A stretch of 41,272 nucleotides of DNA from Gammaproteobacteria bacterium (GTDB lineage: Bacteria > Pseudomonadota > Gammaproteobacteria > DSM-19610), in the NCBI GenBank assembly GCA_026197075.1, contig JAPHQV010000005.1, forward strand, positions 1-41,272, given 5' to 3'. Position numbers and translations under genes: made by a program. Shown here piece after piece: positions 1 to 41,272 of this stretch; positions within the stretch are counted from its first letter, which is position 1; each line of letters opens with the position of its first letter. The notes under the pieces were generated by a model. The model was not told the DNA's origin. It saw only the letters and a list, made by a program, of their open reading frames with translations, and did not search any database.

Positions 1-361
<361 letters not shown>

Positions 362-389
362 GCCGATAGGCTCCTAGTTCGTCCGGTCT

Positions 390-420
390 TTGCCGGCGTG
401 CCCTCCGGGCGGGTTACAAT
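390..420 (+). promoter_or_regulatory. Possible sigma-70 promoter of the M16 peptidase gene
   Basis: A good -10 hexamer TACAAT (415-420) lies about 30 nt upstream of the ATG at 453. The best -35 candidate is TTGCCG (390-395) with a long 19-nt spacer. Only the -10 is convincing. Confidence 0.3.
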
Positions 421-452
421 GAAAGCCAGTTGCCAACCGCAAGGAATCCTTG

Positions 453-3413
453 ATGAGCACGGTATTGCAGGAAAGCCCTTCCCCCGAGTCGCCGGCCCGG
501 GTGCACCCCGCCTTCGAATGGCGGCGCAGCCAGCGCATCGACGCCCTCAACCTGGTGGTGGAGGAATACCGCCACGGCAAGACCGGCGCGTTGCACTATC
601 ACCTCGCCGCGGACAATACCGAGAACGTCTTCCTGGTGGCGCTGCGCACCGTGCCCACCGACTCCTCCGGCGTGGCCCATATCCTGGAGCACACCGCCCT
701 GTGTGGCAGTGAACGCTATCCCGTGCGCGATCCCTTCTTCATGATGATCCGACGTTCCCTGAATACCTTCATGAATGCCTTCACCAGCAGTGACTGGACG
801 GCCTATCCCTTTGCCAGCCAGAACCGCAAGGACTTCGACAACCTCCTGGACGTGTACCTGGACGCGGTGTTCTTCTCGCGCCTCGATCCCCTCGACTTCG
901 CCCAGGAAGGCCATCGCGTCGAGTTCGCCGAGGCGGGCAACCCGGATTCCGACCTGGTGTTCAAGGGCGTGGTGTTCAATGAAATGAAGGGTGCCATGAG
1001 TTCACCGGTGAGCACCCTGTGGCAGACCCTGACCAAATACCTGTTTCCCACCACCACCTACCACTACAACAGTGGCGGCGAGCCCGATGATATCCCCGAT
1101 CTCAGCTATGAGGCTTTGCGGGATTTCTATCGCACCCACTACCACCCCTCCAACGCGGTGTTCATGACCTATGGCGATATCCCCGCCCACGAACACCAGG
1201 CGCGTTTCGAGGAACGGGCGCTGGCGCGCTTCGAGCCCCTGGATGTGCACATTGCCGTGGCGGAGGAGAAGCGCTACTACGCGCCGGTCTACGTGGAAGA
1301 AGCCTACGCGCTCGACGATGACCAGCGGGTGGAGGACAAGACCCACCTGGTGATGGGCTGGCTACTGGGCAACAGCACCGACCTCGAGGAACAGATGAAG
1401 GGTCAACTGCTGGAGGGGGTCTTGCTCGATGACAGCGCCTCGCCCTTGCGCCAGGCCCTGGAACGTACCGACCTGGGCTCCGCGCCCTCGCCCCTGTGCG
1501 GGCTGGAGTCCTCCAACTTTGAAATGAGTTTCATGTGCGGCCTGGAGGGCAGTCGTCCCGAACACGCGCGCGCCTTCGAGCAGCTGGTGCTGGAGGTGCT
1601 GGAACAGGTGGCGCGGGACGGCGTGCCGCTGGAGCGGGTGGAAGCGGTGCTGCACCAGCTGGAACTCAGCCAGCGGGAAGTGGCGGGCGATGGCTATCCC
1701 TATGGTCTGCAGCTGATTCTCGAAGGCCTGTCCGCCGCCATCCATCGCGGTGACCCGGTGGCGGCCATGGACCTGGACCCGGTGCTGGCACGCCTGCGGG
1801 TCGCCATCCAGGACCCGGCGTTCATTCCCGGCCTGGTGCGGACCTGGTTGCTCGACAATCCCCACCGCGTACGCCTGACCCTGCGTCCCGAACCGGCCAT
1901 CAGCGCGCGCCGCCAGGCCGCCGAGGCCGCGCGCCTCGCCGCCAGGAAGGCGGCCATGGACGAGGCGGAACGCATCCGGGTACTGGAGCAGGCGGCGGCC
2001 CTGGCCGCGCGCCAGCAGCAGGAAGACAACCCGGACATGCTGCCCAAGGTCGGGCTGGAGGACATTCCCCTCGACCTGCCCATCGCCCGGGGCGAGGCCC
2101 TGGAACTGGCGGGCCGGCCGGCCCATTTCTATGCCCAGGGCACCAACGGCCTGGCCTACCAGCAGGCCGTCATCGACCTGCCGGGACTGGCGCCGGAGCT
2201 GCTGGAACTGCTGCCCCAGTACACCAGTTGCCTGGTGGAACTGGGCTGCGGGGAGCGCGACTACCTGACCATGCAGGCCTGGCAGTCCAGTGTCAGTGGC
2301 GGGATTTCCGCCACCACCTCGGTACGTGCCGCGATCCACGACGAACAGGCTACCCAGGGCATTCTCGTGCTGTCCAGCAAGGCCCTGGTCCGCAACCACG
2401 CGGCCATGACCGAGCTCATGCGTGTGACCCTGGAAGAGGTGCGCTTCGATGAGCACGAGCGCATCCGCGATCTCGTCGCCCAGCAGCGTGCGCGCCGCGA
2501 GCAGAGCGTGACCGGCAATGGCCACGGCCTGGCCATGCAGGCGGCGGCCTCGGGCATGAGTCCCACCGCTGCGCTGCTGCATCGACAGCGCGGTCTGGCG
2601 GGTATCCACCGCATCAAGGCCCTGGATGACGGCCTGGAGCAGGGCGATGCCCTGGAGCGACTGGCCGGGCAACTGCAGCAGATCCACCAGGCGGTGCTGG
2701 CCGCGCCGCGCCAGTTCCTGCTCATCGGGGAGGAGGAACAGCGTGCCCGCCTGCAGCAGGAACTGGAACAGCAATGGCAGGCCGCCGTGGCCGGCGGCAG
2801 CGGCTACCAACCCCTCGCCCTGCCACCGCTGCGCGGCCAGGTACGCCAGGCCTGGCTCACCAGCACCCAGGTGAACTTCTGCGCCAAGGCCTATCCCACC
2901 GTGCCCGCCGATCATCCCGACGCACCGGTGCTGGCGGTGCTGGCCGGGGTGCTGCGCAACGGCTTCCTGCACCGTGCCGTGCGCGAACAGGGTGGTGCCT
3001 ATGGCGGCGGCGCCAGCCACGATACCGATGCGGCCGCTCTGCGTTTCTATTCCTACCGTGACCCGCGCCTGGTGGAGACCCTGGCCGACTTCGACCGCTC
3101 CATCGATTGGCTGTTGGGCGAAACCCTGTCCTGGCGCCTGGTGGAGGAGGCCATCCTCGGCGTCATCGGTTCCATCGACAAGCCGGGCTCACCGGCCGGC
3201 GAGGCGCGCGATGCCTTCTTCAACAACCTGTTCGGACGCACACCGGAACAGCGCAAGCGTTATCGCCAGCGGGTGCTGGAGGTGCGGGCAGAGGATATCC
3301 GGCGCGTGGGCGAGTCCTACCTGAAACCGGATCGCGCCAGCGTGGCGGTGATCACCAATGGCGGGCAGCTGGAGTTGTGCAAAGGCCTGGGGCTGGAGAT
3401 TCACAACCTGTAG
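453..3413 (+). CDS. M16 family zinc metallopeptidase, presequence-protease (PreP/Cym1) type
   Basis: A 986-residue insulinase-family protease. The inverted zinc motif HxxEH is present as HILEH (residues 76-80), and the third zinc ligand is probably Glu177 in FNEMKG. The length and the run of four M16-type halves joined by a long helical linker (about 460-530, rich in Ala, Arg and Glu) fit the single-chain PreP group, which closes like a clamshell around unfolded peptides and degrades them. No signal peptide is seen, so it is probably cytoplasmic. The ATG at 453 follows AAGGA at 441-445; an in-frame TTG one codon upstream is less likely. It is convergent with xthA. The exact substrate in bacteria is not known from sequence. 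Confidence 0.93.
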   Translation: MSTVLQESPSPESPARVHPAFEWRRSQRIDALNLVVEEYRHGKTGALHYHLAADNTENVFLVALRTVPTDSSGVAHILEHTALCGSERYPVRDPFFMMIRRSLNTFMNAFTSSDWTAYPFASQNRKDFDNLLDVYLDAVFFSRLDPLDFAQEGHRVEFAEAGNPDSDLVFKGVVFNEMKGAMSSPVSTLWQTLTKYLFPTTTYHYNSGGEPDDIPDLSYEALRDFYRTHYHPSNAVFMTYGDIPAHEHQARFEERALARFEPLDVHIAVAEEKRYYAPVYVEEAYALDDDQRVEDKTHLVMGWLLGNSTDLEEQMKGQLLEGVLLDDSASPLRQALERTDLGSAPSPLCGLESSNFEMSFMCGLEGSRPEHARAFEQLVLEVLEQVARDGVPLERVEAVLHQLELSQREVAGDGYPYGLQLILEGLSAAIHRGDPVAAMDLDPVLARLRVAIQDPAFIPGLVRTWLLDNPHRVRLTLRPEPAISARRQAAEAARLAARKAAMDEAERIRVLEQAAALAARQQQEDNPDMLPKVGLEDIPLDLPIARGEALELAGRPAHFYAQGTNGLAYQQAVIDLPGLAPELLELLPQYTSCLVELGCGERDYLTMQAWQSSVSGGISATTSVRAAIHDEQATQGILVLSSKALVRNHAAMTELMRVTLEEVRFDEHERIRDLVAQQRARREQSVTGNGHGLAMQAAASGMSPTAALLHRQRGLAGIHRIKALDDGLEQGDALERLAGQLQQIHQAVLAAPRQFLLIGEEEQRARLQQELEQQWQAAVAGGSGYQPLALPPLRGQVRQAWLTSTQVNFCAKAYPTVPADHPDAPVLAVLAGVLRNGFLHRAVREQGGAYGGGASHDTDAAALRFYSYRDPRLVETLADFDRSIDWLLGETLSWRLVEEAILGVIGSIDKPGSPAGEARDAFFNNLFGRTPEQRKRYRQRVLEVRAEDIRRVGESYLKPDRASVAVITNGGQLELCKGLGLEIHNL

Positions 3414-3443
3414 GCGCGCGGGCTCCAGTGGCGAGCAGCTACT

Positions 3444-3472
3444 TGTAGGAGCGGTCTCTGGCCGCTCCTACA
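3444..3472. repeat. REP-like palindrome between convergent genes
   Basis: Perfect 11-bp arms, TGTAGGAGCGG (3444-3454) and its complement (3462-3472), enclose a 7-nt loop. The right arm contains the TAG stop codon of xthA. The sequence resembles the common TGTAGGAGCGG type REP repeats of gammaproteobacteria and may also help terminate both converging transcripts. A larger relative lies at 31618-31680. Confidence 0.85.
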
Positions 3473-4283
3473 GATCGAACTCCGCCCACACCGGGCAGTG
3501 ATCCGAGGGTTTCTCCATGGCGCGGATGTCGTAGTCGATTCCCGCCCCGGTGCAGCGTTCCAGCAATGGGGCGCTGGCCAGCAAGGCGTCGATGCGCAGG
3601 CCGCGGCGCGGCTCGCGCTCGAAACCGCGGCTGCGGTAGTCGAACCAGCTGAACAGGTCGTTCTCCTCCGGATACAGTTTGCGGAAGGTATCGTCCAGGC
3701 CCCAGGCGGTGATGGTTTGCAACCACTCCCGTTCCTCCGGCAGGAAACTGCATTTGCCGGACTTCAGCCAGCGTTTTGCGTTGTCCGCACCGATGCCGAT
3801 GTCCAGGTCCAGGGGCGCGATATTGAAATCGCCCATGACCACCAGCAGCTGGTCGGGCCGGAAGTTCTCCCGCAGGTAGCGCAGCAGGTCCGCATAGAAT
3901 TTCCGCTTGGCGGGAAATTTCCATTCGTGGTCGCGGCTCTCGCCCTGGGGGAAATAGCCGTTGATGACGGTGATCTCCTCGCCGCCAGGCGTGGGGTAGA
4001 CCCCGGTGATCAGGCGCCGCTGGGAATCCTCGCCGTCGAAGGGATAACCCCGTTGCACCCGCAGAGGTTCCAGGCGCGACAGCAGGGCGACACCGTAATG
4101 ACTCTTCTGCCCGTGAAAATGGGCGCGATAGCCCATTGCTTCCACCATGGGCAGAGGGAACACCTCATCGGCCACCTTGGTTTCCTGGATGCCGATGATG
4201 TCGGGCGCGTGGCGCAGCGTCAGGGCCTCCAGCTGGTGGGGGCGGGCGCGGATGCCGTTGGTGTTGAAGGATACGATTTTCAT
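3468..4283 (-). CDS. xthA: Exodeoxyribonuclease III
   Basis: A 271-residue DNA repair enzyme: AP endonuclease and 3'-to-5' exonuclease that removes blocked 3' ends in base excision repair. It aligns over its whole length with E. coli XthA (268 residues). Active-site residues of the endonuclease/exonuclease/phosphatase fold are visible: Asn7, Glu34 in GIQETK, Asp152 and Asn154 in GDFNIAP, and the C-terminal SDH motif (His about 262). Conserved blocks such as [12 protein letters not shown] and [12 protein letters not shown] are intact. The TAG stop lies inside the REP-like palindrome at 3444-3472. It diverges from ycgL, with a 180-bp shared upstream region. Confidence 0.97.
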
Positions 4284-4463
4284 GGGTGGACTCGCTTTCG
4301 GTTGAGATTCAGCAGCGTGTGGCCGTTGGCGGGTATCACCTTGCTGGCATCCTGGGGCATGAATACCGCATTCTAACGGACCGGCGCCGACCCGTCAGGT
4401 GCGCAGGGACGGTCGCTGTACTACACTGCGCGCCGCGTCGGCGCCGCCCCGGGGGACCCTGTC

Positions 4464-4778
4464 ATGCAATGCGTAATTTATAAAGGCCGCAAGAAGGCCG
4501 ATACCTACCTGTACCTGGAGCGCGAGGGCGATTTCAGCCGCGTGCCGCCGGCCCTGCTGGCATTGTTGGGGCCGCTGGAGCCGGTGTTGACGCTGGAACT
4601 CGGCCCGCAGCGGACCCTGGCCCGTGCCGATGTGGACCAGGTGCGGGCCCAGCTCCAGGAACAGGGCTATTACCTGCAGATGCCACCCCGGGAAGGGGAG
4701 GATGGGCTGCAGGAAAGGTTGAAAACCGAGGGTTTCTATATGCGGATACCAGACCGGGACGGTAACGGCACGTCATGA
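4464..4778 (+). CDS. YcgL domain-containing protein
   Basis: A 104-residue protein matching the YcgL family: it opens with MQCVIYKGRKKADTYLYLE, continues with DFSRVPPALL, and has the typical EQGYYLQMPP block near residue 70. The family is small, cytoplasmic, and has a known alpha/beta fold but no assigned reaction. It is followed after 49 bp by zapE on the same strand, so the two may be co-transcribed. Divergent from xthA. Confidence 0.9.
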   Translation: MQCVIYKGRKKADTYLYLEREGDFSRVPPALLALLGPLEPVLTLELGPQRTLARADVDQVRAQLQEQGYYLQMPPREGEDGLQERLKTEGFYMRIPDRDGNGTS

Positions 4779-4827
4779 TCGGGCGAGTCGCCAGCATGCG
4801 TGGCGCATCTGTCGGGGCGGGACGGCC

Positions 4828-5916
4828 GTGACACCGCGGGTGCGTTACCAGGCCGACCTGCGTCGGGAAAGCTTCCTGCCGGATCCGGCGCAGGCAGAGG
4901 TGGTGGAACATACCCAACGGCTCTACGAAGACCTGCTGCACGCCAGCCATGAGCGCGGCTGGTGGCGCCGGCTGCCGGGCCTGGCGCCCCGGCCGGTACG
5001 CGGTCTGTACCTCTGGGGCGGTCCGGGGGGCGGCAAGAGCCACCTGGTGGACAGCTTCTTCGACTGCCTGCCCTTCCCGGAAAAGCGTCGTGTGCATTTT
5101 CACCGCTTCATGCTGTCCGTGCACCAGCAGCTGGGGGAACTGCCCAAGACCCCCAATCCCCTGGTCATCATTGCGCACCGCCTGGCCGCGGAGCTGCGGG
5201 TACTGTGCCTGGATGAATTCCATGTCCACGACATCGCCGATGCCATGTTGCTGGATGGTCTGCTCAAGGCCCTGTTCGAACAGGGCATCAGTCTGGTCAC
5301 CACGTCCAACAGCGCGCCGGATCAGCTGTACCGGGATGGCCTGCAGCGGGACCGTTTCCTGCAGGCCATCGAGCGCATCCAGCGGCACATGGTGGTGGTG
5401 GAACTGGCCTCCGCCACCGACTATCGCACCCGCACCCTGGAACGTGGCGGTACCTACCGGGTCGCCGCGAACGGGATTGCCCGGGACTGGCTGGAGACAC
5501 ACCTGCAGGCCCTGGCCCCGCGCCGCCTGCGGCGTGACGAAGCCCTGGGCGTCAATGGTCGCGCCTTGCCGGCCCGGGCGCTGGCGGAAGGGGTGGCCTG
5601 GTTTCATTTCGACCCCTTGTGCCGCGAGCCGCGCTCGACCCGTGATTACCTGGAACTGGCGCGCCTGTTCCATACCCTGCTGCTGGAGGGTGTGCCCGGC
5701 TTCCAGGAGGGCTCGGACGAGGCGGCACGACGCTTCATTCACCTGATCGACACCCTCTACGAGCACCGGGTCAAGCTGGTACTCACCGCGGACGTGGAGC
5801 CGGAGGCCCTGTACCCGGGGGGGCGCCTGGCGGGGCTGTTTGCCCGTACCGCCAGCCGGCTGGCGGAGATGCGCACGCACCGCTACCTGTCCCTGCCGCA
5901 CCGGGGCCAGCCCTGA
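4828..5916 (+). CDS. zapE: Cell division protein ZapE (AFG1-like ATPase)
   Basis: A 362-residue AAA-type ATPase of the AFG1/ZapE family. Walker A is GGPGGGKS (residues 64-71) and Walker B is VLCLDE (125-130), followed by the family motif FHVHDIADAM. The C-terminal half holds the usual sensor region (TTSNSAPDQLY) and the FxFxxLC-like WFHFDPLCREPRSTRDYLELA block. In E. coli ZapE associates with the Z-ring and is needed for division under stress and low oxygen. The only plausible start is GTG at 4828, since an ATG at 4796 is in another frame. Normal length for the family (E. coli 375). Confidence 0.95.
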   Translation: MTPRVRYQADLRRESFLPDPAQAEVVEHTQRLYEDLLHASHERGWWRRLPGLAPRPVRGLYLWGGPGGGKSHLVDSFFDCLPFPEKRRVHFHRFMLSVHQQLGELPKTPNPLVIIAHRLAAELRVLCLDEFHVHDIADAMLLDGLLKALFEQGISLVTTSNSAPDQLYRDGLQRDRFLQAIERIQRHMVVVELASATDYRTRTLERGGTYRVAANGIARDWLETHLQALAPRRLRRDEALGVNGRALPARALAEGVAWFHFDPLCREPRSTRDYLELARLFHTLLLEGVPGFQEGSDEAARRFIHLIDTLYEHRVKLVLTADVEPEALYPGGRLAGLFARTASRLAEMRTHRYLSLPHRGQP

Positions 5917-6043
5917 GGGGTCAAGACCCGGCCCGGACAGCCGATGACAACAGGGATACACTGTGGATCGAGGATTCAGGGCGGCCCGCGCGGCTGCCGG
6001 GCGATCCGCTGAGTGCGAATAGGGTAACCAAGGGTCCAATGTC

Positions 6044-6928
6044 ATGACTGATGAGCGCAAACACACGGATAAGGCGCCGAGCCGGGAGGCCCGGGCAGCC
6101 AGTGTCACGGAACACCTGCGGGCGGCCCGCGAGGAGCTGCTGTCGGCCACGCCGGAACCCCTGCCGGAACAGTCCTTGAGCCTGAAGCCCTTGTTCATCG
6201 GCGTTGGCGTGATCATCCTGGGGGCCGCCATCTGGATGTTGTCCAGTGGTGGCGGCGAGCCCGTGGCAACACAGGAGCCGGAGCCCGCCGCGCAGGTGAT
6301 GGAGGAGCAGGAACGCGCCTCCCTGGCCCTGGAGGCCGCCCGTGAGGCCCGGGAACGGGTGCGGGCCGCCGAGGAGGCTGCACGCCAGGCCCGGGAACGC
6401 CGTGCAGCCCTGGAGGCGGAGCAGGCGGCACAGCGGGCCCGGGAGGAGGAACAGGCCCGTCGTGAGGCACAGGAACAGGCTGCGGCCCTGGCCGCGGAAA
6501 GGGAGACCAGCCAGCGCGAGGCCCTGGAGGCCCGCCAGGCCCAGGCACGTCGTGAGGCGGAGGAGCGGGCGGCCCGGGCAGAGAGACAGCGCCAGGCGGC
6601 GTTGGCGGCCCAGCGGGAACAGGAGGCCGAAGCCGCCAGGGCCGCCGAGGTGGCTCGCCAGGCCGAGATCCAGCGGGAAGCCGAGGCCCGGGCGGCCCTG
6701 CAACAGGAAGCCGTGGCCCCGGTGGTCGAGGAAACCCCGACGGTTGAACCCGATCCCGCCCCGGTCGTGGAGACGGCACCGGTCGATACCCAGGATCCGG
6801 TGGCGGCCTTTCGCCAGGCCCGCCCCGGCGAGACCCGGGCCGGTGCGGCGGTAGAGGAAACGGAGGCGGAATTCAGCGCCGATCCCTGCAAGGGTCCGTC
6901 GGCGCGTTTCCTGTCCACCTGCCGCTGA
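6044..6928 (+). CDS. Membrane-anchored coiled-coil protein with conserved Cys tail
   Basis: A 294-residue protein of unknown function. A charged cytoplasmic N-terminus (1-48) precedes one transmembrane segment (about 49-67, LFIGVGVIILGAAIWML). Residues about 85-235 are an Ala/Glu/Arg/Gln-rich, probably continuous coiled coil, resembling the central region of TolA. A Pro/Val/Glu linker leads to the tail DPCKGPSARFLSTCR. With a basic/acidic N-terminus and one helix, the coiled coil is probably periplasmic, so the two tail cysteines could form a disulfide; that is inference. The tail is shared with the partial protein at the start of the window. A strong terminator follows at 6947. Confidence 0.8.
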   Translation: MTDERKHTDKAPSREARAASVTEHLRAAREELLSATPEPLPEQSLSLKPLFIGVGVIILGAAIWMLSSGGGEPVATQEPEPAAQVMEEQERASLALEAAREARERVRAAEEAARQARERRAALEAEQAAQRAREEEQARREAQEQAAALAAERETSQREALEARQAQARREAEERAARAERQRQAALAAQREQEAEAARAAEVARQAEIQREAEARAALQQEAVAPVVEETPTVEPDPAPVVETAPVDTQDPVAAFRQARPGETRAGAAVEETEAEFSADPCKGPSARFLSTCR

Positions 6929-6946
6929 GGCCGATCATTCGGGACC

Positions 6947-6977
6947 AAAAAAAGCCCGGCCAATGGCCGGGCTTTTT
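6947..6977. terminator. Bidirectional intrinsic terminator
   Basis: GCCCGGCC (954-961 of the 6000s) pairs perfectly with GGCCGGGC (965-972) around a 3-nt loop. It is flanked by seven A before and five T after, so it works in both directions. It separates the coiled-coil gene from the convergent binding-protein-like gene. Confidence 0.93.
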
Positions 6978-6999
6978 AGTTGCCGGGGTATCCCCCGCC

Positions 7000-7437
7000 T
7001 CAGGGGATCAGCAGCAATACCTTCACCGAGCTGTCCACCACGTCCTCGCGGACATAGCCGAGGCTGTTGGGGTCACTGGCCACCCGGGCCTTGACTGCCA
7101 GGTCGTCGGCCAGGGTGTCCGGCGGGGTGCCCTTGCCGGAGAACATGCGCCGCGACCAGTAGCCGGTCACCTGGGCCTCTGTCATGTTCAACACGCTGGC
7201 GAAGAACTTGTCGCGCATGTCATTGCCCGGTGCCTGGTCGAGCGGCTTCACACTGCCGCCGCCGGGAAAGGAACGGGAACGCCCCAGGTAGATGCGTTCC
7301 ACTTCCGCCTGGTCGATGCTTTCCAGGGAATTGCCGGGATGGGCGATGATGGCCAGTTCCGCCTGGGCGCAGACGGCCCCGAACAGCAGGCCGGCGGCCA
7401 ACAGGGTGCGGGTTGCGTACGTGCGTAAGGTTTTCAT
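7000..7437 (-). CDS. Small periplasmic phosphate-binding-protein-like (PBP-like) protein
   Basis: A 145-residue secreted protein. Residues 1-26 are a signal peptide ending AQA. The mature part resembles one lobe of the PstS-like periplasmic binding-protein superfamily: NSLESIDQAEVERIYLGRSRSFPGG, then a KFFASVLNMTEAQVTGYWSRRMFSGKG type block, and SDPNSLGYVRED. It is much shorter than a true two-lobe PstS (compare 323 residues at 25330-26301). It follows the porin gene after 11 bp and is almost certainly co-transcribed with it. Ligand unknown; phosphate is only suggested by the family. Confidence 0.82.
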   Translation of the reverse strand: MKTLRTYATRTLLAAGLLFGAVCAQAELAIIAHPGNSLESIDQAEVERIYLGRSRSFPGGGSVKPLDQAPGNDMRDKFFASVLNMTEAQVTGYWSRRMFSGKGTPPDTLADDLAVKARVASDPNSLGYVREDVVDSSVKVLLLIP

Positions 7438-7448
7438 GGCAGCCCCCC

Positions 7449-8624
7449 TTAAAACACGACGTCGATGGCGACGCTGTAGATCATGGCAGCATCGTCGAGT
7501 ACCGAGTTACCATCCGCGTCATAGCCGGTGAACAGGCCACGCCCTTCTGGATCGACCCGCTGCGCCTCTGCCTTGAGGGCCGCACCGGCGCCCAGCTCGT
7601 AACGCACGCCGAGGGTGATGGAGTCCTGTTTCAGCGCTTCGCCGCAGGGGAAGGGATTAGCGCCCCCGCAGCTGTTGGGGTTGCCGTTTTCATCCAGCTT
7701 GGCGTAGGTGATGTGGGGCATCCACTTGCCGAAGCGATACCCGAGGGTGGCGTAGTAGCCCTTCTGGTTGGGGAAGCCCAGGTTGGCGCCGCCCTCGATC
7801 TCGCGCTCGAAATACTCGGCATAACCAATGAAGTTGTTCAGGTCCATGGTGCCGCCCACGCTCCAGAACTCGGCGTCTTCCTGCGAGACGCCGAGAGCAT
7901 CGGCGCTCACCTCGATGCTGAGGTAGCCGGCGCGCACGGAGAAGTGGTCCCAGTTCATGCTGCTGTTGATGCCGATGAGGTTCTGGGCCTCGAAATCGAC
8001 GAACTCGACTGAGCCAGGCAAGCCAAAAGCGAATTGCTGATTGGGCGGGAAGGTTTGGTTGATCTCCAGTGCACCCTGCGGCACCACCGTGCTCTGGCCG
8101 CGGCTTGTGCCCACGTAGGGTTGCACCAGCAGGTCGGCGTTACCCAGGCGCGTACGGAACAGGGCATCGGCGCCGGCAATGGCGGTCAGCGGGTTGCTGG
8201 TATAGACCTCCTGGGGCGGACGGATCCAGGGGTAGGCGTAGCCCACCTCGATGTAGTCGGAGATCAGGAAGGTGGGGAACTTGATCTTGCCGGCACGCAG
8301 CTCCCAGGCATCGCTGGCGGTATAGCTGACGAAGCCCCAGTCGAAGAAGGCATCGTAGTCTTCCTCACGGGCGCGGCCCAGGACCTGGACGGTGACATTC
8401 ATCTTCGGGTTGATCTGGGCGGCCACCTGCAATCCCACGCGGCTGTCCTGTTCAAATCCGATTTCATCGCGGATGTTGCCGTTGTACCACTGGGTGTCCG
8501 AATCGGTGTAGGTGGCGCCGGCGGTCATGAAGCCATTGAGGACGATATTGTCCACGGCCATGACCGGCGTCGCGCCAAGCGCCAGCAGTACCGCGGCGCT
8601 GGTGGTACGTAACCTGGTTTTCAT
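7449..8624 (-). CDS. Outer-membrane porin-like beta-barrel protein
   Basis: A 391-residue outer-membrane protein. Signal peptide residues 1-23 end VMA. The mature chain shows alternating amphipathic strands typical of porins, starting VDNIVLNGFMTAGATY, with LRAGKIKFPTFLISDYIEVGYAYPW in the middle, and closes with the terminal phenylalanine (SVAIDVVF) recognised by the Bam machinery. The ATG at 8624 follows GAGGG; an in-frame extension upstream lacks a signal peptide at its N-terminus and is rejected. It heads a two-gene unit with the PBP-like protein. Solute specificity cannot be read from the sequence. Confidence 0.88.
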   Translation of the reverse strand: MKTRLRTTSAAVLLALGATPVMAVDNIVLNGFMTAGATYTDSDTQWYNGNIRDEIGFEQDSRVGLQVAAQINPKMNVTVQVLGRAREEDYDAFFDWGFVSYTASDAWELRAGKIKFPTFLISDYIEVGYAYPWIRPPQEVYTSNPLTAIAGADALFRTRLGNADLLVQPYVGTSRGQSTVVPQGALEINQTFPPNQQFAFGLPGSVEFVDFEAQNLIGINSSMNWDHFSVRAGYLSIEVSADALGVSQEDAEFWSVGGTMDLNNFIGYAEYFEREIEGGANLGFPNQKGYYATLGYRFGKWMPHITYAKLDENGNPNSCGGANPFPCGEALKQDSITLGVRYELGAGAALKAEAQRVDPEGRGLFTGYDADGNSVLDDAAMIYSVAIDVVF

Positions 8625-8855
8625 AGATGATCCCTCGCGTTGTTCAGAATTGTTCACTGCCGGAGCTGCCATCGGCCCGACCCCAATAAAGCGTTGCTGC
8701 ATCCCCACATACTGTTGCAGTTGCTCCACTTTTCGGGTCCGGCGCCAATGAAAACACAAAAAACCTCACAAGCACAGCATTGGTGCCTGTTTCTTCTCGA
8801 ATAATCCTGGATCAGGCCGGCCTGGGACCTGTCAAGGTGTGAATCCCGGTGCCGG

Positions 8856-9710
8856 TCATTCCGCCAGACGCTGGCGCAGGGAGCGCAGGACATTCCCCCC
8901 CGTTTGCTGCACCTGCTGTACCTGCTGCACGCCGGGGAACCCGGCCGGTAACTGGTGCGTCAAGGCCGCTGCCAGCAGCATGCCTCCCGCGCCGAGCAGC
9001 GCGCCGCACAGCAGGGCGATACCGAAGCGGGAACGGTTGTGTACCGGGGCCGGTTCCCGGGCGGGTGCGGTCTTGTGGGGGTGGCCAGTCGCGCGCCGCG
9101 CAGGTGTGGCAACGGGCGTTTTCGCAGCCGTCGTGAAGCTGGCGGCGGCACGTGGCACTGAAACAGCGGTTTTCGTCGTCTGTGCCGATTTTCTCGCCAC
9201 GGCAGGCTGCGTGACCTCTTCCACCAGGGGGCCGAAATCGATACCGGCCGCCGTCACGGTGGCAGTATCCGATGGGTGGGTCAGGCCTTGTTCCAGGATC
9301 GGACTGTTCTGCAGCAGGGGCTGCGAGGCCCGCTCCAGCAGGTTCAGCGCCGCCGCGGCGGCATGGCGGCGATCCAGGCCCCGGTCCGGATCGCCCATGG
9401 GTTCCGTTTTCCGGGTGTTGTGCATGGCCCGGTCGGCGGGACCCTCGTCCGTTGTGGCGCCCAGCGACCGGGCCCGCAGCCGTGCCATGTCCTGTTCCGC
9501 TTGGCGACAGGCCCGTTCCGCCCGTTCCCATTCCTGCAGCAGGCTCTCCCGGTTACGGTCATTGGCCTGCAGCAGTCGGTCTCCGGCCTGCCGGGCCTGC
9601 TCGCGCAAGGCCCGGATCTGTTCCTGCAAGGCCCGCGCACGCGCATCCGCCACAGGCCTGGTGGCCGCGGGCGAGCTGTGGGAAACGGGTTTTTGCAGGG
9701 TTTTGGCCAT
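8856..9710 (-). CDS. Hypothetical coiled-coil membrane protein
   Basis: A 284-residue protein I do not recognise. Residues about 20-80 are a likely coiled coil (ARALQEQIRALREQARQAGD, then heptads rich in Glu, Arg and Gln). A long Ala/Thr/Pro/Lys-rich linker leads to one transmembrane segment near 229-250 (RFGIALLCGALLGAGGMLLAAAL), and a short tail carries a tandem VQQ repeat (VQQVQQVQQ). No signal peptide is present, so the coiled coil is probably cytoplasmic. It lies downstream of the DsrC-like gene on the same strand with 147 bp between. That gap holds a 7-bp hairpin (9760-9780) without a T tract. Confidence 0.65.
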   Translation of the reverse strand: MAKTLQKPVSHSSPAATRPVADARARALQEQIRALREQARQAGDRLLQANDRNRESLLQEWERAERACRQAEQDMARLRARSLGATTDEGPADRAMHNTRKTEPMGDPDRGLDRRHAAAAALNLLERASQPLLQNSPILEQGLTHPSDTATVTAAGIDFGPLVEEVTQPAVARKSAQTTKTAVSVPRAAASFTTAAKTPVATPARRATGHPHKTAPAREPAPVHNRSRFGIALLCGALLGAGGMLLAAALTHQLPAGFPGVQQVQQVQQTGGNVLRSLRQRLAE

Positions 9711-9857
9711 GGGTCCTCCGGTACCACCGGTAGCGGCCCGCCCTGCCCATGACTTTAATGGCTGGAAAGGATATCCAGCCGGACAGGCGCAGGACCGCTG
9801 CCATCACCGGCAGGGTAGCGGGGACCTGGCCAGGGTTCCGCGAACCCGGTCACGGAA

Positions 9858-10148
9858 TCACACACATCCGGTTGGCTTCGGCAGGCCGCCCCACTTGCAG
9901 ATCAGCTTCATGGGACCCTTCTGGAAGATGTCGTATAAATCCTTGGTGCTGACGCCCTGGGCCTTGGCAAAACGGCGGATGGGAGGCACGACTCCGTCGG
10001 TTTCGTACATCTGGCGCGCGTCGAGGATGAATTTCATGATCTGGTCGTCGATCTCGAACTCGTCGCGACGCGCCAGCTCGCGGGCCACTTCCTCGTTCCA
10101 GTCGTCGCGGTTCGTCAAAAAGCCTTCGCCGTCGGTTTGAATGTCCAT
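9858..10148 (-). CDS. DsrC/TusE family sulfur-carrier-like protein, short form
   Basis: A 96-residue protein of the DsrC/TusE family. It has DGEGFLTNRDDWNEEVA at the N-terminus and ends CKWGGLPKPTGCV. Both cysteines used by dissimilatory DsrC are present, the penultimate one and one eleven positions before it; TusE of E. coli keeps only the penultimate one. However, the loop between the KA and LY motifs is about seven residues shorter than in Allochromatium DsrC, lacking the insertion typical of the true dissimilatory protein. No dsrAB or tus genes are nearby. It may be a regulatory or alternative sulfur-trafficking paralogue. The ATG at 10148 follows GGAGG-like sequence. Downstream of selO across repeat element 10189-10340. 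Confidence 0.85.
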   Translation of the reverse strand: MDIQTDGEGFLTNRDDWNEEVARELARRDEFEIDDQIMKFILDARQMYETDGVVPPIRRFAKAQGVSTKDLYDIFQKGPMKLICKWGGLPKPTGCV

Positions 10149-10188
10149 AAGCTTCCTCCGTGGTTTGTGAATGAATGCAAGGGTAGTG

Positions 10189-10340
10189 GCTGGTGAAGGA
10201 TCCTGCCTGCTGGCGGGTGTCGGCCGCATGGACGCGGCCGTCAAGCCTACAGGGACAAGGTGAGACCGCATAGCGGTCGATAAGGTGCCCTGGGGCATGT
10301 ATTCACGGCGTCCCGCCAGCAGGCAGGATCCTTCACCAGC
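10189..10340. repeat. Long palindromic element, copy A (diverged core)
   Basis: Perfect 29-bp inverted arms (10189-10217 and 10312-10340) enclose 94 nt. The centre keeps the family core (GTCGGCCGC, GCGGCCGTC, CTACAGGGA, then ATGTATTCAC) but has about 40 extra bases containing another hairpin, GACCGC-ATA-GCGGTC (10264-10278). The arms have no similarity to those of copies B (15057-15164) and C (21048-21149). It lies between co-directional selO and the DsrC-like gene. Confidence 0.9.
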
Positions 10341-10352
10341 TGCCCATGTCCG

Positions 10353-11825
10353 TCAGGACGAACAACTCACCTCCAGCCGCCGTCCCCAGTCCGGCGGCGG
10401 CGCCGCGTAGGCGGCCATCTCCGGTTGTTCGTCAAAAGGCCGTTGCAACAGCGCCAGCAGGCGGTCGATTTCACGGTAATCCCCGCCTTGCGCGGCACGG
10501 ATGGCCTGCTCGGCCAGGTAGTTGCGCAGTATGTACTTGGGATTCACGGCTTGCATGCGCGCCTGTCGTTCGGAGGCGTCCACGCCTTCCTGTGCCAGTC
10601 GTTGGCGGTAGTCCTGCGCCCAGCTATCGAAGCCGTCTCGATCCACGAAGGAATCGCGCAGCGGACAGCCCGGGTCGTCGAAGTGCGCCAGGGCGCGGAA
10701 GCTGTTGGTGTAGTCGCAGTGATTGGCGGCCAGCAGGTCCAGCCAGCCCTGCGCCAATGCGGCATCGTCCGGCTGCCGTTCCCACAGCCCCAGCTTGGTG
10801 GCCATGCCCTGGTCATGGGCCTGGCGGAACTGTTCCTGGTAAAGATCGAAACCGGCCTTGGCCAGCTCCACCGCGGCGTCCGGTTCGGGGTGCAACAGGG
10901 GCAACAGGGCCTGGGCCAGGCAGCTGATGTTCCACAGGCCGATGTCCGGCTGACGATCGAAGGCGTAGCGGCCGTGATGATCGGAGTGGTTGCAGATGAA
11001 TCCGGGCTGGTAGTCATCCAGGAAACCGAAGGGACCATAGTCCAGTGTAAGGCCCAGGATGGACATGTTGTCCGTGTTCATCACCCCGTGGGCGAAACCC
11101 ACCAGCTGCCATTGGGCGATCAGGCGGGCGGTGCGTGCCACCACTTCCTGGTACAAGGCCAGGTAGCGATCCTCCCGCTCCCGGAGTTCGGGATAGTGGT
11201 GTTCGATGACATAGTCGGTCAGCTGCCGCAGCCGGTCATGCTGGCCGCGGTAGAAGAATACCTCGAAGGAGCCGAAGCGCACATGGCTCGGCGCCATGCG
11301 CAGCAACAGGGCGCCGACCTCGATCTGTTCACGGTACACTTCTTCCTCGCTGCCCAGCATGCACAGGGCGCGGGTGGTGGGTATGCCCAGGCCGTGCATG
11401 GCCTCGGAGCAGAGGTATTCGCGTACCGTGGAGCGCAACACGGCACGGCCGTCACCCCGGCGTGAATAGGGAGTAGGGCCGGCGCCCTTGAGTTGCAGCT
11501 CCCAACGCTCGCCGCGCTGGTTCAGCACCTCGCCGAGGAGGATGGCGCGGCCATCGCCGAGCTGCTCCACGTAGTGGCCGAACTGGTGGCCGGCATAGAG
11601 CATGGCGATGGGGTCGGCGCCGGGCAGGGGGCGGCTGCCATTGAGATAGTCCACGAACTCGGCACGCCCCGCGTCACCCGGGTCCAGGTCGATGAGCGCG
11701 GCCGCCGCCTCGTTGAAGCTGGCCAGGTGGGCGGCCAGCAACGGGGTGGGTTGCAGGCGGCCGTGAAAGTCCTCCGGCAGGCGTCCGAAACTGTTGCTGT
11801 ACTGCAGTTGTTCGAGGCTGGGCAT
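10353..11825 (-). CDS. selO: SelO (YdiU) family protein adenylyltransferase
   Basis: A 490-residue pseudokinase-fold enzyme that transfers AMP from ATP to hydroxyl side chains of target proteins, linked to redox stress. Recognisable blocks are MLYAGHQFGHYVEQLGDGRA, the Lys-containing LQLKGAGPTPYSRRGDGRAV, and HGVMNTDNMSILGLTLDYGPFGF with the metal-binding Asn and Asp. The C-terminus is LEVSCSS, where animal SelO has selenocysteine; bacterial homologues usually have this cysteine. The ATG at 11825 is chosen because it opens with MPSLEQLQYSNSF; a TTG at 11861 would add 12 residues and cannot be excluded. It is followed 12 nt later by palindromic element A. Confidence 0.95.
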   Translation of the reverse strand: MPSLEQLQYSNSFGRLPEDFHGRLQPTPLLAAHLASFNEAAAALIDLDPGDAGRAEFVDYLNGSRPLPGADPIAMLYAGHQFGHYVEQLGDGRAILLGEVLNQRGERWELQLKGAGPTPYSRRGDGRAVLRSTVREYLCSEAMHGLGIPTTRALCMLGSEEEVYREQIEVGALLLRMAPSHVRFGSFEVFFYRGQHDRLRQLTDYVIEHHYPELREREDRYLALYQEVVARTARLIAQWQLVGFAHGVMNTDNMSILGLTLDYGPFGFLDDYQPGFICNHSDHHGRYAFDRQPDIGLWNISCLAQALLPLLHPEPDAAVELAKAGFDLYQEQFRQAHDQGMATKLGLWERQPDDAALAQGWLDLLAANHCDYTNSFRALAHFDDPGCPLRDSFVDRDGFDSWAQDYRQRLAQEGVDASERQARMQAVNPKYILRNYLAEQAIRAAQGGDYREIDRLLALLQRPFDEQPEMAAYAAPPPDWGRRLEVSCSS

Positions 11826-11881
11826 GGAAGCGATGATGGGCAGCGTTCCGGACGGCTTCAACCCCTGGGACTTGCAGGAAT

Positions 11882-11911
11882 TTCACCGGGGTCGGAAGGT
11901 ATCGTTACAAT
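11882..11911 (+). promoter_or_regulatory. Possible sigma-70 promoter of the FKBP gene
   Basis: TTCACC (11882-11887) and TACAAT (11906-11911) are 18 nt apart, about 65 nt upstream of the FKBP start. The -10 is good and the -35 is weak. The dRS3-like palindrome would fall in the transcribed leader. Confidence 0.35.
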
Positions 11912-11921
11912 GAATCCCGTC

Positions 11922-11941
11922 ATTCCCGCGCAGGCGGGAAT
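11922..11941. repeat. dRS3-like 20-bp palindrome (ATTCCC-N8-GGGAAT)
   Basis: ATTCCCGCGCAGGCGGGAAT fits the ATTCCC-N8-GGGAAT pattern known as dRS3 in Neisseria and found in many other Proteobacteria. Only one copy was seen in the window. It lies just upstream of the FKBP gene. Confidence 0.75.
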
Positions 11942-11975
11942 CCATGTGTTTGCCACCAGTCATGTACGGGGCCTC

Positions 11976-12503
11976 ATGAGCGAACAAAAACTGCATTTCA
12001 TCAGCAAGCCCAACTATGGCCGCATCCGCAAGGACAAGGTGGTGCGGCTGCGCTACGCCGTGTTCGACCGCCAGGGCGAGCATGCCCTGGAATTCCGTGA
12101 TGACCTCTACTACCTGCATGGTGGCTACGGTGGCGCCTTTCCCAAGATCGAGGCGGCCCTGGAGGGCATGGACATCCACGCCAAGACCGAGGTGGAACTG
12201 GAACCGGAGGATGGCTATGGACCTTACGATCCTGCCCTCCTGATCACGGCTCCGCTGGAGGAATTCCCGCCCGAGGCCCGCGAGCTTGGCGCGCGACTGG
12301 AGGGCGAAACGCCTGATGGTCGCAGCGTACCCTTCCGGGTGGTGAAACTGGAGGGCGACCGGCTCACGGTGGATGGCAATCATCCCCTGGCGGGGCGGCA
12401 GTTGCGCTTTGTCCTGGAGGTGCTGGACATCCGTGATGCCACGGAGGCAGAGATCGCCGCCGGTCATGCCTTCGTCCACCCTCGGGAGGGCGTGCGGCAC
12501 TAG
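11976..12503 (+). CDS. FKBP-type peptidyl-prolyl cis-trans isomerase, SlyD-like
   Basis: A 175-residue FKBP-family protein. The SlyD-type layout is visible: a split FKBP core (VVRLRYAVFDRQGEHALEF, then YLHGGYGGAFPKIEAALEGM) with an inserted flap domain (EDGYGPYDPALL through FPPEARELGARLE) and a return to the core at VDGNHPLAGRQLRFVLEVLDI. It probably catalyses prolyl isomerisation and acts as a chaperone in the cytoplasm. Unlike E. coli SlyD it lacks the His/Cys-rich nickel-binding tail, ending HAFVHPREGVRH. Start at the ATG before SEQKLHF; the longer upstream frame is the antisense of selO. HrpB follows on the same strand. Confidence 0.9.
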   Translation: MSEQKLHFISKPNYGRIRKDKVVRLRYAVFDRQGEHALEFRDDLYYLHGGYGGAFPKIEAALEGMDIHAKTEVELEPEDGYGPYDPALLITAPLEEFPPEARELGARLEGETPDGRSVPFRVVKLEGDRLTVDGNHPLAGRQLRFVLEVLDIRDATEAEIAAGHAFVHPREGVRH

Positions 12504-12550
12504 CCCGTGGACGGCCCCGGTCCCCGTCCGCGATGCGCTTCCCCGTCTCT

Positions 12551-15046
12551 ATGATTTCCCTGCCCATCGATCCCCTGTTGCCCGAGATCCGGCGCGTGCT
12601 ACAGGTCCACAACCGGCTGGTCATCCAGGCCGCGCCCGGTGCCGGCAAGACCACCCGCGTCCCGCCGGCCCTGCTGGACACGGACTGGCTGGGCGAACGA
12701 CGCATCCTCCTGCTGGAGCCACGTCGGCTGGCCACGCGGGCGGCGGCGCGGCGCATGGCCGCGGAACGGGGTGAGGCGGTGGGCGAGACCATCGGCTATC
12801 GCACCCGCCTGGATACCAAAGTGGGTCCGCGCACCCGCATCGAGGTGGTCACCGAGGGCATCCTCACGCGCATGCTGCAGCAGGACCCGGCCCTGGAGGG
12901 TGTCGGCGCCGTGCTGTTCGATGAATTCCACGAGCGCAGCCTGCAGGCGGACCTGGGCCTCGCCCTGAGCCTGGAATCCCAGGCCGCCCTGCGCGAGGAC
13001 CTGCGCCTGCTGGTGATGTCCGCCACCCTCGAAGGCATTCCCCTGGAGGACTACCTGGACGCGCCGGTGCTGTGCAGTACCGGGCGCAGTTACCCGGTGA
13101 GCGTGCACTACCAGGCCTGTGGCGAGGCCGCGGATCGCACCCCCATCACCCAGGTGGTGCGCACGGTGCTGCGGGCACTGGAGGAGCAGGAGGGAGACAT
13201 CCTGGTGTTCCTGCCCGGTACCGGCGAGATCCGCCGCGTGCTGGGGGGTCTGGAGCAGGCCCGCCTGGATCCTTCCATCCTGCTCTGTCCCCTCTACGGC
13301 GATTTGGAAGCCGCTGCCCAGGATGCGGCCATCCAGCCGGCACCGGCCGGTCGGCGCAAGCTGGTGCTGGCGACGGCCATTGCCGAGACCAGTCTCACCA
13401 TCGAAGGCGTGCGCGTGGTGGTGGATGCGGGACGCGCGCGGGTGGCGCGCTTCGATCCCGCCAGCGGCATGACCCGGCTGGTGACCCAGCGGGTCTCGAA
13501 GGCGGCGGCGACCCAGCGGTGCGGCCGCGCCGGCCGCACGGCCCCGGGCAGCTGCTATCGGCTCTGGGACCAAGGCACCCAGGCGGGCCTGCTGGCACAG
13601 ACCCCGGCGGAGATCCTGGCCGCAGACCTCGCCCCCCTGGCCCTGGAGCTGGCGCGCTGGGGTACCCGCGATCCCGCCAGCCTGCGCTGGCTCGATGCCC
13701 CACCGGCGGGCGCCTATGCCCGCGCCGTGACCCTGTTGCAGGCGTTGCAGGCCCTCGATGCCGAGGGCGGCATCACCCCCCACGGCCGGCGCATGGCGGA
13801 GCTGCCCCTGCATCCGCGCCTCGCGCACATGGTATTGCGTGGCCACGAAGTGGGTCTGGGTGGGCTGGCCTGCGAGCTCGCGGCCCTGTTGAGCGAGCGC
13901 GATATCCTGCGCGGCCGGGAGCGGGACCTGGACCTGCAGCATCGGGTGGAACTGCTGCGTCAGGCGGGTCGGGACGGGTCTCTCGACCGGGCGGCCCGCC
14001 AGCGGGTACTGCAGGTGGTGACACAGCTGCGGCGTGGCCTCGGAATCAAGGCCCAGGACGACCCCGCCGGGAATACCGGCCTGCTGGTGGCCCTGGCCTA
14101 TCCCGATCGCATCGCCCGTACCCGGGACGGCCAGCCGGGCCGCTACCGGCTGAGCGGTGGCCAGGGTGCCTTCCTGGATCCGGGGGATGCCCTCGGGGAT
14201 GCCGAGTATCTCGCCATCGCCGCCCTCGACGGGGACCGGCGCGAGGCACGCATCTTTCTGGCCGCGCGGCTGGCCCGGGAGGATCTGGAGCGGGTCTTCG
14301 CCGACCAGGTCCATGTGGTAGAGCAGGTGCGGTGGGACGCGGTTGCCCTGCGGGTGACGGCGCGTCGCCAGCTGCGACTTGGCGCACTGGTGCTGAAGGA
14401 TGCGCCGCTGGCCCGACCGGATCCCGCCGCCCAGGCCCGTGCTCTGCTGGAAGGGGTGCGCCAGCAGGGACTGGTGGCGCTGCCCTGGAGCGAGGCGGCG
14501 CGCCAGTTGCAGGCGCGACTTGCCTTCCTGCGCGACGTGGATGAAACCGGCGACTGGCCGGACCTGTCCGATTCGACACTGGAAGCCACCCTGGAGGATT
14601 GGCTCTTGCCCTGGCTACAGGGCCTGCACCGCTGGGACCAGGTGCAACGCCTGGACCTGGCCGCCTTGCTGCTGGAAAACCGCCTCGACTGGAACCTGCG
14701 CCAGCGCCTTGAGGACTGGGCTCCCACCCATATTTCCGTACCCAGCGGTTCACGCCTGCGGGTAGACTATGCCGCCGGCGAGATCCCGGTGCTGGCGGTG
14801 CGGTTGCAGGAGATGTTCGGCTGCGCGGACACGCCGCGCATTGCCGGCGGACGGGTGCCGGTGCTGTTGCACCTGCTGTCACCGGCGCGGCGCCCGGTGC
14901 AGGTGACCCGCGACCTGGCCAGCTTCTGGGACAAGGCCTATGCCGAGGTGAAGAAGGACCTCAAGGGGCGGTACCCGAAGCATTCCTGGCCCGATGATCC
15001 GCGCCAGGCGGAGGCGCGGCGGGGGGTGCGGCCGCGCCACGGATAA
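12551..15046 (+). CDS. hrpB: ATP-dependent helicase HrpB
   Basis: An 831-residue DEAH-type superfamily 2 helicase. Walker A is APGAGKTT (about 28-35), motif II is DEFH (124-127), motif III is SAT in VMSATLEG, and motif VI is QRCGRAGRTAPG. HrpB is recognised by MISLPIDPLLPEI at the N-terminus and by the HrpB-specific C-terminal region ending near SFWDKAYAEVKKDLKGRYPKHSWPDDP. Its role is not well defined; RNA remodelling is suggested by the family. An in-frame ATG at 12533 would add six residues. It starts 47 nt after the FKBP gene. Palindromic element B begins 10 nt after the stop. Confidence 0.96.
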   Translation: MISLPIDPLLPEIRRVLQVHNRLVIQAAPGAGKTTRVPPALLDTDWLGERRILLLEPRRLATRAAARRMAAERGEAVGETIGYRTRLDTKVGPRTRIEVVTEGILTRMLQQDPALEGVGAVLFDEFHERSLQADLGLALSLESQAALREDLRLLVMSATLEGIPLEDYLDAPVLCSTGRSYPVSVHYQACGEAADRTPITQVVRTVLRALEEQEGDILVFLPGTGEIRRVLGGLEQARLDPSILLCPLYGDLEAAAQDAAIQPAPAGRRKLVLATAIAETSLTIEGVRVVVDAGRARVARFDPASGMTRLVTQRVSKAAATQRCGRAGRTAPGSCYRLWDQGTQAGLLAQTPAEILAADLAPLALELARWGTRDPASLRWLDAPPAGAYARAVTLLQALQALDAEGGITPHGRRMAELPLHPRLAHMVLRGHEVGLGGLACELAALLSERDILRGRERDLDLQHRVELLRQAGRDGSLDRAARQRVLQVVTQLRRGLGIKAQDDPAGNTGLLVALAYPDRIARTRDGQPGRYRLSGGQGAFLDPGDALGDAEYLAIAALDGDRREARIFLAARLAREDLERVFADQVHVVEQVRWDAVALRVTARRQLRLGALVLKDAPLARPDPAAQARALLEGVRQQGLVALPWSEAARQLQARLAFLRDVDETGDWPDLSDSTLEATLEDWLLPWLQGLHRWDQVQRLDLAALLLENRLDWNLRQRLEDWAPTHISVPSGSRLRVDYAAGEIPVLAVRLQEMFGCADTPRIAGGRVPVLLHLLSPARRPVQVTRDLASFWDKAYAEVKKDLKGRYPKHSWPDDPRQAEARRGVRPRHG

Positions 15047-15056
15047 GCCTGCAGGA

Positions 15057-15164
15057 GGGCTTGGTTGATTTCCCATTGCGGGACTCGCTGTGAATACATC
15101 CCTGTACGCTCGATGGCCGCATCCCTGCGGCCAACGGTCCCGCGATGGGAAATCAACCAAGCCC
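15057..15164. repeat. Long palindromic element, copy B
   Basis: Arms of 27 bp (15057-15083 and 15138-15164) match at 26 positions, the exception being a T/C transition. The 54-nt centre, read on the minus strand, is 51/54 identical to the centre of copy C. It lies between hrpB and efpL, both on the plus strand. On the minus strand, 15096-15107 reads GTACAGGGATGT. Confidence 0.93.
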
Positions 15165-15201
15165 CGTGACTCTTAATCAATTTGCTTGTTCAGGAGACAA
15201 C

Positions 15202-15768
15202 ATGCCCAAGGCCAGTGAGCTGAAGAAAGGTGCCGTGGTGGAGATGGACGGTGAGGTCTACGTGGTGCGCCAGTTGGAGACCAAGAGTCCCTCCTCGCGC
15301 GGTGCCGTGACCCTGTACAAGGTGCGTTTCCAGAACGTGCGCAGCAAGCAGAAGCGCGACGAGACCTTCCGCGGCGACGACACGGTGCAGAACGTGGCCT
15401 TCGAGAAGCGGGCGGTGCAGTTCTCCTACCAGGACGGCGATATCTTCTACTTCATGGACAACGAGGACTACACCCAGTACGGACTCGATGCCGAGAGCCT
15501 GGAGGACCAGCGTCCCTACCTGACCGAGAGCCTGGAGGGCATTGCCCTGCTGCTGGTGGATGGCGCGGTGATCGCCCTGGAACTGCCCCAGTCCGTGGAC
15601 CTTGAAATCCTCGAGACGGCGCCGGCCATCAAGGGCGCCAGTGCCTCGGCGCGTACCAAGACCGCTGTGTTGTCCACCGGGCTGGAGGTACAGGTGCCCG
15701 AGTACCTGGCGACGGGGGAGGTGGTGCGGGTCAATACCGCGACGGGCAAGTTCATGTCCCGCAGCTAG
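15202..15768 (+). CDS. efpL: Elongation factor P-like protein EfpL (YeiP)
   Basis: A 188-residue three-domain EF-P paralogue. It binds the ribosome near the E site and relieves stalling at difficult motifs, notably polyproline. The YeiP subgroup is shown by Arg33 in the tip loop SPSSRGA, where canonical EF-P has the modified Lys, and by the conserved C-terminal blocks DLEILETAPAIKGASASART and STGLEVQVPEYLATGE. The ATG at 15202 has AGGAG at 15192-15196; an earlier in-frame ATG falls in palindromic element B and is rejected. A clear terminator follows. Confidence 0.96.
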   Translation: MPKASELKKGAVVEMDGEVYVVRQLETKSPSSRGAVTLYKVRFQNVRSKQKRDETFRGDDTVQNVAFEKRAVQFSYQDGDIFYFMDNEDYTQYGLDAESLEDQRPYLTESLEGIALLLVDGAVIALELPQSVDLEILETAPAIKGASASARTKTAVLSTGLEVQVPEYLATGEVVRVNTATGKFMSRS

Positions 15769-15778
15769 AAGCGGGAAA

Positions 15779-15809
15779 CAAAAACGGCGGCCCTCGGGCC
15801 GCCGTTTTT
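15779..15809 (+). terminator. Intrinsic terminator of efpL
   Basis: CGGCGGCCC pairs with GGGCCGCCG around a very short loop (15785-15804), with four A before and five T after. It lies 11 nt past the efpL stop and can also serve the convergent VWA gene. Confidence 0.93.
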
Positions 15810-15841
15810 GTCAGGGGTTTTTACATCCCCTTTTGCACAGC

Positions 15842-16678
15842 TCAGGCCCGGCGACGGACCAGCTGCAGGCCCAGCAGACCCAGGCCGAACAGGGCCAGGA
15901 TGGAGGGCTCGGACACCGAGGGATCTCCGCCATTATCGTTGCAGCCGGGTGCATTTGGGTTTTCATCGCAGAAGTCGATGGTTTCCTGCAGCTTGGCGTT
16001 GGCGAAGGCCGTCACGAAGTCCTCGACCACCTGCTGGTTGTTGGTGTTCAGGCTGTTCAGGTCGAACTGTTGGCCGTTGTTGGCCAGGGCCAGGGGCACA
16101 TAGCAGCTGGCATCGGCCGTCAGGCAGGCACCACCAAAGCTCACCACGGCGTTGAAGAGCGCATTGTTCTGCTTGAGCAGGCCATCCACCACGGCGTAGC
16201 TCGGCGCCAGGCCGTTCACGGCAAAGCCCGCGGCGGAGGAGGAGTCGTTATCCTCGTCGGTGAAGATGATGATGTTCTTCACCGCGTTGGGCCGGTAGGA
16301 GAACAGGTCGCTCTGGTTGTCGATGGCGTTCAGGGCGAAGGCGGTGGCGGAGAAGCCGGACTCGAAGCCACCGCTGATCTGCAGACCCTGGGCCGCGGTG
16401 GCCAGGCTGGCGGGATCGGTCAGGTCGGAGATCATGCGCGGCTGTGCGGCACTGGCGCCATAGCCCACCAGGCCGTACTGGGCGTCTACGCCGCCGGCGG
16501 ACAGGATGGAGGCGAACAGGCCGATGTTGTTGCGCAGGTTGGCCTGCACGGTGCCCATGGAGCCGGACTCGTCGACCAAAAAGACGATGTCGGTCATGAT
16601 GGCGGACTGGGCCGGGTTGCCGAAGCCGATCAGCGCGGCGGCCATGGCGGCGGAGGTGAAGAGTTGTTTTAGTTTCAT
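15842..16678 (-). CDS. VWA-domain protein with PEP-CTERM sorting signal
   Basis: A 278-residue secreted protein. Residues 1-26 are a signal peptide (opening MKLKQLF, as in PstS of this window). A von Willebrand A domain follows, with the metal-site motif DESGS (36-40), IIIFTDEDND and a Thr-containing middle. The C-terminus is a PEP-CTERM-type signal: SEPS, a 15-residue hydrophobic helix (ILALFGLGLLGLQLV) and RRRA. Exosortase normally recognises such signals and delivers the protein to the surface or extracellular matrix; no exosortase gene is in the window. Four cysteines near 190-245 may form disulfides. A sigma-54 promoter lies upstream at 16740-16756. Confidence 0.9.
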   Translation of the reverse strand: MKLKQLFTSAAMAAALIGFGNPAQSAIMTDIVFLVDESGSMGTVQANLRNNIGLFASILSAGGVDAQYGLVGYGASAAQPRMISDLTDPASLATAAQGLQISGGFESGFSATAFALNAIDNQSDLFSYRPNAVKNIIIFTDEDNDSSSAAGFAVNGLAPSYAVVDGLLKQNNALFNAVVSFGGACLTADASCYVPLALANNGQQFDLNSLNTNNQQVVEDFVTAFANAKLQETIDFCDENPNAPGCNDNGGDPSVSEPSILALFGLGLLGLQLVRRRA

Positions 16679-16739
16679 GTTAATGGCTCCTGGTGCTCTG
16701 CATGGAAATTGCCCGTTTGCACGGGTTTGCGGGATGTTT

Positions 16740-16756
16740 TGCAGGCATCGTGCCAG
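16740..16756 (-). promoter_or_regulatory. Sigma-54 (RpoN) promoter of the PEP-CTERM VWA gene
   Basis: On the minus strand the sequence is CTGGCACGATGCCTGCA, which matches the YTGGCACGRNNNTTGCW consensus at 16 of 17 positions. The -24 GG and -12 GC are exactly 10 nt apart. Transcription would start about 50 nt upstream of the VWA start codon. AT-rich DNA immediately upstream (about 16770-16800), with two TTAA-type motifs, could hold activator sites. PEP-CTERM systems often include a sigma-54-dependent regulator (PrsR type), which fits. Confidence 0.75.
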
Positions 16757-16853
16757 TTTCGATTTGTAGTTCTAAATTAATAGGTTAATCTTTTCCGTGA
16801 AATAACCCGGCGGCACGACTGTAAAATTCTTTGACTAACAGAAGGTGGTTTCC

Positions 16854-18068
16854 ATGAAGATCGGCACCCCATTATCCCCCGGGGCCACCCGGGTCATGCT
16901 GCTGGGCAGCGGCGAGCTGGGCAAGGAGGTGATCATTGCCCTGCAGCGTCTCGGCGTGGAGGTGATCGCCGTGGACCGCTATGCCCATGCCCCGGGCCAC
17001 CAGGTCGCACACCGTGCCCACGTCATCGACATGGCCGACGGTGCCGCCCTGCGCGGCCTCATCGAACAGGAACGGCCGCGGTTGGTGGTACCCGAGATCG
17101 AGGCCATCGCCACCGATACCCTGGCGGCGATCGAGGCCGAGGGCCTGGCCGAAGTCATTCCCACGGCCCGCGCCGCCCAGCTCACCATGAACCGCGAGGG
17201 CATCCGCCGGCTGGCGGCCGAGGAACTGGGGCTGCCCACCTCGCGCTATGCCTTCGCGGAAAGCCGGGAGGAACTGGCGGCCGCCATCGACACCGGCATC
17301 GGCTATCCCTGCATCGTCAAGCCGGTGATGTCCTCCTCGGGCAAGGGTCAGTCCACCCTGCGCGGCCCCGCTGACCTGGAGGCCGCCTGGGATCATGCCC
17401 TGAGCGGTGGCCGGGTCAAGCGCGCCCGGGTGATTGTGGAGGAGATGATCGATTTCGAGTACGAGATCACCCAGCTCACGGTGCGGGCCCTGAATGCGGC
17501 CGGTGTACTGGAGACACACTTCTGCGCACCCATCGGTCATGTGCAGGAGCAGGGTGATTACGTGGAAAGCTGGCAACCCCAGCCCATGAGCGCCACGGCC
17601 CTGGAGCGGGCGCGGGAAGTGGCGCGGCGCATCACCGACAGCCTTGGCGGGCGCGGCCTGTTCGGGGTGGAGCTGTTCGTGCGTGGCGACGAGGTCTGGT
17701 TCAGCGAGGTGAGCCCGCGTCCCCATGATACGGGTATGGTCACCATGGTCACCCAGCGCCAGAACGAATTCGAGTTACATGCCCGCGCCATCCTGGGCCT
17801 GCCGGTGTCCGTGGCCCTGGCGAGTCCGGGCGCCAGCGCGGTGATCTACGGTGGCCTGGATGAGAAGGGGATTGCCTTCGAGGGGCTGGAGCAGGCCCTG
17901 GCGGACCCGCAGGTGGAGCTGCGACTGTTCGGCAAGCCGGAATCCTTCCGACGCCGGCGCATGGGCGTGGCGCTGGCCTGGGCAGATACGGTGGAAGCGG
18001 CGCGCACGCGTGCCAAGACCGCCGCCGGCCAGGTTCGTCCGGTTGGCGCCCACTCCGTGGGCGAATGA
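16854..18068 (+). CDS. purT: Formate-dependent phosphoribosylglycinamide formyltransferase (GAR transformylase 2)
   Basis: A 404-residue ATP-grasp enzyme of purine synthesis. It forms formylglycinamide ribonucleotide from GAR, formate and ATP, bypassing the folate-dependent PurN. The N-terminal nucleotide-binding loop [12 protein letters not shown], the ATP-grasp block [14 protein letters not shown], and the metal-binding [22 protein letters not shown] are intact. Length is close to E. coli PurT (392). The ATG at 16854 follows AAGGTGG; a GTG three codons earlier overlaps that site and is rejected. A weak -10 (TAAAAT, 16822-16827) is present. Palindromic element D follows the stop. Confidence 0.97.
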
Positions 18069-18078
18069 TCGGTTACGC

Positions 18079-18247
18079 CTAGGAGCCTGTCGGACTTGAG
18101 CGATCGTAGCGAGCAAGGTGGGAGAGTGAGGTCATTTTTTCGATCGTTTGAGGAGAATAGCCGTCGCTATTCGACGAAAAGGATCGGGAAAATGGGCCGC
18201 TCTCCCACCGGCGCAGTAGATCAGTCTCAAGTCCGACAGGCTCCTAG
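18079..18247. repeat. Nested palindromic element D (CTAGGAGCCTGTCGGAC type)
   Basis: Three nested inverted repeats are visible: perfect 22-bp outer arms (18079-18100 and 18226-18247), a 10-bp pair GGTGGGAGAG/CTCTCCCACC (18117-18126 and 18200-18209), and a central 7-bp hairpin GAATAGC-CGTC-GCTATTC (18155-18172). No reading frame is carried, so it looks like a MITE or REP-type element. The right arm supplies the TAG stop of the small gene 18244-18438. A solo half-arm recurs at 28613-28629. Confidence 0.9.
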
Positions 18248-18438
18248 CGCCAGTCCATGACCCATTCATGTTCGTCCCGATGCGGGGGCTGGGGTTGCCG
18301 TGACAGTTGCTGGTCACGGTAGGCCTGCAACAGTGCCTGCACGTCCGCCTGTCCCGCCACACTGGGCTGGTGCAGGTAGTCGGCGATCTGGCGGTAGAGT
18401 TTCCAGCGCCACCAATCGGTGCTGTAGGGTTCGTCCAT
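18244..18438 (-). CDS. Small hypothetical protein, Trp/Tyr-rich N-terminus
   Basis: A 64-residue unknown protein starting MDEPYSTDWWRWKLYRQIAD and ending EHEWVMDWR. It has a likely helix rich in Leu and Gln in the middle and no membrane segment. The ATG at 18438 has GAGG seven nt upstream; an in-frame ATG at 18453 has a poorer site. The TAG stop lies in the arm of palindromic element D, so the original end may have been altered by the insertion. Function unknown. Confidence 0.55.
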   Translation of the reverse strand: MDEPYSTDWWRWKLYRQIADYLHQPSVAGQADVQALLQAYRDQQLSRQPQPPHRDEHEWVMDWR

Positions 18439-18540
18439 CGAATACCTCGTCATTCGTCTCTGGCTACAGGACGCATTACAACGCGCCCCGGTTGCGGTTT
18501 TATGACGGTGCGATGACGGGCAGATGACGTAAGGGCGAGC

Positions 18541-18750
18541 TCAGGCATCCATATCGGGGATGAGCAGGCTCTCGATACGCTTGATCATGTCTTTCAGGCG
18601 CAGCTTGCGTTTCTTCAGGCGCTGCAGCTGCAACTGGTTCTGGTAGGGATTGGCGTGTAACTGGCTGATGATCTCGTCCAGGTCGCGGTGTTCCATGCGC
18701 AGCTCCGCAAGCCGGATGTGCAGACTTTCCAGGTTTTCTTGTTGGTCCAT
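18541..18750 (-). CDS. YdcH family protein (DUF465)
   Basis: A 69-residue helical-hairpin protein of the YdcH/DUF465 family. Recognised by the pattern LAELRMEHRDLDEIISQL followed by LKKRKLRLKDMIKRIE. Two long helices form an antiparallel coiled coil; the family is abundant in Proteobacteria but has no established role. The gene stands alone on the minus strand between the small gene 18244-18438 and the CxxC protein. Confidence 0.85.
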   Translation of the reverse strand: MDQQENLESLHIRLAELRMEHRDLDEIISQLHANPYQNQLQLQRLKKRKLRLKDMIKRIESLLIPDMDA

Positions 18751-18845
18751 GGTGGAACCCTGCGTGCCCCGAGGTGAGCGGGGCTGCCCCCGAGACGCCT
18801 AGTTTGACCGATGTCTCCGGGCTTGCCAACCGACCCGCCGCCGGA

Positions 18846-19301
18846 TCAGTCGCGGCGCTTGCGGCGCGGCCGTCCCTCGAAGCGGACCACCGCCTGCATG
18901 ATCTCCGGGTAGGGCAGGGACTCCAGGTCGCCGTGACGCAACAGGACGGCGCGGATCAGGGCATCGATATCCTCGATGGCGTCCGGGGTGGTGCCAGGCG
19001 TGAGGTCCTGCTGCAGGCCGAGCAGGCCGCCGGTCTGCACGCGGATCTCCTTGGCGTGGGGCAGCTCCCCTTCGATATGGGTGATGCGCAGGGCGAAGAT
19101 GGCCTTTTCCCGCAAGCGGGTCAGCAGTTCAAGACAACGCTTCTGCGCGCTGGGCGAGGAGCAGGCGGCACCTTCGCGGTCCGCGAGGTGGAAACGGGTG
19201 CAGAGGGAACACTGGCTGCGCCGGCTCAGGATGGATTTCTCGAACACACACCGCAGGCCGTTGACGGCGTGGTAGGTGGAGCGGAATTCCTGTTCGTCCA
19301 T
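18846..19301 (-). CDS. Conserved hypothetical protein with a four-cysteine N-terminal region
   Basis: A 151-residue protein of unknown function. The first 60 residues contain five cysteines: Cys18 and then a CSLC pair, followed by AACSS and KRCLELL. The spacing could bind a metal or Fe-S cluster, but the motif is not one I can name. The C-terminal half is helical (DAIEDIDALIRAVLLRHG) and ends in a basic tail, RPRRKRRD, which could touch nucleic acid. It starts 15 nt after the gene at 19317-19556, so the two probably form an operon. Confidence 0.7.
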   Translation of the reverse strand: MDEQEFRSTYHAVNGLRCVFEKSILSRRSQCSLCTRFHLADREGAACSSPSAQKRCLELLTRLREKAIFALRITHIEGELPHAKEIRVQTGGLLGLQQDLTPGTTPDAIEDIDALIRAVLLRHGDLESLPYPEIMQAVVRFEGRPRRKRRD

Positions 19302-19316
19302 CGGCCGGGGAGGGCC

Positions 19317-19556
19317 CTATTTTTCCCATTCCTTCAGGATGGGCGCCTCGCGGTGTTCCTGGAGCTTCTCCTCGGCTTCCAGTTCCGATTCGGCGAAGAT
19401 CACCTTGATCACCCGGTTGTCGTCCGGGGGAGTCGCGGCGCGCAATTCCCGTGCCCGGTTCTTGGCATCCTTGAACTTCTCGAAGGTATCGATTCGCTCC
19501 AGGTGCTTGACCAGCGCGGTAGGTCCCTGCTGAATCGCGTAGATAAAGTACGGCAT
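19317..19556 (-). CDS. Small conserved hypothetical protein
   Basis: A 79-residue, highly charged cytoplasmic protein. It begins MPYFIYAIQQGPTALVKHLE, has a lysine-rich middle (TFEKFKDAKNRARELRA) and ends LQEHREAPILKEWEK. The pattern of strand, helix, strand (VIKVIFAES), helix suggests a compact alpha/beta fold. No catalytic motif is seen. It is the first gene of a likely two-gene operon with the cysteine-rich protein downstream. Function unknown. Confidence 0.7.
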   Translation of the reverse strand: MPYFIYAIQQGPTALVKHLERIDTFEKFKDAKNRARELRAATPPDDNRVIKVIFAESELEAEEKLQEHREAPILKEWEK

Positions 19557-19690
19557 GTTCTGTTCCTGGCGGTTGATGAGGAGGATCGGCGGTGCCGGTT
19601 CCGGAATGAGTATACCAGCACGACTGCAGGACGGTTTCCATGTGTCGGTTGGGTGTTTGGGTGTGCCCGGGCGGGTGATGCCCCGGCGCC

Positions 19691-19720
19691 TTGGTGTCGG
19701 CCCTGTTCAGGGTCTATACT
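19691..19720 (+). promoter_or_regulatory. Promoter of the cold-shock gene
   Basis: TTGGTG (19691-19696) and TATACT (19715-19720) are separated by 18 nt. Transcription from here gives a leader of about 100 nt before the ATG at 19829. Long leaders that refold with temperature are typical of cspA-family genes. The leader contains a short hairpin GGGCG-GCTTCGA-CGCCC near 19755-19770. Confidence 0.6.
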
Positions 19721-19828
19721 GAGCCTGCCCAAGAGGTTGGGATGGGCCACGGGGCGGCTTCGACGCCCTCCAGGCCCGCTCGCATAACAATTCCGCAACA
19801 ACAAATCACGCGACAGGGGTTGAGTTAG

Positions 19829-20035
19829 ATGGCAACAGGAACAGTAAAGTGGTTCAACGATTCCAAGGGATTCGGATTTATCGAAATGACGGACGGGCAG
19901 GAGGATGTGTTCGTCCATCACACGGCCATTCAGGCGGACGGTTTCCGTTCCCTGGTCGAGGGCCAGCAGGTCCAGTTCGAGGTGGAGCGTGGCCCCAAGG
20001 GCCTGCAGGCCTCGAACGTGATGGTGGTGAGCTAG
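19829..20035 (+). CDS. Cold-shock protein, CspA family
   Basis: A 68-residue single cold-shock domain, an OB-fold that binds single-stranded RNA and DNA and melts RNA structure. Both RNA-binding motifs are present: KGFGFIEM (RNP1) and DVFVHHTAI (RNP2), after the usual start [14 protein letters not shown]. It stands alone, with its own promoter and terminator. Whether it is cold-induced or constitutive cannot be told from the protein. Confidence 0.96.
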
Positions 20036-20055
20036 TGTACTCCGCCTGAACAAAG

Positions 20056-20082
20056 AGCCCCGCACCAGGCGGGGCTTTTTTC
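20056..20082 (+). terminator. Intrinsic terminator of the cold-shock gene
   Basis: GCCCCGC (20057-20063) pairs with GCGGGGC (20069-20075) around a 5-nt loop and is followed by a run of six or seven T. It lies 20 nt past the stop codon. Confidence 0.93.
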
Positions 20083-20085
20083 TTT

Positions 20086-20133
20086 CGGGGACAGACCACG
20101 GTTTTTCCCGCGGAAAACCGTGGTCTGTCCCCG
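20086..20133. repeat. Palindrome of the GGGGACAGACCACGG type
   Basis: Perfect 20-bp arms (20086-20105 and 20114-20133) flank an 8-nt centre. A T run follows on the plus strand (20135-20141), so it could act as a second terminator. The arm sequence looks like a dispersed REP-type repeat seen in other gammaproteobacteria. It lies between the cold-shock gene and the end of pstB. Confidence 0.88.
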
Positions 20134-20139
20134 GTTTTT

Positions 20140-20994
20140 TTATCCGTACCGCCCGGTGATGTAGTCCTCGGTCTGTTTTTTCGACGGGTTGGTGAACAGG
20201 GTATCCGTGTCGCCGTACTCGATCAGGTCCCCCATGTACATGAAGGCGGTGTAGTCGGATACGCGCGCCGCCTGCTGCATGTTGTGGGTGACGATGATGA
20301 TGGTGTACTGGTCCTTGAGTTCGTTGATCAGTTCCTCGATCTTCAGGGTCGAGATGGGGTCCAGGGCCGAGGCCGGTTCGTCCAGCAGGATCACCTCCGG
20401 CTCGATGGCGATGGCGCGAGCGATGACCAGGCGTTGCTGCTGGCCGCCGGACAGGCCGAAGGCGTTGTCGTGCAGGCGGTCCTTAACCTCGTCCCACAGG
20501 GCCGCCGCGCGCAACGAGCGTTCCACCACTTCGTCCAGCAAACGCTTGGAATTGACTCCCTGCAGGCGCAGGCCATAGGCCACGTTCTCGTAGATGGATT
20601 TTGGAAAGGGATTCGGCTTCTGGAACACCATGCCCACGTTGCGGCGCAATTCGGCCACGTCCACGCCACGTGCGTAGATATCATTGCCATCGATGAGGAT
20701 CCGGCCCTCGATGCGGCAGATGTCCACCAGGTCGTTCATGCGGTTGAAGCAGCGCAGCAGGGTGGACTTGCCGCAGCCGGAGGGGCCGATGAAGGCGGTG
20801 ACCCGCTTTTCGGGGATCGCCAGGTTGATATCGTTCAGGGCCCGGTCATTGCCGTAATAGAGATTCAGGTTTTGGACGGCGATCTTGGTCTTTTCCTCCG
20901 CCAGCGACAGGGTCTTGAGGGCAATGTTGCCGCGCGCCTGGCTGGCGGAGATGGCCACGCCGGGGCGTTGCGATTCGGTGGACTGTTCGTTCAT
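20140..20994 (-). CDS. pstB: Phosphate ABC transporter ATP-binding protein PstB
   Basis: A 284-residue ABC ATPase driving high-affinity phosphate import. Walker A is GPSGCGKST, the signature is LSGGQQQR, Walker B is VILLDEP, and [24 protein letters not shown] closes the domain as in E. coli PstB. An N-terminal extension of about 30 residues precedes the core. It is the last gene of pstS-pstC-pstA-pstB, but 189 bp separate it from pstA and palindromic element C fills that gap. No phoU follows; the next gene is a convergent cold-shock gene. Confidence 0.97.
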
Positions 20995-21047
20995 GCGTAT
21001 TCACTCACCATTGATCGTTGAGATTCATAAAGCCAAAGTGTTCCTGA

Positions 21048-21149
21048 GTTGTCCGGTATCCCCTTGTGGGACCGTCGGCCGCAGGGATGCGGCCGTCGAG
21101 CGTACAGGGATGTATTCACAGCGTGTCCCATGAGGGGATACCGGATAAC
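21048..21149. repeat. Long palindromic element, copy C
   Basis: Arms of 24 nt (21048-21071 and 21126-21149) match except at three transitions, all of which are G-T pairs. The 54-nt centre (21072-21125) contains two hairpins with the same CAGGGATG core: GGCCGCA-GGGA-TGCGGCC (21077-21094) and TACA-GGGA-TGTA (21103-21114). Bases 21102-21113 read GTACAGGGATGT. The element lies in the pstA-pstB gap, so the pst transcript carries its complement. Confidence 0.93.
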
Positions 21150-21183
21150 GTACCCTCTATTACTAATATGCAATTCCATCTCT

Positions 21184-22851
21184 TCAATCGGAAGCGCTGC
21201 GGTAGCGTTCACGCAGGTGGTTGCGGATGCTGATGGCGGTCAGGTTGAGGATCACGATCAGGATCACCAGGATCAGCGCCGTGGCATAGACCAACGGCCG
21301 CGCCGCCTCCACGTTGGGGCTCTGGAAGCCCACGTCGTAGATGTGGAAGCCCAAGTGCATGATCTTGCGCTCCAGGTGCACGAAGGGGAAGGTGCCGTCC
21401 ACGGGCAGGGTGGGGGCGAGCTTGACCACGCCCACCAGCATCAGCGGTGCCACCTCTCCGGCGGCGCGGGCGATGGCCAGGATCAGGCCGGTCATCATGG
21501 CCGGCGTGGCCAGCGGCACCACCACCTTCCAGAGGGTTTCCGCCTTGGTGGCACCCAGCGCCAGGCTGCCCTGACGGATGGTGGATGGGATGCGCGCCAG
21601 GCCTTCCTCGGTGGACACGATGACGATGGGCAGGGTCAACAGGGCCAGTGTCAGCGAGGCCCAGAACAGCCCCGGGGTGCCGAAGGTAGGCGAGGGCAGG
21701 GCGGCCTCGTAGAACAGGCGGTCGATGTTGCCGCCCAGAAAGTAGACGAAGAAGCCCAGGCCGAATACGCCGTAGACGATGGAGGGCACGCCGGCCAGGT
21801 TGTAGACCGAAATACGGATGAGTTTGAGCACCGGCCCCTGCCGGGCGTATTCACGCAGGTAGATGGCGGCGAGGATACCGAATGGGGTTACCATGATGGA
21901 CATGACGAACACCATGGAGATGGTGCCGAAGATGGCCGGGAAGATGCCGCCCTCGGTATTGGCCTCGCGCGGATCATCGCTGAGGAATTCCCAAAGGCGT
22001 TCAACGTACTGGCCCAGCTTGGCCGGCACGGACATGGCATTGGGCGCGGTGACGCGCACGATGGTCGCCAGGTTGATGTCCACTTCCTGGTCATTACTCA
22101 TGCGCATGCGCAGGCTGTCACGCTTGGTCTCGGTGTAGAGCAGGTCGAGTTCCTGGCGTAATACAGCGTACTCGGCGTCGAGTACGGCGCGTCGCTCCTC
22201 GATGCGCTGCTCCTCGGCGTTGCGCACCGCCGCGGGCGGGTCCTGCAGCTCCAGGCTGCGCTCGTCCAGACGCAGACGCTCCAGGTCGCGGTTGATGCGG
22301 CCGATGTCGCGCTTTTCCAGGCGCTTGATGCGCTTGTGCAGTTCCAGACTGCGCGTTACGGCGGCCTGCAGCTGTTCCCGGAAATCCGTCTCCGCGGCGC
22401 TGGCGACGGTTTCGCCACTGCGCAGCAGGGCGACCGGCTGGCCGTAGAAGTTGCCCCACTCGCGACGCTCGATCACATAGACGTCTTCCGGGTATTCGAA
22501 GGGCGCCATGCCCAGTCCCAGGAGCCAGATGAAGTCGCGACCGAACTGGTCACGGTTGCCCTGCTTGATCAGGTGCCGGGTCACCAGGTCGATGCCCTCG
22601 GGCACATGGTAGCCCGCGTCCCGGGCCACGGTCGTCGGTATGGTCTGGGAACGCACCAGCTCTCCCAGCATCACGCTGGTCTTGCCCTCATGATCGGTGG
22701 TCTTGATGAGCGCCACATCGGCGGCCCAGAAGTGGCCGAAGCCGCGCACGGCAATGAGGCCGATGAGGCCGATCACCATGATCATGCTGATGGCGACGGC
22801 GCCGCCGTTGAGCCAGATCCAGGGCGAGCCGCTTTTGAACCAGTCTTTCAT
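21184..22851 (-). CDS. pstA: Phosphate ABC transporter permease PstA, extended form
   Basis: A 555-residue permease, about twice the length of E. coli PstA (296). The first transmembrane helix (about 12-35, WLNGGAVAISMIMVIGLIGL) is followed by a 250-residue insert, probably periplasmic, with a charged coiled coil (about 140-240) and no similarity to the short form. The standard permease core starts near 300: FGTISMVFVMSIMVTPFGILAAIYL, then YGVFGLGFFVYF, and the EAA loop SLALGATKAETLWKVVVP. It starts 21 nt after pstC. Confidence 0.95.
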   Translation of the reverse strand: MKDWFKSGSPWIWLNGGAVAISMIMVIGLIGLIAVRGFGHFWAADVALIKTTDHEGKTSVMLGELVRSQTIPTTVARDAGYHVPEGIDLVTRHLIKQGNRDQFGRDFIWLLGLGMAPFEYPEDVYVIERREWGNFYGQPVALLRSGETVASAAETDFREQLQAAVTRSLELHKRIKRLEKRDIGRINRDLERLRLDERSLELQDPPAAVRNAEEQRIEERRAVLDAEYAVLRQELDLLYTETKRDSLRMRMSNDQEVDINLATIVRVTAPNAMSVPAKLGQYVERLWEFLSDDPREANTEGGIFPAIFGTISMVFVMSIMVTPFGILAAIYLREYARQGPVLKLIRISVYNLAGVPSIVYGVFGLGFFVYFLGGNIDRLFYEAALPSPTFGTPGLFWASLTLALLTLPIVIVSTEEGLARIPSTIRQGSLALGATKAETLWKVVVPLATPAMMTGLILAIARAAGEVAPLMLVGVVKLAPTLPVDGTFPFVHLERKIMHLGFHIYDVGFQSPNVEAARPLVYATALILVILIVILNLTAISIRNHLRERYRSASD

Positions 22852-22872
22852 GTCACGTCCCCAGTTCCGGGA

Positions 22873-25170
22873 TTACAGGTTGCTGTAGCGCGTACGCAGG
22901 CGCTGGCGAATGATCTCGGCCACGGTATTGACCACGAAGGTCAATGCCAGCAGCACCAGGGCGGCGAGGAACAGTACCCGGAAATGGGTCGAGCCCACGG
23001 CCGTCTCCGGCAGCTCCACGGCGATGTTGGCCGACAGGGTGCGCATGCCCTCGAAGATATTGAAATTGACCACCGGGCTGTTGCCGGTGGCCATGAGCAC
23101 GATCATGGTCTCGCCCACGGCGCGGCCGAAGCCCATCATCACCGCGGAGAAGATGCCCGGGCTGGCGGTGGGCAGCACCACGCCCAGCACCGTCTGCCAG
23201 CGCGTGGCGCCGAGGGCCAGCGAACCCTGGGTCAGGTGGCGGGGCACAGTGAAGACGGCGTCCTCGGCGATGGAGAAGATGGTGGGGATGACCGCGAAGC
23301 CCATGGCGATGCCGACGATCATGGCGTTGCGCTGGTCGTAGGTGATGCCCACGTCGGTGAACCACTGGCGCATGCTGCCGTCGAAGAGCCACACCTCGAT
23401 ATGGGGGCTGGCCACCAGGCACGCCCAGCCGAACAGCAGAATCACCGGTGTAAGCAGTGCCGCCTCCCAGCCCTCGGGGATGCGGGAACGCAGGGCGGCG
23501 GGGAGCCGTGACCAGGCGTAGGCGAACAACAGCATCATCACCGGCATCAGCAGCAGGAAGCTGAAGATGGCCGGGAGGTTTTCCTCGGCGAAGGGGGCCA
23601 GCCACAGGCCGGCCAGGAAGCCCAGGATGACGGTGGGCAGGGCCTCCATGATCTCGATGCTGGGTTTGACGATGCCGCGCAGCTTGGGCGTCATGAAATA
23701 CGCGGTATAGATGGCCCCGGCGATGGCCAGCGGGATGGCGAACAGCATGGCATAGAAGGCCGCCTTCAGGGTGCCGACGGACAGGGGCACCAGGCTGAAC
23801 TTGGATTCAAACTCGTCGGAAGCGGAAGAGGACTGCCAGATGTAGTCGGGCTCGCTGCGACCCTCGTACCAGACCTTGTTCCACAGGGCGGAGAAAGACA
23901 GCTGCGGATGCTGGTTCCAGACCCCCGCCACCTGCACCATGCCCTGGTCATCCAGGGCCAGGAGCCGGCCATTGATGGGCGAGATCGCCACCATGCGGAG
24001 GGGGCGTTCGCTGAGCTGGTCGAGGTAGAGAGTGCGGGCCGAGGTGCCGTAATGGATGCCGAGGTGGCCGGCGGCATCCCCCACCAGGAAGCCCTTGCGG
24101 TTGTACTCGGGCGCGATGGTCGTGATGGCGGCCGAATGGGCGGTGAAATCCCGAATCCGGTTCAGGTGAAACTGGTTGTGCTCATCCCGTAACAGGAACC
24201 ACTGGCTCAGTTCGCCGCCCTCGGTGCCGACGATCAGCGACACGGTACCCACCAGGAATTCCATGGCGGTGATGGCATCACCCCGGCCGGCATCCACGGA
24301 TTCCACCAGGCGCGCGGCGCCCAGGTCGGCGATATCGTAGTAGTGCACCAGGCCATCCCGATCGGCCACGTACAGGCTCTGCAAGGTCTTGTCGAGCAGC
24401 AGGCGAACCGGTGTGTCGGTGGCCATGGGCAGTTCGATACCGCGCGTGCTGATTTCCACTTCCCCGGTGAACAGGTTTTCGCGGGTGTCCAGGCGGGTCA
24501 GCAGCAGGCGGCCATCCTCGGTGATGGCGGCGATATTGGTGCCGCCGCTGCCGCGGGTGACGGACTGGATGGCCAGGTGGAGCAGGGGGCGGCCTTCGGG
24601 ATCGATGGTGATCGGGTCGGTGCCCAGGGGATATTCCACCTTGGGCGTGATCTGACGCTGGTCGTCGGGAAAGCTCAGGTCGAAGGCATGGCGCGCCACC
24701 ACTGCCTGGCCGTTGTCCAGGCCCAGGGCGGTGATGCCACCATTGGCTTCGGCCGCGGCGAAGCTGGTCACGCGCTGACCCGCCGGCACCGGCAGCTCGA
24801 ACTTGGTGTGCAGACGGCCATCGTCGGCCGAGAAGAACCGGACCACACCCTGGTCGTCGTACTGGATGCCCAGTTTCTCGTAGCGTTCCAGCAGGAGGTG
24901 TTGCGGGCGGCCGTCGCCGGTCGGCAGCGCATACTGGGCCTGGGGGGTAACGGTGGCGCCGCGCAGGACGGGTGCCACCTCGTAGAACAGGTAGACGAAG
25001 ATCATGGCCAGGGCCAGGACCACGCCGAAGCCGGCGGCGGTGATGCCCCAGTGGGAGGCACGGTCCATGCGTGCGCGCTTGCGCCGCAGCTTCTGTCGGG
25101 CCTCCGCGGCGGGCAGCAGGGAGGGTCGGCGGGCCGAACCGACGGCCTGGGTGGGGCTTGTATCGCTCAT
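22873..25170 (-). CDS. pstC: Phosphate ABC transporter permease PstC, extended form with propeller-like domain
   Basis: A 765-residue permease, against 319 in E. coli. A basic cytoplasmic N-terminus leads to one helix (about 45-68), followed by about 380 residues with repeated strand-rich segments such as GITALGLDNGQAVV, IAAITEDGRLLLTRLD and LYVADRDGLVHYYDIADLG, which look like WD40/beta-propeller blades and would be periplasmic. The permease core follows from about 465, with the EAA loop SLALGATRWQTVLGVVLP and GRAVGETMIVLMATGNSP. A Pho box lies upstream of its own start (25225-25242), as well as the one before pstS. Confidence 0.95.
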   Translation of the reverse strand: MSDTSPTQAVGSARRPSLLPAAEARQKLRRKRARMDRASHWGITAAGFGVVLALAMIFVYLFYEVAPVLRGATVTPQAQYALPTGDGRPQHLLLERYEKLGIQYDDQGVVRFFSADDGRLHTKFELPVPAGQRVTSFAAAEANGGITALGLDNGQAVVARHAFDLSFPDDQRQITPKVEYPLGTDPITIDPEGRPLLHLAIQSVTRGSGGTNIAAITEDGRLLLTRLDTRENLFTGEVEISTRGIELPMATDTPVRLLLDKTLQSLYVADRDGLVHYYDIADLGAARLVESVDAGRGDAITAMEFLVGTVSLIVGTEGGELSQWFLLRDEHNQFHLNRIRDFTAHSAAITTIAPEYNRKGFLVGDAAGHLGIHYGTSARTLYLDQLSERPLRMVAISPINGRLLALDDQGMVQVAGVWNQHPQLSFSALWNKVWYEGRSEPDYIWQSSSASDEFESKFSLVPLSVGTLKAAFYAMLFAIPLAIAGAIYTAYFMTPKLRGIVKPSIEIMEALPTVILGFLAGLWLAPFAEENLPAIFSFLLLMPVMMLLFAYAWSRLPAALRSRIPEGWEAALLTPVILLFGWACLVASPHIEVWLFDGSMRQWFTDVGITYDQRNAMIVGIAMGFAVIPTIFSIAEDAVFTVPRHLTQGSLALGATRWQTVLGVVLPTASPGIFSAVMMGFGRAVGETMIVLMATGNSPVVNFNIFEGMRTLSANIAVELPETAVGSTHFRVLFLAALVLLALTFVVNTVAEIIRQRLRTRYSNL

Positions 25171-25224
25171 GAAAGTGGCTCGTCTGACGCCTGGGCACGG
25201 ATGGCGTTAGGGTAATGGCGGATT

Positions 25225-25242
25225 ATGACAGTTGTGTGACAC
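25225..25242 (-). promoter_or_regulatory. Pho box upstream of pstC
   Basis: On the minus strand the sequence is GTGTCACACAACTGTCAT: two 7-nt half-sites, GTGTCAC and CTGTCAT, separated by 4 nt, as in the PhoB consensus CTGTCAT-N4-CTGTCAT. It ends 54 nt before the pstC start. The -10 downstream is weak (around 25212-25217). It would let phosphate starvation drive pstCAB separately from pstS. Confidence 0.72.
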
Positions 25243-25268
25243 CGGCGGCCGGCAACTTTACTCTTGGG

Positions 25269-25298
25269 AAAAAAAGAGAGGCATATCAAATGCCTCTC
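25269..25298 (-). terminator. Intrinsic terminator after pstS
   Basis: On the minus strand GAGAGGCAT pairs perfectly with ATGCCTCTC (25276-25284 and 25290-25298) around a 5-nt loop and is followed by seven T (25269-25275). It lies 31 nt past the pstS stop. Partial termination here would give more binding protein than permease. Confidence 0.93.
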
Positions 25299-25329
25299 CA
25301 AGGGTGTAACGACAGCGGTGAGGATGGGC

Positions 25330-26301
25330 TTATTCGATGCCCAGTTCCTTCAGGGTCTTGCTGGTCACGGAGGCGGGCAGCGGCACATAGCCGTCACGCA
25401 GCACCACGCCCTGGCCGGCCTTGGACAGCACCATCTTCACGAACTCCTTCGCCATGGGATCCAGGGGGCGATTGGGGTTCTTGTTGATGTAGACGTAGAG
25501 GAAGCGCGCCAGCGGGTAGTCGCCGGAGGCGTTCTCGGCGGTGGCTTCGTAGAAGGTACCACCGGTTTCCCGGGCCAGCGGCACTGCGCGTACACCGGAG
25601 GTGATGTAGCCGATGCCGGAATAGCCGATGCCGTTGATGGATTCGGTCACGCCCTGCACCACCGAGGAGGACCCCGGCTGTTCGTTGATGCTGGACTTGT
25701 AGTCACCACCGCACAGGGCGTTGTCCTTGAAGTAGCCGTAGGTGCCGGACACGGCATTGCGGCTGTACAGGGCGAAGTCACGGTTTGCCCAGGCGCCGGT
25801 CAGGCCGAGCTGGCCCCAGCGGGTGATGTCCTCGGAGTGGCCACAGCGACGGCCGGCGGAGAAGATGGCGTCCACCTGGGGAATGCTCAGGCCCTCGATG
25901 GGGTTGTCCTTGTTGACATACACAGCCAGCATGTCGATGGCGACCGGCACGGCGTAGGGCTTGTAGCCATGGCGCTTTTCGAAGGCCTGGATTTCCGAGG
26001 ACTTCATGGCCCGACTCATGGGCGCCAGGTTGGCGGTGCCTTCGGTCAGGGCCGGCGGCGCGGTGGAGGAACCGGCGCCCTGGATCTGGATGTTGACGTT
26101 GGGGTAGAACTTGTTGAAGTCTTCGGCCCACAGGGTCATCAGGTTGTTCAGGGTGTCGGACCCGATGCTGGACAGGTTGCCGGACACGCCGGAGGCGCGC
26201 TGGTACTCGGGCAGCTTGGGATCCAGGTCGGCAGCCGCATGGCTGCTGAAGGTGACGGCCGCGGCGACGGCGGTCGCGGCAAAGAGTTGTTTCAGTTTCA
26301 T
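25330..26301 (-). CDS. pstS: Periplasmic phosphate-binding protein PstS
   Basis: A 323-residue binding protein that captures phosphate in the periplasm and delivers it to PstCA. Signal peptide residues 1-24 end AAA. Ligand-contact segments of the two-lobe fold are visible: SIGSDTL, the GAGSSTAP loop and LAPMSRAMK, with [20 protein letters not shown] in the second lobe. The protein belongs to the marine-type branch with this SIGSDTLNN motif rather than the E. coli type. Preceded by a Pho box and -10 (26358-26390), and followed by a strong terminator before pstC. Confidence 0.96.
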
Positions 26302-26357
26302 GGCGCTTGTCTCCCCCGGGCCGGATGACCCTGGTGTTGGTTAACTTGACGGGGCCA

Positions 26358-26390
26358 CTATAGGCAGGCTTTGTGACGAAACGATGACAA
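26358..26390 (-). promoter_or_regulatory. Pho box and -10 of pstS
   Basis: On the minus strand TTGTCATCGTTTCGTCACA (26372-26390) contains half-sites TTGTCAT and TCGTCAC with a 4-nt spacer. A third GTCAT lies just upstream. The -10 hexamer TATAGT (26358-26363) follows after 8 nt, the arrangement expected for a PhoB-activated promoter in which the Pho box replaces the -35. Confidence 0.72.
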
Positions 26391-26466
26391 ATGACGGGGT
26401 TTTGCAATACTTCATACAGGCCGGCGGTTATCCCCACAGGCCTGTTCATGTCCGGGAGCGTGCGCC

Positions 26467-26694
26467 ATGTGGAACTGGCTGGATAAAATCCCCTTGCTGC
26501 CTCTGGTGGTCGGGGCGCTGTTGCTGGGCGCCGCCCCCTTCGTGCCGGAGCCGCACCTGGTGGAGAAGCTGCGCATGCTGCTGGCCGGTGAGCTGGCGCG
26601 TCCCATCGATGTCTTCGACCTGTTGTTCCACGGTCTGTTGCCGCTGTTGCTGCTGCTCAAGCTGGGGCGCATGGCGGCCGTAAGAACAGGTTAG
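26467..26694 (+). CDS. Small two-helix membrane protein
   Basis: A 75-residue inner-membrane protein. Helix one is about residues 9-25 (PLLPLVVGALLLGAAPF), the loop PEPHLVEKLRMLLAGELARPIDVFD is the most conserved-looking part, and helix two is about 52-66 (LLFHGLLPLLLLLKL). Similar small proteins are common in Gammaproteobacteria, sometimes loosely annotated as RND transporter; nothing here supports transport by itself. GGGAG eight nt upstream supports the ATG. Its TAG overlaps the TAA of the convergent gene. Confidence 0.75.
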   Translation: MWNWLDKIPLLPLVVGALLLGAAPFVPEPHLVEKLRMLLAGELARPIDVFDLLFHGLLPLLLLLKLGRMAAVRTG

Positions 26695-26990
26695 GTTTCC
26701 GGCGCGAGCCCTACCATGGTCACGGTAGGGCCATTCATGAGCACGAAGCCCTGTTGCCGGTCGTCTCCACTGGCGCTGTATTCGAAGACGAAGGTCCGTC
26801 GCAGGCAGAAACGCCCGCCGTTGCAGCGGCTGGGACGCAGGCGCTGCAGGGAAACGGTGCCGTCCAGGAGCTGCAGCCGCTGGTCATGGCAGGTACGTCG
26901 GGCGGTGAGGATGGCCCGTTCCCGCGCCTGCTGGGTGTCCTGCCAGAGCCAGACCAGCAGGGCGAGCAGGATGAGGACGGTGAGGGTCAT
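26691..26990 (-). CDS. DUF3301 family single-pass membrane protein
   Basis: A 99-residue protein of the DUF3301 type. One N-terminal helix (LTVLILLALLVWLW) precedes a conserved soluble part: WQDTQQARERAILTARRTC, LQLLDGTVSLQRLR, and RRTFVFEYSASGDDRQQGFV. It is probably anchored with the strand-rich domain in the cytoplasm. Function unknown. The ATG at 26990 is preferred over a GTG at 27002. It ends inside the stop codon of the convergent small membrane gene. Confidence 0.82.
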   Translation of the reverse strand: MTLTVLILLALLVWLWQDTQQARERAILTARRTCHDQRLQLLDGTVSLQRLRPSRCNGGRFCLRRTFVFEYSASGDDRQQGFVLMNGPTVTMVGLAPET

Positions 26991-27061
26991 GATGACAGGC
27001 ACATGGGGTTGGATGTGGCGATGATACGGCTTCCCGGGCTGGATTTCATGGCAGGTGCCGC

Positions 27062-28120
27062 ATGACGGCGCATATTACCGTGCAGCCCAGTGGTCATCGC
27101 TTCACCGTGGAGGAAGGCGAGACCCTGCTGGAGGGCGCGCTGCGTTCCGGCCTGAACATGAACTATCACTGTAACAGCGGCAGCTGTGGCGAGTGTCAGG
27201 CACGAGTGCTGGAAGGTGAGCCGGGGCGCCGTCTGCCGCATGACCATGTGCTCGGCGAGACGGCACGCCAACAGGGTGTGGTGCTCCTGTGCCGCACCCA
27301 TGCGGACACCGACCTGGTGATCGAGGCTCGCGAGGCCCATGGTGTGGAGGATATCCCGCAGCAGGCCATCGACACCCAGGTGGCGAAGCTCGAACAGCCG
27401 GTGGAGGATGTCATGGTCCTGCATTTACGCACCCCGCGCAGCCGCACCCTGCGGTTCCTGGCCGGCCAGTATGTCACCCTGCACATCGACGGCCTGGCGC
27501 CGCGCAGCAAATCCATCGCCAGCTGTCCCTGCAACGGCATGATGCTGCAGTTCCATGTGCGCCGGGTCGCCGGGGATCCCTTTTCCGAACATGTGTTTCA
27601 GCACCTGAAACCACGCCAGAAGATTCGCGTGGAGGGTCCCCATGGAGAATTCGTGTGGGATGAAAACAGCCGGCGACCGGTGATCTTCATCGCCTTCGAG
27701 ACCGGTTTCGCGCCCATCAAGAGCCTGATCGAGCATGCCATCGCGCTGGAGTATGACCAGCCCATGCGGCTGTACTGGATCGCCCGCGACCGTGACGGAC
27801 ATTACCTGGCCAACCACTGTCGGGCCTGGCAGGATGCCCTGGACAATTTTGAATACCACCCCCTGGTCAGTCACGAGTCACCGCCCTGGACGGACGAGGT
27901 GCTGGAGGAGCTGGCGCTGTCCATGGAGACCCTGGACCCGGTGGCGCGGGGCATGGTGCAGGCGGCGGCCCAGGTGGTGGCCGAGTTGCCGGCCCTGGAA
28001 GGCCATGACGTCTACGTGAACGGCGCTGAGACGCTGCTGTCCCCCCTGCGTGGCCTGCTGCTGCGCCACGGACTCCCCGCGTCGCGCCTGTTTGTCGACC
28101 GGGTGCGCCGCCACCAGTAA
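27062..28120 (+). CDS. Ferredoxin-NAD(P)H reductase-type protein with 2Fe-2S domain
   Basis: A 352-residue electron-transfer protein. The N-terminal domain is a plant-type 2Fe-2S ferredoxin with ligands in CNSGSCGEC (C-x4-C-x2-C) and a fourth Cys in LLCRTHAD. A flavin/NAD(P)H reductase domain follows (about 105-350). It resembles CDP-6-deoxy-glucoseen reductase and flavin reductase families, but two motifs deviate: the FAD motif RxYS is RSKS (SKSIASCP), and the NAD(P) loop is FETGFAPIKS instead of GGTGxxP. The tail holds a long helical insert (about 275-305). Partner and substrate are unknown. Confidence 0.88.
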   Translation: MTAHITVQPSGHRFTVEEGETLLEGALRSGLNMNYHCNSGSCGECQARVLEGEPGRRLPHDHVLGETARQQGVVLLCRTHADTDLVIEAREAHGVEDIPQQAIDTQVAKLEQPVEDVMVLHLRTPRSRTLRFLAGQYVTLHIDGLAPRSKSIASCPCNGMMLQFHVRRVAGDPFSEHVFQHLKPRQKIRVEGPHGEFVWDENSRRPVIFIAFETGFAPIKSLIEHAIALEYDQPMRLYWIARDRDGHYLANHCRAWQDALDNFEYHPLVSHESPPWTDEVLEELALSMETLDPVARGMVQAAAQVVAELPALEGHDVYVNGAETLLSPLRGLLLRHGLPASRLFVDRVRRHQ

Positions 28121-28202
28121 CCATTGAAAACTAAAGGGTAAGGGCGGGCTTCCGGCAGGCATGCTAGACTAGATGTCATCCTGTATGGCAATGGGCAGCA
28201 TG

Positions 28203-28616
28203 ATGAGCGAAATCTCCGTCGAAGACCGTATCGAACTGGCGCGCGCCGTCGTGTCCATCATGGACGAGTGGGGCGTCGCCGCCGGCGATCAGCTCGCCAT
28301 CCTCGGTTTTCCCGAGGACACCCCGCCGCGCAAGCTGCGCCTGTACCGGGATGAGACCCCGCTGCCCGACGATGCCGGCATCCTGAAACGTGTCGAGCAC
28401 GTGATCCACATCGCCGATGCCCTGCGCACCACCTATCCCATCAGCCGCAACATGCGTTCCATGTGGATGCACCGTCCGGTACGCCGGCTGCGCAGCCGTA
28501 CGCCCGTCTCCATTATGGTGGAGGACGGCCTTGACGGCATCATCCGTATTCGTTCCCACCTGGATTGTTCCTACATGTGGGATGCCACCGGCTCCAGTGC
28601 CGCGGGCGGCCGCTAG
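28203..28616 (+). CDS. Xre/MbcA/ParS-type antitoxin-like protein
   Basis: A 137-residue protein. The C-terminal half matches the MbcA/ParS/Xre toxin-binding domain: PPRKLRLYRDETPLPDD, then VEHVIHIADALRTTYP, MWMHRPVRRLRSRTPVSIMVEDGLDGI and RSHL. The N-terminal part (IELARAVVSIMDEWGVAAGDQLAILG) has a short helix-turn-helix-like stretch. Such proteins usually neutralise a RES-domain toxin encoded next to them; neither downstream gene looks like RES. The TAG stop is inside a repeat half-arm (28613-28629). The start may be either of two adjacent ATG codons (28200 or 28203). Confidence 0.8.
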   Translation: MSEISVEDRIELARAVVSIMDEWGVAAGDQLAILGFPEDTPPRKLRLYRDETPLPDDAGILKRVEHVIHIADALRTTYPISRNMRSMWMHRPVRRLRSRTPVSIMVEDGLDGIIRIRSHLDCSYMWDATGSSAAGGR

Positions 28617-28629
28617 GAGCCTGTCGGAC
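28613..28629 (+). repeat. Solo half-arm CTAGGAGCCTGTCGGAC
   Basis: This 17-bp stretch is identical to the start of the outer arm of element D (18079-18095), after which the sequences diverge. It contains the TAG stop of the Xre-type gene. No partner arm was found nearby; a related short palindrome GTCGGAC-TGAC-GTCCGAC lies at 29603-29620. Confidence 0.8.
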
Positions 28630-28649
28630 GGGCGGTTATCGTTGTCATC

Positions 28650-29015
28650 GTGGCCAGCGGCTTGAACAAACCGAGTATTCTCACCGCCATTCCCAAACGG
28701 CGCTATCGCTTCGGGGAATTCAATATCGTGTTCCTCGGTGAGATCGACAGTGGTGATGCCAACCAGTATGAATACATCGCCGCCATCCTGCGCGAAGGCG
28801 ACCCGGAGCCCGGCATCTACCTGACCGCCGAGCGCAATCCTCCCTCCAGCCGTGTGGATGGCCGTTATGGTATGCGCTTGATCATGCAGGAGGGCTCGCA
28901 ACTGGTGCGCTCCTCCGATGATTGGCGTGACCTCGAGCGCTTCGTCGACGATGTGATCGACGTCGCGCGCAGCCTGCTCAACCTGCGCGACGAACAGCCC
29001 TTCCGTTTGCCATAG
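28650..29015 (+). CDS. Hypothetical protein downstream of the Xre-type gene
   Basis: A 121-residue cytoplasmic protein I do not recognise. It opens with a basic stretch (SILTAIPKRRYRFGEFNIVFLGEID), has an acidic middle and ends with a helix rich in Asp, Glu and Arg (WRDLERFVDDVIDVARSLLNL). No RES, PIN or other toxin motif is seen. The GTG start is uncertain, with no clear ribosome site. It lies 33 nt after the Xre-type gene and 5 nt before the next one, suggesting a three-gene unit. Confidence 0.65.
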   Translation: MASGLNKPSILTAIPKRRYRFGEFNIVFLGEIDSGDANQYEYIAAILREGDPEPGIYLTAERNPPSSRVDGRYGMRLIMQEGSQLVRSSDDWRDLERFVDDVIDVARSLLNLRDEQPFRLP

Positions 29016-29020
29016 CGGCC

Positions 29021-29584
29021 ATGGCACGCAAGCTGATTCTGCATGCGGGCGATCCGGCCCATCGGCCCCCGGATGTCCACGCCCTGGCCGCGACACTGGC
29101 GGACATCGGCCTGATCGCGACCCCCCTGCCCGGACTGCTGGCCGCCTGGTATGCCGGCGATGCCTTTCTCTCCCATGTCATCTTTCTGGGTTGCTCACCG
29201 CAGGTGGAATTCGAGCCGGGCGACCCGCAGCAGGCCGAGGCCGGGCACTTCTGCCATGTGCGCTACCAGCGGCAGGATGCAGGGCCGGTGTTCCGATCCT
29301 CCGCCGGCAGGCTGCAACCACGCTGCCCCGGATGCCGTGGGCGGCTGGAGCAGTGGCAGGAACTGGTGCGGGATTGGCCCTCGGACCACGAGGCGACGGT
29401 TCCCTGTGCGGGTTGCGGACGGACCCTGCAGGCGCCGGAGCTGGATTGGCGCCAATGCGCCGGTTTCGGCCGCTGGTTCCTGGAGATCTGGAATATCCAT
29501 CCCCACGAGGCGGTGCCCACCGAGGCGCTGATCACCAGGCTGGAGCAGGTGGCCGGTACGCCGGTGCGGTATTTCTACGAGTAG
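29021..29584 (+). CDS. Hypothetical protein with a zinc-ribbon-like pair of CxxC motifs
   Basis: A 187-residue protein. Residues about 102-135 hold CPGC and CAGC motifs separated by about 28 residues, the layout of a zinc ribbon. The N-terminal domain (about 1-70) has no recognisable motif; the C-terminal part contains FLEIWNIHPHEAVPTEALI, and the last residues are VRYFYE. No catalytic signature is seen. It starts 5 nt after the preceding gene and is the last member of that unit, convergent with gdh. Confidence 0.7.
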   Translation: MARKLILHAGDPAHRPPDVHALAATLADIGLIATPLPGLLAAWYAGDAFLSHVIFLGCSPQVEFEPGDPQQAEAGHFCHVRYQRQDAGPVFRSSAGRLQPRCPGCRGRLEQWQELVRDWPSDHEATVPCAGCGRTLQAPELDWRQCAGFGRWFLEIWNIHPHEAVPTEALITRLEQVAGTPVRYFYE

Positions 29585-29651
29585 GGCGTCGGACCGGGAC
29601 CTGTCGGACTGACGTCCGACCAACAATCCCCCGCCCCTGTCTTTGCTGCCA

Positions 29652-29675
29652 CCTGTAGGTCGGCCTTCAGCCCGG
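29652..29675 (-). repeat. TGTAGGTCGG..TTCAGCCCGRCA repeat, downstream of gdh
   Basis: A copy of the 24-bp palindromic repeat found twice upstream of gdh (31116-31185), in opposite orientation and with two differences. It sits between the stop codons of the zinc-ribbon gene and gdh. Confidence 0.75.
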
Positions 29676-29680
29676 CAACA

Positions 29681-31093
29681 TCAATAAATCCCCACGTCAT
29701 GGTATGAACGGGCGATCTTGTCGATGGCGATCACGTAGGCCGCGGTGCGCAGGTCATGGATCTGCTCGTTGCCGTGCAGGGTGTTGTGCATCTCCTGATA
29801 GGCCAGGCGCATGGTGTCATCCAGGCCGGAGCGCACCAGGTCGATTTCATCGGCGCCGCGGATCACGGCATCGCGCGCGGCATCGGACAGATGGGCACCG
29901 GTAATCTCCTGCAGCAAGGTGGCGTACTGGTTGGCGCGCTGCTCGTCGTGGCGGCGCTGCATGCGACCGAAACGGATGTGGGAGATGTTGCGGATCCATT
30001 CGAAGTAGGAAACGGTCACGCCACCGGCGTTCACGTAGACATCGGGCAGGATGACCACACCGCGTTGCTGCAGTTTCTGGTCGGCGCCGAAGGTGACGGG
30101 GCCGTTGGCCGCCTCGACGATCATTTTCGCCTGGATGCGGTCGCAGTTCTCCTCGTCGATCTGGGCTTCCATGGCGGCGGGGATGAGGATGTCGCACTCC
30201 AGTTCCAGGGCCTTCCTGCCGTCTTCCTCGAAGTTGGCATCGGGAAAGCTGCGGATGGTCTTGTGTTCCACCATATGGTCACGCAGGTGCTGGATGGGGA
30301 TGCCGGCGGGATTGAGCAGCACGCCTTCCCGCTCGATCACCGCGATGACCTTCACGCCATCCTCCTCGGAGAGGAACTTGGCCGCATGGTAGCCCACGTT
30401 GCCCAGCCCCTGGATCACGACGGTCTTGCCTTCCAGGCCGCCGCTCATGCCGGTGTCGGCCACATCCCTGGGATGGCGGAAGAATTCCTGCAGGGCGTAT
30501 TGCACCCCGCGGCCGGTTGCCTCGACGCGGCCGCGGATGCCGCCGTGATGCACCGGCTTGCCGGTGACACAGGCCTGGTGATTGATGTCGTCCGGGAACA
30601 GGTGCTTGTAGGTGCCGGCCATCCAGGCCATTTCGCGCTGCCCGGTGCCCATGTCCGGTGCCGGCACATTGGTGGCCGGGTTCATGTAGCCCTTGCGGAT
30701 CAGTTCCGTGGCGAAACGCCGGGTGATCATCTCCATTTCATCGCGATCGTACTGGCTGGGATCGATCTGCAGGGCACCCTTGGAGCCGCCGAAGGGCACG
30801 TCCACCAGGGCGCACTTGTAGCTCATCAGCGCCGCCAGGGCCTCCACCTCGTCCTGGTCCGCGTAGGGCACGTAGCGGATGCCGCCCTTGACCGGCAGGC
30901 GATGGGTGCTGTGGGTGGCGCGCCAGCCCTTGAAGGTGTGGATCTTGCCGCGCAGCTTGACCGGGAAGCGCACCTGGATGACCGAGTTGCAGCTGCGGAT
31001 GACGTCGCGTAACCCCGAGTCCAGATCGAGTACGCTCATGGTGTGCTGGACCATGTGGTCGACGCTCTGTCGGAAGGTGAGGGGTTCGTTCAT
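29681..31093 (-). CDS. Glu/Leu/Phe/Val dehydrogenase family, glutamate dehydrogenase
   Basis: A 470-residue dehydrogenase that interconverts glutamate and 2-oxoglutarate plus ammonia. The substrate-site block KGGIRYVPYADQDEVEALAALMSYKCALVDVPFGGSKG contains the catalytic lysine, PAPDMGT follows, and the Rossmann loop is VIQGLGNVGYHAAKF. The GHG-type GLGNVG loop and overall sequence favour NAD use, as in catabolic enzymes, though this is inferred. AAGGA precedes the ATG at 31093. Palindromic repeats flank the gene on both sides. Confidence 0.93.
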   Translation of the reverse strand: MNEPLTFRQSVDHMVQHTMSVLDLDSGLRDVIRSCNSVIQVRFPVKLRGKIHTFKGWRATHSTHRLPVKGGIRYVPYADQDEVEALAALMSYKCALVDVPFGGSKGALQIDPSQYDRDEMEMITRRFATELIRKGYMNPATNVPAPDMGTGQREMAWMAGTYKHLFPDDINHQACVTGKPVHHGGIRGRVEATGRGVQYALQEFFRHPRDVADTGMSGGLEGKTVVIQGLGNVGYHAAKFLSEEDGVKVIAVIEREGVLLNPAGIPIQHLRDHMVEHKTIRSFPDANFEEDGRKALELECDILIPAAMEAQIDEENCDRIQAKMIVEAANGPVTFGADQKLQQRGVVILPDVYVNAGGVTVSYFEWIRNISHIRFGRMQRRHDEQRANQYATLLQEITGAHLSDAARDAVIRGADEIDLVRSGLDDTMRLAYQEMHNTLHGNEQIHDLRTAAYVIAIDKIARSYHDVGIY

Positions 31094-31115
31094 GGAGGAT
31101 TCCTTGTTATTAGTG

Positions 31116-31185
31116 TTGTCGGGCTGAAGCCCGACCTACAGCGGCACACTGCCCCGGTTTTTTGCAGGTCGGGCTGAAGCCCGAC
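31116..31185. repeat. Two copies of a GTCGGGCTGAAGCCCGAC palindrome upstream of gdh
   Basis: Exact copies of the 18-bp palindrome occupy 31118-31135 and 31168-31185, in the same orientation, 32 nt apart. Together with 29652-29675 they bracket gdh. Sequences of this type are dispersed REP-like repeats in gammaproteobacteria. They would fold in the gdh leader if transcription starts upstream. Confidence 0.88.
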
Positions 31186-31215
31186 AAGCCGATGGATGCC
31201 GACGACCGCTTCCGA

Positions 31216-31515
31216 CTACTCCGGATCCCTGCCAGGCTTCTTGCGCATGCTGTCGATATTGATGGGCACCACCACGGTCTTTTTGGGTTCGTCGACGAAG
31301 CGCGGGCGCATGTTCATCTCCTCGCCCAGGGCGGCGGCCAGCTCCTGCTCGCGCGCGGAGATCAGGCCCAGGCAGTCGCGGATGCCCAGGATGGTGTTTT
31401 CGCTCAGCGGGTGGCGCATGCCATTGGGTACATGGGTATCCTTGGCCACGTCGGTCAGCACCCGCTTCATCATGCGCAGGATGCGTTGTTCCTTGGTGAG
31501 TTCTTCGTCGGACAT
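31216..31515 (-). CDS. Small conserved hypothetical protein
   Basis: A 99-residue cytoplasmic protein of unknown function. It opens MSDEELTKEQRILRMMKRVL, contains the well-defined stretch VPNGMRHPLSENTILGIRDCLGLISAREQEL, and ends in a basic tail with KKTVVVPINIDSMRKKPGRD. The mix of helices and the Pro/Lys-rich tail do not match a family I know. It lies upstream of gdh on the same strand with repeats in between, so co-transcription is possible. Confidence 0.68.
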   Translation of the reverse strand: MSDEELTKEQRILRMMKRVLTDVAKDTHVPNGMRHPLSENTILGIRDCLGLISAREQELAAALGEEMNMRPRFVDEPKKTVVVPINIDSMRKKPGRDPE

Positions 31516-31557
31516 GGGTAATGGTCTCTGAAGGGTATGGCGGGATAGTGTACACAG

Positions 31558-31603
31558 AAACCCCGGTTATGGCGCCTGATCCCACGGCGCTGACCGGGGT
31601 TTT
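31558..31603. terminator. Probable terminator hairpin downstream of uup
   Basis: AAACCCCGGT (31558-31567) pairs with ACCGGGGTTT (31593-31602), with a second inner stem GCGCC/GGCGC. The T tract is four on the plus strand and three on the minus strand. It lies about 105 nt past the uup stop. Confidence 0.55.
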
Positions 31604-31617
31604 ACTGGTGCCCCGTC

Positions 31618-31680
31618 TAGGAGCGGCCCTCGGCCGCGAGCGGGCCACTGGTATCCGTTCGCGGCCGAAGGCCGCTCCTA
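31618..31680. repeat. Large REP-like palindrome (TAGGAGCGGCC type)
   Basis: Arms of 23 nt (31618-31640 and 31658-31680) match at 21 positions. The outer TAGGAGCGG is the same as in the palindrome at 3444-3472. It lies 27 nt past the uup stop codon. Confidence 0.88.
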
Positions 31681-31707
31681 CAGGGTTGGTGATGCATCAG
31701 GTCATGC

Positions 31708-33591
31708 TCACTCGTCCTGTTCCAGCGCGTCCCAGCGGGCGTAGGCCTGCTGCAGTTCCGTCTCCAGTTCCGCAAGACGGGCCTGGACGCCGCCGGCCTG
31801 GGCGCCTTCCTGATAGAGCGTCGGATCGGCCAGGCGTGCGTGCAGCGTTTCCTGCTCGGCCTCCAGGGCCTCGATGCGTTTCGGCAATTCTTCCAGTTCG
31901 CGCTGTTCCTTGTAGCTGCGCTTGCGTGGTTTGCTGGCCGGGGTCGGTGTCGGCCCAGCCTTGGCCGCCGGCCGACTGATCGCGGGGGGTGCCGCCGTGA
32001 CCCGCTGGCGCAGCCAGTCGCTGTAACCACCGACGTATTCCCGCACCTGGCCCTGGCCTTCGAACACCAGGGAACCGGTGACCACCTGGTCGAGGAAGGC
32101 GCGGTCGTGGCTCACCAGCAGCAGGGTGCCCTGGTAGTCCAACAGCCGTTCCTCCAGCAGGTCCAGGGTCTCGGCGTCCAGGTCGTTGGTGGGCTCGTCG
32201 AGCACCAGCAGGTTGGAGGGTTTGGCGAACAGCCGCGCCAGCAGCAGGCGGTTGCGTTCGCCGCCGGACAGGGCCTTGACCGGGGTGCGGGCGCGCTCGG
32301 GGGCGAACAGGAAATCCTGCAGGTAGCTGATGACATGGCGGTCGGCGCCATTGACGGTGATCTTTTCGCGCCCGCCGGCCAGGTTGTCCAGCACGGACTT
32401 TTCCTCATCCAGCTGGGCGCGCAGCTGGTCGAAGTAGGCGACTTCGAGCTTGGTGCCCAGGTGGATCTTGCCGCTGGTAGGGGCAAGCTGGCCCAGCAGC
32501 AGGCGCAGCAGGGTGGTCTTGCCCACGCCGTTGGGACCGATGATGCCGATGCGATCGCCACGCTGGATGATGGTGGAGAAGTCGCGCACGATCCACTGAT
32601 CGTCGTAGCGATAGGAGACGTTTTCGGCTTCCACCACCAGTTTGCCGGAGCGTTCCGCCTCCTGGGCCTGCATGTGCACATTGCCCATACGCGCCTGGCG
32701 CGCCTGGCGTTCCTGGCGCATGGCCTCGAGGGCACGCACCCGGCCCTCGTTGCGGGTGCGTCGCGCCTTGATGCCCTGGCGGATCCAGACCTCTTCCTGG
32801 GCCAGTTTCTTGTCGAAGTCGGCGTTGAGTTTTTCCTCGGCGTCGAGCATGGCCTGCTTGCGTTCCAGGTAGCTGCGGTAGTCGCACGGCCAGTCGGTGA
32901 GCCGGCCGCGCTCCAGGTCGAGGATGCGGGTGGCCAGGCGCTGCAGGAACATGCGGTCATGGGTGACGAACAGCAGTGCGCCACGGAAGCCGAGCAGGAA
33001 TTCCTCCAGCCAGGTGATGGAATCGATGTCCAGGTGGTTGGTGGGCTCGTCCAGCAGTAACAGGTCGGGCTGGTCCACCAGGGCGCGGGCCAGCAGCACC
33101 CGGCGCTTGAGCCCGCCGGACAGGTCATCGAAGGACAGGTCGGCGTCCAGCTGCAGGCGCGACAGCACGGTCTCCACCCGCTGTTGCAGCTGCCAGCCGT
33201 CCGCCGCCTCCAGTTCATGCTGGACCTGTTCCAGTTCATCGAGCAGGGCGGTGTCACCTCCCTCGGCCAGGCGCAGGCCGAGGTCATGGTAGCGGTGCAG
33301 CAGCTGGCCCACGCCCCCCAGGCCGCCGGCCACCACGTCGAAGACACTACCGTGCAGACCCCGGGGTACCTCCTGGCTCAGGCGCGTGACGCGCAGGTTC
33401 TGGGTACGTTCCAGGGTGCCGCTGTCCGGTTGGATCTCGCCGGCGATGACCTTCATCAGGGTGGACTTGCCGGCGCCGTTGCGGCCCACCAGGCACAGCC
33501 GCTCCCCGGCCTCGATCTGGAGCTGGACCTGGTTCAGGAGCAGGGGGCCGCCGTAGCCGAGGCTGACGTCGCGCAAGCGCAGGAGTGCCAT
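31708..33591 (-). CDS. uup: ABC-F family ATPase Uup
   Basis: A 627-residue soluble ABC-F protein with two ATPase domains and no membrane helix. Domain one has GRNGAGKST, LSGGLKRR and LLLLDEPTNHLDI; domain two has GPNGVGKTT, LSGGERNR and LLVLDEPTNDLDA. Between them is the ABC-F linker rich in Arg and Gln. The C-terminal coiled coil (about 555-625, starting after KRSYKEQRELEELPKRIEALE) is the hallmark of Uup, which binds ribosomes and branched DNA intermediates and limits precise excision of transposons. Normal length (E. coli 635). Confidence 0.95.
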   Translation of the reverse strand: MALLRLRDVSLGYGGPLLLNQVQLQIEAGERLCLVGRNGAGKSTLMKVIAGEIQPDSGTLERTQNLRVTRLSQEVPRGLHGSVFDVVAGGLGGVGQLLHRYHDLGLRLAEGGDTALLDELEQVQHELEAADGWQLQQRVETVLSRLQLDADLSFDDLSGGLKRRVLLARALVDQPDLLLLDEPTNHLDIDSITWLEEFLLGFRGALLFVTHDRMFLQRLATRILDLERGRLTDWPCDYRSYLERKQAMLDAEEKLNADFDKKLAQEEVWIRQGIKARRTRNEGRVRALEAMRQERQARQARMGNVHMQAQEAERSGKLVVEAENVSYRYDDQWIVRDFSTIIQRGDRIGIIGPNGVGKTTLLRLLLGQLAPTSGKIHLGTKLEVAYFDQLRAQLDEEKSVLDNLAGGREKITVNGADRHVISYLQDFLFAPERARTPVKALSGGERNRLLLARLFAKPSNLLVLDEPTNDLDAETLDLLEERLLDYQGTLLLVSHDRAFLDQVVTGSLVFEGQGQVREYVGGYSDWLRQRVTAAPPAISRPAAKAGPTPTPASKPRKRSYKEQRELEELPKRIEALEAEQETLHARLADPTLYQEGAQAGGVQARLAELETELQQAYARWDALEQDE

Positions 33592-33751
33592 GGAAATTCC
33601 GTTGTTGGTGAGAGTAAAGAGGGGCGAGTCTAGGGGCTGCGGGGGTGGGCGGCAAGGCCCGGACGATGGTCAAAACTGCAGACTGGTTCACATCCGGCCG
33701 CTACCTGTCCTAGGATAATCACCGTCACAGGGATTTGACGAGGACTGACCC

Positions 33752-34393
33752 ATGATGGAATTGCACTCCAGCTACCGGCAAGCCACCATTTTCGACCAGC
33801 TCTGGCTGGCCCTGGCCCGCGGCCTGCGGCGTCCCGCCTGGCTGCAGGGGCGGCGGGCCTGGGGCTGGAGCTTCGGCCTGCTGGCCGGGCTTTTCGGTGT
33901 CATCGGCGCCGCCTTCCTGCTCGACGCCCTGGCCCCCGCGGCCGGGAACAGTGCCCTGGCCTCGCTGGGCAGCGCCCTGCTGTCGCTGGGTGTGTTTCGT
34001 CATTTCGCCCGCTGCGCCTTGCCCCTGTTGCAGCCCCATGTCGCCCACCACGGAGTGTCCCGGGTACGGGCGAAAAAGGGAGCCACTCGCCCGCTAGTGG
34101 CTCCCGGAGTGACGCGGCCCGCGACCGGGGGCCGCGCCGATTCCGCCGCCTCGGCCCCTCTCCGGCCCGTTTCCACTCTGTCCGCCGCCGAGCGTCGTGC
34201 CTACCTGGCCGGCTTGCGGCATGCCGGCGTGAATGTACGTATCGCCCGCGCCCTGGTGAGTGCCGGTTATCTGTCCGGCGCGGCGTTGGCGGGTGCGAGC
34301 GATGCGCAGATCCTCGCCGTTCGCGGTGTGGGTCCGGCGACCCTCAAGAAGCTCCGCGCCTGCTTCCCTTCAACCCCCCAGGCTCCCGGCTGA
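33752..34393 (+). CDS. Membrane protein with C-terminal helix-hairpin-helix region
   Basis: A 213-residue unknown protein. Residues about 35-62 and 66-90 are hydrophobic and likely form two membrane helices. A linker rich in Ala, Pro and Arg (about 100-145) follows, and the C-terminal region AGLRHAGVNVRIARALVSAGYLSGAALAG then ILAVRGVGPATLKKLRA resembles helix-hairpin-helix DNA-binding motifs. A 10-bp inverted repeat lies in the linker (34078-34105). GAGGA about 10 nt upstream supports the ATG at 33752 (or 33755). Its TGA directly abuts the stop of the convergent cupin gene. Confidence 0.72.
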   Translation: MMELHSSYRQATIFDQLWLALARGLRRPAWLQGRRAWGWSFGLLAGLFGVIGAAFLLDALAPAAGNSALASLGSALLSLGVFRHFARCALPLLQPHVAHHGVSRVRAKKGATRPLVAPGVTRPATGGRADSAASAPLRPVSTLSAAERRAYLAGLRHAGVNVRIARALVSAGYLSGAALAGASDAQILAVRGVGPATLKKLRACFPSTPQAPG

Positions 34394-35362
34394 TCAGCTG
34401 CCCTTCCCCCGGCCATGGGCGCGCGCCAGGGCCTCCATGGCGCTGTTGATCTCCTGCAGTTTGCGGGTGTCCCCACCCCGGTCCGGGTGGTGCTCCATGG
34501 CCAGCTTGCGGTAGCGCTCGCGGGCCTGTTCGTAGTCTGCATCGGCCTCCAGGCCGAGCACCCGCAGGGCCGCGCCTTTTTGCTCCAGCCCCTGCATGCG
34601 CACCCAGAAACGGCCCAGCATGTCATCCACATCGGCGGCGCTGGTGGCGTGCAGGTTGCCAAGGTCCAGGTAGTATTCCCGCAGGGGATCGCTGCGCCCT
34701 GGCAGCGCGCTGTCTCCCGGCCGGTAGGGATGCAGGCGGATGCACAGGGGATTGATCTCCAGGCGCGCGCGTTCCTCGCTGTGACAGCGATCGCGCAGGC
34801 GATGAAGCAGGTGGAACAGACGAAAATGCTGCTGGAACAGGCGGTGATCAGCCGGCTCGTCGTCCGAGCCATGGGTGACGGGGTGGCCTTCGGCGCGCAG
34901 GGCCTGCAGCAGCTCGAATTCGCTGATGCCCTCGGGGTGCCTTTCCAGGCGGGCCAGCAGATCCTCCTCGAGTGCCTCCCGCGATATTGACGCGGATTCT
35001 TCCAGGTCCTGGTAGGCCTCGGGCACGAAGCGCGGCGTGCAGATCGCGTAGAACAGCAGTTCGTTACCGCCGGTGTTGGTGATGCGCTGGGCCATGCCGG
35101 GCGGGATCAGCACCACATCTCCAGGCCCCACTTCCCGGGGCGGGGTTTCCCCCACTTCCACCCGGCCCTGGCCACGGATGATCAGGTAACGCTCGCTGAT
35201 GTCGCGCAGCCGGTGCCAGCGGGTGGTGTCACCGGGCGCCACCCGCGCGCGGGCGATGGAGCAGGCGGGATCGAGGGCCTGGTTCCAGCTTTCCAGGATA
35301 TGGCAGCCCTCGTCGAAGAAGTATTCCTGATCGGGATCAGGATGGTGGATGACAGGTTTCAT
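34394..35362 (-). CDS. Cupin domain fused to a DnaJ-related protein
   Basis: A 322-residue protein with three parts. Residues about 20-115 are a cupin barrel (RARVAPGDTTRWHRLRDISERYLIIRGQGRVEV, then GPGDVVLIPPGMAQRI). Residues about 130-250 match the DNAJ_related domain (EALEEDLLARLERHPEGISEFELLQALRAEGHP, FQQHFRLFHLLHRLRD, EINPLCIRLHPY). The last 65 residues are a J domain with the HPD motif in LAMEHHPDRGG, which would stimulate DnaK ATPase. The frame is continuous. AAGGTGA supports the ATG at 35362; a longer upstream frame overlaps the divergent gene and is rejected. Confidence 0.88.
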   Translation of the reverse strand: MKPVIHHPDPDQEYFFDEGCHILESWNQALDPACSIARARVAPGDTTRWHRLRDISERYLIIRGQGRVEVGETPPREVGPGDVVLIPPGMAQRITNTGGNELLFYAICTPRFVPEAYQDLEESASISREALEEDLLARLERHPEGISEFELLQALRAEGHPVTHGSDDEPADHRLFQQHFRLFHLLHRLRDRCHSEERARLEINPLCIRLHPYRPGDSALPGRSDPLREYYLDLGNLHATSAADVDDMLGRFWVRMQGLEQKGAALRVLGLEADADYEQARERYRKLAMEHHPDRGGDTRKLQEINSAMEALARAHGRGKGS

Positions 35363-35455
35363 GGTCTTCACCTTACGCGGCGTGCACGCCCGGCTGCAAG
35401 GGCAGGGCATAAGCGCCATAATGGGACGAACAGTATTGAAACGACAGGAGTCCCC

Positions 35456-36163
35456 ATGAACCCGACCGCACCCCATAGCATCCATGCTCTGGAACTGGGG
35501 CCGATGGAGAATTTCATCTACCTCATCGAGGATCGTGCCAGCGGCCGCGCCGCGGTGGTGGACCCGGCCTGGGATGTGCCGGCGATCCTGGAGCTGGCAC
35601 GGGAACGGGGCGTGCGCATCACCGATGTGCTGCTCACCCACAGCCACCATGACCACATCAATGGGTTGGAGGCGCTGTTGGCCGGCGCCGACGCCCAGTT
35701 GCACCTGCTCAAGCCCGAGGCCCGCTTCTGGGGGGCCGAGCTGGAATTACCCACCCTGCATCATGGCGGTGATCTCATTCGCCTCGGAGAGACGGAGATC
35801 GAGGTGCTGCACACTCCCGGGCACACCCCGGGCTCGGCCTGTTACCGCATGGGCGATGATGTGATCACCGGCGATACCCTGTTCGTATTCGGCTGCGGCC
35901 GCTGTGACCTGCGCGGTGGCGATCCCGAACAGATGTACCAGACCCTCAAACGCATGACCCGCGAACTGCCCGGCCAGGCCCTGATCCATCCCGGCCATAA
36001 CTACTCCGTGAAGGCCAGCTCCACCCTCGAGGAGCAGGTGGAAGGCAACCCCTTCCTGCATTTCGACCAGCTCGACCGCTTCATCGAATACCGCATGCAC
36101 TACCATGACCGACACCGCGATTCCCCCTACGGGCCGGTGCCGAAAGGGCAGGAGATGCCCTGA
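35456..36163 (+). CDS. MBL-fold metallohydrolase, glyoxalase II-like
   Basis: A 235-residue metallo-beta-lactamase-fold hydrolase. The metal motif THSHHDH, the second ligand region LHTPGHTPGSACY, the GDTLFVFGCGRCDLRGGD block and HPGHNY are all intact. These resemble hydroxyacylglutathione hydrolase and related enzymes, including persulfide dioxygenases. Substrate cannot be fixed. It is cytoplasmic, with CAGGAG upstream of the ATG at 35456; a longer frame upstream reaches into the divergent cupin gene and is rejected. It diverges from the cupin-DnaJ gene. Confidence 0.93.
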   Translation: MNPTAPHSIHALELGPMENFIYLIEDRASGRAAVVDPAWDVPAILELARERGVRITDVLLTHSHHDHINGLEALLAGADAQLHLLKPEARFWGAELELPTLHHGGDLIRLGETEIEVLHTPGHTPGSACYRMGDDVITGDTLFVFGCGRCDLRGGDPEQMYQTLKRMTRELPGQALIHPGHNYSVKASSTLEEQVEGNPFLHFDQLDRFIEYRMHYHDRHRDSPYGPVPKGQEMP

Positions 36164-36253
36164 TCGGCCGCGCGCCACGCAGGCTGGAGTCGAGCCTTCC
36201 GCTGGTGAGTATTGACAAGGGACAAAATATTTGGGCAGACTCCCGAGCATGAG

Positions 36254-36410
36254 CACAGATTTTTCCATGCCGTCCAACAGCGTCCTGCGCGTATGCCTGT
36301 GGCACCGCGCAGCCGGTGCCCGTGGCCCATGGAAAAGTTGATGTACCGCTAACACACTCCGCATACCAGCGGTTTTCCAGGGCCACAGATTTCACGATCT
36401 GTGGCCTTTT
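36254..36410 (+). promoter_or_regulatory. Structured leader upstream of the DMT transporter, riboswitch or attenuator candidate
   Basis: A stem of at least nine pairs, TTTTCCATG (36261-36269) with CATGGAAAA (36328-36336), encloses an inner hairpin GGCACC/GGTGCC (36301-36320) and a 3-bp GCC/GGC step. A further hairpin ACCGCT/AGCGGT (36345-36373) follows, then a terminator. Competing pairings exist: GGAAAA (36331-36336) can instead pair with TTTTCC (36373-36378), CTGTGGC (36297-36303) with GCCACAG (36382-36388) in the terminator, and CACAGAT (36254-36260) with ATCTGTG (36397-36403). TTGACA at 36212 may be a -35 but has no good -10. I do not recognise a known riboswitch class. Confidence 0.5.
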
Positions 36411-36411
36411 T
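36381..36411 (+). terminator. Intrinsic terminator in the leader before the DMT transporter
   Basis: GGCCACAGAT (36381-36390) pairs perfectly with ATCTGTGGCC (36397-36406) around a 6-nt loop and is followed by TTTTTG. It lies only 20 nt before the transporter start codon, which suits conditional termination better than the end of the upstream hydrolase gene, over 200 nt away. Confidence 0.88.
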
Positions 36412-36431
36412 GCTTTTGGGGGATATGCATC

Positions 36432-37328
36432 ATGTCGATACCGGCGGCCTTTGTGGCCGTGATCCTGATCTGGTCCACCACGCCGCTGGCCATCCAGTGG
36501 AGTGGCCAGGGCGGCGGCTATCTGTTCGGCGTGACCGCGCGCATGGTGGCGGGTGCGTTGCTGTGCGGGCTGGTAATGCTGGTGTTGCGCGTGGCGCTGC
36601 CGTTGCACCGCGACGCCCTGCGCACCTATGCGGCAGCGGGCATGGGCATCTTCGGCGCCATGATCTGTGTGTACTGGGGCGCCCAGTTCATTCCCTCCGG
36701 CTGGATCTCGGTGCTGTTCGGATTGACGCCCATGGTGACGGGTGGTTTCGCCCTCTGGTGGCTGCAGGAAGAGGGCTTCACCCCCTTCAGGATCCTGGGG
36801 CTGGTGTTGGGCCTGCTGGGCTTGCTGGTCCTCTTCGGTAGTGGCGCGACCCTGGGCGGCCAGGCCCTGTTCGGGGCGGTGGCGGTGCTGGTCTCGGTGG
36901 TGTTGCATTCGCTCAGCGCCGTATGGGTGAAACGGGTGGGCGCGAATCTGCCGGCCATGGCGGTGACCGGTGGCGGCCTGCTGGTGGCGGCCCCGGCCTA
37001 CCTGGTCTGTTGGTGGCTGTTCGACGGCCGGTTGCCGGAGGAGCTGCCGCTGCGCACCCTGGGATCCATCGCCTACCTGTCGGTGTTCGGTTCGGTGCTC
37101 GGATTCATGCTGTACTACTATCTGCTGCGGCATGTGGAGGCGGGCAAGACGGCCCTGATCACCCTGGTGACACCGGTGCTGGCCCTCCTGCTGGGCGCCG
37201 CGCTGAACGCCGAGCACCTGGGCTGGAAGGTATGGCTGGGTACCCTGCTGATCCTCACGGGCCTGGCCTGCCATTACTGGGGTGGTCGTGTGTCCGTGCG
37301 CATGCCGCTTGCGGGGAAGGAAGAGTGA
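36432..37328 (+). CDS. DMT superfamily transporter, EamA type
   Basis: A 298-residue inner-membrane protein with about ten hydrophobic helices in two EamA repeats of five, typical of the drug/metabolite transporter superfamily. Examples are AAFVAVILIWSTTPLAIQW in helix one and ALITLVTPVLALLLGAAL in helix nine. Such proteins often export amino acids or small metabolites; the substrate cannot be read from the sequence. A GGGGG site nine nt upstream supports the ATG. The gene follows a structured leader and terminator, so its expression may depend on conditional read-through. The sigma-factor gene begins 43 nt later. Confidence 0.9.
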   Translation: MSIPAAFVAVILIWSTTPLAIQWSGQGGGYLFGVTARMVAGALLCGLVMLVLRVALPLHRDALRTYAAAGMGIFGAMICVYWGAQFIPSGWISVLFGLTPMVTGGFALWWLQEEGFTPFRILGLVLGLLGLLVLFGSGATLGGQALFGAVAVLVSVVLHSLSAVWVKRVGANLPAMAVTGGGLLVAAPAYLVCWWLFDGRLPEELPLRTLGSIAYLSVFGSVLGFMLYYYLLRHVEAGKTALITLVTPVLALLLGAALNAEHLGWKVWLGTLLILTGLACHYWGGRVSVRMPLAGKEE

Positions 37329-37371
37329 CAGAGTTTTCTATTGCGGGCGGTTTCTATATGCTCCCCGTTCA

Positions 37372-37932
37372 ATGGAAGATAATCGTGCCGACGAAGACCT
37401 GATGCTGGCCTATCGCGGGGGCGACACGGCGGCCTTTGCGGCCCTCTTCCGGCGTCGCAAGGGGCGCCTGTACCGCTATCTGTTGCGCCAGTGCGGCGAT
37501 GCCGCGCTGGCCGGGAAGCTGTTCGAGGACATCTGGTTGCGCCTGATCCGCGCGCACCAGCGCTACCGGCCACAGGCGCGCTTCCTCACCTATCTTCACC
37601 GCCTTGCCCACCAGGTGCTGATGGATCATTACCGTCATCGTCCCGCCGGTGTGCCCCGCTCCTACCTGCAGGAGCCCGAGACCCTGCTTGAGCCGCTTCC
37701 CGCCGAACCCCAGGCGGATGTCCTGGCGGCCTCGCGCCAGCAACTGGAACGCTTGTTGCAACTGTTGGTCGCCCTGCCGGAGGCGCAACGCGAGGTGTTC
37801 CTGTTGCGCGAGGAGGCGGGGCTTGGCCTGGAGGAGATCGCGCGGGTAATCGATGCGCGTCCGGAGACCGCGCGCAACCGCCTGCGCCAGGCAACCCGGT
37901 TCCTGCGCCAGGGCATGAGAGGTGGCGAATGA
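37372..37932 (+). CDS. RNA polymerase sigma factor, ECF-like
   Basis: A 186-residue sigma-70-family protein. Region 2 is visible in DEDLMLAYRGGDTAAFAALFRR through RYRPQARFLTYLHRLAHQVLMDHYRH, and region 4 in LLVALPEAQREVFLLREEAGLGLEEIARVIDARPETARNRLRQA, which includes the -35-recognising helix-turn-helix. The ATG at 37372 gives a normal N-terminus but has no clear ribosome site; an upstream start in the transporter gene is possible. It overlaps the next gene by 4 bp (ATGA), suggesting translational coupling with a partner regulator. Confidence 0.93.
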   Translation: MEDNRADEDLMLAYRGGDTAAFAALFRRRKGRLYRYLLRQCGDAALAGKLFEDIWLRLIRAHQRYRPQARFLTYLHRLAHQVLMDHYRHRPAGVPRSYLQEPETLLEPLPAEPQADVLAASRQQLERLLQLLVALPEAQREVFLLREEAGLGLEEIARVIDARPETARNRLRQATRFLRQGMRGGE

Positions 37933-38498
37933 CGCCGGGCCGGGGGGATGGAAAGGTGCTGCGCCTGCCGGAGGAACATGACCTGCATCTTTCCGCCCTG
38001 TACCACCAGACCGAGGCGCCTCAGCCACCGCCGGGTCTGGAACAGCGCATTTTGAACGCGGCCCGCGAGGCCGCGGATGAGGTCGCTCGCCAGCGCCAGA
38101 CCCGGCGCGGCCACCAGGTGCCACTGCCCCTGGCAGCCCTCCTGCTGGTGGCGGCCCTCCTGCTGCCACTGCTGCTTTGGTATGGCTACCAGGACGAATT
38201 CAGCTATCCCTGGTCGGTGCCGACGGCCGGGCCGGTGGAGGAGCCGGTTGCGCCCATCCCCGCACCCGAATTTCCGGAGCCTGTGGCGCCCCCGGAAGAC
38301 AATGCTACGGAGCCGTCCCCGCAGGAGCATGAGCTGGCGGCCATCCAGGCCTTGATCCAGTCCGGCGACGATGCCGAGGCCTGGAAACGCTTCCGTGACT
38401 TCCGCATGAGCTTTCCCCAACACCGTATTCCCGATGCCTTGCTGGATGAGTTGGCCGGGGTGCGTACGCGCTTGCTGGAGGAGGCGGGCGGGCCTTGA
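37929..38498 (+). CDS. Single-pass membrane protein, probable anti-sigma partner
   Basis: A 189-residue protein. The soluble N-terminus (about 1-60) would face the cytoplasm, followed by one transmembrane helix (about 65-82, PLPLAALLLVAALLLPLLLW), a Pro/Glu/Ala-rich linker and a helical C-terminus (HELAAIQALIQSGDDAEAWKRF) in the periplasm. The 4-bp overlap with the sigma-factor gene and the topology fit a membrane-bound anti-sigma factor, but no zinc-binding (HxxxCxxC) motif is present, so this role is inferred from context only. Confidence 0.8.
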   Translation: MTPGRGDGKVLRLPEEHDLHLSALYHQTEAPQPPPGLEQRILNAAREAADEVARQRQTRRGHQVPLPLAALLLVAALLLPLLLWYGYQDEFSYPWSVPTAGPVEEPVAPIPAPEFPEPVAPPEDNATEPSPQEHELAAIQALIQSGDDAEAWKRFRDFRMSFPQHRIPDALLDELAGVRTRLLEEAGGP

Positions 38499-38546
38499 GT
38501 CTTGACTATACTGGGTGTGAGGGGGGGGTAGCCGGAGGACACGACC

Positions 38547-39014
38547 ATGATTGCGCATCGTCTGGAAAACTTCTTGATTGAGCACGATATTCCCTATGAC
38601 CTGGTGACGCACCCCCATGCGGCCAGTAGCCTGGAGTCAGCCGAACTGGCCCACGTGCCCGGTCGCCGTATTGCCAAGACGGTGGTGCTGGAGGATGACC
38701 AGGGTTATCTCATGGCGGTGGTGCCGGCCAGCAACCGGGTGGATCTGGGCGAATTGCATCGCCAGATGCGGCGCAACCTGGGGCTGGCCACGGAGGCGGA
38801 ACTGCAGGGGCTGTTCGAGGATTGCGAGCTCGGGGCGATCCCTCCCGTGGGCATGGCCTATGGCATTGAAACCATCGTGGACGACAGCCTGGCCGAGCAA
38901 TCGGAAATCTATTTCGAGGGCGGCGATCATGAATCCCTGGTCCGGGTCAGCGGAGAGGGTTTCGAGCAACTGATGGATCAGGTTCAGCGCGGCAGTTTCA
39001 GCTATTCCATGTAA
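38547..39014 (+). CDS. YbaK/EbsC-type aminoacyl-tRNA deacylase family protein
   Basis: A 155-residue YbaK-domain protein. Members hydrolyse misacylated tRNAs such as Ala-, Cys- or Pro-tRNA. The motif AKTVVLEDDQGYLMAVVPASNRVDLG contains the conserved lysine, and GAIPPVGMAYGIETIVDDSL is the typical GxxxPxG loop. Precise tRNA specificity cannot be assigned. GGAGG (38534-38538) supports the ATG at 38547. It is convergent with the UDP-glucose dehydrogenase gene; the 56-bp gap has only weak GC-rich pairing. Confidence 0.9.
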   Translation: MIAHRLENFLIEHDIPYDLVTHPHAASSLESAELAHVPGRRIAKTVVLEDDQGYLMAVVPASNRVDLGELHRQMRRNLGLATEAELQGLFEDCELGAIPPVGMAYGIETIVDDSLAEQSEIYFEGGDHESLVRVSGEGFEQLMDQVQRGSFSYSM

Positions 39015-39070
39015 CCGGCAGCCTCGGACATCCGGCCGCGGCCGTGGCCGTGTCTGTCCCGGGGCGGGGA

Positions 39071-40405
39071 TCAACCCCCTGCCGGTGCGCGCCCGATGGA
39101 GTGATAGGTAAAGCCCAGCCGCGCCAGGTCGTCGGGGTTGTAGAGATTGCGACCATCGAAGATCACGGGCTCGTTGAGGGTATCGCGGATGTGGATGAAG
39201 TCCGGGCTGCGGAACTGGTTCCACTCGGTGACGACCACCAGGGCATCAGCCCCCTCCAGGGCATCCTGTTCGCTGTCACATAGCAGCAAGTCCGGGCGCT
39301 CGCCATAGATGCGCCGGGTCTCCGCGCGGGCCTCGGGGTCGAAGGCGCGGACCTTGGCGCCGGCCTTCCACAGGGCTTCCATGAGGGTGCGGCTGGAGGC
39401 GTCGCGCATATCGTCGGTGTTGGGCTTGAAGGACAGTCCCCAGATGGCGAAGGTCTTGCCGGCCAATTCCAGGCCATAGTGGGCGGAGATCTTGTGGAAC
39501 AGCAGTTCCTTCTGGCGAAAATTCACCGCTTCCACCGCATGCAGCAGTTCCGGGTGGTAGCCGTTCTCGATGGCGGTGTGCTCCAGGGCGCGCACGTCCT
39601 TCGGGAAACAGGAGCCGCCGTAGCCGCAACCGGGATAGATGAACTGGTAGCCGATACGCGGATCCGAGCCGATACCCACACGTACCTTCTCGATATCCGC
39701 ACCCAGGCGTTCAGCGATGTTGGACAGCTCGTTCATGAAGCTGATCTTGGTGGCCAGCATGGCATTGGCGGCGTACTTGGTCAGTTCGGCGGAGCGTACA
39801 TCCATGGCCAGCAGTCGGTCATGGTTGCGGTTGAAGGGGGCGTAGAGGGCGCGCAGCAATTCGGTGGTGCGCGGGTTGTCGGTGCCGATGATGATGCGGT
39901 CGGGGCGCATGAAATCCTCCACCGCGGCGCCTTCCTTGAGGAATTCGGGGTTGGAGACCACGTCGTATTCCCTGGGATCGCCACGTTCTTCCTGCACGGC
40001 GCGAATGGCGGCCTTGACCCGGTCGGCGGTGCCCACCGGTACCGTGGACTTGTTGACCACCACCCGGTAGTCGCTGATGTGCTCGCCGATGGTGCGTGCC
40101 ACGGCCAGTACATGCTGCAGGTCCGCCGAGCCATCCTCGTCGGGCGGGGTGCCGACGGCAATGAACTGGAACAGCCCGTGGGCCACGCCCTCGGCGGCAT
40201 CCAGGGTGAAACGCAGGCGCCCGGCGGCGTGGTTGCTGCGAATCATCTCCTCGAGTCCGGGTTCATAGATGGGGCATTCGCCGCTGTTCAGGCGGTCGAC
40301 CTTGTCCGGGTCGATATCCACGCACAATACATCGTTGCCGACCTGGGCCAGGCAGGTGCCCGTGACCAGGCCCACGTATCCGGAACCGTAAATGGTGACT
40401 TTCAT
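39071..40405 (-). CDS. UDP-glucose 6-dehydrogenase
   Basis: A 444-residue enzyme that oxidises UDP-glucose to UDP-glucuronate with two NAD+, providing precursor for polysaccharides. The N-terminal Rossmann loop [14 protein letters not shown], the [12 protein letters not shown] block, and the catalytic-cysteine motif [10 protein letters not shown] are intact, as is the C-terminal binding region with [15 protein letters not shown]. Length is typical of TuaD/Ugd proteins. It is single, without neighbouring exopolysaccharide genes in view. Confidence 0.96.
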
Positions 40406-40694
40406 GTAGATGGCAGCCTTGTCTGTGGGTTTTCGCTTCTAAGGAACCACTGATCCGGTCTGATTCCGCCATTCGGGCGAATGCCGGGTTGTTCAGGGAT
40501 TCTTTAACTATATGTTTTTTATGCGTGGACACCCGGATTCCCGGAATATACGCCCGTCATGTATACGCGCGCGGCCCAACCGCCCGGGATGCTACCACAA
40601 ACCCGGCGAAAATATGGATTCTGGATCGCGACCGGAAGCTTCGCCGGGTGCCTCGCCCGGCCAGTAAAACTCTGGTTTGGGAACCTTTTTGGAG
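40406..40694. other. Intergenic region between ugd and the tRNA cluster
   Basis: About 290 nt with no supported gene. It must hold the ugd promoter on the minus strand; AT-rich DNA at 40500-40525 is the likely place. A short hairpin GCCGGG/CCCGGC lies at 40643-40661. Nothing else recognisable is seen. Confidence 0.5.
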
Positions 40695-40723
40695 TTGACA
40701 CGAGCTCCCTTGGGCAGCAGAAT
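40695..40723 (+). promoter_or_regulatory. Promoter of the tRNA-tuf operon
   Basis: A perfect -35 TTGACA (40695-40700) and CAGAAT (40718-40723) are 17 nt apart. Transcription would start about 12 nt before tRNA-Tyr. Confidence 0.7.
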
Positions 40724-40741
40724 ACCCGGCTTCCGTTTATC

Positions 40742-40826
40742 GGAGGGGTTCCCGAGTGGCCAAAGGGATCAGACTGTAAATCTGACGGCTCCGCCTTCGG
40801 AGGTTCGAATCCTCCCCCCTCCACCA
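40742..40826 (+). tRNA. tRNA-Tyr (anticodon GTA)
   Basis: An 85-nt type II tRNA. The acceptor GGAGGGG pairs with CCCCTCC, the anticodon loop is CTGTAAA, a long variable arm CGGCTCCGCCTTC follows, the T arm is GGAGG-TTCGAAT-CCTCC, and CCA is encoded. Confidence 0.97.
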
Positions 40827-40945
40827 GACAATGTGGATTCTGCCGGCGGTGGCCACTGGCACGGTAGCAGGAATGCCGCACCGGTTCGGGCCGGGAGTAT
40901 ATAAAGGCATAGCCCGGAGGGCCAGGCCGGGGAAAGGTAGGCCGC

Positions 40946-41019
40946 GCGGGTGTAGTTCAATGGTAGAACTTCAGCCTTCCAAGCTGAATACGTGGGTTCG
41001 ATTCCCATCACCCGCTCCA
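40946..41019 (+). tRNA. tRNA-Gly (anticodon TCC)
   Basis: A 74-nt tRNA. The acceptor GCGGGTG pairs with CACCCGC, the anticodon loop is CTTCCAA, the T arm carries GGTTCGATTCC, and CCA is encoded. Confidence 0.97.
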
Positions 41020-41073
41020 ACAGCGTAAAAGTTACGGGATTCCGGAAAAGAAGTCCGGGTCGAGACGAAATTT

Positions 41074-41149
41074 GCCCATGTAGCTCAGTCGGTAGAGCAC
41101 ATCCTTGGTAAGGATGAGGTCACCAGTTCAACTCTGGTCATGGGCTCCA
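41074..41149 (+). tRNA. tRNA-Thr (anticodon GGT)
   Basis: A 76-nt tRNA. The acceptor GCCCATG pairs with CATGGGC, the anticodon loop is TTGGTAA, the T arm carries AGTTCAACTCT, and CCA is encoded. Confidence 0.97.
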
Positions 41150-41243
41150 AATCAGTACCTGTGGATCGCTTGGTGGTGTGGTCGCGCTGTCGAGGGGTTC
41201 GGAACAATTGACTCGTTGTACTTGACTGGGGAGATCATCACCG

Positions 41244-41272
41244 ATGTCCAAGGGAAAATTTGAACGCAACAA
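41244..41272 (+). CDS. tuf: Elongation factor Tu, first nine codons (3' end outside window)
   Basis: The ATG at 41244 opens MSKGKFERN, the start of EF-Tu, which delivers aminoacyl-tRNA to the ribosome. GGGGAG (41228-41233) is the ribosome site. The Tyr-Gly-Thr tRNA order directly upstream is the classical tufB arrangement, which strengthens the call despite the short fragment. Confidence 0.9.

Follow-up and report, generated by a model that had tools for sequence, protein, structure and literature searches.

A probable ribosome-dependent transcription attenuator with a single tryptophan codon in front of a DMT transporter gene of Gammaproteobacteria

The window analysed here is a 41,272-nt stretch of contig JAPHQV010000005.1 (assembly GCA_026197075.1) of a gammaproteobacterium of the DSM-19610 lineage. 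It harbours, on its forward strand, a gene for a 298-residue transporter of the drug/metabolite transporter (DMT) superfamily (36432-37328), whose product was assigned to the EamA family (PF00892) with an E value of 7.5e-32. This protein stays below the NCBIfam cut-offs for YedA (75.6 of 270 bits), YddG (21.7 of 300) and TIGR00950, and no sequence relative of it was detected among the solved structures. The start codon of the gene is located 23 nt past the stem of an intrinsic terminator, which closes a structured leader. Three tRNA genes are present at the end of the window (40742-41146, forward strand). All features of the leader described below are on the forward strand as well.

The upstream boundary of the leader is marked by a putative sigma-70 promoter consisting of a -35 hexamer TTGACA (36212-36217) and, after an 18-nt spacer, a -10 hexamer CAGACT (36236-36241), which is followed at a distance of 7 nt by an ATG codon at position 36249. 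The arrangement is well preserved in homologous leaders: in 76 of 89 homologues, the leader ATG is preceded at 35-37 nt by TTGAC, 80 of 97 have a gap of 6 or 7 nt between the -10 hexamer and the ATG, and the base at position -1 is a C in 81% of the leaders. Transcription is thus predicted from sequence to start at or beside the ATG, which would leave no room for a Shine-Dalgarno site, and the ORF opened by this codon appears to be leaderless. A transcript start below the terminator, which would have spoken against the original prediction of a regulatory leader, is not suggested by these data, since the conserved promoter lies above the ORF. The predicted leader ORF (36249-36341) comprises 30 codons, encodes MSTDFSMPSNSVLRVCLWHRAAGARGPWKS and ends with a stop codon at 36339-36341. 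It was absent from the original prediction and runs through the structure described there. Codon 18 of this ORF is a tryptophan codon, UGG (36300-36302).

Folding of the region 36240-36440 yielded a minimum free energy of -80.3 kcal/mol as compared to -62.5 +/- 3.9 kcal/mol for dinucleotide shuffles (z -4.57, 0 of 200). The stem of 9-12 bp, the inner hairpin, the second hairpin and the terminator proposed originally were all recovered at their positions. The long leader stem is formed by 11 bp between 36258-36268 and 36329-36339 and can be extended by pairing of 36269-36272 with 36323-36326. In the minimum free energy fold, the Trp codon occupies an apical position in the inner hairpin (36285-36312), the 7-bp stem of which is made up of 36285-36291 and 36306-36312. 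The second hairpin (36345-36350 with 36368-36373, 6 bp) resides in the spacer between the stop codon and the terminator, which in the homologues is about 25 nt long and A/T-rich. The intrinsic terminator (36379-36416), which provides regions 3 and 4 of the leader, is composed of a hairpin at 36379-36408, with 13 bp between 36379-36391 and 36396-36408, and a subsequent T tract. Two segments of the leader are perfectly complementary to the 5' arm of this terminator. One of them, CTGTGGC (36297-36303), can form 7 bp with 36382-36388 (GCCACAG; -16.8 kcal/mol including the flank), whereas the other, GTGGCCC (36322-36328), hereafter region 2, is the complement of 36380-36386 (GGGCCAC; -16.5 kcal/mol).

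To place these features in a broader context, relatives of the DMT gene were sought in its own family, in 369 genomes of the class and in contigs of named genomes. Such relatives were found in the family itself, in 107 of the 369 class genomes and in named contigs including those of Thiohalobacter, Sedimenticola and Ca. Thiodiazotropha. One cultured carrier of the leader is Thiohalobacter thiocyanaticus Hrh1 (L063). The leader was scored as present at 75 of the 90 class loci fetched, with locus L030 as a further carrier. In L030 and L038, both of which are cut at contig ends, the leader is present and has its Trp at codon 19, and at least the terminator is present at L084 and L095. Altogether, approximately 90 homologous leaders of constant layout were collected from diverse Gammaproteobacteria, always in front of the same DMT (EamA) gene, and 89 leaders were analysed after near-duplicates and unclear cases had been left out. 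The terminator arm GGCC[AG]CAG is kept in nearly all of the homologues. In four cases (L022, L048, L049 and L062), the terminator and the DMT start are separated by roughly 200-290 nt owing to an insertion of some 200-270 nt. At L049 and L062, this insertion resembles a MITE in its long inverted termini (CCTCCTAAGACTAATCGA... ...TCGATTAGTCTTAGGAGG).

The 369 whole genomes were also searched with a strict pattern in which UGGC is followed after 50-78 nt by the terminator, and 18 of them contained a match. Every match was situated immediately upstream of the DMT gene, none was found elsewhere in these genomes, and the control with the reversed pattern was empty. A direct DNA search with the leader likewise revealed no second copy in its own genome, and in the relatives only a 30-base match to the terminator was retrieved. 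Judging from these searches, the leader is dedicated to one gene, the DMT transporter being the only gene seen under it.

The leader ORFs of the homologues occupy the same place and are mostly 27-36 codons in length. In 88 of the 89 leaders, the frame in question (frame 0) stays open over 25 codons, as compared to 20 and 58 leaders for the other two frames, although this comparison is biased upwards because the ORF finder favoured frames with an ATG right after a -10-like hexamer. An in-frame Trp codon near codon 19 is found in 84 of the 89 leaders. When the UGG nearest to nt 54 was counted without any frame preference, it fell into frame 0 in 72 leaders, into frame 1 in 13 and into frame 2 in 2. 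A role of this codon as a motif of the RNA only was rejected: UGGC does match the terminator arm, yet it is locked to the frame (72 of 87), whereas no phase is preferred in its distance to the antiterminator. Conserved positions of the leader are confined to the promoter, the ATG, the UGG, the stop codon and the terminator arm. The interior of the ORF is unconserved and variable in length; between the ATG and the stop, stems aside, conservation is limited to the reading frame and one UGG. Five leaders (L025, L026, L039, L082 and L104) share the promoter, the ORF and the terminator but have no Trp codon in the ORF; TGGC is kept in another frame in L039, L082 and L104. These Trp-less leaders are either degenerate or sensors of something else.

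The covariation analysis pointed to an antiterminator downstream of the Trp codon. When the leaders were scanned against the 5' arms of their own terminators, the pairing peaked 14-24 nt after the Trp codon, where the cognate arm surpassed the arms of other species. In a permutation test of the segment W+12..30 (counted from the Trp codon) against the arm, performed on 84 leaders, the cognate combinations reached -13.55 kcal/mol and the permuted ones -11.10 kcal/mol (z -10.3, 0 of 20000). The antiterminator pairing was also significant in 63 dereplicated leaders (z -8.5), even when only the variable half of the arm next to the loop was considered (z -7.3), and several positions of the terminator arm exhibit all or most of the Watson-Crick pair types. 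In addition, the base of the long leader stem covaries (z -6.4), and a weaker covariation was observed for the outer 1:2 pairing (z -4.1). Hence covariation in homologous leaders, the absence of which would have counted against a regulatory leader, is strong for both the antiterminator and the base stem. Meanwhile no cognate excess across the family was detected for the inner 1:2 pairing (W-30..0 with W+12..30; z 0.3), and the control pairings (inner 1:2, 1:3, spacer:3 and spacer:2) were all null. The segment upstream of the Trp codon showed no cognate excess against the terminator arm either (z -0.5).

The pairing of 36297-36303 with 36382-36388, which had been proposed to open the terminator, has to be reinterpreted in this light. 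The 7-bp complement is perfect and real, but in the homologues the cognate arm is not favoured by the equivalent segment around the Trp codon (z -0.7), although the invariant UGGC is by its nature unable to covary. Moreover, a ribosome positioned at the Trp codon would cover this segment. This segment was consequently rejected as the antiterminator, and the one shared by the whole family sits downstream of the Trp codon (36322-36328). Similarly, the 6 bp of the second hairpin do exist in the window, but its spacer has no covarying pairing to the antiterminator or to the terminator arm. Selection on the terminator, on the antiterminator and on the basal part of the long stem is apparent from the comparison of homologous leaders. 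The 3' strand of the base stem also contains, in many leaders (e.g. L010, L012, L042 and L039), a Shine-Dalgarno-like GGAGGAAA run approximately 7-13 nt before the stop codon, which may also pause or re-load ribosomes.

The distance from the first base of UGG to the antiterminator has a median of 15 nt, with an interquartile range of 13-17 nt, and falls in all phases. This is roughly the point at which the RNA emerges from a ribosome that has UGG in its A site. The consequences of this geometry were modelled by folding the transcript with a masked ribosome at the stage before the 3' arm of the terminator is made. On average, region 2 engaged 0.52 of the arm when the ribosome was placed at the Trp codon. 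This share dropped to 0.01 once the ribosome had advanced by eight codons and came to 0.28 at the stop codon, where the ribosome covers only part of region 2. The corresponding values for the leader of the window were 0.59, 0.00 and 0.10. In ribosome-free folding, the arm already pairs with region 2 at a mean of 0.45, and termination without translation may thus be leaky.

These observations are consistent with the following mechanism. Transcription would start at or beside the AUG, and the leader ORF of about 30 codons would be translated without a Shine-Dalgarno site. If Trp-tRNA is scarce, the ribosome would stall with UGG in its A site, leaving the segment about 15 nt further on free to pair with the 5' arm of the terminator, and read-through into the transporter gene would follow, i.e. 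the gene would be induced on starvation. A ribosome that reads on towards the stop codon, on the other hand, would cover region 2, whereupon the terminator would form and transcription would end, yielding a short RNA with a predicted length of about 160-170 nt. The conserved ORF, predicted to be translated, the placed regulatory codon and the antiterminator, mutually exclusive with the terminator, are the hallmarks of an amino-acid attenuator.

Comparison among the homologues establishes the ORF and its frame, the Trp codon, the covariation of the antiterminator and the base stem, the spacing and the exclusive association with one gene. We therefore hold it to be very likely that the leader is a translated-ORF attenuator with the antiterminator at 36322-36328. 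That the attenuator depends on the ribosome, contains a single regulatory Trp codon and controls the DMT transporter gene is probable. The sensing by the Trp codon, which we infer from the codon itself and the geometry, is probable to the same degree. Some points, nevertheless, stand against this reading. There is only one Trp codon, whereas classical trp leaders contain two or more; 5 of the 89 leaders have no Trp at all, and the inner 1:2 pairing is without covariation. The pairing of the arm with region 2 in ribosome-free folds and the incomplete cover of region 2 by a ribosome at the stop codon count against it as well.

The main rival model is a general translation-stress attenuator, like that of bmrB-bmrCD of Bacillus subtilis or of whiB7, in which antibiotics or general starvation slow the ribosome and an exporter is induced. 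The existence of such leaders is proven by bmrB, a translated leader ORF that chooses between terminator and antiterminator in front of transporter genes (PMC4191407), just as proposed here. The layout of antiterminator and terminator is the same, the leader peptide is unconserved, and the target belongs to a superfamily of drug/metabolite transporters. However, bmrB-bmrCD responds to ribosome-targeting antibiotics, lacks a dedicated sensing codon, serves an ABC transporter and has its terminator inside the leader ORF. A conserved UGG is no part of an attenuator of this kind. Since the model does not account for an in-frame UGG that is retained in 84 of the 89 leaders and keeps a fixed distance to the antiterminator, it is rather unlikely.

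A second alternative is a TnaC-like nascent-chain arrest peptide. In this case, the ribosome would be stalled at the stop codon by free tryptophan or some other ligand, and the conserved Trp residue, some 13 residues up the chain, would act from within the exit tunnel. The Trp residue of most leaders is indeed found 11-15 residues before the stop, and W12 of TnaC is comparably placed. Yet no other residue of the peptide is conserved. Between close relatives, changes are spread evenly over codon positions 1, 2 and 3 (74, 93 and 98, respectively), and the changed codons comprise 144 nonsynonymous and 45 synonymous ones, i.e. nonsynonymous changes occur at the frequency expected under neutral drift. 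As far as these sequence comparisons go, the reading frame and the Trp codon are maintained by selection, whereas the peptide is free to change. Such a pattern is characteristic of codon sensing. It speaks against a functional microprotein as well as an arrest peptide, and both were rejected on the basis of the codon-position counts. Moreover, part of the antiterminator is hidden by a ribosome at the stop codon and pairs less, so that an arrest at this position would favour the off state of the gene. Arrest at the stop codon is accordingly a very improbable explanation.

The leader might also represent a separate small RNA gene with its own promoter and terminator that merely adjoins the transporter gene. 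The wide spacing at the four loci mentioned above would fit such a gene, and the terminated trpL leader RNA of Sinorhizobium meliloti is known to act in trans (PMC7298713). A covarying antiterminator would, however, be purposeless in a stand-alone RNA, and the element is found only before the DMT gene; we give this possibility as little credit as the arrest peptide.

The original prediction, finally, left the choice between a riboswitch and an attenuator. The attenuator is backed by the conserved frame, the UGG and the covarying antiterminator, while a metabolite-binding riboswitch operating independently of translation is the least probable reading of all, since the stable covarying structures and the intrinsic terminator before a transporter gene, which would suit it, are accompanied neither by conserved aptamer-like sequences or loops nor by any Rfam match, and an open, frame-locked ORF spans the whole supposed aptamer. 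No Rfam family was matched at the gathering threshold by the leader of the window or by 20 homologous loci, in keeping with the earlier remark that the leader could not be matched to a known class. Matches to BjrC68, isrD, CsrC, Pab160 and ceN28 in relaxed searches were far below gathering, fell on the terminator or at random and were discarded as devoid of meaningful score.

The ribosome-dependent attenuation of transcription proposed here is known from trp-type leaders; what differs is the number of Trp codons (one), the position of the antiterminator (inside the ORF) and the target (a transporter gene). The leader of the Escherichia coli trp operon, trpL, also combines a short ORF containing Trp codons with mutually exclusive antiterminator and terminator structures, and the stalled ribosome frees region 2 for the terminator arm in the same manner. 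In contrast to the present leader, trpL has two adjacent Trp codons and precedes trp biosynthetic genes, whereas here the ORF is apparently leaderless, holds the antiterminator and is followed by a DMT transporter gene. Trp_leader of Rfam matched the leader of the window neither at gathering nor with E values up to 5, and no match was found in the 20 homologous loci. A parallel with respect to the translation start is offered by trpL (rnTrpL) of S. meliloti, a leaderless Trp attenuator in which the AUG of the leader ORF forms the very 5' end of the RNA (PMC7298713), as predicted here. The S. meliloti leader differs in that it encodes a 14-aa peptide with several consecutive Trp codons and controls trpE(G) in the Alphaproteobacteria, as opposed to a single Trp codon and a transporter. 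A short ORF containing just one Trp codon, MRNVHECRIENARWRG, together with the sequence GGGCCTTTTT, was also noticed upstream of trpE in the genome of the window (L125, G000:C43, reverse strand, about 1318-1398), possibly representing a second, different one-Trp-codon attenuator.

A literature search, which covered few subscription journals, yielded no report of an attenuated DMT/EamA gene or of this leader. No DMT gene is mentioned in the main text of the TrpR/TyrR regulon reconstructions of Proteobacteria (PMC5343134), nor in the main text of a survey of premature terminators (PMC2965389).

The regulated protein shares the family PF00892 with YddG, YedA and other EamA/DMT transporters. YddG is an exporter of aromatic amino acids, and an exporter was predicted for the present locus as well. 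Export is doubtful here: stalling at UGG would report the scarcity of Trp-tRNA, and starvation-induced antitermination would fit uptake better, so that import would be a more likely function of the induced gene than export. Uptake of tryptophan, or of one of its precursors, by this transporter is a speculative hypothesis to which we assign slightly less than even weight. The gene neighbourhood offers no clue to the substrate, as the neighbours of the DMT gene differ between genomes. Among the 369 genomes, however, a permease of the Mtr/TyrP type (PF03222) and the DMT gene co-occur in only 2, while 14 shared genomes are expected (hypergeometric P 4e-6). As both genes follow lineage, this near-exclusion is no more than a hint. 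Somewhat more tentatively still, the leader and its gene could constitute a class-wide tryptophan regulon of a single gene, in which a leaderless attenuator with one Trp codon governs an importer of tryptophan or a precursor in those Gammaproteobacteria that have no Mtr/TyrP-type permeases, and the terminated leader possibly acts in trans as rnTrpL of S. meliloti does.

Both substrate and direction of transport are seldom predictable from sequence in the DMT superfamily. The Trp codon, if its proposed role is true, would represent a rare functional lead for a transporter of this kind. It would also imply that one codon within a leaderless ORF suffices for ribosome-dependent Trp attenuation. 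Across many families of Gammaproteobacteria, such attenuation would then have been kept for one transporter gene, not for the trp operon.
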